Part shown: positions 1-64,000 of the stretch, piece after piece
How positions within the stretch are numbered: the stretch's first letter is position 1
How the letters are laid out: each line of letters opens with the position of its first letter
Assembly (NCBI GenBank): GCA_030836185.1
Contig: JAURQH010000019.1
Coordinates: 62,001-126,000 of the forward strand
Direction: 5' to 3'
From: Planctomycetota bacterium
GTDB taxonomy: Bacteria > Planctomycetota > Planctomycetia > Planctomycetales > Planctomycetaceae
Length of the DNA: 64,000 bases
The notes under the pieces: model-generated
The model's input: the letters and a program-made list of their open reading frames with translations, nothing else
Told to the model about the DNA's origin: nothing
Databases searched by the model: none
Program-made: the position numbers and the translations under genes

Positions 1-904
1 TGTAATCGCTGGAGAGCAAAATTCGTTTGCAGCCGGGAGGGTAATCGGGAATGACGTCTGATTTGATCTCTTTCGTCGCCACTTTGTTCATACGACGCGT
101 CAACCAGCGACGGTACTCTCGATTGGCAAAATTTTCGCCGTTCGCGAAAGCCACAAATCGGGCTTCGGAGAGCAGAAAGATCCAGCCTCGGTGCAGACGT
201 TGAGCCAACGGAAGCCAACGGAAGGCCCACTTCGCCCAAGCGGGGTAATGATAGTTCTTGAGCGGATGAATCCAGTTGGGACTGCGTTGAAAGAGAGTCA
301 CTGATTTTGCCTGCTCCGCCAGACCGGGCAGAAATTGAATGGCACTTGCGCCGTTTCCGATGACGGCCACATCTTTCCCGCTGAGATCGAGATCGTCTCG
401 CCAACAGGCAGAATGCCAGGATGTCCCCTGGAATTCGTCCGCTCCGTCGATTTGCGGAACTTTCGGTCGATTGAGTTGTCCCACAGCACTGACGAAAACA
501 TCGGCCTCATGAGATTGGCCGTCACTGGTGGTGACTGTCCAGACTTTGGTGGACTCATCGAAAATGGCTTCTTCGATGCTGGTCTCAAATTGGATGAATG
601 GTCGAATTTCAAACTTGTCGGCAGAGCTTTGAAAGTATCGGAGGATCTCCGGTTGTCGGGCGTATTTTTGCGACCAATCGTGTCGGCGGTCAAACGAAAA
701 CGAATAGAGGTGCGAAGGGATATCGCAACCGGAATTCGGATAGTGATTATCGAGCCACGTTCCACCAACATCGGAGGATTTTTCGAAGACCTGGAATGTC
801 TCGATTCCCGCGCGCTTTAACTGAATCGCCAGACAGAGTCCGCTCATACCGGCGCCTGCAATGATGATGCGGGGGGGAGATGCCCGCAGGGCAGATAACG
901 ACAT
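1..904 (-). CDS. Flavin-containing (Baeyer-Villiger type) monooxygenase, C-terminus cut by window edge
   Basis: Partial gene: 301 residues are visible and the reading frame is still open at base 1. An N-terminal FAD-binding Rossmann motif (GAGMSG, residues 17-22) is followed by FEKSSDVGGTW. The Baeyer-Villiger fingerprint FxGxxxHxxxW is present exactly as FQGTSWHSACW at residues 158-168, and a second nucleotide-binding motif (VIGNGAS) lies near residue 185. The visible part ends in PPGCKRILLSSDY, also typical of the family. Such enzymes use NADPH and O2 to insert oxygen next to a carbonyl, giving an ester or lactone. It is divergent from an SDR/hydrolase pair that could process such products (inference). 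The fingerprint makes the BVMO class likely; the substrate is unknown. Confidence 0.9.
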   Translation of the reverse strand, partial: MSLSALRASPPRIIIAGAGMSGLCLAIQLKRAGIETFQVFEKSSDVGGTWLDNHYPNSGCDIPSHLYSFSFDRRHDWSQKYARQPEILRYFQSSADKFEIRPFIQFETSIEEAIFDESTKVWTVTTSDGQSHEADVFVSAVGQLNRPKVPQIDGADEFQGTSWHSACWRDDLDLSGKDVAVIGNGASAIQFLPGLAEQAKSVTLFQRSPNWIHPLKNYHYPAWAKWAFRWLPLAQRLHRGWIFLLSEARFVAFANGENFANREYRRWLTRRMNKVATKEIKSDVIPDYPPGCKRILLSSDY

Positions 905-1024
905 AAAGATCCTCGTGAAGTAAAAGGTGAAGAAAGTTTACGAGATCCCTCTTGTCAGGGGAACTGTGGGACTGTTGCGAATCGAGTCTCAAACTGGTTT
1001 CTACCGCCGTCAGGTCGTATTATG

Positions 1025-1056
1025 ATTCCGTCACGGAGCGCTACTTATGACGGAAT
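1025..1056. promoter_or_regulatory. 9-bp inverted repeat in divergent promoter region, likely operator
   Basis: Perfect arms ATTCCGTCA (1025-1033) and TGACGGAAT (1048-1056) are separated by 14 bases. The site lies in the 188-bp gap between the divergent monooxygenase and SDR genes and ends 36 bases before the SDR start. The geometry suits a dimeric repressor. No regulator gene is in view, so the binding protein is unknown. Confidence 0.5.
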
Positions 1057-1092
1057 ACCGACTTTGTGAGATTCGAGGGGAATCGTTAGATA

Positions 1093-2091
1093 ATGTCTGA
1101 ACTACAGCGAATTGCCATCACGGGAAGTTCCGGGTTTTATGGACGTGGGTTGATTGAGCGAATCCGTATGCGATTTCCCGCGGCGACGATTCTGGGGCTC
1201 GATGTGATCGAGCCTTCGGTTCATTCCCCTGATGAATTTATCCAGTGCGACGTGACGAGTCCCGAGCTTGGTCAGCATCTCGAAACCTTCGCGCCTGATA
1301 CAGTCATTCATCTCGCATTTGTTGTGAATCCAATACGTGACACGAATCGAATGCACGCCATTAATGTCGGTGGAACACGGAACCTGCTCACAGCACTCAC
1401 AAAGATTCAACCGGCTCGGTTGTTGGTGTCATCCAGCGCGACTGCGTATGGCGCGTGGGATGATAATCCGATTCCCATTCTGGAAGACCAACCGTTACGT
1501 CCGCGGACGGAATACCGTTATGCACACGACAAGGTTCTCGTCGAAGAGTTACTGGAAGAATTTCGAGAACAGTCACCCGATGTTGCCGTCAGTTGGACGA
1601 GGCCGGCAATCATTTGTGGAGAAGGGATCGACAATTATTTAACGAAGTTTATCGTTCACTCTCCGGTTATGGTTCTTGCTGACGGCCACAACGCCACTTT
1701 TCAGGCTGTCCATCTTGACGATGTTGTTGATTCGACATTAACCATTCTGGAGGCCGATGCCACGGGACCATTCAATGTGGCACCGCCCGACTGGATCACT
1801 TTGAGAGATTTGGCGAAGTTGAAACGACAGTTTTGCCTGAAGAGCCCTTTATTCTTGTGCAGGATGTTTACCAATGTTTGGTGGAGTTTGAGACTTCCCT
1901 TGTATTACTTCCCATCCGGTCTTTGGTATTTCATCCGCTTTCCTTGGGTGGTGACTCCCAATCGTTTGGAAAAAGAACTCGGATACAAGTTTCGCTATTC
2001 GACTTTGGACACCGTTCACCAGATGTTACGTGATGGTGGATATAAAAACATACCCGAAGCAGCAAACGATTCTGGAAGCGAGAGCGCATGA
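1093..2091 (+). CDS. NAD-dependent epimerase/dehydratase (extended SDR)
   Basis: A 332-residue extended short-chain dehydrogenase/reductase. The NAD(P)-binding motif GSSGFYG sits at residues 11-17 after a short beta strand, the catalytic YxxxK is Y143-A-H-D-K147, and a serine-rich stretch near residue 115 supplies the usual Ser. The C-terminal part carries hydrophobic aromatic stretches (near 255-280) that could lie on a membrane. The stop codon overlaps the start of the following hydrolase (ATGA), so the two are probably translationally coupled. The substrate may be a nucleotide sugar or a sterol/ketone-like compound; the sequence does not decide. An oxidation role together with the divergent monooxygenase is inference. 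Confidence 0.85.
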   Translation: MSELQRIAITGSSGFYGRGLIERIRMRFPAATILGLDVIEPSVHSPDEFIQCDVTSPELGQHLETFAPDTVIHLAFVVNPIRDTNRMHAINVGGTRNLLTALTKIQPARLLVSSSATAYGAWDDNPIPILEDQPLRPRTEYRYAHDKVLVEELLEEFREQSPDVAVSWTRPAIICGEGIDNYLTKFIVHSPVMVLADGHNATFQAVHLDDVVDSTLTILEADATGPFNVAPPDWITLRDLAKLKRQFCLKSPLFLCRMFTNVWWSLRLPLYYFPSGLWYFIRFPWVVTPNRLEKELGYKFRYSTLDTVHQMLRDGGYKNIPEAANDSGSESA

Positions 2092-2975
2092 CTCCAAACT
2101 CGGCTCCCGATCCTGTTGAACTTACTGTCAACGTAGCTGGGCATGAGATCGCCATCATTGATGGAACCGCTGGACGAACGGGGCCTTCTATCGTCTTTGT
2201 GCATGGAATTCTGATGTCGGTACGTCTCTGGCCTCTGTTATTACGGGAGACTTCACTGGATCGCTATCGCTGGATTTCTGTGGGATTGCCCGGACATTTC
2301 CCCAGTGTGGCACCAGAGAATTTCACAGCCGGCAGCGTGACCGAAGATCTCTTTTCGGAATCTCTGATTGCTGCCATAGATCTATGTTTCGAGGGGGAGA
2401 CAGTGCATCTGGTCGGTTGGTCAACAGGCGGTTATGCCGCACTCATGACAGCCGCCAAGTATCCACAGAAAGTGAAAAGTGTAGTCAGTCTCAGCGGGTT
2501 TGTAAGAGGTCAATGGGGACACCTGCTCGGTTATTTTCAATTCGTATCACAAAGCTGGTGGAGAGGTTGGACTGTTCCTGCCGGGATGAAGTTGGTCGCC
2601 AGTTCTCCGCCTCTCTACCGCGCGTTTCAATGGTTGATGACGATCAAAGCGATTCCCAAGACTGAGTTAATGCGGGAGATCAGCGAAGTTTCTTACGCCG
2701 ACTATCGGAAGAATCATTTTCAGGTGATGCGAAATTTGTTTTCGGGACTCAGAAATATTGACAGCTCGGCACGCCTGTCAGAAATTAAGACGCCGGTTCT
2801 TGTTCTCGGTGGTGAACGAGACAAAATCATCGTTCCGGCGGAAGCACAGCATGTCAGGGAACTCTTGCCGAACTCAAAATTGATCGAGCAAGCCGGTGTC
2901 GGACATTTGTTCTACGCAGAAGGACGTGAGCAGACATTGTTGCAAATTGATGAATGGATCTCTCAATACAGCTAA
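2088..2975 (+). CDS. Alpha/beta hydrolase
   Basis: A 295-residue alpha/beta-hydrolase fold protein. The oxyanion-hole strand VFVHG is at 36-40, the nucleophile elbow G-W-S112-T-G at 110-114, the acid is probably D245 (GGERDKIIVP) and the base H273 (GVGHLFYAEG). No signal peptide is seen, so it is probably cytoplasmic. The start overlaps the SDR stop by four bases. Together with the divergent Baeyer-Villiger type monooxygenase it could hydrolyse the ester or lactone formed from a ketone; this is inferred from neighbours only. Esterase, lipase and haloperoxidase-like activities cannot be told apart here. Confidence 0.85.
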   Translation: MTPNSAPDPVELTVNVAGHEIAIIDGTAGRTGPSIVFVHGILMSVRLWPLLLRETSLDRYRWISVGLPGHFPSVAPENFTAGSVTEDLFSESLIAAIDLCFEGETVHLVGWSTGGYAALMTAAKYPQKVKSVVSLSGFVRGQWGHLLGYFQFVSQSWWRGWTVPAGMKLVASSPPLYRAFQWLMTIKAIPKTELMREISEVSYADYRKNHFQVMRNLFSGLRNIDSSARLSEIKTPVLVLGGERDKIIVPAEAQHVRELLPNSKLIEQAGVGHLFYAEGREQTLLQIDEWISQYS

Positions 2976-2998
2976 GTCGTGATAGCTTGATTTGCTAT

Positions 2999-4660
2999 TC
3001 AGTCATCAAACCGGGCTGCCATTGGCATGCGACGACCGGTGCCAAAAGCTCGTTGTGACAACTTGATTCCCGGAGGCATTTGGCGGCGTTTGAATTCGTT
3101 GCGATCAAGTTTGTTGGCAACCCAACGTACGATTTCTTCAGGAAATTCTTCGCACAACGTGGTGACCGACTTATGTTGCTCGATCAAGCCAGCAAGAATC
3201 TGATCAAGAATTTCATAAGGCGGAAGGCTGTCTTCGTCTTTTTGGTCGGGGGCCAACTCGGCACTTGGCGGCTTGGTGATAATGTTATCCGGGATCACTT
3301 CTCGCTCCTCGCGAGTTTCGTTGATATAACGACATAACGCATAGACATCCCGTTTGAATAAGTCAGAGAGAACCGCAAAGCCTCCCGCCATGTCACCGTA
3401 AATCGTGCAATAACCGACGGCGAGTTCGCTTTTGTTTCCGGTCGCCAGCGCTATCCAACCGTGAGTGTTACTCCGTAACATCACACAGGCACCACGAATG
3501 CGAGCTTGCAAATTCTGATCGGGCAATCCTAACGGCTGCAAATTCAAATCTTCACCGATGACCGGTGTGGCTTCGTACGCCTGATGGATTTCGTCAATCG
3601 GAATGGTCTCGGCATCGACTCCCAACGCCTGCACCAACTTTTCGGAATCACCAATACTATGATCGGTACTGTATCGACTGGGCATCATCAGACAGTGAAC
3701 ATGATCGGGCCCCATTGCGGCAGCGGCGATGTAAGTTGCCAATGCGCTATCAACGCCGCCCGACAAGCCGAGCACACAATCGGTGAACCCACACTTGGTC
3801 ATATAGTCGCCAAGTCCCAAGACCAGAGCATCCAACAACGCTTCTTCGTAGGGTGTTTCCGCATCGGCTATCGGCTTGGGAAGGTGATCAAGATCGACGA
3901 CCTGAAAGTCTTCCTGAAAGGAAGCCGCTTCGACAACCATTTCTCCCGATTCGTTTAGCACAAAACTGTGTCCGTCAAAGACAAGATCATCGTTCCCTCC
4001 CACCTGATTGACGAACATAAACGGCCGGTGGTGCCTTTCCACATGACTGCGAACAAGATTAAGACGTTGATGACGTTTGTCGCGTTCAAACGGAGACGCT
4101 GACAAATTGATGAAGCACTCCACGCCTTGTGTGGCGAGTTCAAAAATTGGATCGGGATGCAGGGCGGGATTTTGGTGATAGCGGGTTGTTCGTTCCCCCC
4201 ACCAGGCATCCTCACAAATATGAACTCCCAGCTTGCGGCCCTGAAAGATCATGGGAGTGATTTTTCGAGCGGGAGCGAAATATCGCTGTTCGTCGAAAAC
4301 ATCATAATTGGGCAGCAATGTTTTGTGGATCGTCGATTGAACTTCTCCGTCGGCTATCAGACTGGCCGCGTTGGCAATCGACTGTCCAGAAACTTCACGT
4401 CGTGTCGGATGACCGACAATCCCCGCGACTTGTTGGAAAACCTCTGCTTGCGCAAGTTGATCAAGAGCCGCATCACAACGACCGACAAACCCCTCGCGCA
4501 ACAGCAGATCTTTAGGGGGATAGCCACTGATCGCCAATTCGGGAACGACCAACAAGTCGGCATCGGCTTCCACCGCTCTTTGGGCCGCCTCAAGAATGAG
4601 CTGACAATTGCCGGTAATGTCTCCGACGATGGGATTGATCTGGGCGAAAGCAATTTTCAC
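2999..4660 (-). CDS. nadE: Glutamine-dependent NAD+ synthetase
   Basis: Two-domain enzyme of 553 residues making NAD+ from deamido-NAD+, ATP and glutamine. The N-terminal nitrilase-type glutaminase carries the triad E41 ([16 protein letters not shown]), K113 ([17 protein letters not shown]) and C149 ([11 protein letters not shown]). The C-terminal synthetase has the ATP pyrophosphatase loop SGGVDS at 300-305. The frame stays open for 90 more codons upstream, but homology begins at [14 protein letters not shown], so I choose the GTG at 4660; there is no clear Shine-Dalgarno sequence. The length fits the usual 540-570 residues. It converges on the hydrolase gene with a gap of only 23 bases. Confidence 0.95.
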
Positions 4661-5034
4661 GATGATGGGCCGATGTCTGTTGAGTGAATAATGGCGTGTC
4701 AGAGATGGGACGGTCTCGGGATCATTCTGGTTCTCCCTAGGCTCATTCCTACTACTATCAGTGAAACAGAGTGGGAAAGATGGAGAAACTCCCCAGAAAA
4801 ATTGTTGGTTCAGGTAATATAGGAGGTTCGTGTTATGCGGATGGGTCCGGTTTTGTCGAAAACCCCTGTTTTCACTGTTGGTTGGGATGTTTCCCAGTCG
4901 AATTCGGTAATAGCGAAGTCCGATCCCCAAAGGTCTTCAAGAGCCAGATTGCGCATCAATCAGCATTTTTTGATCACAATCGGGCTCAACACTATCCTAT
5001 TTATCATTCGGCTCCCACGGAAGGGAACGACGAG
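4661..5034. other. Divergent intergenic region without a recognisable gene
   Basis: 374 bases between the divergent nadE and Gln-rich protein genes. Both flanking frames happen to stay open through much of it, but the resulting N-terminal extensions show no family features. It must hold the two promoters; I cannot place them with confidence. Confidence 0.5.
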
Positions 5035-6864
5035 ATGCGAATGGAATCACTGGCAAAGAAAACCCTTAAGATTTTCCTCATGAGCTGTGGTCTCAGCGGC
5101 ATGATGACAGTCAATGCGTATGCTCAGTGGGGCTGGAATCCATTCAGTTCACGGTCGCAGAGCCAACCCCAGCCGACACAAGAGAAGTCGAGTTTTTTCA
5201 ATTCTCCTTTTGAATTGAAGTCTCCACTCAACTATTTCGGTAGTGAGAACAAAACAGCTTCCACGAGGACCAACAGTACTCAATCGGCACGTCCGATTTC
5301 AGATTCCACGCGCCGCGCAATTGTTGAATTGTCACGCAACTATCCCATTCAACAGCGACAAGCGTTAATCAAATCGTTTGCCGGTTTGACGGATCAGCAA
5401 GCACAACAACGGTTACAACAAGTAGCGGCCTCTCAATCTGGCGGGCAGCGGGCTGGATCTTCAAACACACAATATGCGTCCCGTACACAGCAGTCGCAAT
5501 TGGCTGAACAACAGGCCCGTTTGCAAGCGGAAGTTGCCTATCGAAACCAGCAAATTGCCGGTCAAAGCAGGCCATCTCTCCCCGCTGGTCAATCCTCGAG
5601 TGGATTGGGTCAAGGTAACCCCTGGGGTACTGCCAATTCCCGACAACCACGCATTGAACAGTCGACCATTCAGACGACCTACCAACAACCACAACAATCT
5701 GGAGTGTCTCAAACGCGACCGGTCTCAACGACGAATACTCAGAATCCGTTTCTTCGTCGCCAGCAAGGATTGGAGCCACAACCGCCGCAGCAAAATCTCC
5801 CGTCACAAGGACGTGCAAGCATGAGCCCCGCTCCTTCGGTCTTTCCTCCCACCACGGGATATGATCGTTCGAGAATTTCGCAAGAGAGCCGTCCGGGGAT
5901 GGCAACGACCCAGCGTGATGTTTCAGTACAAGCAGTTTCAGTACAACCTGAACTCAAACAAAGCCCTTCAATGCCCGTGATTCGTCCTGCTTCGAGCGAG
6001 GTAAATACTTCTCACTATAAAGGAAGCTATCAACCCGCAAAGAGTGAAGTTGCCCCACAACGATTTGAACAGGTGAGAACTGCCGTTCCGGCACCAAGTG
6101 CAGGGAGGCAACCTGCAACTCAGTTTGGCTCTTCAAAAGAGATCGGTGGGCCGGAGTTGAGCCTGTTAATTTCGCGTGCAGAAGCACTGGCCGCTTCGTC
6201 ATCCCCCGGACCTTCCGAAGCCGCCAAACAACAACACATCACTCGCCATGTTGACTTGCGACTGCTATACCTGTTGTCGGGACAACGGGATCGAGCATTG
6301 ATGGCGATCCCCGGAATTGCCTCGAACGAGCAGGCTTTTTGGACTCGCACCTTCTGGGCGCTGGCCAACTATCTCGATCATCCCAACTATCCCGATAAGT
6401 CTGATCGAACGACGGTTGCTCTCGAACAACTTCGCAGTGCCATCAAATCGTTGCAAGGTGATGCACATCTGGTGGTGCGTAACGCGGCCTTCTGTTCGGA
6501 AATTGATAGCTTTGGAAGTTACCAACGATTCGAGCGAGAAGAGTTTGCTCCGAGCCAAGACATCTTGATTTACAGCGAACTGGATAACTTCAAAAGTGAG
6601 CAGACAGCCGAAGGGCAATATCGGACCGTATTAAAGTCTTCAATTCGCATTATTGAGGCCGGTCCGAATGGTCGAGTGATTGATACGGTCGATTACAGCC
6701 CGACCGAGGATCTCTGCCACTCACAACGCGGCGACTTCATGCAAGGCTACAAATATCAGTTGCCTGCTCGGATTACACCGGGAAGTTATGTGATGCAACT
6801 CGCCGTGGAAGACCAACTTTCCGGCAAACGAGCCAATTATTCCCTGAATTTTCTGGTGCGATAA
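5035..6864 (+). CDS. Gln-rich secreted protein of unknown function
   Basis: 609 residues. The ATG at 5035 is chosen because it gives a signal peptide (positive N-region, hydrophobic core, cut near VNAYA-Q) and follows AAGGGA. After the signal, roughly residues 30-350 are low complexity, rich in Gln, Ser, Pro and Asn and probably disordered. The C-terminal 230 residues are ordered: a helical stretch with LISRAEALAAS and HVDLRLLYLLSGQRDRAL, then a beta-rich end containing FAPSQDILIYSELDNF and ITPGSYVMQLAVEDQLSGKR. I do not recognise a named domain. It appears exported, possibly periplasmic. It is followed by another secreted/membrane protein in the same direction, 141 bases away. Confidence 0.8.
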   Translation: MRMESLAKKTLKIFLMSCGLSGMMTVNAYAQWGWNPFSSRSQSQPQPTQEKSSFFNSPFELKSPLNYFGSENKTASTRTNSTQSARPISDSTRRAIVELSRNYPIQQRQALIKSFAGLTDQQAQQRLQQVAASQSGGQRAGSSNTQYASRTQQSQLAEQQARLQAEVAYRNQQIAGQSRPSLPAGQSSSGLGQGNPWGTANSRQPRIEQSTIQTTYQQPQQSGVSQTRPVSTTNTQNPFLRRQQGLEPQPPQQNLPSQGRASMSPAPSVFPPTTGYDRSRISQESRPGMATTQRDVSVQAVSVQPELKQSPSMPVIRPASSEVNTSHYKGSYQPAKSEVAPQRFEQVRTAVPAPSAGRQPATQFGSSKEIGGPELSLLISRAEALAASSSPGPSEAAKQQHITRHVDLRLLYLLSGQRDRALMAIPGIASNEQAFWTRTFWALANYLDHPNYPDKSDRTTVALEQLRSAIKSLQGDAHLVVRNAAFCSEIDSFGSYQRFEREEFAPSQDILIYSELDNFKSEQTAEGQYRTVLKSSIRIIEAGPNGRVIDTVDYSPTEDLCHSQRGDFMQGYKYQLPARITPGSYVMQLAVEDQLSGKRANYSLNFLVR

Positions 6865-7005
6865 TGGCCGACCCTCACAGCGAAAACGCCTGTGAATCTG
6901 TGATGAATTCCCAACCGGGATCTTGAGAATCGCTCCGAGTGCTGTAAGATTGATCATGGCAGGAATCTTTCCTACCTAATGATTCGATTTTCCACGAGGT
7001 ATCTC

Positions 7006-9888
7006 ATGTCTTCAGATCGCCCTGAGCCCGGTGTGCCGGCCCCTGGTGAGTTCATCATCGAAACTGGTTCCCCAGCCATTGCGAAGAAGATTCGTCGTAA
7101 GAAGACGCCATTTTGGCGATCTCCGCTGATGATCATCTTCATCATCCTGCTCGGTGCGGGAGGAGGACTGTTTTATGTCTGGCAGCAGCAACAATCAGCT
7201 CAAGGAATGATGCTGACTGAAATCGAAGACCAAACGGTCGAGGAACTCTCAGAACTTTCGTTCAAACTTCCGTTTTCCGATGATTCGGTCGATCTGGAGT
7301 CACTCCAGATTTCACTGGTCCGCGCGCCCGAGGGAGCGGTGATTGATCCGAAGACTGGCGTGTTCCAATGGACGCCGAGTGAAGAGATTGGTCCCACCGA
7401 ACTGGAAATCGGCATTGAAGCCCGACCACGCACCAATCCTGAAAATGTTAGTCGCCAACAATTCAAAGTGGTCGTGACCGAACAATTCACGGCTCCCGAG
7501 ATCGAATACATCGATCCTCAAAATGTTCGTGCGGACGTGCTGACACGCGTTCCCATCAATGTGACCGATCCTGATATTCCTGCATCAGAGTATCGATTCG
7601 AGTTGGTAGGGAATGTTGCTGAAGGCGCCAAAATCGATCCCGATTTCGGTACGTTCTCCTGGAAGCCTGCTGAAGATCTGGTGAACCGCACTGTTGATTT
7701 CGAAGTGAAGGTCAGTGAAGTCGATCACCCGGAACTGTCGGCGACACGTAAGTTTCAAGTCAAGGTGAAGTCGTACGACCCGGTGAAGAAACTGAGTGAT
7801 CTGCTGGCCGATGGTGGGGTCGATCTGGAATACCTCGGTCGTGAAGCGGAAGGACCGTTTCGCGGGCAGGGACAGGTCATGCGGGCCGGAAGAAATCGGC
7901 TCGATGTTTACACGTACGTTTCAAAACAAGCCGCCGATGAAGATGCGAAACTCATTGCTGCCGACCTTTCGAAAATGTTCGATGTGAACGATCCTTTCAC
8001 TGTTCCGACCAAAATTTACCGCGATGATCGATTGTTTGTCGTCGCTGCTGGTGTCGAAGATAGGCTGCACTTTCGCCTCTCTTTTGTATTGGGTACTGCA
8101 ATTGCCTCGACCAACGATTTTGATTCCAGCACAGTCGCTTCGAATGCGTCTCCTTCAAAGATCGGTGAAGCTGCGGAAAACATGATGCAAAAAGAAGAGG
8201 ATCGGAAAGATCCTCTCGGCGACCAACAACTCGAAACGCATTACACCGAGAAAACGCTCTTCAACAAAAAAAACTACGACGAGATTCGCAAGATTTATGC
8301 GACTCGATTTGAGATTCATTTCAAAGATTCGATTGAATCTGCCTTTGGTGTCGATTTGGAAAAGGTCAACGCCTGGTTCGATGAGCACCTTGAAATCAAG
8401 GAAGAACTCTACACAGCCATCAACCCAGCCTACGACAATCCTGTGGAAGCTTTGCGTGTCTTTTATCAATTGTGGAAGGACAACCCAGATCGCGTAGCCG
8501 ACTATGGAGCCTTGGCGATTGCGACGTCTGTGGTTTGGGATCTCCCTGAGCGAGGTGTTTACGATTACACCCGACATCAGAGACGCACACACTCCAATAT
8601 GCCTGACGAATTATTAGAGTCCCCGGTTGAAAATTTTAACTATCTCATCGAGAACGAAAAATTCATGCAGGGGCGAGCGCAACTTGTTCCCTGGGAGTTC
8701 ATGGTCCATTTGGTGAATCACAAAACTCCCACCAATGAACGAGGCTGGGCGTTACAAAACTATCTCCCCAAACGTGAAATGTTTGGCAGTTGTTATGCCG
8801 ATGTGCCGTACGATAATCTCATGCTGGAAACCCAAAGTCAGGATTGCAAGCTGGACGGTGAAGACTACAGCCTTGTCAATTTGCGCTCGATAGGCGGAGT
8901 TTGTGCAATGCAAGCCGACTTCGCAGCACGAGTCGGTAAAAGTATGGGTGTCCCGGCGGAGTATGTCCGTGGAGAATCGGCATTCGGAGATTATCACGCC
9001 TGGGTGATGTGGATCGAGTTAAAGGCGTTGACGAAAAACGGCATCAACTTTTCACTCGAATCGCACGGTCGATATCGGGGGGACAAGTATTACGTCGGAA
9101 CGCTTCAAGATCCGCAAACTGGAACCTGGATTACAGATCGCGAACTGGAACTTCGACTGCACACAGTCGGCCTCGATCCGATTTCCAAACGTCTTGCCGA
9201 TCACGCCATGACTGCTTACCCGTTTCTCAAAGAGAAACGTAAATTCAGTCTCGACGAGCAACTCGAGTATCTTCGCACTGTGATCGAAGTTTCCCCCGGA
9301 AATGAAGTTGCTTGGTTGGAGATTGTCGAAATCTCGAACAGTGGCAATCTGGAAAAAACACACATGCGTCAAATGCGCAAGACGCTCGACATCCTGTTTT
9401 CGACGTTCTCGAACTTCCCGGATTTCACCTGGAAAGTCTTCGATAAACTCATTCAGTACGAAGAAGATCTCAAAGATCAGATCGACTTATATAATCGATT
9501 GATTCAACTTTATGTCTCGGCCGGTCGACCCGATCTTGCCAGTGAGGCGCGGTTGATGATGACCGGCTATCTGATCGATGGGGATCGGGAACTTGATGCC
9601 GTCGAAGGCCTTGCCGCGACCATCATGGCTTTCCCGGAGGAAGGCAGATATGTGCCCAAAATGCTCGACCGTTTGGAAGTTCTAGTGAATACGAACCCGA
9701 ACTACTCTCGCCATTTGTTGAGCTTTTACAAAGTGTTCCTGCCAAAAGTTCCTCCCCGTCGAGGTGACAGCCCCAGCAAGTACTGCATGAAAATGTACGA
9801 ACGTGGCATTCAACGATTCGAACAGGCGGGCGACGACACAGAAGCGAATCGCTACAAAGCGCTGTTAGGGCAATTACAGGGAACTTGA
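7006..9888 (+). CDS. Membrane-anchored transglutaminase-like protein with Ig/cadherin-like repeats
   Basis: 960 residues. The ATG at 7006 has GAGG seven bases upstream and is preferred to one at 6979. One transmembrane helix spans about 41-59, leaving a large extracytoplasmic part. Two putative Ig/cadherin-like repeats follow (each ending in IDPKTGVFQWTP or IDPDFGTFSWKP). The transglutaminase-like core has the catalytic Cys633 (SIGGVCAMQ) and His664 (GDYHAWVMW). The C-terminal 200 residues look like helical repeats. The family includes peptidases, amidases and crosslinking enzymes; which applies is unknown. It may act on envelope proteins, by inference from topology. Confidence 0.85.
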   Translation: MSSDRPEPGVPAPGEFIIETGSPAIAKKIRRKKTPFWRSPLMIIFIILLGAGGGLFYVWQQQQSAQGMMLTEIEDQTVEELSELSFKLPFSDDSVDLESLQISLVRAPEGAVIDPKTGVFQWTPSEEIGPTELEIGIEARPRTNPENVSRQQFKVVVTEQFTAPEIEYIDPQNVRADVLTRVPINVTDPDIPASEYRFELVGNVAEGAKIDPDFGTFSWKPAEDLVNRTVDFEVKVSEVDHPELSATRKFQVKVKSYDPVKKLSDLLADGGVDLEYLGREAEGPFRGQGQVMRAGRNRLDVYTYVSKQAADEDAKLIAADLSKMFDVNDPFTVPTKIYRDDRLFVVAAGVEDRLHFRLSFVLGTAIASTNDFDSSTVASNASPSKIGEAAENMMQKEEDRKDPLGDQQLETHYTEKTLFNKKNYDEIRKIYATRFEIHFKDSIESAFGVDLEKVNAWFDEHLEIKEELYTAINPAYDNPVEALRVFYQLWKDNPDRVADYGALAIATSVVWDLPERGVYDYTRHQRRTHSNMPDELLESPVENFNYLIENEKFMQGRAQLVPWEFMVHLVNHKTPTNERGWALQNYLPKREMFGSCYADVPYDNLMLETQSQDCKLDGEDYSLVNLRSIGGVCAMQADFAARVGKSMGVPAEYVRGESAFGDYHAWVMWIELKALTKNGINFSLESHGRYRGDKYYVGTLQDPQTGTWITDRELELRLHTVGLDPISKRLADHAMTAYPFLKEKRKFSLDEQLEYLRTVIEVSPGNEVAWLEIVEISNSGNLEKTHMRQMRKTLDILFSTFSNFPDFTWKVFDKLIQYEEDLKDQIDLYNRLIQLYVSAGRPDLASEARLMMTGYLIDGDRELDAVEGLAATIMAFPEEGRYVPKMLDRLEVLVNTNPNYSRHLLSFYKVFLPKVPPRRGDSPSKYCMKMYERGIQRFEQAGDDTEANRYKALLGQLQGT

Positions 9889-9891
9889 GTG

Positions 9892-9907
9892 CGGGAAGGA
9901 TTTCCCG
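9892..9907 (+). terminator. Hairpin after the transglutaminase-like gene, weak terminator candidate
   Basis: CGGGAA-GGAT-TTCCCG forms a 6-bp stem with a 4-base loop starting four bases after the stop codon. No T-run follows, so termination is only possible. It may equally mark the border of the transposase remnant downstream. Confidence 0.3.
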
Positions 9908-10039
9908 ACATAGTTCTTGGACAAAGACTTGACTCGTGGGGGCACACTTTTGCGATTCCAGTCTTCAATGTAATCGTCTCCTGCGTGCTTGCCAGAATTT
10001 TGCATCTGTCATTGTAAGTCAATGATATGAATGATTTAT

Positions 10040-10463
10040 TGGGTGGCTGTGGATGCATGGGACATCCATGAATCACTTCCACTCCTTGTTTCATCAACCA
10101 CACCGACAGTCGTGTCACCTCACCCTGCGCTCCGCAACCCCACGGAGGCCCATGATCGCACAGGATCGAACGCGGCAAGCCATAAGTTCGCAAAATTAGC
10201 TCCAATTCCGGTCCTGCAAGGAGCTCACGCTCCCCCCATAACGCGCGAATTCTCAGCAAAAATCGCGAATGATCATCCAAAACCGTCAGTGGATGACATC
10301 GGTGACCGCTTTGCGTTGCAAAGTGTCCTTTGAAATCCATTTGCCACAGATCGTTCGACTCCTTACGCTCAAAATGTTGAAAGTCGCGCGTCGTTCGCTT
10401 GTGTGGCTTCAGCAATCCGTGACGTCGCGGCTTGCGCCGCAGGGCTCTCGGCAATTCAAATAT
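10040..10463 (-). pseudogene. Truncated DDE transposase (IS481/IS3-like integrase core)
   Basis: A fragment of about 140 residues reads as a retroviral-type integrase core: LRRKPRRHGLLKPH, NDLWQMDFKGHF with the first catalytic Asp, HPLTVLDDHSRFLL, and YGLPRSILCDHGPPWG with the second Asp. It continues to HGCPMHPQ, where family members go on to the catalytic Glu; here similarity ends and the third acid is missing. The N-terminal helix-turn-helix is also absent. The fragment is in the same frame as, and begins directly after, the stop codon of the upstream dioxygenase gene. No terminal inverted repeats were found. It is a dead remnant, not an active element. Confidence 0.8.
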
Positions 10464-11303
10464 CTACTCTTCTGTTGGTCGGTCGCGATTGGCCCAGTGT
10501 CCGCTCGCGTCTTCGCCGGCGACCCAGACACCTTTTTGATTCCAGTCGAGACCCGCACGAACATCGGCTGCTGCAAATCGCAAAGTCAACGCACACCGGC
10601 GACGTTCGGATTCGTTCGCGTTCGAGCCATGAAGCAATAAGTCGGAATGGATCGAGATCTGACCCGCTTTGAGTGGATTGTCGACCGCGTCGCCGTATTG
10701 TTCGACGTTTTCGATGGTTTGATTGAGTACATTATCTTCGTGCGAGCCACTGGGGCGATACGTCATATGTCCGAATTTATGCGAGCCAGAAATGAATCGC
10801 ATGTTGGCGTTTTCGGGGTCGGCATCATCGATGGCTAACCAGACTGTCACAGCTTTGGAGGGAGACAACGGCCAATAGCTGGCGTCCTGATGCCAGGCGA
10901 CTTGCTTGCCATCATGGGGCATCTTGCAGAAAAAGTGAGAGCCCCAACCGATGATGTTGGCTCCCAGGATGTCTTTGACACTCGCCACAATCTTGGGGTG
11001 ATGCAATAAATCCCACACGCGACCATGGCGTAGGTGAGCCGAGCTGATGGAATAGCTGTCACCACCCTCGGCAATGTATTTCTCTAACAGGTTATCGAAG
11101 TACCCGCGTAAATCGATGACTTCTTCGTCTGAAAAAATATCGACAGGCCGGACATAGCCGCTGTCGTTGAACGCCGCGATTTGTTCGGCGGTGAAAACTT
11201 CGGGGGTCTCATTGTTGGTGGGATAGAAAGAGAGATCCCGTTCCATGGCATCTAACTCTTCCTGGTCGGGAATCATTTTGAAGGAAGCAGGTTTGTCGTT
11301 CAT
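10464..11303 (-). CDS. Phytanoyl-CoA dioxygenase family protein (PhyH-like)
   Basis: 279 residues of the Fe(II)/2-oxoglutarate-dependent oxygenase fold. The metal ligands are visible as H138-x-D140 (VAWHQDASYW) and H225 (DLLLHGSNAN), with arginines 234-236 placed to hold 2-oxoglutarate. The first ATG at 11303 is preferred over a TTG three codons earlier. Members hydroxylate small molecules; the substrate cannot be told. The C-terminus (GHWANRDRPTEE) seems complete although a transposase remnant starts in frame immediately after the stop. An upstream hairpin and a C45-family gene in the same direction lie behind it, but the 118-base gap leaves operon membership open. Confidence 0.9.
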   Translation of the reverse strand: MNDKPASFKMIPDQEELDAMERDLSFYPTNNETPEVFTAEQIAAFNDSGYVRPVDIFSDEEVIDLRGYFDNLLEKYIAEGGDSYSISSAHLRHGRVWDLLHHPKIVASVKDILGANIIGWGSHFFCKMPHDGKQVAWHQDASYWPLSPSKAVTVWLAIDDADPENANMRFISGSHKFGHMTYRPSGSHEDNVLNQTIENVEQYGDAVDNPLKAGQISIHSDLLLHGSNANESERRRCALTLRFAAADVRAGLDWNQKGVWVAGEDASGHWANRDRPTEE

Positions 11304-11345
11304 GGCTGTCAATCGGTTGATACAAAGTAGGAAAAACAGTTAAAA

Positions 11346-11366
11346 CCGGACGCTAGCGCGTTCCGG
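11346..11366. repeat. Palindromic hairpin, REP-like
   Basis: An imperfect palindrome with outer arms CCGGA/TCCGG and inner arms CGC/GCG around TA. It sits in the 118-bp gap between the dioxygenase and C45 genes. No T-run follows on either strand, so a repeat or mRNA-stabilising hairpin fits better than a terminator. I see one copy only in this window. Confidence 0.45.
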
Positions 11367-11421
11367 CTGATTTCGTCGAATACAAATTCCGTCCCATCAG
11401 CCGCTGGGGATCAGTCGATGC

Positions 11422-12627
11422 TTATTTATCAGCGACGGCTTTTGGTTTCTCGAACGGGATGACCTTGGAATCGTCGGATGGTTGGCGTTCGAGCAATTCG
11501 CTGAGTTGAAATTGATGGTACTTTTGGTCGGCTGCCGGCTTTCCATCGGCTGTCGCATTGGCGACCCAAAAGCGTGTCGATTTGGGTTCGAACAAAACAT
11601 TGTGCAAGTTCGATTTCATCGCGACGCCTCGGTCCATCAGTCGAAGTGCCTCTTCGGGACCAATGTTTCCATGTTTGGCTTCGACACGGCGTACAAGTTC
11701 TTCGTAGCGACCACCCGCAGAGAGCAGGGCACAATCTTTAACGGGAAGTGGCAAGAGATCGTGTTTTTCACCGGGGCGAATCACGCGGAACTTGTCCCAA
11801 GACGCTTCCATGCCGACCGCCGTGTTGTCTTTCGCGTCGGCAATCACGTAATAATATTCACAGGTGCGGGGGTTATCTCGGAAGACGCTGATCGCTTCTT
11901 CGAGCGTGTTTCCTTGTTCGAGCGCTTCGCGGACGAGAAATGCCATCGGAATTCCTTCCCAATGACCGAGACCCCGACCACCCATTTCGCCGATGGAAAC
12001 GTGATTGGCGTTCATTCCCGTGACGCTGCCGATGAATCCCGCATAACTGACGTTTACAAAGGGAATGCCATCTTTCGGTTCCGCGACAATGATGACCGCA
12101 TGCTCTTGCAGTTTCCAACCGATGGCATAGTCGAGGACGCGACCGTGATAAAGGGTTCCATCTTTGGTGGCGGAATCCATAACTGCAAAGCCGCTGCAAT
12201 GAAACATCTCGGGGATAAAATTACCGACTCGGGCATCATGCTTGTCGAGACCCGAACCGTCTGCCAAGCCGTCCAATTCCTCGAAGAACTTTTTCGGAAC
12301 ATGGGGTTCCTGAATCCGCAGGATCGTGCCAATCAATTGTTTGGGAGTGACCTTGATGGGGCCAAAATCGATCAGCTTGGTGCCACCTTTTTCGTGAACC
12401 AGAAAGTTCATGTTTTCACGGACATCCTTTTTCATCAACGCTCCGTGTTGATATCCCATCTCGTAGGGAGTCCCTTTGAGATGCAAAACTGGATACCCGT
12501 CGATCAATTCCAGCCAACCTTGACCGCAACGAGCCACCGTTTGTGCGGAACTCGGACTGATCGAAATCAGGAATACCGCGCACAGGACAAAGCTGATCGA
12601 AAGATATCGGAGACAGGAGCGATTCAT
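11422..12627 (-). CDS. C45 family autoproteolytic acyltransferase/hydrolase, secreted
   Basis: 401 residues. An N-terminal signal peptide ends near SPSSAQ. The body matches the acyl-CoA:6-aminopenicillanate acyltransferase (AAT, peptidase C45) type of Ntn hydrolase: ELIDGYPVLHLKG and PYEMGYQHGALMKK near the start, then the probable self-cleavage and nucleophile residue Cys144 in MFHCSGFAVM, followed by GTLYHGRVLDYAIG, a conserved asparagine-rich strand and GMNANHVSIGEMGG. Planctomycete members are mostly uncharacterised. AAGAGG lies five bases before the ATG. The upstream lactonase-like gene ends only nine bases away, so they are very probably one operon. Confidence 0.85.
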   Translation of the reverse strand: MNRSCLRYLSISFVLCAVFLISISPSSAQTVARCGQGWLELIDGYPVLHLKGTPYEMGYQHGALMKKDVRENMNFLVHEKGGTKLIDFGPIKVTPKQLIGTILRIQEPHVPKKFFEELDGLADGSGLDKHDARVGNFIPEMFHCSGFAVMDSATKDGTLYHGRVLDYAIGWKLQEHAVIIVAEPKDGIPFVNVSYAGFIGSVTGMNANHVSIGEMGGRGLGHWEGIPMAFLVREALEQGNTLEEAISVFRDNPRTCEYYYVIADAKDNTAVGMEASWDKFRVIRPGEKHDLLPLPVKDCALLSAGGRYEELVRRVEAKHGNIGPEEALRLMDRGVAMKSNLHNVLFEPKSTRFWVANATADGKPAADQKYHQFQLSELLERQPSDDSKVIPFEKPKAVADK

Positions 12628-12636
12628 ATCGGCCTC

Positions 12637-13530
12637 TTATTGTGATGCGGGAAAATGACTGATGCCGTGGGTTTTGGTTTTACGGCGGTAGACTTTATCG
12701 GAAGACGTCACATACAAGTAGCTGAGATCGGGGCCGCCGAAAGTGGCGTTTGACATATATTTCCCTTGCGGCTTGAGAATCACTCCTCCCATCCGCCCGG
12801 TGGGATCGAACATCTGCAAACCGGCTCGCGTGGAGACATACACACGACCATCCGCATCGACGGTCATTCCGTCAGCTCCGGGGATATCAAAAGAGGTATC
12901 AAGTCGGAGGGGTTGATAATACTTATCTTGAGAGGTGAGCGAACCATCCGCTTCGATGCGGAATGTCCAGAGCCAGGCATCTGGCCCGGCGGTCGTGACT
13001 AACGTCTCGTCTTGCTCCCAGAGAATGAGTCCATTCAAAGCAATCTCTTCGGCGACGACTTTGGGTTGTCCACCTTTGGGAAGAAACCAGACTCGCTTTG
13101 CTTTCGGGTCACTGAAATAGAGGCTGCCACTTTTGGTGACGGCAATGTCATTCGAATCGACATCAGAGGCGATCACGTCATGAGTTCCGTCTGGCTTATA
13201 GGCCACAATCTGGCGGTCTCCCATTCGGCAGGCGTACAACAATCCGTCTGCCCCAAACATGAGACCATTGGTTCGGCCCGAGTTTTTGATAAACAACGTG
13301 ACTTCCCCCTCCAAATCTACTTTGTAAATTTTACTCCGTTTAACATCCGAGAAATAAATTTGCCCTTGCGCGTCGACCGCCGGTCCTTCGGTGTAGCCGT
13401 GCCCTTCAGAGACGAGTTCCCAATCGTGCTCTTCTAACAGAACTTGTGACAGAGGCATATCTTGCGCGCCTATCGCGGCGGGCAAGATCAAAGAGAAGAC
13501 TGAAAATAGCAGGCCTGAAAATATTCTCAT
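12637..13530 (-). CDS. SMP-30/gluconolactonase family protein, secreted
   Basis: 297 residues with a signal peptide (cut near AIGAQ). A six-bladed beta-propeller pattern is seen as repeated strands: GPAVDAQGQIYFSDVKRSK, NDIAVTKSGSLYFSD and DGMTVDADGRVYVSTR. The Glu of EGPAV, the Asn of SNDIAV and the Asp of ADGMTV are in the places of the family's metal ligands. Such enzymes hydrolyse sugar lactones such as gluconolactone. It is the first gene of a pair with the C45 protein, nine bases apart. Export suggests action on extracellular sugar acids; the exact substrate is unknown. Confidence 0.85.
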   Translation of the reverse strand: MRIFSGLLFSVFSLILPAAIGAQDMPLSQVLLEEHDWELVSEGHGYTEGPAVDAQGQIYFSDVKRSKIYKVDLEGEVTLFIKNSGRTNGLMFGADGLLYACRMGDRQIVAYKPDGTHDVIASDVDSNDIAVTKSGSLYFSDPKAKRVWFLPKGGQPKVVAEEIALNGLILWEQDETLVTTAGPDAWLWTFRIEADGSLTSQDKYYQPLRLDTSFDIPGADGMTVDADGRVYVSTRAGLQMFDPTGRMGGVILKPQGKYMSNATFGGPDLSYLYVTSSDKVYRRKTKTHGISHFPASQ

Positions 13531-13655
13531 TACTCAACCTTACATAACTCGAGATATCTGCGCAGAGGTTCCCCTTTGCGATTCCCTCGAAAATAACTAA
13601 AAACGAGTCCACAAAACAGACCCTGCTTGCAGATTCAATCGAGGATGATGCCATC

Positions 13656-13886
13656 ATGCCCAAATCGTTTAAACGCTCTTACCTTTGCCGAATTCTCATG
13701 GTTGCATCGATCTCCTTATTTTTTTGCGGTTGCCAATCAGCCGATTCCGGTGGAAATTTCAGCGGATTCAGTAATCCTCTGGGAAGTGGTGTGCCCACTC
13801 AATCAGAACCTCCCATTGCAACGCTCGACCCCGAAACAGAGGCAGACTCTACGGTTGAAAAAACCGACACCACTCCACAGAAATGA
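13656..13886 (+). CDS. Small putative lipoprotein
   Basis: 76 residues: basic N-terminus, a hydrophobic stretch and LFFCGC-Q, a loose lipobox whose second Cys could be lipidated. The rest is short, polar and rich in Ser, Pro and Thr, so probably unstructured. It diverges from the lactonase gene with a 125-bp gap. No family recognised. A CCGGTT-GCTT-AACCGG hairpin follows the stop codon. Confidence 0.55.
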   Translation: MPKSFKRSYLCRILMVASISLFFCGCQSADSGGNFSGFSNPLGSGVPTQSEPPIATLDPETEADSTVEKTDTTPQK

Positions 13887-13913
13887 GCGGCACCCATTGT
13901 GATTGGTAATCTC

Positions 13914-13929
13914 CCGGTTGCTTAACCGG
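13914..13929 (+). terminator. Hairpin after the small lipoprotein gene, weak terminator candidate
   Basis: A perfect 6-bp stem CCGGTT/AACCGG with loop GCTT begins 27 bases after the stop. The following CTGTTATG is not a good U-tract. It separates this gene from hpf. Confidence 0.35.
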
Positions 13930-14177
13930 CTGTTATGAAGGTCAAATCATCACGGGCAGTAAGGCTTATTGCTGTCCAGGGAATGCCCTCACTGTCTACT
14001 GACTGGCATTCAGCCCCTCCGACGATTAAGATTCGTACTCTTGCAAAATGGTTGTTTCAGCCATTGAGAGAGGTGGTCTTACGATCACTTTATCGCAACT
14101 CACAAAATCCCATTCCGTCTGTTAACGCGGCGGCGGGCATTACGACCAAATAACCCAGCAGGCAGGAGTACAACCTC

Positions 14178-14531
14178 GTGCAATTAGAAGTGACGTGTCG
14201 ACATGGTGAAATGAGCGACTTGGCTCACGATCATATCAATCAGAAGTCTGAGAAGTTCTTGACTTTTTTCGAGCGTGTGACCGCAATCACTGTCACTGTT
14301 GATTTCGAACATGGAAAAGCCGCCGTCGAAATTTTGGTGGATGCAGAACACAAACATAATTTTGTTTCGCACGATGAAGCAGATGATGTGATCAGTGCCT
14401 ACGATGGTGCTTTTCACAAAATGGAACAGCAGCTTAAGAAGTACAAACAGAAACTCCAGGATCATCGGCGGGACATTCCAATGAACGAAGCCTTCCCTGG
14501 ACCAAATGCAGACGACGAAGAAGAAGCCTAA
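14178..14531 (+). CDS. hpf: Ribosome hibernation promoting factor (HPF/RaiA family)
   Basis: 117 residues of the short HPF/YfiA type, which bind the 30S decoding region and switch ribosomes into an inactive state. The pattern is beta-alpha-beta-beta-beta-alpha: LEVTCRHGEMSDLAHDHINQ, then TVDFEHGKAAVEILVDAEHKH, and the helix DVISAYDGAFHKMEQQLKKYK, with a mostly acidic tail. The GTG start at 14178 follows AGGAG at nine bases. It is the first gene of a run with EIIA-Ntr, HPr-like and enzyme I genes; in many bacteria hpf also stands beside ptsN, usually with rpoN, which is absent here. Confidence 0.9.
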   Translation: MQLEVTCRHGEMSDLAHDHINQKSEKFLTFFERVTAITVTVDFEHGKAAVEILVDAEHKHNFVSHDEADDVISAYDGAFHKMEQQLKKYKQKLQDHRRDIPMNEAFPGPNADDEEEA

Positions 14532-14660
14532 TCTGCAACCATAGTTTCTCAGATAAATCCCACCTAAAACATCGCCACACATCGTCCGCCATTGCGGATC
14601 GTTCAAGTTTTCGCATTCCGACCCTCTGGATTGGAAAACTTGGCACTAGAAGGAGAGATC

Positions 14661-15137
14661 ATGAAGCTGTCAGATTTTGTTGTCCCTGAAGCCATCCTAC
14701 ACGACCTGCAGGTCGGCTCCAAAGAAGAAGCCATCCGCGCGATGGTTGCCAGTATGAAATCGGCTGGAAGTATTCCCGCAGAAGAAGAGGAGAGCATCGT
14801 CAATAAGCTCCTCGAGCGGGAGAAATTGGGTTCCACCGGTATTGGCAATGGTGTTGCCGTTCCTCATACGAAACATCCCAGTGTTGACGACTTGGTGGCT
14901 ACTGTTGCGATTGCCAAAGAGGGTGTCGAGTTTGAAAGTCTTGATGGTGGCCCCGTTTATATTCTGTTCTTGTTGATTTCACCTCCTGACCGTTCTGGCG
15001 ATCATTTGAGAGGCCTTGAAAACATCAGTCGTCATTTGCGAAATCAGAAGTTTTGCAGTTTTCTTCGGCAGGCTCGCAATCGAGAAGACATTATTGAGTT
15101 GCTGAAAGAAGCCGACAACAACGAATTGGACGACTGA
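14661..15137 (+). CDS. ptsN: PTS EIIA-Ntr-like phosphoacceptor protein
   Basis: 158 residues of the fructose/mannitol EIIA fold. The phosphorylated histidine is H69 in [16 protein letters not shown], preceded by the family's EREKLGSTG. The ATG at 14661 has AAGGAG at an ideal distance. It is 129 bases behind hpf and 33 bases before the HPr-like gene. With no EIIB or EIIC in the window, a regulatory role as in nitrogen-PTS systems is likelier than sugar uptake (inference). Confidence 0.9.
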
Positions 15138-15170
15138 ACTTTCCATGAATCCGTGTGAATTTTCAACCGG

Positions 15171-15467
15171 ATGCAGACTACGATGAGTGGACCATACCGA
15201 CAAAATGTCAAAGTCAAGAACGAACAGGGAATGCATATGATTCCCTGTTCGCGGATCGCCCAATTGGTACGGGAAACAAGCTGCCAGGTACAAATATTTC
15301 GTGATGACCAAGTCGCCGATGCACGCAATATTTTGGATTTGTTGATGTTGAAAGCCGAGGTCGGAACCTCGCTCGTGATTGAGTCGGAAGGTGAAGGAGC
15401 AGAATCAATTCTGGCACAAATCGTCAAACTGTTTGACGATGATTTTGAAATCCTTTCCGAGAACTAA
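15171..15467 (+). CDS. HPr-like phosphocarrier protein
   Basis: 98 residues (94 if the ATG at 15183 is used; neither has a good ribosome site). It fits the HPr fold: NVKVKNEQGMH, SRIAQLVRETSCQVQIF, NILDLLMLKAEVGTSL and a C-terminal helix. The active-site histidine is kept as H22 in EQGMHMIPCSRIA, but the canonical GLHARP context has become GMHMIP. The serine that Gram-positive HPr kinase phosphorylates (KSIMG) is replaced by Asn in RNILDLL. It lies between EIIA-Ntr and enzyme I genes, so phosphotransfer from enzyme I to this protein to the EIIA is the likely path. Confidence 0.85.
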   Translation: MQTTMSGPYRQNVKVKNEQGMHMIPCSRIAQLVRETSCQVQIFRDDQVADARNILDLLMLKAEVGTSLVIESEGEGAESILAQIVKLFDDDFEILSEN

Positions 15468-15516
15468 GCGTTCTTTGAAATCCTTGTCGGTTCCTCATAT
15501 TTTTCACGAAATACGA

Positions 15517-15533
15517 GGAGCCTATGAATGTGA
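15517..15533 (+). promoter_or_regulatory. Ribosome site in front of an ATG-TGA start-stop, upstream of ptsI
   Basis: GGAG (15517-15520) stands seven bases before ATG (15528), which is followed at once by TGA (15531-15533). The enzyme I ATG at 15543 is 22 bases from GGAG, too far for normal use. A second ATG at 15524 opens a different frame overlapping the ptsI start. Initiation at ptsI may depend on reinitiation, or the arrangement may be chance. Confidence 0.3.
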
Positions 15534-15542
15534 GCCAGTCCC

Positions 15543-17297
15543 ATGATGATCAAGCAGGGAATTCCCGTCTCGCCCGGTGTGGCGATCGGCCCAGCCTTCA
15601 TTATGGGGAACGAAGACTATCGGATCCCACAGAGGTTTGTGAGGATTGACGATGTCGAGAAAGAGCTCCAACGTCTCGATGCAGCCATTGAGCAAGTCTG
15701 TTTCGAACTCGGCGAGCATGAAGAACTCGCCTCCGACCGGCTGGGAAAACAGTACGGGGCAATCTTTGCCGCTCATCAGCAGTTAATCCAAGATCCCAAA
15801 ATGATCAGCGAGATCCGCGAGCTGATCCAGGACAAATGCTTTTCCCCCGAGTACGCCACCTCCAAGGTTCTCGAACAATACGCCAAGCTGTTTCAAAGCT
15901 TGGGGAACCAATACTTTGCCGAACGCTCGGCAGATATTGTCGACCTTCAGCATCGCATGCTGAAACACCTCTTGGGTGAGCGACGCGAAGATTTATCAAA
16001 TCTGACCGAACCGGTTTTGATTCTCGCCAATAATTTGACCCCCAGTGAAACCGCAAATCTTGACAAGAAACATGTCTTGGGATTTGTGACGGAAGCCGGG
16101 GGACGCACCAGCCACACTGCAATTCTTGCAGGAGCTTTAGAGATTCCTGCCATTGTGGGTGTGGGTGAGTTTTTATCAAATGTTTCCGGCGGAGAGATGA
16201 TCATCATTGATGGTTATCACGGAGAACTGATCATCGACCCCGATGAAGCGGTTCTCGAACGATTTACGGCAAGCCGTCAACGACACTTTGAAGAGCAGGA
16301 ACGGCTTAAAACCTACGCAGATCTCGTCCCCGAAACACGCGATGGGGAACGAATCACACTCATGGGAAACATCGAGTTTCCGCAAGAAGTGGAACATTGT
16401 GTAGAACGAGGTGCGGATGGAGTTGGCCTCTATCGGACCGAATTCCTGTACTTACAGGAAGGCAAAGAGCCAACCGAACAAGTGCACTACGAAGCCTACT
16501 GTGAAGTGGTTCAAAGCATGCAGGGGCGGCCTGTCGTCATTCGTACGCTGGATCTTGGGGCGGATAAAATTCCCGGGGCTCTGGAGAAAGTTTTGCTTCA
16601 GAACTCTAATCCTATGCTGGGTTTACGCAGTATTCGTCTGAGTTTGCAGAATCAACCGTTGTTCAAAACACAGTTGAGAGCCATTTTACGAGCGGCGATG
16701 CTGGGTGACATTCGTATCATGTTCCCACTGGTTTCGACCTTAAGAGAGCTCAGACAGGCTCGAATGTTGCTTTCAGACGTCATGGAGGATTTGGAAGATG
16801 AGGGAATCGAGTTCCGTCGAGACGTTCCAGTCGGTATGATGGTCGAAGTTCCTTCGGCAGCAATTTTGGCTGAAGAATTTGCCCGCGAGGTCGATTTCTT
16901 CTCGATTGGAACAAACGATCTGATTCAATATACACTCGCAGTGGACCGGGCCGACCCTTCAGTCGCCAACCTGTACAGTGCGGGTGACCCGGCAGTGATT
17001 CGCCTGATCCAACAAGTGGTTCAAGCGGCTCATCGAGAGAACAAACCTGTGACCGTTTGCGGCCAGATGAGTTCCGAGCCACGTTTTTTACCATTACTAA
17101 TAGGATTGGGAATTCGGCAGGTCAGCGTGACTCCCGCCATGATTCCCGAGTTAAAAGAAGTCATTCGCAATCTTGATGTCAAACATGCCAACGAGATTTC
17201 CAGTCATGTTTCGGGGCTCGATTCTGCCCGCGACGTGGAAAACTATTTAAGGGGAGAACTTCATAAAATCTGCCCTGCTTATGCAGTCGATTTTTAG
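15543..17297 (+). CDS. ptsI: PTS enzyme I (phosphoenolpyruvate-protein phosphotransferase)
   Basis: 584 residues, the usual length for enzyme I without a GAF domain. Order: N-terminal HPr-binding and phosphohistidine domain with H191 in GGRTSHTAILAG, then the PEP-binding barrel with GVGLYRTEFLY, the loop VRTLDLGADK (seen as IRTLDLGADK), GLRSIRLS, MVEVPSAAI, FSIGTNDLIQYTLAVDR and the Cys-containing VTVCGQMSSEP near 505. It transfers phosphate from PEP to HPr-type carriers. It lies 75 bases behind the HPr-like gene. No EIIC sugar permease is in view, so regulatory use is plausible. The first in-frame ATG is used; a TGA lies in frame just upstream. Confidence 0.95.
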   Translation: MMIKQGIPVSPGVAIGPAFIMGNEDYRIPQRFVRIDDVEKELQRLDAAIEQVCFELGEHEELASDRLGKQYGAIFAAHQQLIQDPKMISEIRELIQDKCFSPEYATSKVLEQYAKLFQSLGNQYFAERSADIVDLQHRMLKHLLGERREDLSNLTEPVLILANNLTPSETANLDKKHVLGFVTEAGGRTSHTAILAGALEIPAIVGVGEFLSNVSGGEMIIIDGYHGELIIDPDEAVLERFTASRQRHFEEQERLKTYADLVPETRDGERITLMGNIEFPQEVEHCVERGADGVGLYRTEFLYLQEGKEPTEQVHYEAYCEVVQSMQGRPVVIRTLDLGADKIPGALEKVLLQNSNPMLGLRSIRLSLQNQPLFKTQLRAILRAAMLGDIRIMFPLVSTLRELRQARMLLSDVMEDLEDEGIEFRRDVPVGMMVEVPSAAILAEEFAREVDFFSIGTNDLIQYTLAVDRADPSVANLYSAGDPAVIRLIQQVVQAAHRENKPVTVCGQMSSEPRFLPLLIGLGIRQVSVTPAMIPELKEVIRNLDVKHANEISSHVSGLDSARDVENYLRGELHKICPAYAVDF

Positions 17298-17960
17298 AAA
17301 GTCATTGATCGCGAAAGCGAACCACAAATCATCGAAGAGAATTCACTGCTGAGACACAAAACTCAGAGGTGAGTCCCCTTCAAAACTCAACGGTGAGAGG
17401 ATGTGTGTCCTTTCACCATATTAACACACTTATCGTACGAACAGCTTTAACGTCTTTTTCCCATCTGAAGATTTTCATCCCAGTCATGACACCGACTCCT
17501 CACGATCAAGTTCAGACAACCGCTTTTGCGATGTCTTTAGATCGTGCGCACTCGGCCCGTCAATCGGGAAGCTCGACATCGAGTGCATCAATCGTTCAGA
17601 CAACTCTCAGTCGGCCAATTCGTCGTTCAACATTGAATGTCGAACCTTTGACACAGATCCGTTTTCCGAAGATGCGGGAGTTTTCCACGCAACCGGAACG
17701 GGTCTCTTTCTCAGGTGGCTACACATCCTGTCAATCAGGAGAGTTCTTCACTCGAAACCTGACGGATCGTGAGCGGTATGAATTTCATACGACGACCCTT
17801 CAGACGAACAGGGAAAACAGACAAGCTCATTCACGACCCTTCAACGAATCAAACCAGATTTGTCAACGGGATTGTGGATCTCACGTAAAGGCATGGGAGT
17901 CTACCTCCCTCAATTTACGGGCGACTCAAGCTGTTCGGCACGAGCTACGAAAGACGTGCC
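17298..17960 (+). other. Long gap/leader before the RNase G gene
   Basis: 663 bases between ptsI and the RNase G gene. An open frame from 17369 (or 17485) runs on into the RNase G gene in another frame; its product is Ser/Thr/Arg/Gln-rich without any recognised motif, so I do not call it a gene. At the start lie two 17-base direct repeats (17357-17373 and 17381-17397, 15 of 17 equal, 24-base period) with core AAAACTCA and GGTGAG. A long 5' leader of the RNase mRNA is the simplest reading, recalling the autoregulatory leader of E. coli rne (inference). Confidence 0.4.
17357..17397 (+). repeat. Two 17-bp direct repeats, 24-bp period
   Basis: CAAAACTCAGAGGTGAG and CAAAACTCAACGGTGAG differ at two bases. 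They lie 60 bases after the ptsI stop at the head of the long gap before the RNase G gene. A protein binding site or small duplication are both possible. Confidence 0.5.
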
Positions 17961-19550
17961 ATGAAGAAAGAAATGCTTGTCAATGTCCTCCAACCGGAGG
18001 AGAGTCGAATTGCCATCCTCGAAGATGGCGTGCTGGAAGAGCTTTACGTCGAACGGAACAGTAACGAAAACTTCGTCGGCAATATCTATAAAGGAAAAGT
18101 CGTTAATCTGGAACCAAGTATCCAGGCGGCTTTTGTAGACTTTGGCGTTGGCCGTAATGGTTTTCTACACGTCAGCGATGTGGAATTCCAATACTACAAG
18201 CACCTGTTGCCCGAGAGCCAACGGAAAGAAATCGAAGATTCTCAATCCGGGAAGGGCAAGCGTCCGCGCATCAATGAACGCAGCGTTCGCAATAAGCCGT
18301 CGATTCAGGATATCTTTCGGAAAGGCAGCGAAGTTCTGGTCCAGGTGATCAAAGAAGGTATCGGAACCAAAGGCCCGACACTCTCCACTTACATCAGTAT
18401 TCCCGGACGCTATCTGGTCCTAATGCCAGCGTTACAACGTGTGGGCGTCAGCCGAAAAATCGAAGATGATGACATTCGCAAATCTTTGCGATCCATTCTC
18501 CGAGAACTGACTCCTCCGAAAGGTCTCGGATTCATCGTTCGAACCGCCGGACAGACGCGAACCCGCAAAGACTTACAACGCGACATGAATTATTTGCTAC
18601 GACTGTGGCGAACAATTGTGCGACGACTCAGAAAGTCCAATGGGCCTGAAGATATCTATCAGGATAGCGATATGATGATTCGCACCATCCGGGATATTTT
18701 CTCGAGCGAGATTGATACTGTTTGGATTGATGAGAAAGAAGCCTACGAACGCGCGCGCGAGTTCATGAAAATTGTGCTTCCACGTCATATCAATCGTGTC
18801 AAATTGTATGATGACAATGAACCGATCTTTTCGCATTACGGAATCGAAGAAGAGATTCTGAAAATCCAAGACAAAAATGTGCCACTCAAAGGGGGTGGGT
18901 CACTGGTCATCGAACAAACGGAAGCCCTAGTTGCCATTGATGTCAACTCGGGAACATTCCGAGTCGATGATAACGCCGAACAAACGGCTTATCAGGTGAA
19001 CTGCAAAGCGGCTCGTGAGATCGCTCGACAGGTCCGCTTACGAGATTTGGGTGGAGTGATTGTCAACGACTTTATTGACATGAGGGATGAGCGTCATCGC
19101 AGAGGCGTCGAGCGGGAATTGCGAGAAGCCGTCAAACGAGATCGTGCACGCACCAAAATTCTCCGAATGAGCCAATTTGGTTTGATCGAAATGACCCGAC
19201 AGAGAATCCGCCCGTCATTACGACGTTCGGTCTACGAAGACTGTGAAAGTTGCCAAGGTGCCGGTCAGGTGAAGACGACGGAATCGGTGGCGATTGAGGC
19301 GATTCGCCTGTTAATTACTGCCGCTCATCGTAAAAATACGGAACAGGTTCTGATTGAAGTTGAGGAACGGGTGGCTGATTTTCTCAATAATCGCAAGCGA
19401 AAGGAAATCACTCGCATCGAGGATGAAGCGAGTGTTTTGGTTCGTATTGCCGCCCGAACAGACGTCGGACCTGAGCATATGATCATAAAGGCCATTGATG
19501 GAAACGGTGGCGAGACAAAAATCAGCGTGCTGGCAGACTCGAAATCCTAA
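17961..19550 (+). CDS. rng: Ribonuclease G/E
   Basis: 529 residues, RNase G size, with no long C-terminal degradosome scaffold. It starts MKKEMLVNVLQPEESRIAIL as in the family. An S1 RNA-binding domain spans about 35-125 (GNIYKGKVVNLEPSIQAAFVDFG), with a charged insert near 85-110. The catalytic Mg-binding aspartates lie in AIDVNSG (near 327) and NDFIDM (near 369). The zinc-link C428-x-x-C431 (CESCQG) makes the dimer. It cleaves single-stranded RNA in mRNA decay and 16S rRNA maturation. The L21 gene follows after 95 bases, a common pairing. The 663-base leader may take part in autoregulation. Confidence 0.95.
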   Translation: MKKEMLVNVLQPEESRIAILEDGVLEELYVERNSNENFVGNIYKGKVVNLEPSIQAAFVDFGVGRNGFLHVSDVEFQYYKHLLPESQRKEIEDSQSGKGKRPRINERSVRNKPSIQDIFRKGSEVLVQVIKEGIGTKGPTLSTYISIPGRYLVLMPALQRVGVSRKIEDDDIRKSLRSILRELTPPKGLGFIVRTAGQTRTRKDLQRDMNYLLRLWRTIVRRLRKSNGPEDIYQDSDMMIRTIRDIFSSEIDTVWIDEKEAYERAREFMKIVLPRHINRVKLYDDNEPIFSHYGIEEEILKIQDKNVPLKGGGSLVIEQTEALVAIDVNSGTFRVDDNAEQTAYQVNCKAAREIARQVRLRDLGGVIVNDFIDMRDERHRRGVERELREAVKRDRARTKILRMSQFGLIEMTRQRIRPSLRRSVYEDCESCQGAGQVKTTESVAIEAIRLLITAAHRKNTEQVLIEVEERVADFLNNRKRKEITRIEDEASVLVRIAARTDVGPEHMIIKAIDGNGGETKISVLADSKS

Positions 19551-19645
19551 TCGAAATCGACTACACTGCTCGGCCCTATCATTTACGACAGGCTGGGACG
19601 CGGTTCATCAGAGGATGTCCGTCACCGCCGCAACAGGATAAACAC

Positions 19646-20005
19646 ATGTTTGCAATTATTGAAAACGGCAGTCGTCAGTACCGAATTGAATCTGGTGCAC
19701 ACCTTCAAATCGACTATCAGGCGGATGCTGAAAAAGGTGGAGAGATTGTCTTTGATCGAGTCTTGCTCGCCAATGGTGGTGGAAGCAGCATGATCGGTGC
19801 CCCGACCATCGACGGAGCCAAGGTGACTGCTGAAGTCGTCACTCCCGAGAAAAAAGGGAAGAAACTGGAAGTCAGTTTCTATCGCCGTCGTAAAAACTCA
19901 CGCCGACACATCGGTCACCGTCAAAAATACACAATCGTGAAAATCAACGCGATTGATGTTCCGGGACTCGAAGTACCCAAGGAACCCGCTTCTTCCGAAG
20001 CATGA
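19646..20005 (+). CDS. rplU: 50S ribosomal protein L21
   Basis: 119 residues. Typical L21 sequence: MFAIIENGSRQYRIESG at the start, EIVFDRVLL in the middle and the RNA-binding YRRRKNSRRHIGHRQKYT near 83-100, with a short acidic tail. It binds 23S rRNA. AGGAT stands in front of the ATG. In most bacteria rpmA (L27) follows directly; here an intrinsic terminator and an unrelated minus-strand gene follow instead, so L27 must be encoded elsewhere. Confidence 0.97.
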   Translation: MFAIIENGSRQYRIESGAHLQIDYQADAEKGGEIVFDRVLLANGGGSSMIGAPTIDGAKVTAEVVTPEKKGKKLEVSFYRRRKNSRRHIGHRQKYTIVKINAIDVPGLEVPKEPASSEA

Positions 20006-20030
20006 GGCATTTCGTTCAGACATTCATTCT

Positions 20031-20061
20031 AACGGCCTTTGTGAATCGAAGGCCGTTTTTT
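20031..20061 (+). terminator. Intrinsic terminator after rplU
   Basis: A 9-bp perfect stem AACGGCCTT/AAGGCCGTT with a 9-base loop is followed by a run of six T. It lies 25 bases after the L21 stop and closes the rng-rplU transcript. Confidence 0.9.
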
Positions 20062-20083
20062 ATGCGCTGAAATTCAGTCCGTA

Positions 20084-20320
20084 TCAGCTCACTTCAATCT
20101 CATTGGACAACAATCGACCACCTGCCGCCGATTGTGCAGCGTGCGTCGCAAGCTGTTCATTGTAGTAGGTCGTTGTGCGTCCATTGAGAATGATCGACCC
20201 TGAATCGACTTCGACTTGTAGAGCGTAAACCGAATCACCGGTTCGAGCGCGAATCACTTGTTTGATTTGCTCGGCAACATCTGGGGATTTCGGTTCAGTC
20301 AGATAAGGTTCTGGAAGCAT
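20084..20320 (-). CDS. BON-domain protein
   Basis: 78 residues. The ATG at 20320 is chosen because GGAGG lies eight bases upstream; the frame stays open further up without family features. One BON domain fills the protein: DVAEQIKQVIRARTGD, LQVEVDSGSIILNGRTTTYYNEQLATHAAQSAAGG and NEIEVS. BON domains are thought to bind phospholipids or act in protein-protein contacts. No signal peptide is seen. It converges on rplU and is divergent from the M42 peptidase gene. Role unknown. Confidence 0.75.
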   Translation of the reverse strand: MLPEPYLTEPKSPDVAEQIKQVIRARTGDSVYALQVEVDSGSIILNGRTTTYYNEQLATHAAQSAAGGRLLSNEIEVS

Positions 20321-20546
20321 GCTCAGTTCCTCCATGTCACATTCGATGTGTGTGAAAGACCAAATGCAAGGGATGCGAATTCGACGATCCATCAGTATTC
20401 GCAATGACTCAACAGTATCGTTCCCAATTTGAGTCGTCAAATTTTTTTCTCGGTCTGAACATTCGAAGATCTACAATGTTTCGAGTTCTTGGTACTCTGG
20501 GAGTTCGCCAAAATCTCGAAAACTCTCATGACCAGAAGGATAAACT

Positions 20547-21605
20547 GTGCAGGATCAACAACTTAGCTTTCTCAAAACACTTCTCGAAACGGGCAGTCCT
20601 TCGGGCTACGAAGCTGATATCCAAAAGAAAATTCATGCCCACGTGGAAACCTTTGCCGATCAAATTGATCGCGATTGGCATGGGAATCTTGCCGCCACAG
20701 TCAATCCTGAAGGAAACCCCCGCATTATGCTCGCCGGTCACTGCGACCAAATTGGATTGCTGGTGAAGCACATTGAGCCGGAAGGGTTTCTCCGCACGAT
20801 GACCATCGGCGGTTGGGACATGCAAATGCTGTTGGGTCAGAAGGTCCAAGTGTGGACAGCCAATGGTCCCATCCCGGGAGTCATCGCTCGCAAAGCCATA
20901 CATCTTTTGAGCAAAGACGAACGCGGCAAAATCCCCGAGATTCATGATCTCTGGATCGACATTGGCGCCAAAGATAAAGCTGATGCAGAAACCCGAATTG
21001 AGCTCGGTGACCCGGTGACCCTTAACCTCGGCTATCAGGAACTTCTCAATGGTCTTGCCTGTGCCCCCGGAATGGATGACAAGGTGGGGGTTTGGGTGGT
21101 GATGTCGGCATTAGAACGTGTGAAGGCAGGTACGGCTCAAGCCGCCGTCATCGGTGTCTCGACCGTTCAGGAAGAGATCGGCTTACGCGGAGCGACAACA
21201 GCATCCTATTCCGCAGATGCAAAGTTGGGGATTGCCGTCGATGTCACACACGCCACCGATACTCCTGATGTGAGCCAATCTCAACATGGTGATGTCAAAA
21301 TTGGTGGCGGACCCGTGATTGTCCGCGGCCCCAATACTAATTCCAAAGTTTTTGAACGCCTGACATCAATCGCGAAAGCGGCCAACATTCCTTATCAAGT
21401 GAACGCACTGCCCAAAGCCGCCAGTAACGATGCCGCTGCATTGCAACTCTCGCGTGGTGGTCAGGCCACTGCCGTGGTGGCGATCCCCAATCGCTACATG
21501 CACTCTCCCGTCGAGGTCATTTCGTTACAGGATCTCGAACATGCTGCCGAATTGATTGCCCAGTTCTGTCTTTCTTTGACACCCGATTGTGACTTCACTC
21601 CTTAG
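20547..21605 (+). CDS. M42 family metallopeptidase (aminopeptidase)
   Basis: 352 residues of the M42 glutamyl/tetrahedral aminopeptidase type, cytosolic dizinc enzymes that trim peptides. Visible metal and catalytic motifs: LAGHCDQIGL (His), GMDDKVGVWV (Asp), TVQEEIGLRGA (catalytic Glu pair), GIAVDVTHA (Asp) and NRYMHSPVEV (final His). GTG start at 20547 after AAGGAT. The stop codon is 11 bases before the sulfatase start, so the two may be cotranscribed although their functions are unrelated. Confidence 0.9.
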   Translation: MQDQQLSFLKTLLETGSPSGYEADIQKKIHAHVETFADQIDRDWHGNLAATVNPEGNPRIMLAGHCDQIGLLVKHIEPEGFLRTMTIGGWDMQMLLGQKVQVWTANGPIPGVIARKAIHLLSKDERGKIPEIHDLWIDIGAKDKADAETRIELGDPVTLNLGYQELLNGLACAPGMDDKVGVWVVMSALERVKAGTAQAAVIGVSTVQEEIGLRGATTASYSADAKLGIAVDVTHATDTPDVSQSQHGDVKIGGGPVIVRGPNTNSKVFERLTSIAKAANIPYQVNALPKAASNDAAALQLSRGGQATAVVAIPNRYMHSPVEVISLQDLEHAAELIAQFCLSLTPDCDFTP

Positions 21606-21616
21606 GAGAGTTTTTC

Positions 21617-23014
21617 ATGCGATCCGTTATCGCCTGCTTCCTGTTATTACTTCCAACAGCACTACGCGCCGATCAACCCAATGTGGTCATCGTACTTGCC
21701 GACGATCAAACCTGGAATGATTCAGGTTGTTACGGCAACCGGGATGTCAAAACACCGAACATCGATCAACTTGCTGAGGCGGGAATGCAATTCACTCGTT
21801 GTTTCACGGCGACAGCCATGTGTGCTCCGACTCGTCAGCAACTTTACACGGGTATCTTTCCGATTCGGAATGGCGCTTACCCTAATCATAGTCAAGTCAA
21901 AGTCGGCACGCGAAGCATTGTCCATCATTTTCGTCAGCTCGGGTATCGAGTTGGGCTTTCGGGAAAAAAACACTTTGGTCCCCAAAAATCATTCCCCTTT
22001 GAAAATCTAACGACAGATGGTGATCTTGATCTGGCCAAAATTCAGGAGTTTGTGAAACGAGATGATTCTCAGCCATTCGTCTTGGTCGTCACCAGTCACA
22101 GTCCTCACTTGCCTTGGAGTGAAGGAGACCCGACGAAATACGATGCTGAGAAATTAACCGTTCCCTCGTATCTGGTTGATCTACCTGCAACCCGAGAGGC
22201 TTTGACAAACTATTACGCAGAGATCACCGACTTTGATCGCGAAGTGGGCGACGTCATGAAGGCCATCGACGATCACGGCCATCGTGATGAGACCATCTTT
22301 ATATACACCAGCGAGCAGGGTGCTCAATTTCCACACGGCAAGTGGACATGTTACGACAATGGGTTACGAACTGCACTCATCGTCCGCTGGCCCGGCCATG
22401 TTAAGCCCGGTTCTCGCTCGTCAGCGATGGTTCAATATGTTGATATTTTACCCACATTACTAAATGCTGCAGGTGTGAAACCCGCTGCGATCAAAACCGG
22501 ACTTCCCGGTGCCCCCAATGGGGGAAGTGGGTTTGATGGTTATAGCTTTCTGCCCGTATTGTTGGGAAATAATAAATCGCATCGTGATTATGTTTATGGA
22601 GCTCATACGACCCGAGGCATCATTCAGGGAACCTGGAATTATCCCATTCGTTCCGTGCGTTCCCGAAACTTCAAACTGATCTGGAACCTCAATTACACAG
22701 AGAGATTTCGAAACATCCTGACGAACTCCGCAGGTAAGGAAGATTACTGGACAGCATGGAAGAAAGCCGCAGAAGAGGGCGATGAGCATGCTCAAAAATT
22801 GGTCAATATGTATCGAACTCGTCCCGAGTACGAATTCTACAACCTCGAACGTGACCCTGACGAATTAGACAACCTCGCTGAAGATCCTGGGTACGCACAG
22901 CCTATTCAGAAACTGAAAGCCGAACTCTCTGCCTGGATGGAACAGCAAGGAGACCAGGGAATCGCCACAGAAGATGCTGCGAAACCTCATCGAACACAGA
23001 AAGAGCCAGACTGA
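21617..23014 (+). CDS. Secreted sulfatase (formylglycine-type)
   Basis: 465 residues with a signal peptide (cut near ALRA-D). The metal-binding DD is at 29-30 (VLADDQTWNDSGCYG). The sulfatase signature CxPxR is C69-A-P-T-R73 followed by QQLYTG, so Cys69 is expected to become formylglycine through an anaerobic-independent FGE-type enzyme encoded elsewhere. It probably desulfates polysaccharide or glycan fragments outside the cytoplasm, as is common for the many planctomycete sulfatases. AGGAGA precedes the ATG, and the M42 gene ends 11 bases before it. Substrate unknown. Confidence 0.92.
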   Translation: MRSVIACFLLLLPTALRADQPNVVIVLADDQTWNDSGCYGNRDVKTPNIDQLAEAGMQFTRCFTATAMCAPTRQQLYTGIFPIRNGAYPNHSQVKVGTRSIVHHFRQLGYRVGLSGKKHFGPQKSFPFENLTTDGDLDLAKIQEFVKRDDSQPFVLVVTSHSPHLPWSEGDPTKYDAEKLTVPSYLVDLPATREALTNYYAEITDFDREVGDVMKAIDDHGHRDETIFIYTSEQGAQFPHGKWTCYDNGLRTALIVRWPGHVKPGSRSSAMVQYVDILPTLLNAAGVKPAAIKTGLPGAPNGGSGFDGYSFLPVLLGNNKSHRDYVYGAHTTRGIIQGTWNYPIRSVRSRNFKLIWNLNYTERFRNILTNSAGKEDYWTAWKKAAEEGDEHAQKLVNMYRTRPEYEFYNLERDPDELDNLAEDPGYAQPIQKLKAELSAWMEQQGDQGIATEDAAKPHRTQKEPD

Positions 23015-23031
23015 AGAAACTACGGTGGTCA

Positions 23032-23238
23032 CTAAAGCCGGTAGGATAAAACCCACAGCACCGAAAAGACGACGAACATAAAGATCGTGATCTGAAAGAA
23101 CAGTCGCATCGCGCGACGCAGAACGCTGTCTGTCTCTTCGTAACGGCTCGCTGAATAGACGAGGCTGATACCAACCGCGAGCGGTAAGATATACCAAAGG
23201 ATGTTTTCAGATTGGGCCAACAGGCTCCAGGCATTCAT
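23032..23238 (-). CDS. Small membrane protein, two helices
   Basis: 68 residues with two hydrophobic segments (about 14-31 and 46-65) linked by a charged turn RYEETDSVLRRAMR. No family recognised. It lies ten bases behind a larger membrane protein gene in the same direction, which supports both as one operon. Confidence 0.65.
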   Translation of the reverse strand: MNAWSLLAQSENILWYILPLAVGISLVYSASRYEETDSVLRRAMRLFFQITIFMFVVFSVLWVLSYRL

Positions 23239-23248
23239 GGTGATTCTC

Positions 23249-24238
23249 TTATCCGGGATTCTGGCTGGTCGTGGTTGCTGTTTCAGGAGAACTCTCTGGA
23301 TCCTGTTTTTGCTCCGGTGAAACTTCCTTCCGAGTCAGCATGCGAAATCCATAAGCGGGACCCGCAAACGCATCCCAAATTGCCAAAATGTTCAAGAGGC
23401 CGGCAATCCAGGTAAAGACTTTTGCGAGAGTAAACTTCTTTCCGAGATCTGCGTGCAGTTTCTCGAGTCCTTCATGATCGGGCGGAACCAGAAACCAATT
23501 CAGGAAAGAACGCGAAATTTGTGCCGTCAAAACACCATCAATGAGTTCTTCTTCGCCCAGAGTGATCGCATTGACTCGTAAATTGCGATAACGATTTGCT
23601 CCAATGGGAGGATCCAGGCGAACATTACCGCGAAGCTGGACCTGGATTTCGCCATCTTCTCCAGAACCTTTGAAAGTTCCTTCCATCTCACGACCAAACT
23701 CACCCTCTTCAGGTGAGAGCTGAATCGTTCCCGAAACGGGTACCGAAAATTCGTTTCCTTCATTGTCAACATAATCGAGAGTTCCGACAACTTGTTGATC
23801 AATGGATTGTGATTCGGGGGAAACCGGCTGATTGCTGGGTGCGTAATACCGTTCTTCCTGAAAAAATGCGGGCACGGTAAACAACCCGACAGGAACTTGG
23901 GCATAATAGCCCCACTCTGTTTTTCCTCGTGCTCGTGTTGGCCCCATCTGATCCAATTGCTGCCGCATGTCATCAAAGCGTTCGGGGTCGAGTTGACGAA
24001 ATCGTGCATCGTCAAAATCAAAATCAAAACTTTTTGCGGGCTCTAACCGGTAGATCAGTTGCCAACTCCCCATTTGCATACCCCAAGCAAACATGGAGAG
24101 AATACAAACGCAATAAACGATTCCCTTGAAGGTTCGCCCCTGATAGAAATGGCCCGCACCGGGTATCAGAAATCCCAACACGGCAGCCAGGATCGGATTT
24201 TTCAGATCGACCTTGGGTTCCGGGGAAGAGGCGCTCAT
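23249..24238 (-). CDS. Membrane protein of unknown function (possibly DUF6677)
   Basis: 329 residues. The N-terminus (LKNPILAAVLGFLIPGAGHFYQG) is a TM2-like helical hairpin with two membrane segments near 14-33 and 40-60. A beta-rich extracytoplasmic middle (about 70-240) follows, including FSVPVSGTIQLSPEEGEF and repeated strands. Another hydrophobic segment is near 275-295, and the tail is polar. The pattern recalls the planctomycete DUF6677 family, but I am not certain. The small two-helix protein gene follows ten bases later. Confidence 0.7.
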   Translation of the reverse strand: MSASSPEPKVDLKNPILAAVLGFLIPGAGHFYQGRTFKGIVYCVCILSMFAWGMQMGSWQLIYRLEPAKSFDFDFDDARFRQLDPERFDDMRQQLDQMGPTRARGKTEWGYYAQVPVGLFTVPAFFQEERYYAPSNQPVSPESQSIDQQVVGTLDYVDNEGNEFSVPVSGTIQLSPEEGEFGREMEGTFKGSGEDGEIQVQLRGNVRLDPPIGANRYRNLRVNAITLGEEELIDGVLTAQISRSFLNWFLVPPDHEGLEKLHADLGKKFTLAKVFTWIAGLLNILAIWDAFAGPAYGFRMLTRKEVSPEQKQDPESSPETATTTSQNPG

Positions 24239-24521
24239 AGAATGTCAATTTCTGAAGGAAGTCCGTCACCAGATGTCTCTGGAAAACGCTTAACGATGGT
24301 AATTGGTCAATAAGAATTTGAGTCGATTATTGTAGAAGTTCGCCGGGAATACCTCCAGTCCGGTCTCTGTGGATCCTGAAGAGGTTCATTTTCCGGCCCT
24401 TTTCAGCCGTTACGAGATTCTACTTCGCCGAAGAGTGCCGAGACTTTCCTTCAAAAACTGCTAAAATGAAGGATCGACACCTGCATGCCTTACCCTGCAA
24501 TTTGACCATTCGTGGCACAAA

Positions 24522-25826
24522 ATGACTGCTCCTCGTGAAAAAGTGAAATCTTTTCCCACTGGTCCCGGTGTGTACCTGATGAAAGATGCTGAGGAACGAG
24601 TGATCTATGTGGGAAAAGCCGTCAATCTCAAATCCCGCGCGGGAAGCTATTTCACCAAGGCTGCCGAGATCGAACGCCGAACGGCTGAGCTGACTACTGA
24701 AATTGCCGACATCGATTTTATCGAGACCGAAAGTGAAGTGGATGCGCTGCTGCTCGAAGCACGGTTGATCAAAGATGTGCAACCGAAATTTAATTCCGAA
24801 CTGAAAGACGACAAGTCATTCCCTTATCTACAAATCACCACGAATGAAGAATTCCCGCGTGTCGAGTTCACGCGTACGCCTCTCTCTCAGGGAGTCAAAC
24901 TTTACGGTCCCTTCACCAGTGCTAAAAAACTTCGCGGGACCATCAGCGTTCTGCAAAAGATTTTTCGTTTCCGAACCTGTACTCTCGACATCGAAGAAGA
25001 AGACGAGAAGTGGCGCTGGTTTAGGCCATGCCTACTCGCCAGCATCAATCAATGTACGGCCCCCTGTAATCTCCGCATCTCATCGGCAGACTACAAAGAA
25101 GATATCCGTCGGTTAAAAATGTTTCTGGACGGGAACAAAAAAAAACTGCTGCGTGATATGCAAAAGGAGATGGCAGCGGCCTCCAAAGATTTGAAGTTTG
25201 AGAAAGCCGCCCGCCTTCGCGATGAAATTAAAGCGCTCGAAAACATTCATCTGCGGGGTGACCTCGAAGAGCACGCTCAGCCCGAGGTCTTCTACATCGA
25301 CCCCAAAAAAGGCCTCGCTGGTTTGAAACAAATTTTCAAATTGAAAGAAACACCCCGAGTGATCGAAGGGGTCGACATCGCCCATCTGCAAGGGGGAGAG
25401 ACGGTCGCTTCGTTAGTGCAATTCATTGACGGCTTGCCATTCAAGCATGGTTACAAACGATACAAAATTCGAACTGTCGATGGTGTGGACGACTTCGGTT
25501 CGATTCGGGAAGTCGTCAGCCGACGTATCTCCCGATTGCATCGCGAGGGGCAAGCGTTTCCCGATATTCTTCTGATCGATGGTGGGAAGGGACAACTCAA
25601 TGCGGCGATGGCAGCGATGAAAGCACTCGGTGTCGATCCACCGTTCACCATTTCCATTGCCAAACGCGAAGAAGAAATTTACGTCCCGGGTGAAGCCGAG
25701 CCGCGCAAACTCTCTCGACACGCCTACGGACTAAGACTCCTTCAGTATGTCCGCGATGAATCACACCGGTTCGCTCAAAACTATCATCACCTGCTCAGAA
25801 GTAAGTCTTCTCTCCACGACGAATAA
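24522..25826 (+). CDS. uvrC: UvrC excinuclease subunit, short form without HhH
   Basis: 434 residues against about 600 for typical UvrC. Present: the GIY-YIG nuclease for the 3' cut (GPGVYLM, VIYVGKAVNLKSR), the UVR UvrB-binding helix pair (near 208-242, LKFEKAARLRDEIKALE) and the RNase H-like nuclease for the 5' cut (GVDIAHLQGG with its Asp near 284, ILLIDGGKGQL, RDESHRFAQNYHH). Missing: the C-terminal helix-hairpin-helix pair, as the protein ends ten residues after the RDESHRF motif. The region between UVR and the RNase H fold also looks shortened. It acts with UvrA and UvrB in nucleotide excision repair. Confidence 0.9.
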   Translation: MTAPREKVKSFPTGPGVYLMKDAEERVIYVGKAVNLKSRAGSYFTKAAEIERRTAELTTEIADIDFIETESEVDALLLEARLIKDVQPKFNSELKDDKSFPYLQITTNEEFPRVEFTRTPLSQGVKLYGPFTSAKKLRGTISVLQKIFRFRTCTLDIEEEDEKWRWFRPCLLASINQCTAPCNLRISSADYKEDIRRLKMFLDGNKKKLLRDMQKEMAAASKDLKFEKAARLRDEIKALENIHLRGDLEEHAQPEVFYIDPKKGLAGLKQIFKLKETPRVIEGVDIAHLQGGETVASLVQFIDGLPFKHGYKRYKIRTVDGVDDFGSIREVVSRRISRLHREGQAFPDILLIDGGKGQLNAAMAAMKALGVDPPFTISIAKREEEIYVPGEAEPRKLSRHAYGLRLLQYVRDESHRFAQNYHHLLRSKSSLHDE

Positions 25827-25984
25827 CAAGATTTTGTCGATGATCGCCTTCTCCAACGGCTATAACCGTTATTCTCGGTGTTCCTTTTCATAGGTTTTCG
25901 AGGACTTGGGAACAAATCAACTGGAGAGAACGCCCAATATCGTGAATTATAAGGATGTTCCATCTTCACCTGCAGGAATTTGAT

Positions 25985-26923
25985 ATGTCTTCCTACCGAT
26001 TGATTGCCGCCGCTCATACTCCGTTTGATGCGCAGGGAGAATTTCATCCTTCCGCTGTGGAACGTCAGGCCGAATTTTTCTTGAAACAGAATGTCGCAGG
26101 CGTCTTCCCCGGTGGAACGACGGGAGAGTCTCTCTCACTTTCCTTGCAAGAACGCCTTTCTTTGGGAAAACAATGGGTCGATGTGGCGGCGGGAACCGAT
26201 CTGGAAGTGATTCTTCATGTCGGAGCGAACGCACTTCCCGACGCGATTGCATTGTCGGAGCAAGCCGGACAAATCGGCGCTGCCGGAATTGCCGCGATGC
26301 CACCCACTTATTTTCGTCCCGACGGGATCGACATGATTCTTGCGGATCTCAAACGGCTTTCGGTAGCGGCTCCCGAATTACCGATCTACTATTACGACAT
26401 TCCTTCAATGACGGGCGTTGCCGTCGATACGGTGGAGTTGGTCGAAAGAGCGACCGCAGAGATTCCTCAGTTCGGCGGCATCAAATTCTCTCGTCCCGAT
26501 CTTCCCGTTCTCCAAGAGGTACTCGACTCACCCACTTTTCAGGGCGATGTCTTCTTTGGTTCCGATGAAATGATTCTCGCCGCGTGGATGTTCGGTGTCC
26601 GTAGTGCTGTCGGCAGCACCTACAATTTCATGACACCGATGTATCATCAAATGCTGGATGAATTTTCTGCAGGTCATATCGACGCTGCGAGGCAGTTACA
26701 ATTGCAATCTGCCAAGTTGGTTTCTGCCCTGAAGCCATTCGGCTTTCTGGATGCGTCCAAATTGTTAATGCGATTTCTGGGCGTCGATTGCGGCCAAGTA
26801 CGAAGTCCACTGCGAGCACTCACGGAAGAACAAAGTCGAACGCTGTTTGAGACTTTGGAACCGTTTGCTGATTTATTTCCGTCTTCGCTGACATTCACGC
26901 CAGCGGTCACCGTAAATAGCTAA
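25985..26923 (+). CDS. Dihydrodipicolinate synthase/N-acetylneuraminate lyase family aldolase
   Basis: 312 residues of the class I aldolase DapA/NanA superfamily. Carboxylate-binding GTTGE is at 44-48, the catalytic tyrosine at Y137 (IYYYDIPSMTG) and the Schiff-base lysine at K167 (GGIKFSRPDL). The start at 25985 is preferred to an ATG at 25955 because family similarity begins at SYRLIAAAHTPF. The sequence after the lysine (FFGSDEMILAAWMFG) fits neuraminate lyase-like members better than DapA. It could cleave sialic acid or a related keto acid; context does not decide. Confidence 0.85.
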   Translation: MSSYRLIAAAHTPFDAQGEFHPSAVERQAEFFLKQNVAGVFPGGTTGESLSLSLQERLSLGKQWVDVAAGTDLEVILHVGANALPDAIALSEQAGQIGAAGIAAMPPTYFRPDGIDMILADLKRLSVAAPELPIYYYDIPSMTGVAVDTVELVERATAEIPQFGGIKFSRPDLPVLQEVLDSPTFQGDVFFGSDEMILAAWMFGVRSAVGSTYNFMTPMYHQMLDEFSAGHIDAARQLQLQSAKLVSALKPFGFLDASKLLMRFLGVDCGQVRSPLRALTEEQSRTLFETLEPFADLFPSSLTFTPAVTVNS

Positions 26924-26945
26924 ACTCCTTCCGGTTACAGTTTCT

Positions 26946-26975
26946 TAGCCCGATGTGCGCAAGCACTTGGGATAG
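26946..26975 (+). repeat. REP-like hairpin repeat, copy 1
   Basis: A 30-base element with conserved ends TAGCCC and GGGATAG and a hairpin GTGC-GCAA-GCAC. Similar elements lie at 55373-55402 (+) and 63531-63560 (-). All share TAGCCC, a C(A)AAGC-loop hairpin and a GGGAT(A/G)G end. All three are intergenic. Confidence 0.6.
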
Positions 26976-26979
26976 AGCC

Positions 26980-27124
26980 TGTAGGGCCGGTTCCACCGGC
27001 CAGAGTTGCCGTGTGTCTCACATTGTTTTTGGAACTGCCGCAGAAATACGGTTCCAATCTTTTATGACATTGAAGAAGCGTGAGAAGAATGAGTTGTTTT
27101 CAGGCCGGTCGAACCGGCCCTACA
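26980..27124. repeat. Inverted pair of GGCCGGT palindromes (BIME-like)
   Basis: Two 22-base elements (26980-27001 and 27103-27124) are inverted copies with one mismatch. Each begins, from the outside, with TGTAGGG and contains a 7-bp hairpin: GGCCGGT-TCC-ACCGGCC and GGCCGGT-CGA-ACCGGCC. About 100 bases lie between. The layout is that of a bacterial interspersed mosaic element. It sits between two convergent genes, next to a copy of the other repeat family. Confidence 0.75.
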
Positions 27125-27132
27125 ATTCTGGT

Positions 27133-27525
27133 TCAATCCAACATCGGCGTTGCCCGTTTCACCAATTGCAGAGTGATGCCCCATGGATCGCGAACGAACG
27201 TCATCGCATCACCACCGGGAAGATCTTCAATCCCATCCGTCACAGCGGCCGCTCCGGCTTTCAGCAGTCTCTCTCGATCTGCTTCGAGATCCATTGAAAC
27301 AAATGCCAGGTGCATTGTGGCAGGCGCGATCTGCGGATAGTCGAAAACGGGTTGCGATTTGTTGCCATAAATTTCGATCATAAAACTGCCATGCTCATCG
27401 ACGATGAAATGAGCCCATGGTGGTTCCATCACTTTCCGTTTAATGGAGAACCCCAGATGCTCGCAATACCAGCGAGCCATGCCGTTGGGGTCTGAAACAT
27501 TGAAAGCAATATGCTCGACACGCAT
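27133..27525 (-). CDS. VOC (glyoxalase/dioxygenase-fold) protein
   Basis: 130 residues. The ATG at 27525 is chosen for its AAGGA and because the fold starts at MRVEHIAFNVSDP. The vicinal-oxygen-chelate pattern shows as WYCEHLGFSIKRK, HFIVDEHGSFMIEIYG, MHLAFVSMDLEADRERLLKAGA and FVRDPWGITLQLVKR. H5, the His of MHLAF and the Glu of MIEIYG or near the end could bind metal. Members include lyases, dioxygenases and resistance proteins; none can be singled out. It is behind a membrane kinase-like gene, with a 68-base gap. Confidence 0.8.
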   Translation of the reverse strand: MRVEHIAFNVSDPNGMARWYCEHLGFSIKRKVMEPPWAHFIVDEHGSFMIEIYGNKSQPVFDYPQIAPATMHLAFVSMDLEADRERLLKAGAAAVTDGIEDLPGGDAMTFVRDPWGITLQLVKRATPMLD

Positions 27526-27593
27526 GCGAAGGAGTCCTTGATCGATGTGGCGAAAAATAGCTGGCAACATTCCGAACGATACTGCGTGTGATC

Positions 27594-28280
27594 TCAAAAG
27601 CCCAGCACAAAATATTGGGCAATCGGTGCGACGATAACAGCCACGATTCCCACACGAACATTATCATTGAGTCGCACGGGGAGTGATTCTGCGATGGCTG
27701 CACAGATCGAAGTGGGAGCGGCAATCAGAAATGCCGACATCCAATCGACTCCGGGATTCGCTTCACCCCAGTAAATGACAGAGGCCATGATGGTCCCCAT
27801 CAAAATGAACGAGAACATGCCGGACACGGTTTTGTCATCATTCCAGGGAAGTGAACGACTGGGAAAGACCAAGCCGCCAAATGTCGCACTGCCATCACCA
27901 AAGGCAAGAACAGCCAACACGGCAAAGCCAATTTCGGGATGTGCCGGGAACAATAGCAAAGCACCCAGCACACTCATCACATATCCGAGAACTGCTTCGG
28001 CTCGATTTTCTGAACTGTCACGACTGACATGTCGGAACTTGACGTAAATACTCCCGGCAACAAGAACGGCCACCGCGAGAATAATCAGCTTGAGTGTTGG
28101 AGACAGTGGGTCAGCATGCTCAATCGGCCAGAGGACAAACGGGGTGAATCCCGGAAGCATGTGCCACATACGGCGACGTAATTCGCGTCGGCTCAGTTTC
28201 CCGGCAACCAGATTCAAGGGAACAGCGTTCTGTGAATCCGCAAGCTGCTTGGCGTGACTTGAATTTGGAACGGTACTCAT
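27594..28280 (-). CDS. Dolichol kinase/phosphatidate cytidylyltransferase-like membrane enzyme
   Basis: 228 residues with about six hydrophobic segments. The N-terminal RRELRRRMWHMLPG matches the RRxxxH start of CTP-dependent polyprenol/diacylglycerol kinases (SEC59/DGK1/VTE5 group), and VLAFGDGSATFGGL with WNDDKTVSGMFSF fits the CTP-binding GD..A..G and K(S/T)x.G motifs of that group. It probably phosphorylates a lipid alcohol such as an isoprenoid, farnesol or phytol in the membrane. The first VOC gene downstream may be cotranscribed. The precise lipid substrate is unknown. Confidence 0.75.
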   Translation of the reverse strand: MSTVPNSSHAKQLADSQNAVPLNLVAGKLSRRELRRRMWHMLPGFTPFVLWPIEHADPLSPTLKLIILAVAVLVAGSIYVKFRHVSRDSSENRAEAVLGYVMSVLGALLLFPAHPEIGFAVLAVLAFGDGSATFGGLVFPSRSLPWNDDKTVSGMFSFILMGTIMASVIYWGEANPGVDWMSAFLIAAPTSICAAIAESLPVRLNDNVRVGIVAVIVAPIAQYFVLGF

Positions 28281-28628
28281 CAGATATCCCCACCTCTCGA
28301 AACGGGTTTTTCAACCGGGATGGAGGCCGAATCCATGGACATCCACTGGACTATCATCGACGAATATTGCGGAAAATCTGCAATGCAATCATGACTGTAT
28401 GAGGTAGTCGGTTAATCCCGACCGACCTGACAACGACCATAAAGCTTCTGTATTTCCTAAATTAACAGATGCTGGAGAGAAATCAGGAACAAATATCTGG
28501 AGTTTTGGGGGACAAGATGAGAGACTGACTGTACACAGTACTGGGTTTTCTCGACTCAATTCCGATATTTTCTGGTGTTTCTCATTCTGGTGGAACCCGA
28601 ATCACGGCACTCTTCAACAGGCAATTTC
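28281..28628. other. Divergent intergenic region, no gene seen
   Basis: 348 bases between the divergent kinase-like and lipoprotein genes. A short inverted repeat ACTGT-AC-ACAGT lies at 28528-28539. Apart from this I see no hairpin, ORF of weight or recognisable promoter. Confidence 0.5.
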
Positions 28629-30776
28629 ATGCGGACACACACTCTTCACTCTTCAGCATTATTACTTTGTGCGGCCTTCTGGCTCACTGGATGTGGTGAC
28701 GATTCCACCGACCAAACGACCACTCAGACACAAACAACACCATCTGCGCCATCCACGCCCGAAGCAGATTACGAAGCACAAATGGCGGGTGAGAATTACG
28801 GCTCACCTGAGATGAATTCTGCAGAAAGCAATCCCGCCCCACCTGCAATGCCTCCCCGACCACCTCGGCCTGATGACCCGACAGTTTGGTCCAGTCAAGA
28901 AATCACTTCCGCCGTCGAAGAGCGCGATCTTAAAGTCAAAGACGCGTTGAAGTCTTACACCGAAAATCACATCGGTGAGGATCAAGCCGCGCAGGAGATT
29001 GTGGCGTGGATGGAGATTCTGAAATTACCGCCTGTCGAACCTCCCAAACCTCAGGTCAATAATGGAGCTGGGCCAAGTGGATATCCGGGAGGATCGTCAG
29101 AAGGGTATCCTCCGGGAGAAGAACCCTACCCGGAGGGATACACAGATCCGGCAGCCTATGAATCACCTATGGCGGAAGAAGAAATGTATGCCACTTCAGG
29201 ATCTTATGGCCAACCAAATTCTAACGCAAACAAGTCCAAGAAAGCCGATGACGAAATTGCTGAATCTTTGATCGATTCGTTGTTGAGAATTCAATCGTTG
29301 ACGAGTTATCAAGCGGCCCGAAATTTACTGGAAGGTGAGCTGACATTATCCATCGAACCAGAAAAAACGGCGCGACAGATCATGACGGCCTTATTACAGA
29401 ACATCCAGGGAGCTTCTGATCCCGCTGCAAAAATCTTGCGACAAACGATCCTCGAACCAGAGCTGATTCGGTCGGGCGGGGGAGACTTTGACAGCCGCCG
29501 ATTGCAAAATATCTCGATGGAGGAACATTGGAAAAACGCAGTTTCTGTCATGGACGGAATGATGGGTGTGGAGACATCAAAAGCCGGTCCCCCCAAACCT
29601 CAACCCGGACAAGGCGACTATGGATATCCCAATGAGTCCCCTGAAATGAGCAGTGGAGAGCTTGGTCCTGATGGTCAACCGCTCAGACGAGACGAAGGAA
29701 ATCAACCACCCGCCAAAAACCCCCTCCCCAAGAATATTCGGTTACCAAACTACACGCAGGAACAAGCAACCGCCGCACAAAATTACCTTTGGGCACCCGA
29801 AATGATTGATCAAATTGCCCAACGGTTGACGATCTCAGACACACTCATGCGTGAACCAGATCTGGTGATGTTGGCTGGTCAATTGCCTGCCACTGCCAGT
29901 CGCCACGCATTTCAGCAGTTTCTGGAGAAGAACTGGAAGGTGTCGGACGATTGGACTCGTAATCCCGTCGAGCTGGTGAAGCATGACGCTTTCAAAAAAT
30001 TCATGAGAGATCCCGGTTTATTGATTTCGTTGAAGTCTCTGCCACACGAACAAACCAACCCTGCGGGAGCGAATGGAGGCGACTATGGGGGAGGATCGGG
30101 TGATGCGGGCGGAGGACGCTTGGCAGCAGGTGATCCGCGTGAAAGACATTCCAAAGGAGAATGGTTCAAAGCGACCGAACACATGATGCTTGGCTTAATG
30201 GATCGAATGCAAATCGCCGCATCGAAAGGATCACTTCCGGCGAGTGACGATAAAGAGCTCGACGTTCGACTTCATCGAAAAGCGGAAATTACGATGGGTT
30301 CACGTCTCGAACTGATACTCGGACATCACAGTGCCAATCCCGAAAAACCCCAACCTGATAAGACAACGGTGAATTATGTTCGCATCGAGTTGAATTCACT
30401 CACAGCAGCAGAAGGGGAAGCTATCGTCAAGCACTATCGCTCCGCACTCAAAAATGAAAACGTTTTCACAGTCCTCAATAACAATGGAATGTGGATGGAA
30501 TCCTCGGGTGAAAATCGTCTCAGAGATGAATTGTACTCTCAGGATGTCCTGCTCTCTCGAAATAACTCTCGGAAATCGATCGAACAACCCGGTCGTCAAC
30601 GTGCAAATTCCTTCGAGTCTTCCGCACCCACAGAAGGTTTTTCGGACCCAGGAAGTTACGAGAGTGGTGGAGGAGGAGGCCAGGGAGGATTTGTTGTCGA
30701 AATTCTCACGGTCCGAATTCCCGACCCGGAAGAGTTTTTGAAACCGCCAGAATCTCCGGCTGTTTCGCAGAATTGA
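28629..30776 (+). CDS. Large lipoprotein of unknown function
   Basis: 715 residues. The start at 28629 gives a clean lipoprotein signal (AAFWLTGC, Cys at 25). After it, roughly 25-210 is Pro/Gly/Tyr/Glu-rich and probably disordered (for example GYPPGEEPYPEGYTDP). The middle has helical stretches such as ESLIDSLLRIQSLTSYQAARNLLEG. A glycine-rich strip near 480-510 and another near the end precede FVVEILTVRIPDPEEF. No domain recognised. It is probably held in the outer part of the envelope. It stands alone: divergent upstream neighbour and 219 bases to the next gene. Confidence 0.75.
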   Translation: MRTHTLHSSALLLCAAFWLTGCGDDSTDQTTTQTQTTPSAPSTPEADYEAQMAGENYGSPEMNSAESNPAPPAMPPRPPRPDDPTVWSSQEITSAVEERDLKVKDALKSYTENHIGEDQAAQEIVAWMEILKLPPVEPPKPQVNNGAGPSGYPGGSSEGYPPGEEPYPEGYTDPAAYESPMAEEEMYATSGSYGQPNSNANKSKKADDEIAESLIDSLLRIQSLTSYQAARNLLEGELTLSIEPEKTARQIMTALLQNIQGASDPAAKILRQTILEPELIRSGGGDFDSRRLQNISMEEHWKNAVSVMDGMMGVETSKAGPPKPQPGQGDYGYPNESPEMSSGELGPDGQPLRRDEGNQPPAKNPLPKNIRLPNYTQEQATAAQNYLWAPEMIDQIAQRLTISDTLMREPDLVMLAGQLPATASRHAFQQFLEKNWKVSDDWTRNPVELVKHDAFKKFMRDPGLLISLKSLPHEQTNPAGANGGDYGGGSGDAGGGRLAAGDPRERHSKGEWFKATEHMMLGLMDRMQIAASKGSLPASDDKELDVRLHRKAEITMGSRLELILGHHSANPEKPQPDKTTVNYVRIELNSLTAAEGEAIVKHYRSALKNENVFTVLNNNGMWMESSGENRLRDELYSQDVLLSRNNSRKSIEQPGRQRANSFESSAPTEGFSDPGSYESGGGGGQGGFVVEILTVRIPDPEEFLKPPESPAVSQN

Positions 30777-30995
30777 ATCTGTTCTGCCGGGCATTTGATG
30801 CACCGGAAGACTGCGTCTGTGTAATGAACTGTCTTTCCTTGCGATCATTTTCTTCGCTACCCTATCAGGTGAGGAGAGAAGTGGGTCTCAAGAAGGTCCG
30901 AAATTGTCGAGCGGTGCGCTATATTCTGGATAGCTGATCGAGTAGAACAGAAATGTTTGCGTCCCATATTCTCCACCGCGACAGACTGACGACTT

Positions 30996-32186
30996 ATGAA
31001 TTCCTCGACCGATCCGCATCAAATTGACTTGGAAATTAAAGACGCCCAGGTCATTTTTTCGACCATCTGGGAAACGCTGGAAGAAGAGCTCGGTCATGCG
31101 AACCTGCGTTTTCCCAAAGAGCTGATTCTGCTCGGTGGTGCTCCCGGCGCGGGTAAAGGAACACACACTCAATTCATCATGAAAGCGCGGGGCCTCACCT
31201 GTCAGCCGATTGTTGTCAGCTCATTGCTGGACACACCAGATATGCGGGCTCTCAAAAATCGAGGCTCGATGGTCGGAGATCGAGAAGCCGTCAGCATCGT
31301 CCTACGGAAGCTGCTGGAAGAAGATTTCCGGGACGGCGCTGTTCTTGATGGATTCCCACGCACTCGCGTGCAGGTCGAGTGCTTGAAGCTACTGGTCACA
31401 AAAATCAATGAGCTTCATAAAGAGTATCGTGAAACTCCGATGGCGATCCACTTTCGCCAACCCACGATTCACGCCATGGTTCTTTTCATCAGCGAAAAGA
31501 CCAGTATCGAACGGCAGATTAAACGGGGAGAAGAAGCTGCAATACATAATCAAGAAGTTGAGGAAACGGGTGTCGGGCAATTGTTGCCCGTTCGTGAAAC
31601 GGACCTGAATCCTGCGACTGCTCGTCGCCGTTATCGAGTTTTTAAAGAACAAACCTGGGACGCACTGAACTCCCTCAAAGAAATTTATCACTACCATTAC
31701 GTGAACGCAGAAGGCAATGTTCTCGAAGTGGAAGAGAACATTCTGAAAGAACTTCAATATCAAAGCTCGTTAGAACTCGACCCACGTACGTTTGAAGTGG
31801 TCCGCAAATTGCCACTTGCCGAAGAGATTGTGCGTCATGCACGACAGGAATTAGTCAAACGGCTTGATTCGTATGTGATCGAACATGAACAGGTTTTCGT
31901 GAAAGTCGTCAATATCCTCCACGAGAAGTTCATGCCGATCATTATGAGGCATGCCTTGTCGGGACGAGCGGTGGTCAATTCTGAAGACCCGATTTTCGAA
32001 GATCCACTCGCCTTAACCATGTTGATCGATATCTTTTCCGAACGAGGTTATCACGCAGTGATCGATAAAGTGATCCGCGATATTCCCCTTCGGGTCGACT
32101 TGGAAACCGGCGACATCGAGCATCTGATCAAATTTGTTTATCGAGTTCAGGTTCACTTCAAGAGTTCGGAAATCCGCCGCGGGTAA
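30996..32186 (+). CDS. Adenylate kinase-like nucleoside monophosphate kinase with C-terminal extension
   Basis: 396 residues, about twice a normal adenylate kinase. The kinase part starts with the P-loop GGAPGAGKGTHT at 47-58, then VGDREAVSIVLRKLLE and DGFPRTRVQVECLKLL, the NMP-binding pattern. A lid-like region has RETDLNPATARRRYRVF. From about 255 to the end is a domain I do not recognise, mainly helical, with VEENILKELQYQSSLELD, EIVRHARQELVKRLDSYVIEHEQVF and IDIFSERGYHAVIDKV. A regulatory or second substrate domain is possible. The next gene converges on it with a four-base gap. Confidence 0.8.
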   Translation: MNSSTDPHQIDLEIKDAQVIFSTIWETLEEELGHANLRFPKELILLGGAPGAGKGTHTQFIMKARGLTCQPIVVSSLLDTPDMRALKNRGSMVGDREAVSIVLRKLLEEDFRDGAVLDGFPRTRVQVECLKLLVTKINELHKEYRETPMAIHFRQPTIHAMVLFISEKTSIERQIKRGEEAAIHNQEVEETGVGQLLPVRETDLNPATARRRYRVFKEQTWDALNSLKEIYHYHYVNAEGNVLEVEENILKELQYQSSLELDPRTFEVVRKLPLAEEIVRHARQELVKRLDSYVIEHEQVFVKVVNILHEKFMPIIMRHALSGRAVVNSEDPIFEDPLALTMLIDIFSERGYHAVIDKVIRDIPLRVDLETGDIEHLIKFVYRVQVHFKSSEIRRG

Positions 32187-32190
32187 TCGT

Positions 32191-33021
32191 CTAGGATTTC
32201 AACGTGATTCCCATATCGGCAAACAATAACTGCATGTCTTCCCAGACAAACTTCTTGGCGGGTGGATTTCTCAGTAGATAGGACGGGTGATAGGTGCAGA
32301 GCACTTTGGCGCCTGCATACTCATATAATTCGCCCCGCATTTTCCCAATGGGTGTCTCGGTATCGAGCAAATTCTTGGCAGCCACCGATCCCCAGCAGAC
32401 AATGTACTCGGGATTCACAATCTTGATTTGCTTATCCAAATATTCTCGACAGTGGGATGCTTCTTCAGGACTAGGGTTTCGATTTCCCGGAGGGCGACAA
32501 CGTAGAATATTACAGATGTAAATTTCTTCTCGTTGCATGTCGCAGGCTTCAATGATTTTGGTCAGCAACTTTCCCGCACGACCGACAAATGGTTCTCCCT
32601 GAGCATCCTCATCCGCACCGGGTGCTTCACCAATAAACATGATTTTTGCGTTGGGATCGCCGACGCCAAACACCGTCTGGGTGCGGGTCGTGGCAAGTTC
32701 CTGGCAACGAGTACACTCGGCCACTTTTTTGGCAAGACGAGACAAGGCAGCTTTTTGATTGGCGGGAGGCATAATCATTTCAGGAGTTGGGGATGAATCG
32801 TGAGGAACATCAGTTGGTGTAGAAATCAGAAGTTCTGGCTCATTCTGTGAATCAGTATTCAAAACAATTGGAGCTTTTTGATAAACCGGGGCCGCTTGTT
32901 CCGTCGGTAATTCCATTTCTGGAAGCTCAGCTTCCGGAAGCTGTGTCACGCCTGCCATTTGCCAACCCGTCAGCCATTCTCTCAGATCGCGGGATGTCAA
33001 AGGGGGTAGGAAATCACTCAC
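32191..33021 (-). CDS. Family 4 (UDGa-type) uracil-DNA glycosylase
   Basis: 276 residues. The GTG at 33021 is chosen for its strong AAGGAG at seven bases. The C-terminal 180 residues are a family 4 uracil-DNA glycosylase: active-site GEAPGADED (131-139), CRPPGNRNP (175 onward), HPSYLLR (H245). The Fe-S cysteines are C103, C106, C175 and C191. It removes uracil from DNA before base excision repair. The first 95 residues are a Pro/Glu-rich linker after a short basic helix-like start ([14 protein letters not shown]), not part of the usual enzyme; similar extensions occur in planctomycete and other bacterial homologues. Confidence 0.92.
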
Positions 33022-33067
33022 CAAAAAACTCCTTAGGAAGAATGAACAGACACAAGTTGATTCGACC

Positions 33068-34396
33068 TTAACTTGCGGGGTCGGCTGTGAAAAGTGACCG
33101 TCCATGGTTTTTTTGAGCCGCCATCCACAACCGCCATAATCTTTGATCGTAACCGAAATCCTCCTCGGTCAATTTTGCCAATGTAGCTAGAACTGTTGAG
33201 TTCTTCAGATTGCGGTGAACTTTCACGGGCTTCCACTTAACGCCAGCTTGCGAGGGTATTCCGATGGGTTCGTTGACCTGCACACCAAAGGGCAACTGTC
33301 CTGTGCGCGCGAGCAGTTCAATTTCTGCGGGCAATACTCCTGATCCCAATTGTCCATTGTTCGATCCATTCGCGCCAAATGTCACTCCCTCACGATAAGG
33401 GATTTGCACGATATATGTGTGCGAAGTGATGAGCGCATCGACCAGATGCGAAACCGATTCTTCAGTGCCGATCTCTTCCAAACCACGGGCGGCTCGATTC
33501 ACGATTTTGTTATCGCTATGAGATAAGTGCTCGATATAAATTTTATTCGCTTGAAATTGGTATGATTTTGGAATGAAGCCGAGCGCCTGATTCCGTAATT
33601 GAGAACTGTCATCAAATAATGCCTGTCTTACAATGGCCTCTTTTGCATCTGGAGAATCAATCGCATCCAAAATTTCGAGCATCAAACCACGAGCTGCCTG
33701 ATCCGGGTGGAAGGCAAAGATTTTCACCAACGCGGGCACTGCGCCGGGATCACGTAACGCCTGCAACTCGGCCAAAGCGGCTTGAGAATCATCTGAGGTT
33801 TTACTGTATAAAGCCGCTTTCCAGCGTTTCATCTGATCGAACCATTCCTGATTCACGTCCTGCTGTTGTTCTTCAGCAGCAATCAACGCCATCTCTTGCA
33901 TGGTGATGTATTGATTTTGATACTTCACATACCCCTTCCGGGACATCATCTCTTCCCGCGGCATCCAGTCTCCTCGAAATTGCACATGGTCGAGCATTTT
34001 TCGAGCGCGTTCATGATTGGGAGAAAGTCTGACCACTTGTTCCAGGTGATGTTGTTTTTGTTTTTCAAGTTGATTTCGCACGCACCACATGACTAAGCCC
34101 CAATGATCGTCTGCGGTATTGAGCGCTTGTCGTTCGCGTGTTTCGTATTCTTCCACTCGGGGGGAACGAAACACAAAAAACTCAACATCTTCACGTGCAA
34201 CTCTCATTTGAATACCGCTGAGAGAAACGATGTCGAGTGGCAGGTTTTCGCGGGACGCTTTTTGACGATCCATTGCACCGCGAATCTCTCCCCCATTTTT
34301 TAATCGAATGACATCGGCGCACAATTCTGCCGTTCCCCATTCCATTCCGAATAGGCAAAACAGGACCAGTAGTATTGTGAGACGATCTGGCATCAT
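33068..34396 (-). CDS. Secreted HEAT-repeat protein of unknown function
   Basis: 442 residues with a signal peptide ([17 protein letters not shown]..., cut near ELCA). A short SH3-like stretch [15 protein letters not shown] follows. Around 190-320, helical repeats with [31 protein letters not shown] and [15 protein letters not shown] indicate HEAT/PBS-lyase-like repeats. The C-terminal part has [15 protein letters not shown] and a conserved aromatic end. It lies 46 bases before the glycosylase gene in the same direction. Probably a periplasmic scaffold (inference). Confidence 0.75.
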
Positions 34397-34480
34397 GACC
34401 TCATCTGTTGTCCGATTGTTTGGATCTTAACGGTTGAACGAGCCTGTCAGCAAAGGGAATTCGGCTGTTCAGGGCATTCC

Positions 34481-34507
34481 CAGTGGAGAGAGGCTGGCTT
34501 TCCACTG
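34481..34507. repeat. Hairpin upstream of the beta-propeller gene
   Basis: CAGTGGA (34481-34487) and TCCACTG (34501-34507) form a perfect 7-bp stem over a 13-base loop, in the 289-bp gap between two divergent genes. No T-run follows. It could be an operator or mRNA hairpin. Confidence 0.35.
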
Positions 34508-34685
34508 AAATGTCTGCCTAAAATGAATACTTCCCGGTATTTGTTCAAACGTCCTATCGTCTAATCTTTTTCTGGGAATCCTGTCAAATCTTGATGATTC
34601 TACCCGACTGGAATGATTACAGATGCGACCTTTGACTATGTAAGCTCTCTATTTTTGATTTCCCTTCGTGTAGAAGAGGCCAGAG

Positions 34686-35939
34686 ATGATGTTTAGGCTC
34701 GGTACACTGACACTTCTATTTGTTGCAGGATTGATTCACCTGGCCACGGCCACGGTCGATGCACAGGTCAATCTGCCCTCCCAGCAATTGTTAAATCGCT
34801 ATGGTTTGGAAGTTCTGTGGTCGTCGCAAGGCGTCCTGAATAAAAGCCGTGATCGCGTCATGAATGCGACGATTGATGAAGAGACAGTCTACATTCAATC
34901 GCAAAATGGTTTTATTTCTGCGTTTGACAGTGAGACAGGAGATCGTCGCTGGGCGCAGTTGGTCGGACGACTCGACAGCCCGCAACTACCACTCACTTCT
35001 AATCAAGACACTGTTCTCGTCACTTCGGGAATCCGACTTTTCGCAGTCGATAAATGGGAAGGTGTCCGCTTGTGGGAAATTGCCTTAGCGGAACAAGCCG
35101 GTGCCCGACCGGTTTCTGACAATGAGCGTGTCTATGTTGCCTCACAAGAAGGGTCCGTCTACGCCTACGACCTTGCAAGAATCTACGAATTGTATCACGC
35201 CAACAAGCTCCCAAAGTGGTCCGTCCAGACACAAATTTGGCGTCACGCCACCTCGAGGCCCATCAAAATTCCCCCCATCCTTTACGAGAACCAACTGACC
35301 TTCGCCAGCAAGACCGGCATCATGTACAGCGTTCGTCCCGAGGACGATAAATTGGTTTTTCAGATGTCGACGAATCAATCAATCAGCGCACCGATGGTTG
35401 AAAAATCTGGACGACTCTATGTCTGCACCGACGCCAATCACGTCTACTGTCTCGACAGCCTGCGTGGAACCGTCATCTGGGACTTTGTTGCTCGGGGACC
35501 GGTGACCACGCAACCAAGAATTGTCAATAATCGCTGTTATCTGAGCACAGTTGCCGGCACTGTCTATTGCCTTAACGCAGAAACCGGCATCAATGAGTGG
35601 GAATCGAAAGAGTCCTACAAATTTATTGCCAAGACCGAAAATTATGTCGTCACTGCCGACCGCTTGGGCAATCTATTGTTGCTTTCTCTCAATGCCACGG
35701 GAACTGATGTCACGGTGACTGCCCGTTTGCCCATGAAATCGTTCAAATTCAAAATCGCCAACGATTTAACAGATCGCATCTATCTGGTTTCCGAACAAGG
35801 TCAAACTCTCTGCTTGCGGGAACGTGGAAACTCATTCCCCAAATTCTTCCGCAATCCTGATCGTCGCCCGGTGGAACCAATCTTTGCGGATGAAAACGCC
35901 GGACAAAACTCTGCGACAGACGACAGCGGCAACAATTAA
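34686..35939 (+). CDS. Secreted PQQ-like beta-propeller repeat protein
   Basis: 417 residues with a signal peptide (cut near ATVDAQ). Repeats of the PQQ/YWTD-like quinoprotein propeller are plain: ETVYIQSQNGFISAFDSETG, ERVYVASQEGSVYAYDL, RLYVCTDANHVYCLDSLRG and RCYLSTVAGTVYCLNAETG, each followed by a Trp-containing strand. No haem motif or catalytic residue set is seen, so it is probably a scaffold or binding protein like BamB rather than a dehydrogenase. The C-terminal 25 residues are polar. It is monocistronic by position. Confidence 0.85.
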   Translation: MMFRLGTLTLLFVAGLIHLATATVDAQVNLPSQQLLNRYGLEVLWSSQGVLNKSRDRVMNATIDEETVYIQSQNGFISAFDSETGDRRWAQLVGRLDSPQLPLTSNQDTVLVTSGIRLFAVDKWEGVRLWEIALAEQAGARPVSDNERVYVASQEGSVYAYDLARIYELYHANKLPKWSVQTQIWRHATSRPIKIPPILYENQLTFASKTGIMYSVRPEDDKLVFQMSTNQSISAPMVEKSGRLYVCTDANHVYCLDSLRGTVIWDFVARGPVTTQPRIVNNRCYLSTVAGTVYCLNAETGINEWESKESYKFIAKTENYVVTADRLGNLLLLSLNATGTDVTVTARLPMKSFKFKIANDLTDRIYLVSEQGQTLCLRERGNSFPKFFRNPDRRPVEPIFADENAGQNSATDDSGNN

Positions 35940-35981
35940 CGGTTGACCTTGTCCTGTTTGAATAGTGAATGCAGTTGATTA

Positions 35982-37553
35982 TCAGGACGCGGAATATTTT
36001 AACGCACGTCCCGGTTGTTGCTCGCCACTCACCACAAGTGGTTGAGAATTCTGCACAATGGACGATCCGTTAACGATAACATGCTCAATGCCAACACAAG
36101 TCTGTTGAGGGTCTGCGTAAGTCGCACAATCAGAGACTGTTTTTGCGTCGAACACTACGACATCGGCGAACGCATTCTCTCGCAATTCACCTCGATCTAT
36201 CAGCCCGAAGCGTTTTGCCGAAACACCGGTCATTTTGTGGACGGCCTCTTCCAAAGAAAATAATTGGCGATCTCTCACAAGCGGCCCCAAAAGTCGGCCC
36301 GTTGACCCAAAGACACGTGGATGAACATGAGCCTTTTCGTGGTAGATTCCATCGGAACCCATCATGTATAAGTCGTGCTTCAAAAATGGTTCGATCTGTC
36401 GGTCATCTCCTTGATCAAATACCAATAAGACCGCCAACCCTTCTTCCAACAGCAGCCGAAAGAGTGCTTCTTCGGCAGGCAAATCCATTTCGACGACATA
36501 TTGAGCGAGTGTCTTTCCTTGATGGAGAGAGTTCTCTTTACCGGCCACCCAGGCAATGCGGATATGATCAAGGTTGAGGCTGTACAGTTTGAGCCCCTCA
36601 GCAAACTTCGCCTTGATGGCGGGTTCGCGCATCTTGGTCATTGCCGCCAGGGGACCGTCTTCCCAGACCTCATAGGGAAGTAGATAATTAAGCATCGTTG
36701 AGCCGGGTTGATAGGGATACACATCAAACGAAAGATCAACTTCGTGACGAGCCTCGGTATCAATGTATTCGAGAATCGGCTCAATGTCGTCGGGTGAGAG
36801 TCCTTTGAGATGCGAGATATGAACTCGAACACCGGCTCGCCGTCCAATCTCAACCGCTTCCTTCAAGCCGTTCATAATTCCGGTTTTGTATCTCATATGA
36901 GTAACATACAAACCGTTATAAGGTGCAATAGCTTCGCACGCACGGACCAGTTCCTCAGTCGTCGAAAAACATTGAGCGATGTAATCGAGACCAGTGGAGA
37001 GACCAACGGCTCCCGCCTCCATTCCGTCACGAATCTCGCCGCAAATTTGCCGCATCTGAAAATCGTCAACGGCTTGTCGTCCGAATCCGCATGCCAAAGT
37101 TCTCACATTCGCATAGGGGACATGAGGAATGACGTTTTGCACATTTTTACCGTCGGCGAACTCCATGTAATCGCCCAAAGATCGCCAACCACGATATTCA
37201 TCAAGTCGCAGCGCATTCAACGGACGCAGATAGAAGGTCCATTCGAGTGCCGTTTGATCGTTCACCGGAGCATAAGAGATACCGTCGGCCATGATCACTT
37301 CGGTTGTGAAGCCCTGCATCGTTTTGGCGGCAAGCTGTTCGGTTTTCAGCAACCAGCCATCAGTATGATTGTGGACATCGATAAACCCCGGAGCGACCAT
37401 TTTTCCGGTCGCATCGATCGTTGTCGTCGCCTCAGCGGCAGAGAGATCGCCGATGGCCGTAATGCGATCTTGCGAGAGGCCCACATCGGCTTGGCGGCGG
37501 GGAGAACCAGTTCCGTCAATGACGGTTCCATTGCGGATTAATATATCGAACAA
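35982..37553 (-). CDS. N-acyl-D-amino-acid deacylase (D-aminoacylase) family amidohydrolase
   Basis: 523 residues of the metal-dependent amidohydrolase superfamily. The N-terminal beta-sandwich IRNGTVIDGTGSPRRQADV leads to the metal motif H61-N-H63-TDG. Further on are GLSTGLDYIAQ, THMRYKTG, VHISHLKG (His) and MGSDGIYHEKAHVHPRVFG with the catalytic Asp. Members hydrolyse N-acyl-D-amino acids or dipeptides; the Zn ligand set is complete by eye. No signal peptide, so probably cytoplasmic. It is divergent from the gamma-glutamyltransferase gene, and both may serve peptide recycling (inference). Confidence 0.88.
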   Translation of the reverse strand: MFDILIRNGTVIDGTGSPRRQADVGLSQDRITAIGDLSAAEATTTIDATGKMVAPGFIDVHNHTDGWLLKTEQLAAKTMQGFTTEVIMADGISYAPVNDQTALEWTFYLRPLNALRLDEYRGWRSLGDYMEFADGKNVQNVIPHVPYANVRTLACGFGRQAVDDFQMRQICGEIRDGMEAGAVGLSTGLDYIAQCFSTTEELVRACEAIAPYNGLYVTHMRYKTGIMNGLKEAVEIGRRAGVRVHISHLKGLSPDDIEPILEYIDTEARHEVDLSFDVYPYQPGSTMLNYLLPYEVWEDGPLAAMTKMREPAIKAKFAEGLKLYSLNLDHIRIAWVAGKENSLHQGKTLAQYVVEMDLPAEEALFRLLLEEGLAVLLVFDQGDDRQIEPFLKHDLYMMGSDGIYHEKAHVHPRVFGSTGRLLGPLVRDRQLFSLEEAVHKMTGVSAKRFGLIDRGELRENAFADVVVFDAKTVSDCATYADPQQTCVGIEHVIVNGSSIVQNSQPLVVSGEQQPGRALKYSAS

Positions 37554-37736
37554 GATTACACTCGCTTTACTCTGAAGTAAGATTCGCTTCTATCATATCG
37601 ATCTCACAGACCGGATCCATAAACCAGTCCCTAAAGATGGAAGGAGTATTCCCGAGAAATGGGTATCGACTTGACTCAATCTAACCGCTAATTCAAACTC
37701 AATGACTCTCGCACGCTTTCTCGGAGTGAAATTTCC

Positions 37737-39494
37737 ATGAGAATATTGATCGCCAGCGTCTGCCTTTGTTGGGGATCCGTCGCCAACTCGGCATCTCTTC
37801 TTGGACTCCCGGCCCGAACACCCGTCCAAACAGCATCAGGGACCGAGGGAATCGTCGTCTCAAATTGTGACATCGCCTCACAGATTGGTGCCGATGTTCT
37901 CGCCGAGGGCGGCAACGCCGTCGATGCGGCAATTGCCACGGGATTCGCATTAGCGGTCACTTGGCCCGAAGCGGGCAACATCGGTGGCGGCGGATTTATG
38001 ATGGTGGCTCCTCCCGACCAAGATGTCGTCTGTGTTGAATATCGCGAAACAGCTCCCTCATCGGTCAAAGCCGATTCCCTCGCAAAATGGACAAACCGTC
38101 GGCATGAACGAATGGTGGGCGTTCCCGGGACAGTTGCCGGGTTCTGGTTGGCTCATCAGAAATATGGCAAGCTTCCGTGGAAACGGCTTGTCCAACCGGC
38201 TGCCCAAATCGCGGCAGAAGGAATCGTCGTCGATGAGTACCTTGCCTGGTCTCTCAACAACTATTTGAGCCAACAGAACATTCAAACTGACAACAGATAT
38301 GCCGAGTTCCGGCGTGTTTATGGTCCTCCCGAAAAACAGTTTTGGGAAGCCGGTGATCGATTGGTTCAACTCGATTTGAAAAAAACTCTCTTCCTCATTG
38401 CTGAGCAAGGTCCAAAAGCGTTCTATGACGGCGTGATTGCCGATCAGATTGTTGACCAGATACAGCGTGGAGATGGCTGGATCGCCAAAGAGGACTTGAA
38501 GAAGTTCCGAGCCAAAGTTCGCCCGGCGATTCACGGAAGAATTCGAGGCGTCGATTTCTACGGAGCGCCGCTTCCCAGTTCGGGAGGGACCACGGTTCTC
38601 ATGGAATTGCGCATGCTCGATGAACTTGGCCTCAAAAAGGATGAGCAACATTTCTGGTCCGCCGATCACGTCCATCTGATGACCGAAGTGATGCGACGCG
38701 CGTTTCGAGAACGTGCCGCCCATTTGGGAGACGCCGACTTTGTTGAAATCAATCCGTCGGTCTGGTCTGACAAACATGCTCGCGCGTTGGTCAAGAATAT
38801 CAATCCCCAGCAAGCAACACCCAGCGCAGAAATCGTTGGCGACATCGAGATCACCATCGGACCCTACGAATCGCCACAAACAACCCATTTCTCGGTCATC
38901 GATAAAAATGGCATGGGTGTCAGTAACACTTACACATTAGAGGCAAGCTTTGGCAGTGGTATTGTCGTGAAGGGTGCCGGTTTTTTATTGAACAATGAAA
39001 TGGGAGACTTCAATCCCGTGCCGGGGCGAACTGACACCAGAGGACGCATCGGAACAAAACCCAATTTGATGGCTCCCGGAAAACGGATGCTGAGTTCACA
39101 ATCGCCCGTGATCATCAAACAGGACGGTCAGGTCAAACTTTTGGTCGGGTCTCCCGGCGGACGCACCATCATCAACACCGTGATGGAAATTCTGGTCCAA
39201 ACACTGTTTTTTGAACGGTCATTAACGGAGGCCGTGGATGGCCCGCGGTTTCATCATCAATGGCTTCCCGATGTATTGCGACTGGAAACAGATCCGACAC
39301 TCCCCGAAAATATGAAATCACTTCTGGAAGAACGAGGTCACACGGTCTCTCAGCGAAATGACTCTCGACAAGGTTCCGCACATAGCATTGAAGTCGATTT
39401 GCCGACGGGTGTGGCCACCGGAGTGGCCGATTGGAGACGGGGGGGAGCCGCTGTTCGTGTCGAAAAGGAGAGCAGAAGGTTACGCCAGCAATAA
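37737..39494 (+). CDS. ggt: Gamma-glutamyltransferase, secreted
   Basis: 585 residues with a signal peptide (cut near SVANSA). Ntn hydrolase that self-cleaves before a threonine; here the nucleophile Thr is near 382 in PQTTHFSVIDKNG, as in the family's TTHFSVVD. The large subunit has NAVDAAIATGFALAVTWPEAGN(IGGG) and YRETAP; the small subunit has TYTLEASFGSG, NNEMGDF, LMAPGKRMLSSQSP and VGSPGGRTI. It transfers or hydrolyses gamma-glutamyl groups, for example from glutathione, outside the cytoplasm. The broken DoxX gene follows after 82 bases. Confidence 0.95.
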   Translation: MRILIASVCLCWGSVANSASLLGLPARTPVQTASGTEGIVVSNCDIASQIGADVLAEGGNAVDAAIATGFALAVTWPEAGNIGGGGFMMVAPPDQDVVCVEYRETAPSSVKADSLAKWTNRRHERMVGVPGTVAGFWLAHQKYGKLPWKRLVQPAAQIAAEGIVVDEYLAWSLNNYLSQQNIQTDNRYAEFRRVYGPPEKQFWEAGDRLVQLDLKKTLFLIAEQGPKAFYDGVIADQIVDQIQRGDGWIAKEDLKKFRAKVRPAIHGRIRGVDFYGAPLPSSGGTTVLMELRMLDELGLKKDEQHFWSADHVHLMTEVMRRAFRERAAHLGDADFVEINPSVWSDKHARALVKNINPQQATPSAEIVGDIEITIGPYESPQTTHFSVIDKNGMGVSNTYTLEASFGSGIVVKGAGFLLNNEMGDFNPVPGRTDTRGRIGTKPNLMAPGKRMLSSQSPVIIKQDGQVKLLVGSPGGRTIINTVMEILVQTLFFERSLTEAVDGPRFHHQWLPDVLRLETDPTLPENMKSLLEERGHTVSQRNDSRQGSAHSIEVDLPTGVATGVADWRRGGAAVRVEKESRRLRQQ

Positions 39495-39576
39495 ACTCGC
39501 TAACTGCGATTTCAATTTTCTGCTATCTTTGCAACACTGTGTCAACAGCCCCCAACTTGATGTGATGGAGAATATA

Positions 39577-40026
39577 ATGAAACCCAATGGATTGTTCAGT
39601 TCTGTCGGCCTGCTGATTATACGCATCGGCTTGGGTTTGATGATGTTATTTTTACATGGCTTGCCGAAATTTCAAACCTAACAGGATAAAGTGGAAACAT
39701 TCCCCGATCCGTTGGGTATTGGACCCAAATGGAGTTTGATTTGCACCATTGCCGCAGAAGCCGGTTGCTCTCTCTTACTACTTTTAGGATTCGCAACTCG
39801 TTTGGCGGCTGCGGCCCTCACGTTCACATTCATTGTTGTGATTTTTGTCGTTCACAGCTTGCATGTCATTGATGGAGACGCCACATATCTCACGAATCTG
39901 AAAGATAACGAAAAGGCGATTCTGTACCTCTTCGGTTACCTGACACTGTTAGCCACGGGCCCAGGTAGCCTGTCACTTGATGCAGTCATTTCAAGGCGTC
40001 GTCGCAAGCAGAAAGAAAACGCCTGA
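39577..40026 (+). pseudogene. DoxX family membrane protein gene interrupted by an in-frame TAA
   Basis: The reading frame from ATG 39577 (GGAG six bases upstream) gives KPNGLFSSVGLLIIRIG, then LGLMMLFLHGLPKFQT and a TAA at 39679-39681. The same frame continues without shift into QDKVETFPDPLGIG and GFATRLAAAALTFTFIVVIF, LYLFGYLTLLATGPGSLSLDA to 40026. Both halves together match one DoxX protein of about 150 residues with four membrane segments. Thus one substitution made the stop, or the gene is read through, or the second part starts again at GTG 39691, which has AGGA just upstream. DoxX proteins are membrane proteins linked to redox stress in some bacteria. Confidence 0.8.
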
Positions 40027-40074
40027 CTTGTCCTGATGAAATAAGCTCTCTGAGAAGAACCCAAGGCCGAGATT

Positions 40075-41295
40075 GTGAGCGAACCTACTCAAACCGACTG
40101 GTGCCAAGAACTAGATCAGATTGTCGAAGCCCAATTTGATCGGATTCGTCAGGTTCGCCGACACCTGCATCGGCAACCCGAACCGAGTGGTGAGGAGTTT
40201 CAAACCTCTTTATACCTCGCCGAGCGTTTAGCAGGATTCGGCCTGGAAACGACGTTCGGTCCCGACAAACGAGGTATTGTCGTCAACGTGGGAGACAACC
40301 CGCCCGCTTTGGGACTACGAGCCGACATTGATGCGCTGAGAATTCAGGATGACAAACAGGCCGACTATTGCAGCACGATTGACGGCGTCATGCACGCTTG
40401 TGGTCATGATGCCCACTCGGCCACAGTTTTCGGCGCTCTTGTGACTGTGTCAGAAATGGCCCAGCGAAATGTTCTTCCCTGGGCCGTTTCTTGCCGTGGA
40501 ATTTTTCAACCTGCGGAAGAGACCAATCACGGTGCTTTGGAAATGATGGACGCCGGTGCCTTGGACGGACTCGATTCATTGCTGAGTGTCCACATGGATC
40601 CCTCGCGGATGGCGGGAACAATTGGTGTCCGTCAGGGCGATTTCACCGCCGATTGTCATGAAATGAGGATTGAAGTCACCGGACGAGGTGCTCACGCAGC
40701 GAGACCTCATGAAGCGATCGATCCGATTGCCGCCACAGCCCAGTTAATCAGTTCGATTTATCTGTTTGTGCCACGCGGAACCAATTCTCAAGATCCTGTG
40801 GTTGTGACATTCAGTCAGATTGAAGGTGGTTATGCCCCCAACGCCATCCCCGACAAAGTCGTCGTCCGCGGGACACTCCGAACTCTCGATACTGGAGTGA
40901 GCGAAGCGACCATGCGACACATCGACCGTTTAATTCGAGGTATTGCCGAAGCGTCTGATACCAAAATCACCATCGCCTGGACATCGGGACCGCCGCCCGT
41001 CAAAAATGATCGCGATCTGACTCGACTGTTGATTCATGCAGGTCGCCACACCATTGGTGGGGAACATGTCCAAACCATCCCGAGAGCCAGCATGGGGGGT
41101 GAAGACTTCGCCAACTATCTCTCTCATGTTCGTGGAGCGATGTTTCGGCTTGGCTGTGCTCGATCTACACAAGATCCCCCGCTTCACTCCTCTTTGTTTG
41201 ATATTGACGAATCTTCGTTATTGGTGGGAGCGAAAGTTCTGGCATACGCGGTCATCGAATGGCACAATCCAGATCGAGATCATTCCGCAAAGTAA
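40075..41295 (+). CDS. M20D family amidohydrolase/peptidase (hippurate hydrolase-like)
   Basis: 406 residues, GTG start at 40075. M20 family metal motifs: LHRQPEPSGEEFQT at the start, GLRADIDALRIQD, HACGHDAHSAT (near 106-116, metal Cys/His as in the M20D group), FQPAEETNHGA and MGGEDFANYL, with the dimerisation domain in between (GRGAHAARPHEAIDP). Such enzymes deacylate N-acyl amino acids, including indoleacetyl or hippuryl conjugates. The glutamate-cysteine-ligase-like gene follows after 38 bases, probably one operon. No signal peptide. Confidence 0.9.
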   Translation: MSEPTQTDWCQELDQIVEAQFDRIRQVRRHLHRQPEPSGEEFQTSLYLAERLAGFGLETTFGPDKRGIVVNVGDNPPALGLRADIDALRIQDDKQADYCSTIDGVMHACGHDAHSATVFGALVTVSEMAQRNVLPWAVSCRGIFQPAEETNHGALEMMDAGALDGLDSLLSVHMDPSRMAGTIGVRQGDFTADCHEMRIEVTGRGAHAARPHEAIDPIAATAQLISSIYLFVPRGTNSQDPVVVTFSQIEGGYAPNAIPDKVVVRGTLRTLDTGVSEATMRHIDRLIRGIAEASDTKITIAWTSGPPPVKNDRDLTRLLIHAGRHTIGGEHVQTIPRASMGGEDFANYLSHVRGAMFRLGCARSTQDPPLHSSLFDIDESSLLVGAKVLAYAVIEWHNPDRDHSAK

Positions 41296-41333
41296 TCACA
41301 AAAGCTGAGTCATCGCAATAGAAGGATAAACAG

Positions 41334-42449
41334 ATGGACCGCATCGATTTCAATGCCTCTCCAGAACCGACACTCGGCGTGGAGATTGAGTTGGCTTTGG
41401 TCGATAAAAATACCGGAGAGTTAACGTCAGCCTGTCCGGAATTGATCGCCAATCTCCCCGAGCTCGAACGAGGTGCCATCAAGCCGGAACTGATGCAATG
41501 CTACATCGAATTGAACACCGATGTCTGTCACACTGTCTCTGAAGCCGCCGACCAACTGGCCAATAATCTCACAGCATTGGAATCTGTTGCCGACCCGCGC
41601 GGCGTAGGGCTACTTTGGTCGGCGACTCATCCCTTTTCGTCCTGGCACGATCAGGATGTGACCGAAGACAAACGCTATCATGGTCTCGTCGGGTTATTGC
41701 AGGACACGGCGCGTCAGTTGGTCACTTTCGGGCTGCACGTCCATGTCGGCGTCGACTCGGGAGACAAAGCGGTCATGATTTGCGACCGTCTGCTTCGTCA
41801 TCTTCCCACATTATTGGCCGCCAGTTGTAATAGCCCATTTTGGGAAGGCCGCATGACGGGGCTTAGTTCGTGGCGAACAAAAGTTATGGAAGGTCTGCCG
41901 ACCGCTGGGTTGCCGCCGTTCATGAGAAACTGGAGTGAATACGTCTGGTTAATCAACCATTTAATTGAAACTGGATTTATCGAATCGATCCGAGAGATTT
42001 GGTGGGATGTTCGCCCACATCACAATTTTGGTACGGTCGAAGTTCGCGTGTGTGATATGCCGGGAAGTCTGCAGGATGTCAAAGCCATGACGGCACTGAT
42101 CCACTGCCTCGTCAAACAACTCTCCGACGAAATCGATCAAGGAACCTATCAACACGATTGCCATCCGATGATGGTACGTCAGAACAAATGGCGAGCCGCC
42201 CGTTACGGTCTCGATGCCGAATTGATCGACACGATGAGCCATGAAATGATCCCCGTACGAACAATTCTGAAGCAACATGTCGAGAAACTACGACCCATCG
42301 GGCAGGAACTGAATTGTGCCGACGAACTGGAAGACGTGCTGCGAATTGCCGACAGCCCGACTTGGGCCGAACAACAAATGCGTCAACGGATCGAATTGGA
42401 AAACCCCGCAGAACTTGTGAAGTGGATGATCAATCAATCGAGTCGCTAG
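41334..42449 (+). CDS. Carboxylate-amine ligase of the GCS2 (YbdK) family
   Basis: 371 residues, usual for the YbdK type of ATP-dependent glutamate-cysteine ligase fold. It starts TLGVEIELALVDKNTGELT, with the GVE(I/L)E signature, and has GLHVHVGVDSGDKA, FMRNWSEY and HHNFGTVEVRVCDMPGS. Characterised relatives make gamma-glutamyl compounds weakly; the physiological substrate is usually unknown. AAGGATAAACAG precedes the ATG. It is probably cotranscribed with the upstream amidohydrolase. Its 3' end overlaps by 20 bases a small gene on the other strand. Confidence 0.88.
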   Translation: MDRIDFNASPEPTLGVEIELALVDKNTGELTSACPELIANLPELERGAIKPELMQCYIELNTDVCHTVSEAADQLANNLTALESVADPRGVGLLWSATHPFSSWHDQDVTEDKRYHGLVGLLQDTARQLVTFGLHVHVGVDSGDKAVMICDRLLRHLPTLLAASCNSPFWEGRMTGLSSWRTKVMEGLPTAGLPPFMRNWSEYVWLINHLIETGFIESIREIWWDVRPHHNFGTVEVRVCDMPGSLQDVKAMTALIHCLVKQLSDEIDQGTYQHDCHPMMVRQNKWRAARYGLDAELIDTMSHEMIPVRTILKQHVEKLRPIGQELNCADELEDVLRIADSPTWAEQQMRQRIELENPAELVKWMINQSSR

Positions 42450-42615
42450 AAGTTTCGTCTTTGTCGAATGCCGCACAGTCGACCACCGGCTGCGGTGGAT
42501 ACTTGGGATAGCGTTTATCCTTCTTCGATTTTTGGCACAACAAAAAGTGGGAGCCTTTTCCCGAAGTGACAACCTGGTGATGTCGGCAGTATTCACACAA
42601 TGTGGGGATTGTCAT
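42430..42615 (-). CDS. Small Cys/His-rich protein
   Basis: 61 residues: CEYCRHHQVVTSGKGSHFLL, CQKSKKDKRYPKYPPQPV and a Cys-containing CAAFDK near the end. Four Cys, two early in a CxxC pair, suggest a metal-binding knuckle. I recall similar short proteins in other planctomycetes (LLCQ..KDKR.PKYPPQPV) but no name. It overlaps the end of the GCS2 gene by 20 bases, tail to tail, and lies 13 bases behind the GNAT gene in the same direction, which supports translation. Confidence 0.65.
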   Translation of the reverse strand: MTIPTLCEYCRHHQVVTSGKGSHFLLCQKSKKDKRYPKYPPQPVVDCAAFDKDETSSDSID

Positions 42616-42628
42616 TCGCTCAGCACAC

Positions 42629-43156
42629 TCAATATTCGCGTTTCAATTGTTCTTCTTTGAAGAGCTTGAAACCGGCTTTCTGATACATTCCCAGTGCGGC
42701 GGGATGATCGAACGTGCAAGTGTGTAACCAGAATCGTTTCGGCTGACGACTCCAAACATGCTCAATCACCCAATTGAGAAACCAGGTTCCCAAACCTCGA
42801 CCGTGATACTCTCCGATCAAACCAAATTGAACCAATTCAATCTCGGTCGCGTCTCGACAATCGAGTTCAGCAAAGCCAGCGGGAGAACCATCCACATGCA
42901 ACACATAAATTTCTGTGTCGGGATGCTGGATGACGGCCACCAATTCGGCGTCGGTCATTTTACGTCGGCTGAGCCACCGATAATCCTGCCCCACCGCATC
43001 GTACAAAAAACGATAATAGGCGACGGAAGGTGACGTAACTTCTAAGACATCCAACCGCCTCTCGGGAACTCGAACCTCGCGTGTAGGCCGCGAAAACATT
43101 TCCAGGTGAGAGACGGTCACATCGACCAGTTCGAGATTGTCGTTTTCAACCGTCAT
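42629..43156 (-). CDS. GNAT family N-acetyltransferase
   Basis: 175 residues. The acetyl-CoA pyrophosphate-binding loop reads GEYHGRGLGTWFLNWVIE (motif A, Q/RxxGxG/A as HGRGLG), followed by WLHTCTFDHPAALGMYQKAGF (motif B). The N-terminal part (VPERRLDVLEVTSPSVAYYRFLYDAVG) is also typical. It transfers an acetyl group from acetyl-CoA to an amine; the acceptor is unknown. The small Cys/His-rich gene follows 13 bases later, probably the same transcript. Confidence 0.88.
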   Translation of the reverse strand: MTVENDNLELVDVTVSHLEMFSRPTREVRVPERRLDVLEVTSPSVAYYRFLYDAVGQDYRWLSRRKMTDAELVAVIQHPDTEIYVLHVDGSPAGFAELDCRDATEIELVQFGLIGEYHGRGLGTWFLNWVIEHVWSRQPKRFWLHTCTFDHPAALGMYQKAGFKLFKEEQLKREY

Positions 43157-43180
43157 AATCGTGTATCACTTCTCTGAATT

Positions 43181-44197
43181 CTAATATTCGCCAATCAGTT
43201 CACCATCGGCACGATTCCCCAGATGAGTGAATGTCATTTGATCGATATTTTCACTGAGAAAACTGACACTTCCATCACCGATCAAAAAATGTGCACCGCC
43301 GGTATGGTGAGAGCTGAAACCTCCGACGAGATTGTGAGCTGCTCCCTCTCCCTCTTCTGCTTCAGGTTCTTCTTCTTCGGCTCCATATTCTCCCCCGACA
43401 CCAAACATGACGGAAGACCTGTTGATGGGGGTCCCCGTATTGCGTAAAGAAGCCCCTGTCCCCGACATCCAACCGAAGGGAGACGTTTCTGCTCCATACC
43501 CGCCGTAACCTCCCATACCGTACTCTCCCTCTTCTTCAGTCTCGGTTTCGGGCTCTTCTTCTTCGACAATCGCACCGGCAGGAGGCACAAATTCGGTGTT
43601 CGATTCTCCCACAAAGATTGTATAACCGCGACCATCGGTGATGTCATCGAAACCGACGCTACTATTCAAAAAGAGCACGCCAGTATTATCGACATCGATG
43701 GGTGCTTCTTCATGATGATGGACGCCGTAATAGCTTGCGAGAGCCGTTTCACCGTATCCTCCAAATTGTTGCGGGCTTGACGGACACGTCTGTATGCCGA
43801 ACGAGTGAGTCCTGACCTGTCTGTTATTTTTGTGATACGCGCCGACGTTAAAGTCGACCTTATTGAAGGCATTTTGTTCTCCCACGTAAGGGAGAATCTG
43901 CACCCACCAACTCATCTGATACTCTTTTGTCGATGCGGTAATCGGCCGGGTTACATTTACGCTTCCCGGCGGCAGGACTTCAAACGACATTTCGTAGCTG
44001 TGTAAGGCAATGCCGATCTGCATCAGATTATTTTTGCAAGATGCTCGCCGGGCGGCTTCCCGCGCCTGTTGAACAGCGGGCAACAATAACGCCACCAAGA
44101 CGGCGATAATGGCGATCACGACCAGTAGTTCGATGAGCGTAAACCCACGCCTTACCGTTGTTCGCCGTGGGCAATCAACTTGATTTGAGATGTCCAT
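43181..44197 (-). CDS. DUF1559 prepilin-like protein with acidic inserts
   Basis: 338 residues from the ATG at 44197 (GAGGAA before it). A type III (prepilin) signal RRG-FTLIELLVVIAIIAVL has the Gly18/Phe19 cut and Glu at +5. DUF1559 features follow: AREAARRASCKNNL, QIGIALHSYE and near the end HFLIGDGSVSFLSENID, the H-x(n)-DG mark. Unusual: two Glu/Gly/Tyr-rich tracts in the middle (EEEEPETETEEEGEYG, and EEEEPEAEEGEGA). It is the last gene of the secretion-like cluster, 19 bases behind the GspK-like gene, and may be its major pseudopilin (inference). Confidence 0.9.
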   Translation of the reverse strand: MDISNQVDCPRRTTVRRGFTLIELLVVIAIIAVLVALLLPAVQQAREAARRASCKNNLMQIGIALHSYEMSFEVLPPGSVNVTRPITASTKEYQMSWWVQILPYVGEQNAFNKVDFNVGAYHKNNRQVRTHSFGIQTCPSSPQQFGGYGETALASYYGVHHHEEAPIDVDNTGVLFLNSSVGFDDITDGRGYTIFVGESNTEFVPPAGAIVEEEEPETETEEEGEYGMGGYGGYGAETSPFGWMSGTGASLRNTGTPINRSSVMFGVGGEYGAEEEEPEAEEGEGAAHNLVGGFSSHHTGGAHFLIGDGSVSFLSENIDQMTFTHLGNRADGELIGEY

Positions 44198-44216
44198 AAT
44201 CTGTTCCTCGTTCGGT

Positions 44217-44660
44217 TCAGTTGTTGGTGGGTACTCCGACATCGACGACGATTTCTCGTCGCGTGCGGATGCGATGTTCAATGTCATTTGGATAGTCGGC
44301 GATCACAGTCACCGATTTTCCGTTGTTGTCTTTGTTGTCTATAATTTGAATTTCGACCTGGCCCGAATACTTTCCAGCCAGTTCGTCTTTACTGAGCTTC
44401 CAGAGTTCCCCCGCATAATCGGGATTGGTCCGTAATTGATACGCGGCACGCTCGATGCCCGCTTCGGCAAGCCAAGCCGATTGCTGACGTTCCTCGAATT
44501 GGAGGGTGCGTTCACGTTCTTTCAGAGTGGTCTGCAACATGGTGAGCCCGAGAGAGAAGATCACCAGAATGGCCAATAACACCACAACGGCAACCGCTCC
44601 CCGACGGGGTGATTGATCAATCACGTCAGTCGTGTCTGATTTTTCTTGGAGGCGTCTCAT
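44217..44660 (-). CDS. GspK/PilX-like minor pseudopilin
   Basis: 147 residues with an N-terminal RRGAVAVVVLLAILVIFSLG hydrophobic helix like a prepilin, but no Glu at +5, as in GspK-type proteins. After it is a helical stretch ERERTLQFEERQQSAWLAEAGIERAAYQL, characteristic of this group, then a small beta domain (GQVEIQIIDNKDNNGKS). The start overlaps the stop of the upstream GspJ-like gene by ATGA, so it is coupled. It probably caps a short pilus of the secretion-like machine (inference). Confidence 0.75.
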   Translation of the reverse strand: MRRLQEKSDTTDVIDQSPRRGAVAVVVLLAILVIFSLGLTMLQTTLKERERTLQFEERQQSAWLAEAGIERAAYQLRTNPDYAGELWKLSKDELAGKYSGQVEIQIIDNKDNNGKSVTVIADYPNDIEHRIRTRREIVVDVGVPTNN

Positions 44661-45184
44661 GGCGTCCCCTCCGCAAGATTCTGAAATCGTAGATCCTTCC
44701 CGCGGACAGCCACTATTTTGAAAGTGCGTATAGGAGATTCAGTATGCTCGCGATCTTTCCTTTTCGAATAAGACAACACCACTTGTGCGTTCTTTTCTCC
44801 CGCTTCGGCAAAAATGACCGTCTCACAACCCAAGGGGTATTGATCGCGTTGGGTTGTTGTTTCGCCATTAATCGCCTCACGCAAAACACGCCCTTCGTTG
44901 GATGTATAGAGAACAGCGGTCTCCGGTCCGGTTGAAAATTCGAGACCCATCAAGTCTTTCTCGATCTGGTAAATTCGCACCGCTGACGACGAGTGTGCGT
45001 CTTGCCGAAAACGAATGGACAGATCGCTGTGAGCCGTCGTATTGACCAAAGAGGTGCGATTGTGGCCATCAATACGCATCACGGCTGCCATGATCGTGGC
45101 ACACATCACAGTGACCACGCCCAACACGAGAATCACGACCAACATCTCGATCAATGTTTTTCCATCTCGGCGATGATCTTTCAT
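44657..45184 (-). CDS. GspJ-like minor pseudopilin
   Basis: 175 residues from the ATG at 45184, which overlaps the stop of the upstream gene (ATGA). The prepilin signal is RRDG-KTLIEMLVVILVLGVV with Gly8 before the cut and Glu at +5. The remainder is beta-rich: SDLSIRFRQDAHSSSAVRIYQ, LEFSTGPETAVLYTSNEGRVLRE. This pattern fits GspJ or a PilW-like minor pilin. The start of the GspK-like gene overlaps its stop. Confidence 0.75.
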   Translation of the reverse strand: MKDHRRDGKTLIEMLVVILVLGVVTVMCATIMAAVMRIDGHNRTSLVNTTAHSDLSIRFRQDAHSSSAVRIYQIEKDLMGLEFSTGPETAVLYTSNEGRVLREAINGETTTQRDQYPLGCETVIFAEAGEKNAQVVLSYSKRKDREHTESPIRTFKIVAVRGKDLRFQNLAEGTP

Positions 45185-45624
45185 GGTTGACCTCCCGGTG
45201 GATAAACAATGGTGGTCAGTTTGACAGGACGTGCCGGTTGGCCAGCACTGTTCGTCCAAGAGAGGGAGAGTCTGATCTGTTTCCCGACCGGTTCCGCTGA
45301 TGTCGATTTCACATTGAGCGTCAATTCGCTTTCAGGAAGTACCCGAACTTGCTCGTCGGTAAGTTCCAAGAGACTGGCATCGACTTCGGTCAATTCTTCA
45401 TACGTTTTGACAGAAAGTTCTTCGAGCTGATTGGTGACAATCTCGGTGGCGAGAGTGCGACGTTCGGACTCGCGCTTCTGATGATCGGCCCAGCGGACCA
45501 TCGGCATGATGGTGCTGATCAGCATCCCGATCAAAATCATCGAGACGATCAACTCCAGCGACGTAATCCCGTCGCGAGATCGTCGTGTTCGTTTTTTTTC
45601 AAATTGTAAAGCGGAGTCACGCAT
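45181..45624 (-). CDS. GspI-like minor pseudopilin
   Basis: 147 residues. Prepilin signal RSRDG-ITSLELIVSMILIGM, Gly19 before the cut and Glu at +5, with a long hydrophobic helix. A heptad-like helix WADHQKRESERRTLATEIVTNQLEEL follows, then a small beta part. Similar to GspI or PilV. It is first in the coupled I-J-K run and starts nine bases after the end of the GspF-like gene. Confidence 0.75.
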   Translation of the reverse strand: MRDSALQFEKKRTRRSRDGITSLELIVSMILIGMLISTIMPMVRWADHQKRESERRTLATEIVTNQLEELSVKTYEELTEVDASLLELTDEQVRVLPESELTLNVKSTSAEPVGKQIRLSLSWTNSAGQPARPVKLTTIVYPPGGQP

Positions 45625-45633
45625 AACGAACTT

Positions 45634-47130
45634 CTAACTGAGATCCCTCAGCAATTTAACCAACGGCATAAAAAACCCGAGACAAATTAAAAACGTGATA
45701 ATGCCCATGAGTAATACCACGGCAGGCTGTAAGAATTCCAAAATGGCCATCCACCGGAAGGCGAAACGCCGTTCGAGGGCATCGGCAAGTTGATTGAGGG
45801 CCCAGGGGAGGTTGCCCGCGCCTTGTGCCGATTTTAAGAGTGCCGACTCGGGTCGTGTGATCAAACCGGTCGTTTGCATCGCGTCCCAAAGATTGACTCC
45901 TTGCTGACATTTCTTATCGACGTGATTCATGGCCGCTTTGATCGACTTCTGCCGATGCGAACTTGCCAGGAATTGAGTCGTTTCGCGGAACGGTTTTTCA
46001 GAAGAGGCGGGCGAGGCAAACGCGCGTAGCAATTGAGACACATCAATTCTTCGAAACAGACGGTTGATGAGTGGGAGATTCAGTTCGCGAAAACCAATCA
46101 TGAAACCGGCAATCAGGAACAAAACAAGACCCAGAATCAGGGGAAAAATCACAATGGCATATCGGGCAATCAAATCGGCGATACTGATTGCGATTATTGT
46201 TGGTTCAGGCAGCTCTGTATCAAAGCCTTGAAAGATCGATTTGAACTTCGGGACAATCGAGTAGTTGACATACATCACCATGTTCAAAGCAAATAGTGGT
46301 AGGAAGACAAGATAGACCGCAGCCATTGTGGGGGAAAAACCGGAGGCGGGGCGAAAGAAACCGGCTTGGCTATGTTGAACGGCCGCTTGGAGAGTCGCTT
46401 CACCCAATTTTCCATTCAACTCCCCTGTCCTCAGGATTAACAACGATTGGGAGGGAACGATACGGGGCACGCGCGATAGTGCACTTGCCACGGCAACACC
46501 TGATCGCAACTGGGGTATCAAGCGATTGACGCGGCGACGAAATCTGCGGGAGAGATTTTCTGAGACCGTTTCCAATTCGGCGACGAGATCAGTTTGATTG
46601 CGTATCGACAGTGCGAGCGTCCAGAGAATCGTGCTTTGATCCATGCGCGTGCGAGATTTATAAGCAGTGGTCAAACCAATAACTAATGGAACCAGCAGGA
46701 ACAGAGACAATATCACTCCCGTACCACCGACAGTTATGATCAAAAACACGATGGCAATGATTAGCAGCAAGATCGGTATGAAATGACTGGCCACTCGTAA
46801 CCACATCGCGAGAGCTTGGAAAGAACGCTCGCTACGACTGTCATCGATTTTGAGCAGATTGCCTGCCGCCATCATCAATAAGAAGCCCACGATGAAAAAA
46901 TAGATCGCAAAAATTCCTGCAACGACGCTTTCCACAGAGGTTAAGACCAAAAGCAATGCGCCCAAGCTGAACGAACCCAAGCTGTAAACAAACAAGCGTG
47001 TCGCAAAACTGGAACTGCACTTGAGGCGCGAACTCGCCGCGATCTTGCCGGCAACCGCGAGTAACATAAACTCAATCGGCACCAGACACAGGATCAGGGG
47101 GATCAAAATGTGAAGGTAATCACTATCCAT
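45634..47130 (-). CDS. GspF-like protein with extra N-terminal membrane domain (third GspF)
   Basis: 498 residues. The first 150 residues hold about five hydrophobic segments not found in usual GspF. The rest is a GspF-type core: LALSIRNQTDLVAELETVS, RLIPQLRSGVAVASAL, then MYVNYSIVPKFKSIFQGFDTELP and the C-terminal GLVLFLIAGFMIGF and FFMPLVKLLRDLS. The end and the PKFK.IF.GFDTELP motif are nearly those of the next gene upstream, so the two arose by duplication. It lies 34 bases behind that gene. It would form part of the inner-membrane platform contacting GspE. Confidence 0.85.
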   Translation of the reverse strand: MDSDYLHILIPLILCLVPIEFMLLAVAGKIAASSRLKCSSSFATRLFVYSLGSFSLGALLLVLTSVESVVAGIFAIYFFIVGFLLMMAAGNLLKIDDSRSERSFQALAMWLRVASHFIPILLLIIAIVFLIITVGGTGVILSLFLLVPLVIGLTTAYKSRTRMDQSTILWTLALSIRNQTDLVAELETVSENLSRRFRRRVNRLIPQLRSGVAVASALSRVPRIVPSQSLLILRTGELNGKLGEATLQAAVQHSQAGFFRPASGFSPTMAAVYLVFLPLFALNMVMYVNYSIVPKFKSIFQGFDTELPEPTIIAISIADLIARYAIVIFPLILGLVLFLIAGFMIGFRELNLPLINRLFRRIDVSQLLRAFASPASSEKPFRETTQFLASSHRQKSIKAAMNHVDKKCQQGVNLWDAMQTTGLITRPESALLKSAQGAGNLPWALNQLADALERRFAFRWMAILEFLQPAVVLLMGIITFLICLGFFMPLVKLLRDLS

Positions 47131-47164
47131 CAGGTGTTCTTCAACACTCCATCAGTTATGAATC

Positions 47165-48382
47165 TCAGGAAAGATCGTTTAACAATTTGATTAAAGGAGT
47201 AAACAATGCCATCACAAAAAAACCGACGACAAATAATGTCATAAATAACAAAAAGGGCTCTATCACGACCGGTAACAGGCTGGCCCCATCATCAGCCTGT
47301 CTGCCGTAGACTTCGCCCATTGATTCCAAATTCTGCTGGAACGACTCCGGGCGACTTGCCCAATGAAACGCCATCAATAAATTACTCGGGATCGTCAAAC
47401 ATGGCGTGGCCGCTACGGACAATGACTCTCCTCGATTCAAATCGCGGGCGATTTCTAAACTCTCATCTTCCAGGGTCAGATTGCCACTTCCTGATGCCGC
47501 CAATTTGACGGCGACATCCATAGGCACCTGATGCTCGACAAGTTCTCCCAACAGATGGCTGAACGTGGACAATGTGTTGGCTCGAAACGCTTTTCCCGAG
47601 AATGGGATGTGATGGATGAATTGTTGACGTAGTCGTTGAATCGAACGAGCGCCAAAGACACGTAATACGGTCAAACCAAGCAACAGATAAATCAGCCACA
47701 TCCAATATTGACTGGCGAAGTCTCCGAGCGTCATGACAAACATGGAGAGCGAGGGAAGTTCTGTATCGAAACCGACAAAGATTTCCTTAAACTTGGGGAC
47801 GATCTTGGCCAAAATGAAGACAGTTGCAAATAGTAACGCCGCCAAAATGATTTGGGAGTACAACAGCCCGGCCCAGATTTTACGAGACCGCCGCAACGAA
47901 GCCTGCTGAATCACCAGATAGCGACTAATGATGATTGATAGCCGTTCGGGAGGCAGTTTCAATTGAAATAATTCGCTGAGTACCGGAGGGAATTGCCGAC
48001 TCGATGAGGCCGAGATTTCTTCCCATGTCTTCCCCGCTTGAAGCTGTTCGCTGAGAGACAAGAGCGCCCGGGAAACACGGGGCGAAGGATGCTCTTCCGC
48101 CATCATGCGCAAGCCCGCTTCCAGCGGTAAGCCGGCACGCGTGAGCGATGCGAATGCTTCTCCCAACTCCTCGACATTCTCGTCACTAAACACCACATCG
48201 GCGGCTTCATCATCCGACCTCTCGCTCGGTGAGTGATCGCCTGCGTTCCGCATTTGCAAAGTAATCTCAACGAGCCCCTCATGGGTAAGTTGCTCCTGCG
48301 CTGAGTGCAATGAATCCGCTTCCAGTTCCCCCGAAACAGGCTGCTGGTTCTGATTGATTGCTTTGTATTGATAGCGAGGCAT
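47165..48382 (-). CDS. GspF-like inner-membrane platform protein (second GspF)
   Basis: 405 residues, the normal GspF length. It starts with the family's MPRYQYKAINQNQQPVSGELEAD, then the cytoplasmic helical domains (ASLTRAGLPLEAGLRMMAEE) and three membrane helices. The repeat motif is IVPKFKEIFVGFDTELPSLS, and the end LFTPLIKLLNDLS is shared with its downstream neighbour. 21 bases separate it from the third-paralogue gene upstream. GspF works with the ATPase to add pseudopilin subunits. Confidence 0.9.
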   Translation of the reverse strand: MPRYQYKAINQNQQPVSGELEADSLHSAQEQLTHEGLVEITLQMRNAGDHSPSERSDDEAADVVFSDENVEELGEAFASLTRAGLPLEAGLRMMAEEHPSPRVSRALLSLSEQLQAGKTWEEISASSSRQFPPVLSELFQLKLPPERLSIIISRYLVIQQASLRRSRKIWAGLLYSQIILAALLFATVFILAKIVPKFKEIFVGFDTELPSLSMFVMTLGDFASQYWMWLIYLLLGLTVLRVFGARSIQRLRQQFIHHIPFSGKAFRANTLSTFSHLLGELVEHQVPMDVAVKLAASGSGNLTLEDESLEIARDLNRGESLSVAATPCLTIPSNLLMAFHWASRPESFQQNLESMGEVYGRQADDGASLLPVVIEPFLLFMTLFVVGFFVMALFTPLIKLLNDLS

Positions 48383-48403
48383 ACGGTCTGAATTCGAAAA
48401 GTG

Positions 48404-49483
48404 TTACTCGGTTCCCAACTTGGTCATCAATTCGATGATGGGGTAAAACAAAGACAATGCATATAACAAGACGGCGGTTCCCGCGATCGCGACTACGATC
48501 ACGATTGGAAAAATCGTTTGAAAGCGGTCGCTGCTCAGCGAGGCTTTGCGGAAATACATGTCAGACAAATGTGCCAATGTGGACGGCAAAGAATTCTGGC
48601 TCGCTCCAATTCTCATCATCCCCACAATAAAGGGAGGCAACGCTTGGCCCGTGGGTAATTCATCGGCAGGTAACTTACCTTTCTCGGCGGCTTCTGCCCA
48701 GCGGTTTGCATCGGCCATCAACGCAGAGTCTCCGGTCGCTTGAGCCGCCAATGTCAACGCACGCGATTCGGGGACGCCGTATTTCATCAACTGCGATGCG
48801 AAATGTGTGAACGTCGACCAATGCGAATAACGGACAATGCGGGCGACTCCCGGAAGATACCGACTCCACCCATAATCGAGAGCCCCCCGATGACTGCGAG
48901 AGCCAACTCGATACAAACTGAACGCGAGAGCAAACCCCAGGACGATTAAGGGGATCCAACCCAGCAGCATCACTTCCTTCGGCAACTCACCGATCAACCG
49001 AATCACTCCAGAACCTCCCATGCCGAATCCTGCAAAAATCTCCTTCATTTTCGGAAGGATAAAAAAGCACGAAGACCAGAACAAAAACCACGCCAGCATC
49101 ACGACCAAGGTGGGATAGATCATCGCCAGCGTAATTTGATTGCGGGTTTCCTGCGCGCGGCGTGCGTACTGAGCGACCGATTCCACGGCATCGGCGAGTT
49201 GTCCCGATTCGGCACCCGCTGCCAGGATCGCCTGATAAGTGGTCGGCATCTTCTGATCGACGGCAGCCAACGCATCGTGTAACGATTTTCCACGATCAAT
49301 CTCGTCGGCCAAGGCGCGCGAGTAGTTTTGTAAGCGACCAGAAACGGAGGAGGAAAAGCCTTTCAAACCAATTGATAACGGAATGCCGGCACGCAGTAAC
49401 GACGCAAGCTCCTCGTTCAAGGCGATAAATTGATCGGCTTTTAATGTCTGTGGGGTTGTCGGTTTTGAGTCTGACAAGCGCAA
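48404..49483 (-). CDS. GspF-like inner-membrane platform protein (first GspF)
   Basis: 359 residues. Lacks the N-terminal YKA..-type strand domain and starts near the first cytoplasmic helical domain (ADQFIALNEELASLLRAGIPLSIGL). Membrane segments lie near 120-145, 165-190 and 325-350; ILPKMKEIFAGFGMGG stands where the others have PKFKEIF.GFDTE. It is the first of three GspF-like genes, 293 bases after the GspE gene. It is more diverged than the other two are from each other. Confidence 0.88.
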   Translation of the reverse strand: MRLSDSKPTTPQTLKADQFIALNEELASLLRAGIPLSIGLKGFSSSVSGRLQNYSRALADEIDRGKSLHDALAAVDQKMPTTYQAILAAGAESGQLADAVESVAQYARRAQETRNQITLAMIYPTLVVMLAWFLFWSSCFFILPKMKEIFAGFGMGGSGVIRLIGELPKEVMLLGWIPLIVLGFALAFSLYRVGSRSHRGALDYGWSRYLPGVARIVRYSHWSTFTHFASQLMKYGVPESRALTLAAQATGDSALMADANRWAEAAEKGKLPADELPTGQALPPFIVGMMRIGASQNSLPSTLAHLSDMYFRKASLSSDRFQTIFPIVIVVAIAGTAVLLYALSLFYPIIELMTKLGTE

Positions 49484-49776
49484 GTCACCTCAAACAAATT
49501 TCAGGAGTATCGTAGAGAAATTCTGCAATGCGTCAGGGCAAATTCAGCGATGGAGACTTTGTGTGAACGAACTCGCGGTGATTAAGGATCTTGCCTCTTT
49601 CCGTTTTTCGCGAGATCGAATCAGAATTCTCGAAATGAGAACAGCAGTGAGAAAATGATGACGAACGCCATGCTTAAACAGGAATTCTTCTCACCTGCCG
49701 TCATCGTCACTCATAGGTATCTGTTTGTCAACGATTATTTTAAGAACGGGATTCGGGACACAAACGGCCCACGCCA

Positions 49777-51009
49777 TTAACTCTCGAAATGCTCGCGAAA
49801 ACCGAGAATTCGACGAACTTCCGCGGGAGACGTTTTACCCGCGTTGACGGCGGCCGTCGCCATTTGCCAGCGAGAGTTCATCCCCGACTCAAGGGCCGCC
49901 GCTTCAATCTCGTTGGAGTCCCGATGTTCCAGAATTGCCTGACGCACTTTAGTGCGGTTGAGAGTCAGCATTTCCAGAATGGGAAACCGGCCCGCGTATC
50001 CGGTGCCGTCACAACTTTCGCAGCCGACCGCCACCCTCACTTTTTCAACGGAGAGCCCTAACCGCTCTTGCTCCTCGGAACTGGTCTGTGAACAGTCGCA
50101 AAGTTTGCGTGCCAGTTGTTGATTGAGGACACACAATAATCCACTCGTCAGTTGATACGGCTCGATACCCATATCGAGTAATCTCGAAACTGCTTCTGCC
50201 GCACTTCCCGCATGAAAAGTCGTAATCACCAGATGCCCGGTGAGCGCAGCTTGAAACACCAGTTGTGCCGTCTCCTGATCGCGAATTTCGCCCACCAGAA
50301 TCACTTCAGGATCCTGACGCAGTAAGGACTTCAACGCGACACTGTAATCAAACCCACGAGCCGGCCTGATCTGCGATTGACTCGCCGCCGGGATAACGGC
50401 TTCAATCGGGTCTTCCAGTGATGAAATCGCGCGACGAATGGGAGAATCTTCGGCAATCGCTCTCAAACAGGCATAAGCCGTCGTTGTCTTTCCCGATCCC
50501 GAAGATCCCGTGAGCATAATGACGCCGCTCGTCTCAAACAGATTCTGGGTCAGTTGATCGAGAGTCTCAGCGGGATAGTCGAGTGACGAGAGCGTACGAT
50601 AGTCGCCCGAGCCGACAAACAACCGAATGACGGCCTTCTCACCAAACATCGACGGGAAGGTGCTGACCCGCACCTCAGATCCGGCTTCCCGATTTTGTAT
50701 CCGACCTTCCTGAGGCACATCCGTGTGATACGTCAATAACTCGGCGAGAACCTTCAAACGAGAAATGATATTGGCTTTGAGAGCCTGCGGGAACTCGGCC
50801 ACCAGATGCAAGACGCCGTTGATGCGCCAATTCATTTCCAACGCCGACTCGCGAGGAACAAGATGAATATCGGTGGCATTGTGTCGTTGAGCTGATTGCA
50901 AGATTTGATCGACAAGTTCGGGGACTCTTTCGGGATCGGCAGACGCTCCTCCGGCGAGTTGTCGATCGGCAAGATCCTGTTGAAAACTATTTTGTGGCGT
51001 GACGGGCAT
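49777..51009 (-). CDS. GspE/PilB-type secretion ATPase, short form
   Basis: 410 residues, lacking the long N1/N2 domains of GspE (usually 500 or more). The N2-like start (DQILQSAQRHNATDIHLVPRE) leads directly to the ATPase core. Walker A GSSGSGKT is at 168-175, the Asp box LEDPIEAVIP near 199, Walker B VILVGEIRD at 236 onward and the His box TGHLVITTFHAG. Four Cys of the zinc domain are present (C304, C306, C330, C333). The ATG at 51009 is preferred over a TTG four codons earlier; no ribosome site is clear. It powers pseudopilus assembly with the GspF proteins. A 293-bp gap precedes the first GspF gene. Confidence 0.92.
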   Translation of the reverse strand: MPVTPQNSFQQDLADRQLAGGASADPERVPELVDQILQSAQRHNATDIHLVPRESALEMNWRINGVLHLVAEFPQALKANIISRLKVLAELLTYHTDVPQEGRIQNREAGSEVRVSTFPSMFGEKAVIRLFVGSGDYRTLSSLDYPAETLDQLTQNLFETSGVIMLTGSSGSGKTTTAYACLRAIAEDSPIRRAISSLEDPIEAVIPAASQSQIRPARGFDYSVALKSLLRQDPEVILVGEIRDQETAQLVFQAALTGHLVITTFHAGSAAEAVSRLLDMGIEPYQLTSGLLCVLNQQLARKLCDCSQTSSEEQERLGLSVEKVRVAVGCESCDGTGYAGRFPILEMLTLNRTKVRQAILEHRDSNEIEAAALESGMNSRWQMATAAVNAGKTSPAEVRRILGFREHFES

Positions 51010-51158
51010 GGAGCAAATCAAATGAAGTGTGTGGAATATTAAGGCTCCTCAATTGTGCCCGATCAAGACTGTGAATCCAACAGGAATATTTTGAAGCGAG
51101 ATACTACTTGAACGCGCTTTCGGTGCTTTCCGGTGTTCTGATAAATTCAGCCACACAA

Positions 51159-52532
51159 TCAATCTTTAATTTGAGACGACGATTGCAAAGCACTCTCCAC
51201 ACGTCGTTCTACATACTCCACATGTAATCGCAAGTTGTAAAACTCTTCCATGTAGGACAACGGGACCGACGTGATTTCATCCAACTCACCATGCATCTCC
51301 TTAATCGCGGCTTGGTGGTGCGTGAGAGATTCTTCTGTTGACCCGTCGCGTAAGTCGGCTTCGATCTCGCGCAGTAATCGATACCAACGATAGATGCGTG
51401 AGCGAATTCGCCAGCGGTAAACGGGCGGCGCGATTTTGAATAGTGGAAATAGCAGCGTCAACACAGGGATCAGCAATATTTTCCCCCGATTGATGGTCGA
51501 TGCCACCCAGAACGGCAAGTGTTTTTGAAGAACCGGAGGCCCCGAGACGAAATAGCTTCTTGCCAGATCATTCAGCGGGAACTCAATTAATCTTTGGGAA
51601 GGAAACACTCCCTCGGGAACAAGTTCGTTTCCTCGTTCATGACTCTTCTCGGCAGCCTGCATAAATAGCGGCACAAACGCTTGATGCAAGTCGGTTGTCG
51701 CGACAAGATTGGCGGCCGGTGCGATTAGATGAGTGTCTTCTTCAGGAATATCTTTTTGCAGATCGATGACTCCGCGAAAAAGCGTCACATCGCTCAGGTA
51801 AGACAGTGATCGCGACCAGGCTCCATGACGATCAAAATCCATCAAGCGGATATTTTTATCTCGCAATAACTCTTGAATGGTTCGCGAACGGGGAAGTCCG
51901 ACAAGAATCGCCGCGTCAATCTCTCCCGACTTCAGTTTGGACGACGACGCCTCATTGCCGAGGTCAAGAAATGTCGTGGTAGTTTCTGCTTCAACGCCAC
52001 TGATGGATAACAGCCGGTCGGCAATCGCCTGAGTCCCACTTCCATTCGCTCCGAGAGAGACCGTCATCCCGCGAAGATCGCGGAGATCATTGATTTGCTG
52101 TTCGTTCCGATAAAATACCCAAACCGGCTCCAGATACAAACTTGCCAAAGATTCCAAGTTCGCCTGAAACTCGATTCCTTCAGGCGCAGTCCCACCTTGC
52201 ACGATGGCAATATCAATCTCGGGATCTGACTTTAGTAACTGATAGTTCTCGACTGATCCGGCTGTTTCACGAACGACCAATTCAATGCCATGTTCGGCGA
52301 AGTATTCTGCGTACTCCTCAGCAATCTGATAGTAAGCCCCATCTGCAGGGCCGGCAGCAATTGTGATTGTTTGTGGTGGCGCTGGCTCGACAAAAAACCA
52401 GGCGATGCCAAAGGCGCAAATTGTAAACAGTAATCCACCTCCCCACATTTTCAGCCACAAGCTCCGCAATTGTCGTAGCGTGTGCTTCAACTTTTGCGTC
52501 AATATGCCGTTGGGTTGGGGGTCCGCGGTCAT
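51159..52532 (-). CDS. TAXI family solute-binding protein, membrane anchored
   Basis: 457 residues. A transmembrane helix (about 33-48) is followed by a TAXI (TRAP-associated extracytoplasmic immunogenic) binding domain: TITIAAGPADGAYYQIAEEY, VRETAGSVENYQLL, DIAIVQGGTAPEG and VSLGANGSGTQAIADRLLS. A second membrane segment (about 345-370) and a cytoplasmic tail with a helical stretch follow. Such two-helix TAXI proteins occur without a TRAP permease and may sense rather than transport. No DctQ/DctM genes are near. It lies 149 bases upstream of gspE in the same direction. Confidence 0.85.
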   Translation of the reverse strand: MTADPQPNGILTQKLKHTLRQLRSLWLKMWGGGLLFTICAFGIAWFFVEPAPPQTITIAAGPADGAYYQIAEEYAEYFAEHGIELVVRETAGSVENYQLLKSDPEIDIAIVQGGTAPEGIEFQANLESLASLYLEPVWVFYRNEQQINDLRDLRGMTVSLGANGSGTQAIADRLLSISGVEAETTTTFLDLGNEASSSKLKSGEIDAAILVGLPRSRTIQELLRDKNIRLMDFDRHGAWSRSLSYLSDVTLFRGVIDLQKDIPEEDTHLIAPAANLVATTDLHQAFVPLFMQAAEKSHERGNELVPEGVFPSQRLIEFPLNDLARSYFVSGPPVLQKHLPFWVASTINRGKILLIPVLTLLFPLFKIAPPVYRWRIRSRIYRWYRLLREIEADLRDGSTEESLTHHQAAIKEMHGELDEITSVPLSYMEEFYNLRLHVEYVERRVESALQSSSQIKD

Positions 52533-52831
52533 GCGGTCTCTTCCTTGAACTACGAACTCGTGAAATTCTTACTGGAATGCGCGGGGATTCTAACCCAGAT
52601 TGCCAATTCGTGCAGCGTCATTTTTGACAAACGATGCTTCGCGCGCTGAGGAATTCAATAACTTCCCAAATAGCCCAAACACACAAATCTGTCATCATCC
52701 CGAAATATTGACCAGTTCGTACTACTGATTCAATAATTCCAATCATTATATCCCGGTTGATTGTCCGATATTGAATGAACTGAAGAATACCCTGCAAACG
52801 GTCGGATATCTTCGCGCTGGAGACTGCACAG

Positions 52832-53959
52832 TTGAGGTGTTTTACCCGCCAAAACATCAATTTAACCTTGTTAATGTTGCTGATCATTTCAGTAACATCA
52901 ACGACGGTTTATGCGCAGCACGCGGGGCCAAAGACACGTTCTCTCACAACGACTTACTCTGTTCCTCAACAATCCACTCCAACGAGACAAACCCAAACAC
53001 CCACACGTGGTGTTCAAAGATTTGAATCGTATTCCGAGCCGATACTTTTTTCGGAACCCAGCCCACCGCTCCAACTCCCGGAGCCTGAAGCGATTCTCGC
53101 GGGTCACAATGCTTTGAATCATCACAATGTTTCGAGCAAACCGACAACCGTCGACACCGCGAGTTTCCAAGCCAGCTTGGATTCCTGCGGCAGCGATTGT
53201 TGGACCTTTCAACGTCTCCCAGACGGCTTGATGTACAAGTCTTATCTCGCCGGAGAAAAAGAACCCCGCTTCGCGAGCTTCTGGGCGGATCTCGGTGGTC
53301 ATGGGTATGTCTGGGATTCGACGATCGGTGGAAGAGTCGGCTTATTACGTTACGGCACAACCGACACCATCAAGCCACAAGGTTGGCAGCTTGACATGGA
53401 GGGGGCCGTGATGCCTCGACTCGATATGGAAAGCAAGAATGACTTGATCGCGGTCGATTTTCGCTTCGGAGCCCCGATCACTTATCGCAATGGTCCAACG
53501 TCCTACAAGTTTGGCTATTATCATATCAGCTCGCATGTGGGTGATGAGTTTCTCGAGAACAACCCCGCATTTGTGAGAGACCATTTCGTGCGTGAGGCGC
53601 TCGTTGCCGCCATCAGTCATGAACCGAACGACTTCGTCAGACTTTATGGAGAGGTTGCGTATTCCGTCATTGCTAAAGGAAGTGCCGAACCGATTGAGAT
53701 GCAGTTCGGTGCAGAATACTCGGCCCAAGCCGCGACGGGTATCTATTCATCTCCCTTCGCTGCCGTGAATGCCCATTTACGAGAAGAAGCCAATTATGGG
53801 GGGAATGTCACAGTTCAAGCCGGTTGGCAATGGCGCGGTGTCACTTCTGACCGTTTGTGGCGAATGGGCTTCCAGTATTACAACGGACAAACCAGCCAGT
53901 ACGTTTTGGGTCTTCAACACGAAGAACTTTACGGCGTCGGCATGTGGTTTGATTATTAA
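52832..53959 (+). CDS. DUF1207 secreted protein
   Basis: 375 residues. A TTG start at 52832 (GGAG nine bases before) gives a basic N-terminus and signal peptide (TLLMLLIISVTSTTVYAQ). After a polar Pro/Thr/Gln-rich stretch to about 95, the DUF1207 domain begins: FQRLPDGLMYKSYLAGEKEP and RFASFWADLGGHGYVWDSTI, DMEGAVMPRLDM, GYYHISSHVGDEF and the closing QYVLGLQHEELYGVGMWFDY. The strands with aromatic ends suggest an outer-membrane beta-barrel (inference). Function unknown. It converges on the DUF1501 gene with 17 bases between. Confidence 0.85.
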   Translation: MRCFTRQNINLTLLMLLIISVTSTTVYAQHAGPKTRSLTTTYSVPQQSTPTRQTQTPTRGVQRFESYSEPILFSEPSPPLQLPEPEAILAGHNALNHHNVSSKPTTVDTASFQASLDSCGSDCWTFQRLPDGLMYKSYLAGEKEPRFASFWADLGGHGYVWDSTIGGRVGLLRYGTTDTIKPQGWQLDMEGAVMPRLDMESKNDLIAVDFRFGAPITYRNGPTSYKFGYYHISSHVGDEFLENNPAFVRDHFVREALVAAISHEPNDFVRLYGEVAYSVIAKGSAEPIEMQFGAEYSAQAATGIYSSPFAAVNAHLREEANYGGNVTVQAGWQWRGVTSDRLWRMGFQYYNGQTSQYVLGLQHEELYGVGMWFDY

Positions 53960-53976
53960 GTGATGTTTGATGTTTG

Positions 53977-55353
53977 CTAACTGATCACTTCATTCACCAC
54001 GCGGCCCGCGACGTCGGTCAAGCGGAAATCGCGACCGGCAAAGCGGTACGTCAATTTCTCGTGATCGATTCCCAAGAGATGCAGAATGGTTGCGTGCAAG
54101 TCGTGCATGTGAACGCGATCAACGGCTGCATGATATCCGAAGTCATCTGTTTCTCCGTAGGAGATGCCCGGCTGAACGCCACCACCCGCCATCCAGCAAC
54201 AAAACCCTTGTGGGTTATGGTCGCGACCGTTCGTTCCCTGCGCGGTGGGTGTTCGGCCAAATTCACCACTCCAGACTACCAGCGTATCGTCCAACAGCCC
54301 ACGCGCTTTCAGATCGGCCAGCAAACCGGCAATGGGCTTGTCGGTCGCGAGTGAGTTCTTTTCGTGTCCGGCTTTGAGGCCACCATGTTGGTCCCAAACA
54401 TTACCCGTGGAAAGTTCGACATAGCGGACACCCGCTTCCAGCAAACGCCGACCGAGTAAACATTGTCGCCCGAAGTTATCGGTTTCTTTAGTGCCGATGC
54501 CGTACTGTTGTTGGGTTTCTTCGGTCTCTTGCGAGAGATCGAGAACCTCGGGGGCGACACGCTGCATACGGCTGGCAAGATCGTACGCTTCGATCATTCC
54601 TTTGATACGACTATCGGGCCCAATTCGGTCGAGATGAGACTGATTGAAAGATTGAATCAAAGACAATCTGCGCTGTTCGCGTTCCGGTTGTTTTTCTGCC
54701 GGATTCAAAAACTCGATGCGTCCGTCCCCAAACTTTCCCTGACGACCGATGGCGGTTGCCTGATGCTCGGCGGGAAGAAACGCCGAGCCATAATTACGTG
54801 GTCCGCCATGTCCGCTGGAAGGGCCAATCGAGATGAATGCCGGGAGGTCGTTACTTTCCTTGCCCAGACCATAAGAAATCCAGGCACCGACCGACGGACG
54901 AGCCAAGTTGTCGCTGCCGGTATGCAACATCGACACCGCCTGTCCGTGTGATTGACCGCGACTGTGCATCGATTTGATCACGCACAAGTCATCCGCCATC
55001 TCGGCTATGTTCGGCAACAATTCAGAGACCCAGTGTCCCGATTCGCCATGCCGGGCAAACTTCCAGGGCGACCCCATCAATTTTCGTTGAGCGTCGATGT
55101 TGTCAGGAGTTTCAAACGGTAATTCACCGCCGTCCCGTTTCTGAAGTTCTGTTTTGTAATCAAAAGTATCGACGTGACTCGGCCCGCCGTGCATGAACAG
55201 AAAAATCACCCGCTTCGCGCGAGCTGGATGATGGACAATCTGGGGTTGAGACCCACCCGCCGCTTCGAGTGTACTTCCCGTGAGACCCGACATGGAGAGC
55301 CCAACACCACCAAGAGCCAGTTGTTTCAGATGATCTCGTCGGTTGATAGTCAT
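53977..55353 (-). CDS. DUF1501 family secreted protein
   Basis: 458 residues. The ATG at 55353 gives a twin-arginine-like signal ([19 protein letters not shown]). DUF1501 features include [60 protein letters not shown] and GRDHNPQGF, resembling an alkaline-phosphatase/sulfatase-like fold with possible metal residues. Function is not known; the family is abundant in planctomycetes, normally directly after a DUF1549/DUF1553 gene as here (106-bp gap, with a REP-like repeat in it). Secretion suggests polysaccharide-related work (inference). Confidence 0.92.
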
Positions 55354-55372
55354 GGTGATATTCCAGAAATGA

Positions 55373-55402
55373 TAGCCCTGGAGCACAAGCTCCGGGGATG
55401 GG
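55373..55402 (+). repeat. REP-like hairpin repeat, copy 2
   Basis: TAGCCC, then a strong hairpin GGAGC-ACAA-GCTCC, then GGGGATGGG. It is in the gap between the PSD1 and DUF1501 genes. Same family as 26946-26975 and 63531-63560. Confidence 0.7.
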
Positions 55403-55459
55403 TTGTATATCTAAAATGGTCACGCCGCATTCGTGTACAACGGCGATCTAACACGCTCA

Positions 55460-58306
55460 TCAATCCAGCATTCGAAATGCCGACGATGCCAAAAGTGCAT
55501 GAGCCAAGTCGGCCCAGTTTGTTTTGGCGTCTGTCTCATTTGCTTGCAGGAAGTGAGTTGAGAGTTCAATTTCAGGATCGGTGGGTGGTCGACCAATCGT
55601 GATCAAGTAGAGGTACTCCAGAGATTCACTTTCGGTCGAATACTTTTTGTCGATCACTTGTTGGCTGATCTTCTTCGCTTGCTTCGAGAGAAACGGGCTA
55701 TTGAGCATCCAAAGTGCCTGTGTCGGCACGGTTGTTTCGGGACGATCACCCGTGACAAAATCGGGGTCGGCAAAATCGAACACGCGCATCATCGTCGGCA
55801 ATTCATTACGAATGACGGGCTGATACAGTGTGCGGATGTTGGTCGATTCGAGTTCGACCTGTTTATCATTCGGATTGTTCTGAGACACTAATGTTCCCAA
55901 ATTACTCACCGGAGCAATCCCTTTCTCGAACTGCAATTCTCCCGTAGCCAATAACAGTGTGTCACGAATGGCTTCTGCGGGAAGCGGCTTGCGATGCATT
56001 CGCCAGAGTAACCGGTTCTCGGGATCAGCCTGCCATTGTTGCTCCACATGTTTCGTGGATTGTTGATAGGTACTACTGAGAACAATTTCTCGGACCAGCA
56101 ATTTGGTGGACCAATTGTGTTCAATGAACTCGACCGCCAATTGATCCAACAACAATGGATGAGTGGGACGTTCGCCCAGATTACCGAAGTTATCCACTGA
56201 TCGAACAATGCCTGCTCCCACCAGATGATGCCAGATTCGATTAACATAAACCCGCGCGGTGAGAGGGTGTCGGGCGTCGGCTATCCAATTGGCAAGTTCT
56301 AATCGTCCACTTCGATCTTTGGTGACTTTTGGGGCGCCTTCGTAGTTTGCCACTGTCAGGAAACCGCGAGACACTTTATTGCCCAAATTGCGGTGTTCAC
56401 CTCGAATACAAACAAAGTAATCGTCGGGCTTCTCACGCTCGACCACAGCCAACGCTTTGGGAGCGGGTGCAGGTGCCTCTTTTTCGACCGCCTTTAATTG
56501 TGATTTGAATTCTTCGATTTCTTTCTTGAGCGTTTCAACCTCTGCCAATACGCCAGTGTCGTCCGTTTCCGCTTTCTGTTTCAATTCCTCAACCGAAACA
56601 ATCTGCAAGGCATCGACGATCACATAGCCGTTGGTTTTGTGATTGGCGATTTCGACTACGAGATCCTGCTCGGCATTCAAATCATATTGGCCCAGCGGCT
56701 TGAGCATTGTCAGAATCGGTGCCTGTTTCGATTCGTCAACGGTGACTGTTTTTTCAAAGTCACCCTGAGTGATTTTCACCGGCACGTTCGAAGCCCGACC
56801 GCCCGAACCGGGGAACGCCAGACGAATTTCATACTTACCGGCTTTCGGCACTTTGGTGGTGAAGACGACTTTCTTCTTGCCAAGATCCTGTTTGTCGTCG
56901 TGAATGTATCCTTTGCCGATATAGTTTTTGGAGAACGTGGATGCTTTCCAGAAACCCACTTTTTCGGCCACTTCATCGTCCAGCACGATTCCCTGTTTCA
57001 ATACCTGCGACTTCGACGACATTGAATCGAGCGTCTTCAATCGCGTTTCGCCGTCCTTGATCTTCTTCTTCAACGCGTTTGTCGTTTTCTGATACTCTGC
57101 CAAGGCTGTTTGATGTTCTTCCGTCATCGGTAATGGTTGACGCGTCCAATTCGAGACGTACTTTTGAATTTCACCATCGAGCGTTTGCGTGCTGCGAAAA
57201 ATCCCCGCCAAGGCATAGTAATCGGTCGTCGGAATCGGGTCGAATTTATGATCGTGACAACGGGCGCAACCCAATGTCATCCCCATGAAAACTTTGCCAA
57301 CGGAAGTGATCTGTTCATCGACGACATCCATGCGGAGCTTTTCTTTATCTCGCTCACTCAACATCTTCGCACCAAACATCAAAAACCCGGTCGCCACCAG
57401 ATTTTGTTCTTCTTCGTCCATACTGGAAGAATCGAGCAAGTCACCAGCAATCTGCTCGACGACAAAGTCGTTATAAGGGCGATCTTGATTGAACGTATCA
57501 ATCACATAGTTGCGATAACGCCAAGCATTATGGAATGTCGCGTTGAAATCGCCGCCGTTGGAGTCAGCGTATCGAGCCACGTCGAGCCAATGACGGCCCC
57601 AATGTTCTCCGAACTGCTGCGAGCCGAGAAGTTGATCGACATACTCGGCGATTTCCGCAGGGTCATCGCTGTAAGCATATTTTTCCACGACTTCTGGGCG
57701 AGGTGGTAAGCCGGTGAGATCGTAGGCGATCCGACGTAACAAAGTGGCCTGGTCAGCACGCTGCGAAGGCTCTCGCTGGTTCTCTTCGAGTTTAGCCAAT
57801 ACAAAATGATCGATCCAATTTTTGGGCCAATCAGATTGTTTGACTTTCGGGACCGCATGCGCTTCGGGAGGTTGAAACGCCCAAAACTGTCGACCTGCTT
57901 CTAAATCAATCCCTTTATCGGAATGCTTCGGCAGAACCATTTCGGTCCGCGGATCGGGAGCACCCATCGCGATCCATTTTTCAAAGTCGGCAATCACATT
58001 GTCGGGGAGTTTGCCGGCGGGAGGCATCTCGAACGAGTCATATTTCATCGCTTCCAGTAACAAGCTTTCGTCCGGCTTTCCTTTCACCAACGATGGACCG
58101 GAATCTCCCCCCTGCATCAAAGCGGGAGCCGAATCGACCAACAAGCCTCCCTTAAGAGCTTCACTGTCGGCAGAGTGACATTCGTAGCAATGCTTGACCA
58201 AAACCGGACGGATTTTGTTTTCGAAAAATGTGTGTCCCTCGTCATCCGCACCAAACGCTGGCAACGTGACAAAGAACAGGCAAGAGAGGGCAAGAGGCAA
58301 TCTCAC
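55460..58306 (-). CDS. PSD1 protein with planctomycete cytochrome c domain (DUF1549/DUF1553)
   Basis: 948 residues from the GTG at 58306 (GAGG nine bases before), which begins at the signal peptide LPLALSCLFFVTLPAFGA. A cytochrome c-like domain with C40-Y-E-C43-H44 comes first. The DUF1549 domain (about 150-360) has KNWIDHFVLAKLEEN, YDLTGLPPRPEVV, HWGRHWLDVARYADSNG, CARCHDHKFDPIPT. A coiled middle (about 395-620) with a CBM-like insert (GYVIVDALQIVSVEE) precedes DUF1553 (about 685 to the end, PLTARVYVNRIWHHLVGAG, YQQSTKH, LLWRMHRKPLPAEAIRD). Its role is unknown; it is paired with the DUF1501 gene and both are exported. Confidence 0.93.
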   Translation of the reverse strand: MRLPLALSCLFFVTLPAFGADDEGHTFFENKIRPVLVKHCYECHSADSEALKGGLLVDSAPALMQGGDSGPSLVKGKPDESLLLEAMKYDSFEMPPAGKLPDNVIADFEKWIAMGAPDPRTEMVLPKHSDKGIDLEAGRQFWAFQPPEAHAVPKVKQSDWPKNWIDHFVLAKLEENQREPSQRADQATLLRRIAYDLTGLPPRPEVVEKYAYSDDPAEIAEYVDQLLGSQQFGEHWGRHWLDVARYADSNGGDFNATFHNAWRYRNYVIDTFNQDRPYNDFVVEQIAGDLLDSSSMDEEEQNLVATGFLMFGAKMLSERDKEKLRMDVVDEQITSVGKVFMGMTLGCARCHDHKFDPIPTTDYYALAGIFRSTQTLDGEIQKYVSNWTRQPLPMTEEHQTALAEYQKTTNALKKKIKDGETRLKTLDSMSSKSQVLKQGIVLDDEVAEKVGFWKASTFSKNYIGKGYIHDDKQDLGKKKVVFTTKVPKAGKYEIRLAFPGSGGRASNVPVKITQGDFEKTVTVDESKQAPILTMLKPLGQYDLNAEQDLVVEIANHKTNGYVIVDALQIVSVEELKQKAETDDTGVLAEVETLKKEIEEFKSQLKAVEKEAPAPAPKALAVVEREKPDDYFVCIRGEHRNLGNKVSRGFLTVANYEGAPKVTKDRSGRLELANWIADARHPLTARVYVNRIWHHLVGAGIVRSVDNFGNLGERPTHPLLLDQLAVEFIEHNWSTKLLVREIVLSSTYQQSTKHVEQQWQADPENRLLWRMHRKPLPAEAIRDTLLLATGELQFEKGIAPVSNLGTLVSQNNPNDKQVELESTNIRTLYQPVIRNELPTMMRVFDFADPDFVTGDRPETTVPTQALWMLNSPFLSKQAKKISQQVIDKKYSTESESLEYLYLITIGRPPTDPEIELSTHFLQANETDAKTNWADLAHALLASSAFRMLD

Positions 58307-58812
58307 GATAGTAGACCTCGTTCGCAACGGAATTTTGTGTGTGGAGAACAATCAGGCGGGATGACCAATGGTCACACCTTATTATACACCATTTTCGCGG
58401 GCAAATGAAACAGGCAGTTTGCGAGTGAGCCGTTTTTGCGAAAAATTTGAGTTGGGTTATGTGGATTAGCGGGAGTCGATAATTTATTACTAAACTCCGA
58501 TTTGCCTTCGTTTTAGGTGTTCAAAAAGATTGAATGCGTGCTCTGTCAACGAACGTCGAGAGCGATAAAAAGTGAAGTCGATGACATGCTGATTTTGGTC
58601 CTCAGCAATGATCGATTTGTAAAAGGGGACTTCAAATAGAATTTTTGCCTTCTTCATTCCGCGAATGAAGAGTCCTGATACAAATGTTTTGCATCTTCTC
58701 GCGCGCTGATTTAGGCTAGGCTTGTTCAGGTGTCGATGGTTGTATCAGGTTTCGAGCACTCTCCACCAAGACTTCAGTTTTTACGATTTCGATAAACTCT
58801 CGCGAGGCCCCA
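58307..58812. other. Divergent intergenic region between PSD1 and zinc-ribbon genes
   Basis: 506 bases. It holds only the doubtful 55-residue frame at 58490-58657. No repeat, hairpin or promoter could be supported. Confidence 0.5.
58490..58657 (-). CDS. Possible small ORF, 55 residues
   Basis: From ATG 58657: KILFEVPFYKSIIAEDQNQH, VIDFTFYRSRRSLTEHAFNLF, ending KRRQIGV. The frame is open upstream of the ATG as well. The composition looks protein-like, but no ribosome site, family or neighbour supports it. It may be a remnant of a larger gene or chance. Confidence 0.25.
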   Translation of the reverse strand: MKKAKILFEVPFYKSIIAEDQNQHVIDFTFYRSRRSLTEHAFNLFEHLKRRQIGV

Positions 58813-59004
58813 ATGCCAATTCCCGTCACTTGCCCCCTGTGTGGCGTCAAATACCAAGTCCCTGAACGCCTCAAAGGTAAAAACATCAAATGCAAGGAAT
58901 GTGAAGAATTGATTTCTGTCGGCGGTGCTTCTGCCGGCGGTGCATTACCACCACGCAGAAATTCTTCGAAAGGTGGTAAGGCTTCACGACCGAGCCAAGC
59001 ATGA
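58813..59004 (+). pseudogene. MJ0042-type zinc-ribbon peptide, 5' part of a gene split by TGA
   Basis: 63 residues: MPIPVTCPLCGVKYQVPERL and KGKNIKCKECEELISVGG form a four-Cys zinc ribbon as in MJ0042/YHYH-type planctomycete proteins, then a Gly/Ser linker. The frame stops at TGA (59002-59004) and the same frame goes on as SSSSSKGLMIGGIAGG into the membrane helix and WD40-like protein of the next entry. In planctomycetes such ribbons are normally the N-terminus of one membrane protein. The stop may be a mutation, a sequence error or a recoding site. The peptide by itself could still fold and bind zinc. Confidence 0.7.
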
Positions 59005-59031
59005 TCTTCAAGCAGCTCAAGCAAAGGGCTC

Positions 59032-61935
59032 ATGATTGGTGGGATTGCGGGTGGAGTGATTGTGGTGATTGCAGTCGCTGCATTTCTAATGATGGGTTCG
59101 GGAAACGATGATCCAAAAATAACCGTCGCTCAAACTCCTGCAGAAACCCGAACATCAGCACCAACGACAGCTCCAGTTACTGCTCCTTCTACAAATTCTT
59201 CGGGGAATACGTCGCAACCTTCTTCCTCTTCCCAGACGAATAGAGCGACCCGCCCCCAACCAACGAGCGAAAAATCTTCCCGACCGACATCCCGATCTGG
59301 GTTCTCTCAATCTGCAAAGCCCGAAAAGCCGTCTGTTTCGTTTACGAAATCCGAAGAATGGACAGTCAAAGCCGATCCGGCCCCCGAAGATCTCAGCTTC
59401 ATGAGCGAAACCTCGCGACCGATCAAGCTCGATAAAAATAACCTGAGAGCCAATGGCGGAGGGATCGCATTTCCAATCTCTGCCAGCCCTTACGTTGCCG
59501 TGAAATCAGGTGATTATTCCAATGCGACTTACGAAGTTTATGAAGCGCATACCGGACGACGTAGTGCCGAAGTGCAAGCTCCAAACTCAGTCTCCGATGT
59601 CGCATTATCAGCGGATGGAGCTTACTTGGCAATATCTCATAACTCTGGGCAAAAAGTGGATGTTTGGGATATCTCGAAAGAGAAAACTCTCGGTACTCTC
59701 GTAACGGGAGAGGTGAAAACCAGAACCAATTTGTCTGATGTCTATGTCGCCGGAGAGCAATTGATTGGTGTTTCTAGTATCGGGAGAATGTTCAAAGTTT
59801 GGGAATTGCCTTCAGGAAAACTGCTTCATGAAATCCAAGGGCCAGAAAAATGTCGACCTACCTACGGCCATGCGATCAGTCCGGGCGGAAATTATCTGGC
59901 GGTGGTGAGTAATTTTCTGACTCACGAAGTGGAGATATTTGATCTCGTCACGGGAAAATCGGCCGGTGTTTTGTCGGTGAATAACAAGCCCATTTTGTCA
60001 TCTTTAAGTGCCTTGGGTTTCTCACGTGATGGCAGCCAAATCGCCATCGTTTATGATTTTGGACCAAAGTCTCACTTGGTGGTCTGGTCACTCGAAACGG
60101 GGACGCAAGTCGCCAATTTTGAGGTTGGTTCCAATCTCAAAGATCAATTGGACCCCGTTTATCAATCCAAAACTCTCGAATCGTTTCCCGGAAATCAACG
60201 CTGGCTCGTTCACTCTCTCGGAATTATTGACACGCAAGCCCAGAGTCTCATCTACAGTTTCCCCAAACAGGAGAAAGTCTCGCTTTTTCCTTCCCGCAAG
60301 ATACTCGGGAACGAACAAGTCATTGCCATCAATGTCGATGAAGGCGATCCTCGACTCAAACAGATCACTTTGACGGAAGCCGACTTGCAAGCCGGTGCGA
60401 ACATTGCTGCCTCGGGGGGAATGGCCAGCGATTTGAAACTGCCACCCATCCAGTCCGTCGATTTCACGAAAGCACAGCCCGCGCTCACGAATAAGGATTG
60501 GAACGTCTCTCTCCAGCCACTCGCATTTCAATCACTCCCGGAATCAATCGCGATCCACTCCACGGGGGCCGCTCGCGATGTTGTCGTCTCACGAAGCGCT
60601 CAACCCATGTTTGCGGTGCGTACTGGTTTCAATGAAGACTTGAAAGAAACCAAATACACGTTCTCTTTATCAATTAGACAGAGCCCCCATGATTTCTATA
60701 CGAATCATAAACCGATTCAACCGGTCGGCGAAAAATCGGAAGTGATGACCTTCGACGCTGACGGTCAAGAACTGGACCGTTTTTCGATTCCTTACTCGGT
60801 ACAGCTTTATGGCATCTCTCCTGATGGCCAATGGGGGCTATTCGAACATCATCGTTCGCAAGGTCGTCTCGATCTTTACGAGCTGACGTCGGAGGGAAAA
60901 CACATCACTAGTTGGAGACCTTATCAGGTCGCCGAACAGAAAGAGGACCGAGACATTCTCTCTGCCGCGGTGATTGATGACCAACATGTCGTCACTCATT
61001 CCATGGACGATGTTCTTGTCGTTTGGAAAGTTCCAGAACTGACTCCCGTCTGGAGTCTCGAAAAGGTCCAAGCGTTTGCTTTGTCTCCCCAAGGCGACAC
61101 GATTTTGATCGCACAGGGCAATGAAATCATTGATCCGTCTATATCTGCCTTCGATAGCCAAACGGGTGAAGGCCAAGGTCGTCTTGAATTCCAAGAAGCC
61201 GCCAGCGCAATCGCTTTTCACCCCAATGGCAAATGGGCAGGATTGGTCCTTCAATCATCTTCAGGAAATTCTCTCGCCGTCATGGATCTTTCCAGCGGAC
61301 AAATCATCGATCATTTTCCGGTTCCGGGAACGGCGACCGAACTCACCTGGGCTGGCGATGATTATCTCTTGATGAATCAATCACGTTTGATCAGTCGACC
61401 GTTGCAAACCATCGTCTGGAAGTATGACACGACCAATGTCGATCTCTCGCCTGTCCAATTGCACTCCGACTTGGTGATTGTAGAACGCGGAAAGCGTCTT
61501 ACAAAACTTCGCTCTGTGAAAGTTCCTGCTGAGAACATTGCTGCGAAGTTGGATCCCAAACAGTTGGAAAAAATGTCTGTCTTGAAACCGGGAGGCGCGG
61601 TTCGCTTAGAGATCAAACTCGATTCTGGAGGTCTTCTCGAACCGCTCAAAGCGGAAGCACAAGCGGCAATTTCGAAGAAATTGCGCAGCTCAAATTTGAG
61701 CATCAACTCGAACAGCCCCATCGTTTTATCGGTGCAACTGAATCTGAATAATCAAGGAGACAAAGAACTTTCTAAAATTCGTAATCGTAACGAAAAAGAA
61801 ACCGTCACTCAGAAAGAAATTATCGTGAAGGTCGCCTATCTCTATCAGGGAAAAGCTCTCTGGGGTACCTTGCGAATGTTCAACAACCTGCAAGGCGTTC
61901 TGGTCCGAACTAAGCAGGGCAAATCGACACAGTAG
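59032..61935 (+). CDS. Membrane-anchored WD40-like repeat protein, 3' part of the split gene
   Basis: 967 residues from ATG 59032 (no good ribosome site), in the same frame as the zinc-ribbon peptide. The membrane helix is at 3-22 (GGIAGGVIVVIAVAAFLMM), then a Ser/Thr/Pro-rich spacer to about 105. WD40-like blades follow: VSDVALSADGAYLAISHNSG with KVDVWDISKEKTLGTL, KVWELPSGKLLHEIQ, GHAISPGGNYLAVVSN, VFVWKVPELTPVW and GSAIAFHPNGKWAGLV. The tail (from about 845, VKVPAENIAAKLDPKQLEK) is beta-rich, not WD40. It may read or hold other envelope proteins; function is unknown. Confidence 0.8.
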   Translation: MIGGIAGGVIVVIAVAAFLMMGSGNDDPKITVAQTPAETRTSAPTTAPVTAPSTNSSGNTSQPSSSSQTNRATRPQPTSEKSSRPTSRSGFSQSAKPEKPSVSFTKSEEWTVKADPAPEDLSFMSETSRPIKLDKNNLRANGGGIAFPISASPYVAVKSGDYSNATYEVYEAHTGRRSAEVQAPNSVSDVALSADGAYLAISHNSGQKVDVWDISKEKTLGTLVTGEVKTRTNLSDVYVAGEQLIGVSSIGRMFKVWELPSGKLLHEIQGPEKCRPTYGHAISPGGNYLAVVSNFLTHEVEIFDLVTGKSAGVLSVNNKPILSSLSALGFSRDGSQIAIVYDFGPKSHLVVWSLETGTQVANFEVGSNLKDQLDPVYQSKTLESFPGNQRWLVHSLGIIDTQAQSLIYSFPKQEKVSLFPSRKILGNEQVIAINVDEGDPRLKQITLTEADLQAGANIAASGGMASDLKLPPIQSVDFTKAQPALTNKDWNVSLQPLAFQSLPESIAIHSTGAARDVVVSRSAQPMFAVRTGFNEDLKETKYTFSLSIRQSPHDFYTNHKPIQPVGEKSEVMTFDADGQELDRFSIPYSVQLYGISPDGQWGLFEHHRSQGRLDLYELTSEGKHITSWRPYQVAEQKEDRDILSAAVIDDQHVVTHSMDDVLVVWKVPELTPVWSLEKVQAFALSPQGDTILIAQGNEIIDPSISAFDSQTGEGQGRLEFQEAASAIAFHPNGKWAGLVLQSSSGNSLAVMDLSSGQIIDHFPVPGTATELTWAGDDYLLMNQSRLISRPLQTIVWKYDTTNVDLSPVQLHSDLVIVERGKRLTKLRSVKVPAENIAAKLDPKQLEKMSVLKPGGAVRLEIKLDSGGLLEPLKAEAQAAISKKLRSSNLSINSNSPIVLSVQLNLNNQGDKELSKIRNRNEKETVTQKEIIVKVAYLYQGKALWGTLRMFNNLQGVLVRTKQGKSTQ

Positions 61936-62029
61936 TCGATCGATGAAGAGATGGTCGATGAGACAAAACAGTTCTTAGGTCGGCTCAATCCTCCTGCGAT
62001 TTTGTTCAAACCAGAAGCGAGACAAGGGC

Positions 62030-62051
62030 TCGGCCAATCATCATTGGCCGA
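62030..62051. promoter_or_regulatory. Perfect 9-bp palindrome upstream of fuconate dehydratase
   Basis: TCGGCCAAT-CATC-ATTGGCCGA is a perfect stem with a four-base loop, 148 bases before the dehydratase start and 95 after the WD40 stop. No T-run follows, so a repressor operator is as likely as a terminator of the upstream gene. Confidence 0.45.
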
Positions 62052-62198
62052 TTAGAACTCATCAAAATCTCGACAAACTCAAATTCTCTGATGTAATCAC
62101 TGACAGATTTAAGTGCGATGATTGGATCGTCACTCTCGTTCACGCTCTAATAGGCTGCAACAAGTGACTGAGAACTTCCTAATCGCGACCTCAATACC

Positions 62199-63503
62199 AT
62201 GCCCACCATCACCAACCTGATTGCCAAAGATATTCGCTTCCCTACTTCTCAGGAGCTTCATGGTTCTGACGCCATGAATCCTGACCCCGATTATTCGGCT
62301 GCGTACGTCATTCTGGAAACGGATGCCGAGGGTCTCGAAGGGCACGGCATCACGTTTACGATCGGTCGCGGAAACGAATTGTGTGTCCAAGCCTGTAATG
62401 CGCTGGCTCCGCTGGTTGTCGGGAAGACGCTCGAAGAATTCACGGCCGACATGGCCGGCTTCTGGAGAATGATCACCGGCGATAGTCAACTTCGCTGGGT
62501 CGGCCCTGAAAAGGGAGTCATCCATCTGGCGACGGCTGCCGTCGTGAATGCGGTTTGGGATCTGTATGCCAAAGTCGAAGAGAAACCTCTTTGGAAATTA
62601 CTCTCGGATATGTCTCCTGAAGAGTTGGTCAATTGCATCGATTTTCGTTACATCACCGATGCCCTCACCCGCGAACAGGCACTCGAAATTCTCGAACACT
62701 GCGAACCGACGAAGGCCCATCGCATCAGCTACCTTGAAGAGCACGGCTATCCATCATACACCACCTCCGCAGGTTGGCTGGGATACTCGGACGAACAATT
62801 GCGTTCGTTGTGTCAGTCACTCAAAGAGCGTGGTTGGACAGTGTTCAAAATCAAAGTCGGTCGCGACCTGCAAGACGACATCCGCCGAGCGCGGATTATT
62901 CGCGAAGAAGTCGGTCCCGACGCGCGGATTATGATGGACGCCAATCAGGTTTGGGATGTGCCACAAGCCATTGAATGGATGAAAGAACTGGCTCAATTCG
63001 ATCCGTGGTTCATTGAAGAACCAACCAGCCCTGACGATGTTCTCGGTCACGCGGCTATCGCCGAAGCAGTCGCTCCGATCAAAGTCGCCACCGGAGAGCA
63101 TTGTGCCAACCGGGTGATGTTTAAACAGTTTATGCAGGCGGGCGGCATGCAGATTTGTCAAATCGACAGTTGCCGACTGGGCGGCGTCAATGAAATTCTG
63201 GCCGTGCTCTTAATGGCGGCCAAGTTTGAGATCCCGGTCTGCCCTCATGCGGGCGGCGTGGGACTTTGCGAATACGTGCAGCATCTTTCGATGTTCGACT
63301 TCATCTGCGTGAGTGGATCTCTCAAAGATCGCATCACGGAATACGCCGACCATTTGCACGAACATTTCATCGACCCGGTTGTGATGAAGGACGGCTGCTA
63401 TGTGCCTCCGACCGCTCCGGGATACAGCATCACGATGAAAACGACTTCGATCTCGGATTACGAATATCCGCACGGCACGGCGTGGAAATCGAAGATCGTG
63501 TGA
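62199..63503 (+). CDS. L-fuconate dehydratase (enolase superfamily)
   Basis: 434 residues, right length for L-fuconate dehydratase of the mandelate racemase subgroup. The capping domain includes NPDPDYSAAYVILETDAEG. The barrel has catalytic K217-x-K219 (FKIKVG), metal ligands D247 (MMDANQVW), E273 (FIEEP) and E300 (GEHC) and base H350 (PVCPHAGGVG). It dehydrates L-fuconate to 2-keto-3-deoxy-L-fuconate in fucose breakdown. Closely related members act on other sugar acids; the exact residue set supports fuconate. The neighbouring ThuA-like gene points to carbohydrate use. Fucose and sulfated polysaccharide metabolism is common in marine planctomycetes (inference). Confidence 0.9.
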   Translation: MPTITNLIAKDIRFPTSQELHGSDAMNPDPDYSAAYVILETDAEGLEGHGITFTIGRGNELCVQACNALAPLVVGKTLEEFTADMAGFWRMITGDSQLRWVGPEKGVIHLATAAVVNAVWDLYAKVEEKPLWKLLSDMSPEELVNCIDFRYITDALTREQALEILEHCEPTKAHRISYLEEHGYPSYTTSAGWLGYSDEQLRSLCQSLKERGWTVFKIKVGRDLQDDIRRARIIREEVGPDARIMMDANQVWDVPQAIEWMKELAQFDPWFIEEPTSPDDVLGHAAIAEAVAPIKVATGEHCANRVMFKQFMQAGGMQICQIDSCRLGGVNEILAVLLMAAKFEIPVCPHAGGVGLCEYVQHLSMFDFICVSGSLKDRITEYADHLHEHFIDPVVMKDGCYVPPTAPGYSITMKTTSISDYEYPHGTAWKSKIV

Positions 63504-63530
63504 GGCTGCGAGAAATTTTTTTGATTCGTA

Positions 63531-63560
63531 CCCATCCCCAGAGCTTGCGCTCTTGGGCTA
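63531..63560 (-). repeat. REP-like hairpin repeat, copy 3
   Basis: Read on the minus strand: TAGCCC, hairpin AGAGC-GCAA-GCTCT, and GGGGATGGG. It lies between the fuconate dehydratase and ThuA-like genes. Same family as 26946-26975 and 55373-55402. Confidence 0.7.
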
Positions 63561-63656
63561 TCTCCGCGCAATAGTCTGGGCACAACAATAAATTCGCACT
63601 GGGAAGTTTGTTTGAGTATTGTGGAGAGTCTGACTCACACACCAGGAATCATCGCC

Positions 63657-64000
63657 ATGAAATGCTTCTTTGCTGTTTGCTTTGTCTGTCTTATCGCCTT
63701 GCCAGGTTTTGCTAAAGAGACACACATTCTCATCGTGGTTGGTCCCAGCAATCATCCTCCCGGATCGCACGAAGTGGCGGCAGGCGGACGAGTCCTCAAA
63801 CATTTGCTTGAACACACTAACAACGTCGATGATCTCATAATTGATTTGGTCAACGAATGGCCCAACGCAACTCTGAGAGAACAAGCCTCAACCGTTGTCT
63901 TCATCGGTGATACGTTTCCTGCTAATCGATTCCCCGATCCTCAACAGAATCTCGGCGACCTGTCCAAAATGATGGATCGAGGGTGTGGCATCGTCTGCAT
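63657..64000 (+). CDS. ThuA-like secreted protein, C-terminus beyond window
   Basis: 114 residues visible, frame open at the right edge. A signal peptide (CFFAVCFVCLIALPGFA) is followed by HILIVVGPSNHPPGSHEVAAG and GRVLKHLLEHTNNVDDLIIDLV, then TVVFIGDTFPANRFPDPQQN and MMDRGCGIVC, where the glutamine-amidotransferase-like ThuA/trehalose-utilisation fold places its Cys strand. AGGA precedes the ATG. Many secreted planctomycete ThuA proteins are fused to other sugar-related domains, which cannot be checked here. Confidence 0.8.
   Translation, partial: MKCFFAVCFVCLIALPGFAKETHILIVVGPSNHPPGSHEVAAGGRVLKHLLEHTNNVDDLIIDLVNEWPNATLREQASTVVFIGDTFPANRFPDPQQNLGDLSKMMDRGCGIVC

Follow-up and report, generated by a model that had tools for sequence, protein, structure and literature searches.

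The window analysed here is a stretch of 64,000 nucleotides from a planctomycete draft assembly of 5.16 Mb in 107 contigs (G000). In it, two convergent genes enclose a gap of 209 bp (26924-27132) that holds two kinds of small hairpins: a pair of GTAG-tagged GGCCGGT palindromes (REPs) and, to their left, a single hairpin of a second family. In window numbering, the features are:

25955-26923, plus strand: DHDPS-family gene (PF00701), left convergent gene, 322 aa
26946-26971, plus strand: second-family hairpin (the "30-base repeat"), TAG tag and stem-loop with one bulged base
26981-27123, no strand: whole REPIN, 143 bp from GTAG to CTAC, alignable end to end with G000:C87:6921-7055
26981-27001, plus strand: left GTAG-tagged REP, GTAG followed by GGCCGGT-TCC-ACCGGCC, from the pattern search
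27002-27102, no strand: REPIN spacer, 101 bp, from the spacer alignment with the C87 pair
27103-27123, minus strand: right GTAG-tagged REP, GTAG followed by GGCCGGT-TCG-ACCGGCC, from the pattern search
27133-27597, minus strand: glyoxalase/VOC-family gene (PF00903), right convergent gene, 154 aa

The two palindromes, TGTAGGGCCGGTTCCACCGGCC and TGTAGGGCCGGTTCGACCGGCC, differ by one base. The GTAG tetranucleotide lies directly 5' of the hairpin in both copies and faces outward at both ends of the pair, which is thus arranged head to head; with their TGTAGGG outer ends included, the palindromes span 26980-27001 (plus strand) and 27103-27124 (minus strand). The first-pass annotation of this DNA had described inverted GGCCGGT palindromes with TGTAGGG outermost and a single-base difference, lying between convergent genes, and both its sequence and its coordinates are borne out: the DHDPS gene ends at 26923 and the VOC gene at 27133. 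It had also placed the pair four bases after a 30-base repeat, which is accurate when counted from the end of the 30-base unit; from the second-family hairpin itself to the left GTAG hairpin (26971 to 26981) there are nine bases between. Single-strand DNA folding of the gap gave a z of -5.6. No Rfam match was obtained up to E 1 within 26800-27250, and plasmid records contained no match for 26920-27130. A sigma-70-like match (9 of 12; 0.2 expected in shuffles), at the level of consensus only, overlaps the right hairpin at 27097-27126.

The GGCCGGT hairpin belongs to a multicopy family. Allowing up to 3 mismatches, the window alone yields 4 rows (the two palindromes, each on both strands) against 0.04 expected by chance. 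A genome-wide search had been proposed by the first-pass annotation, for which a single occurrence, together with no effect on RNA 3' ends, would have spoken against its reading; the pattern TGTAGGGCCGGTNNNACCGGCC was found at 48 sites with up to 2 mismatches, and the reversed-pattern control at none. With at most 1 mismatch, 41 of the 47 rows of this genome are exactly GTAGGGCCGGTNNNACCGGCC; as GTAG is inside the search pattern, these exact matches show only that the GTAG is rarely broken. Searching for the 21-base core at the same threshold identified 11 positive genomes out of 59, this one included, with 47 rows here, 26 and 16 in two congeners, 15 and 41 in two family members, and 1 to 6 sites in each of the other six. 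The reversed core gave one match in each of 3 of the 59 genomes, none of them among the positives. In the named collection, 12 stretches match all 22 bases exactly; they are titled Planctomycetales, Planctomycetaceae, Pirellulaceae, Rhodopirellula and Fuerstiella.

The family is largely extragenic: among 30 hand-picked sites or pairs, 23 lie between ORFs, 4 inside an ORF and 3 at an edge, according to crude ORF calls. Of the 16 sites of G002, 5 align through the site with a site of this genome, and of the 18 regions of G001, 1 clearly does; the family therefore turns over. Many single hairpins of this genome sit inside longer repeats. Direct tandem arrays with one GGCCGGT hairpin per unit of ~150-160 bp are present on contigs C61 and C18 and at the end of C45 (L013, L022, L081).

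The window pair had been called BIME-like, and correctly: it is a head-to-head REP doublet, or REPIN. Within 260 bp and with up to 3 mismatches, this genome contains four head-to-head pairs, of 64, 71, 135 and 143 bp (8 sites, most sites being outside doublets), and six direct-repeat pairs. The window pair (143 bp) aligns with the pair at G000:C87:6921-7055 (135 bp) at 72% from GTAG to CTAC, the neighbouring hairpin being left out. Because the hairpins make up 42 bases of each, the spacers were also aligned without them: the 101-bp window spacer and the 93-bp C87 spacer agree at 65 of 90 aligned bases, for a score of 21, compared to a mean of -5.8 and a best of 9 in 1000 shuffles. In the congener G001, head-to-head pairs of 71 bp were found in 7 of the 18 fetched regions; they represent six distinct sequences, one pair having a 2-mismatch partner, and one further region carries a 64-bp pair. 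All seven 29-base spacers of G001 resemble the C35 spacer of this genome (0 of 500 shuffles as good, for each). Their likeness to the right end of the window spacer is weaker, with 0 or 1 of 500 shuffles as good, and that between the short C35 spacer and the same right end is weak (11 of 1000 shuffles as good). The related spacers, window with C87 and G001 with C35, indicate that what is repeated there is the doublet. A chance assembly of palindromes without common origin has only the short length of the unit in its favour; it is refuted by the 48 sites against no reversed-pattern match, by the homology of the window and C87 spacers and by the linkage of GGCCGGT hairpins to RAYT genes described below, and we give it practically no weight.

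A gene encoding a predicted RAYT lies at G000:C45:78740-79300, enclosed by GTAGGGCCGGT-N3-ACCGGCC hairpins at -30 and +38 bp, head to head. It was located by tblastn with the RAYT of contig C82, to which it is 54% identical, inside a locus fetched for its hairpins. It forms one open frame of 187 aa with no internal stop and scores 179 bits against NF047646 (REP-associated tyrosine transposase; cut-off 80); the motifs DHLHT and DYIHYNP were read by eye, and the Pfam Y1_Tnp model gave no match. Two RAYT fragments also occur, one at C15:112063-112359, which is 90% identical to the C45 RAYT and directly beside a GGCCGGT hairpin, and one at C67:28377-28748, which is 44% identical to it. The six RAYT genes of this genome found with Pfam were considered as cognate enzymes and rejected, having no flanking GGCCGGT hairpins. 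The C82 RAYT, a paralogue and the second with an open frame (L036, G000:C82:30546-33905; 1336-1905, minus strand), is flanked head to head by hairpins of a REP other than the GGCCGGT one, given as GTAGGGCAGGG or GTAGGGCAGGGGCCTCCCTGCC.

We then compared hairpins and enzymes across genomes. Searching 120 genomes of the family at E up to 1e-30 returned matches in 49, this genome included (83 rows), and 30 of the corresponding loci were fetched and inspected. GTAG hairpins were present on both sides in 21 of the 30 and on at least one side in 28. The seven best-scoring loci (that of this genome included) have GTAGGGCCGGT-N-ACCGGCC no more than 300 bp away, a cut chosen after the result was seen; the remaining 23 lack it and have different GTAG stems (GGCAGG, GGTCCGC, GTCAGG and so on), with the near stem GGCCGGC at two of them and no GTAG stem at two. 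With a fixed cut at 60% identity, the GGCCGGT hairpin was present at 5 of 5 loci above it versus 2 of 25 below (P = 1.5e-4, a value which is only a guide as the loci are related). These data show that hairpin type follows RAYT similarity over the 30 loci. This simple rule carries the pairing of RAYTs with REPs into a family that is probably planctomycete, and the 30 loci provide ready enzyme/substrate pairs for specificity tests.

The history of the gap could be followed in two congeners, in which both genes persist with order and convergence unchanged (VOC 95% and 85% identical, DHDPS 91% and 81%, over the aligned parts). The orthologous gap is 23 bp long in G002 and 63 bp in G001 and contains none of these repeats. 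On this comparison the block was probably gained in the lineage of the present genome: G002 is the closer of the two by protein identity, and one gain is simpler than two losses, loss in both congeners being possible. No exact empty-site junction or intermediate was seen, the gaps of 23 and 63 bp being too short for an exact junction.

These same gaps bear on a suggestion of the first-pass annotation, that the block is a transcription barrier. If it were kept by selection as such a barrier, or as a bidirectional mRNA 3' end, its place between convergent stop codons and the strong RNA fold of the gap (z -7.0), in which a long hairpin joins the two REPs, would be accounted for, and REPs elsewhere are reported, in the portions of PMC3733652 available, to occupy mainly the spaces of convergent and co-directional gene pairs. 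However, the block is absent between these genes in both congeners, the scan for a hairpin followed by a T-run terminator found 0 against 0.5 expected, and the family is also found between co-directional and, rarely, divergent genes. Among the 30 hand-picked sites or pairs, gene orientation (crude ORF calls) was co-directional in 12 cases, convergent in 9, the window and the RAYT locus among them, and divergent in 2. We consider selection for such a transcriptional role unlikely.

The second hairpin of the gap differs in kind from the REPs. The window copy consists of a TAG tag (26946-26948) and a stem-loop, CCCGATGTGC-GCAA-GCACTTGGG (26949-26971), with one bulged base. The 30-base repeat of the first-pass annotation does not hold up as identical letters, a search allowing up to 3 mismatches giving 1 match genome-wide, but it does as a hairpin of variable stem: the pattern TAGCC-N4..8-GCNCAAGC-N4..8-GG gave 83 rows in the genome against 1 for the control, from which 56 distinct sites were derived manually, three of them in the window (26946-26971, 55373-55396 and 63536-63560). 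As far as the sequences go, it was correct to describe two unrelated families, as stems, loops and distribution differ; a TAG just 5' of the hairpin is common to both. GTAG is not the usual tag of this second family, which mostly has ATAG (TTAG in the window copy, GTAG in 2 of the 7 hairpins of L145). Among 22 distinct 25-base members, a set outside which the 26-base window copy falls, 90.9% of stem cells are paired versus 72.4% in shuffles (0 of 500 reach this value), and the covariation score is 0.433 versus 0.118 (again 0 of 500), slid controls giving at most 0.114. Cruder covariation measures do not stand out: both-side changes number 5 versus 4.4 (195 of 500 shuffles) and further pair types 14 versus 12.1 (87 of 500). 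Four of the nine stem pairs are invariant, set wholly or largely by the search pattern, and at one pair position 10 of the 22 members lack pairing.

The variable-stem family is abundant in G002 (169 rows, control 3) and at background in G001 (5 rows, control 6); rows do not rise above background in G012 (1, control 4), G003 (0, control 14) and G024 (0, control 5). We could not link a transposase to this family. A variable-stem hairpin is present in the fetched locus (the gene and up to 1.5 kb on each side) of 2 of 5 RAYT matches, from three genomes, that resemble class 3, a label based on comparing motifs with the description in the sections available of PMC6006769; G001 has two such class-3-like genes, yet its variable-stem rows stand at the background level given above. 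It is conceivable, as a tentative proposal, that this family (TAG-CC-N5-GCGCAAGC-N5-GG) represents a mobile hairpin class of its own, not described before, with a fixed loop and CC/GG base and stem changes compensated within one genome; its mobility would then depend on another enzyme, possibly a class-3 RAYT, and its expansion would be confined to two species of the genus. Of the two families in the gap, this one, with its compensated stem changes inside a single genome, is the less well understood. Dispersed repeats reaching ~400 bp contain some of its copies, several of them at contig ends; one such repeat (L214-L221, L233) contains TAGCCATTGTGCGCAAGCACATTGG, is often at contig ends and may explain assembly breaks.

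As the two families meet in this gap, we asked whether the gap, or one of the families, is a preferred landing site for the other, as the first-pass annotation had suggested. A variable-stem hairpin lies within 300 bp of a GGCCGGT site in 5 of 57 cases, when 0.28 would be expected under uniform placement (P about 1e-5); a variable-stem pair at C75:81548 and 81580 has a diverged hairpin, not one of the 48 sites, at a distance of ~90 bp or less, and in G002 such a hairpin is found within ~150 bp in 3 of 16 GGCCGGT regions. However, three of the five cases (C72, C79 and C50) represent a single repeated element in several copies, to which C10 shows partial relatedness, and this leaves few independent events of co-location. 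Moreover, if 15% or 10% of the genome is assumed to be open to insertion, the expectation rises to 1.8 or 2.8 (P = 0.04 or 0.15), before the copies are collapsed. No variable-stem hairpin was near any of the 18 GGCCGGT regions of G001, a count that says little since G001 is nearly devoid of the family. The suggestion is thus weakly supported at best, the neighbours being mostly copies of one element, and a landing preference appears improbable. The element shared by C72, C50 and C79 (L016, L082, L088) aligns over up to 574 bp at 86-91% and holds both GGCCGGT and variable-stem hairpins.

Taken together, these results lead us to conclude that the pair at 26981-27123 is very probably a REPIN, a non-autonomous head-to-head doublet of GTAG-tagged REPs, and was probably dispersed by the RAYT encoded at G000:C45:78740-79300. 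Dispersal is favoured because the family is multicopy, the doublet carries its GTAG outward, the C87 spacer is related, a cognate RAYT lies inside a REP pair, hairpin and RAYT correspond across loci and the congener gaps are without the block. The predicted TnpA-REP (an HUH/Y1 enzyme) from C45 would act on GTAG-tagged REP doublets: by analogy with published work on other bacteria, it would cut the single-stranded REP at or near the GTAG and then copy or move the doublet. The second-family hairpin at 26946-26971 would have been inserted, or have arisen, independently of the REPIN, and insertion in a gap downstream of two genes was probably harmless or nearly so.

The hairpin pair in the gap is an ordinary, known kind of small bacterial mobile DNA, well supported as a REPIN. 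GTAG repeats have been reported in the PVC superphylum, with several REP families in R. baltica, in the available portions of Di Nocera et al. 2013 (PMC3733652). In those parts of the REP, RAYT and planctomycete literature that were found, the GGCCGGT stem is not named, the 24 consensus sequences and the supplements of PMC3733652 being outside this comparison. As far as that paper's accessible text describes it, the GTAG-tagged REP superfamily shares with the present hairpins an unpaired GTAG 5' of a short perfect hairpin, a small loop, a mostly intergenic location and head-to-head dimers. The window pair is likewise similar to the REPIN outlined in excerpts of Bertels and Rainey 2011 (PMC3116915), an inverted REP doublet with a spacer that folds as one hairpin and is tied to a specific RAYT; it differs from that description in its length, the window copy reaching 143 bp where most doublets seen in G001 measure 71 bp, and in that the majority of this genome's sites stand outside doublets. 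The C45 RAYT gene between inverted cognate REPs corresponds to the REPtron, a tnpA-REP flanked by its REPs, as presented in the consulted parts of PMC8266576 and PMC6006769, where enzyme-hairpin pairing is described for other bacteria; the same pairing pattern was observed over the 30 loci here. The palindrome is perfect, as in the "group 3" type of those passages, and hairpin and enzyme vary together, whereas the present case concerns a probable planctomycete lineage, with RAYT fragments also at C15 and C67.
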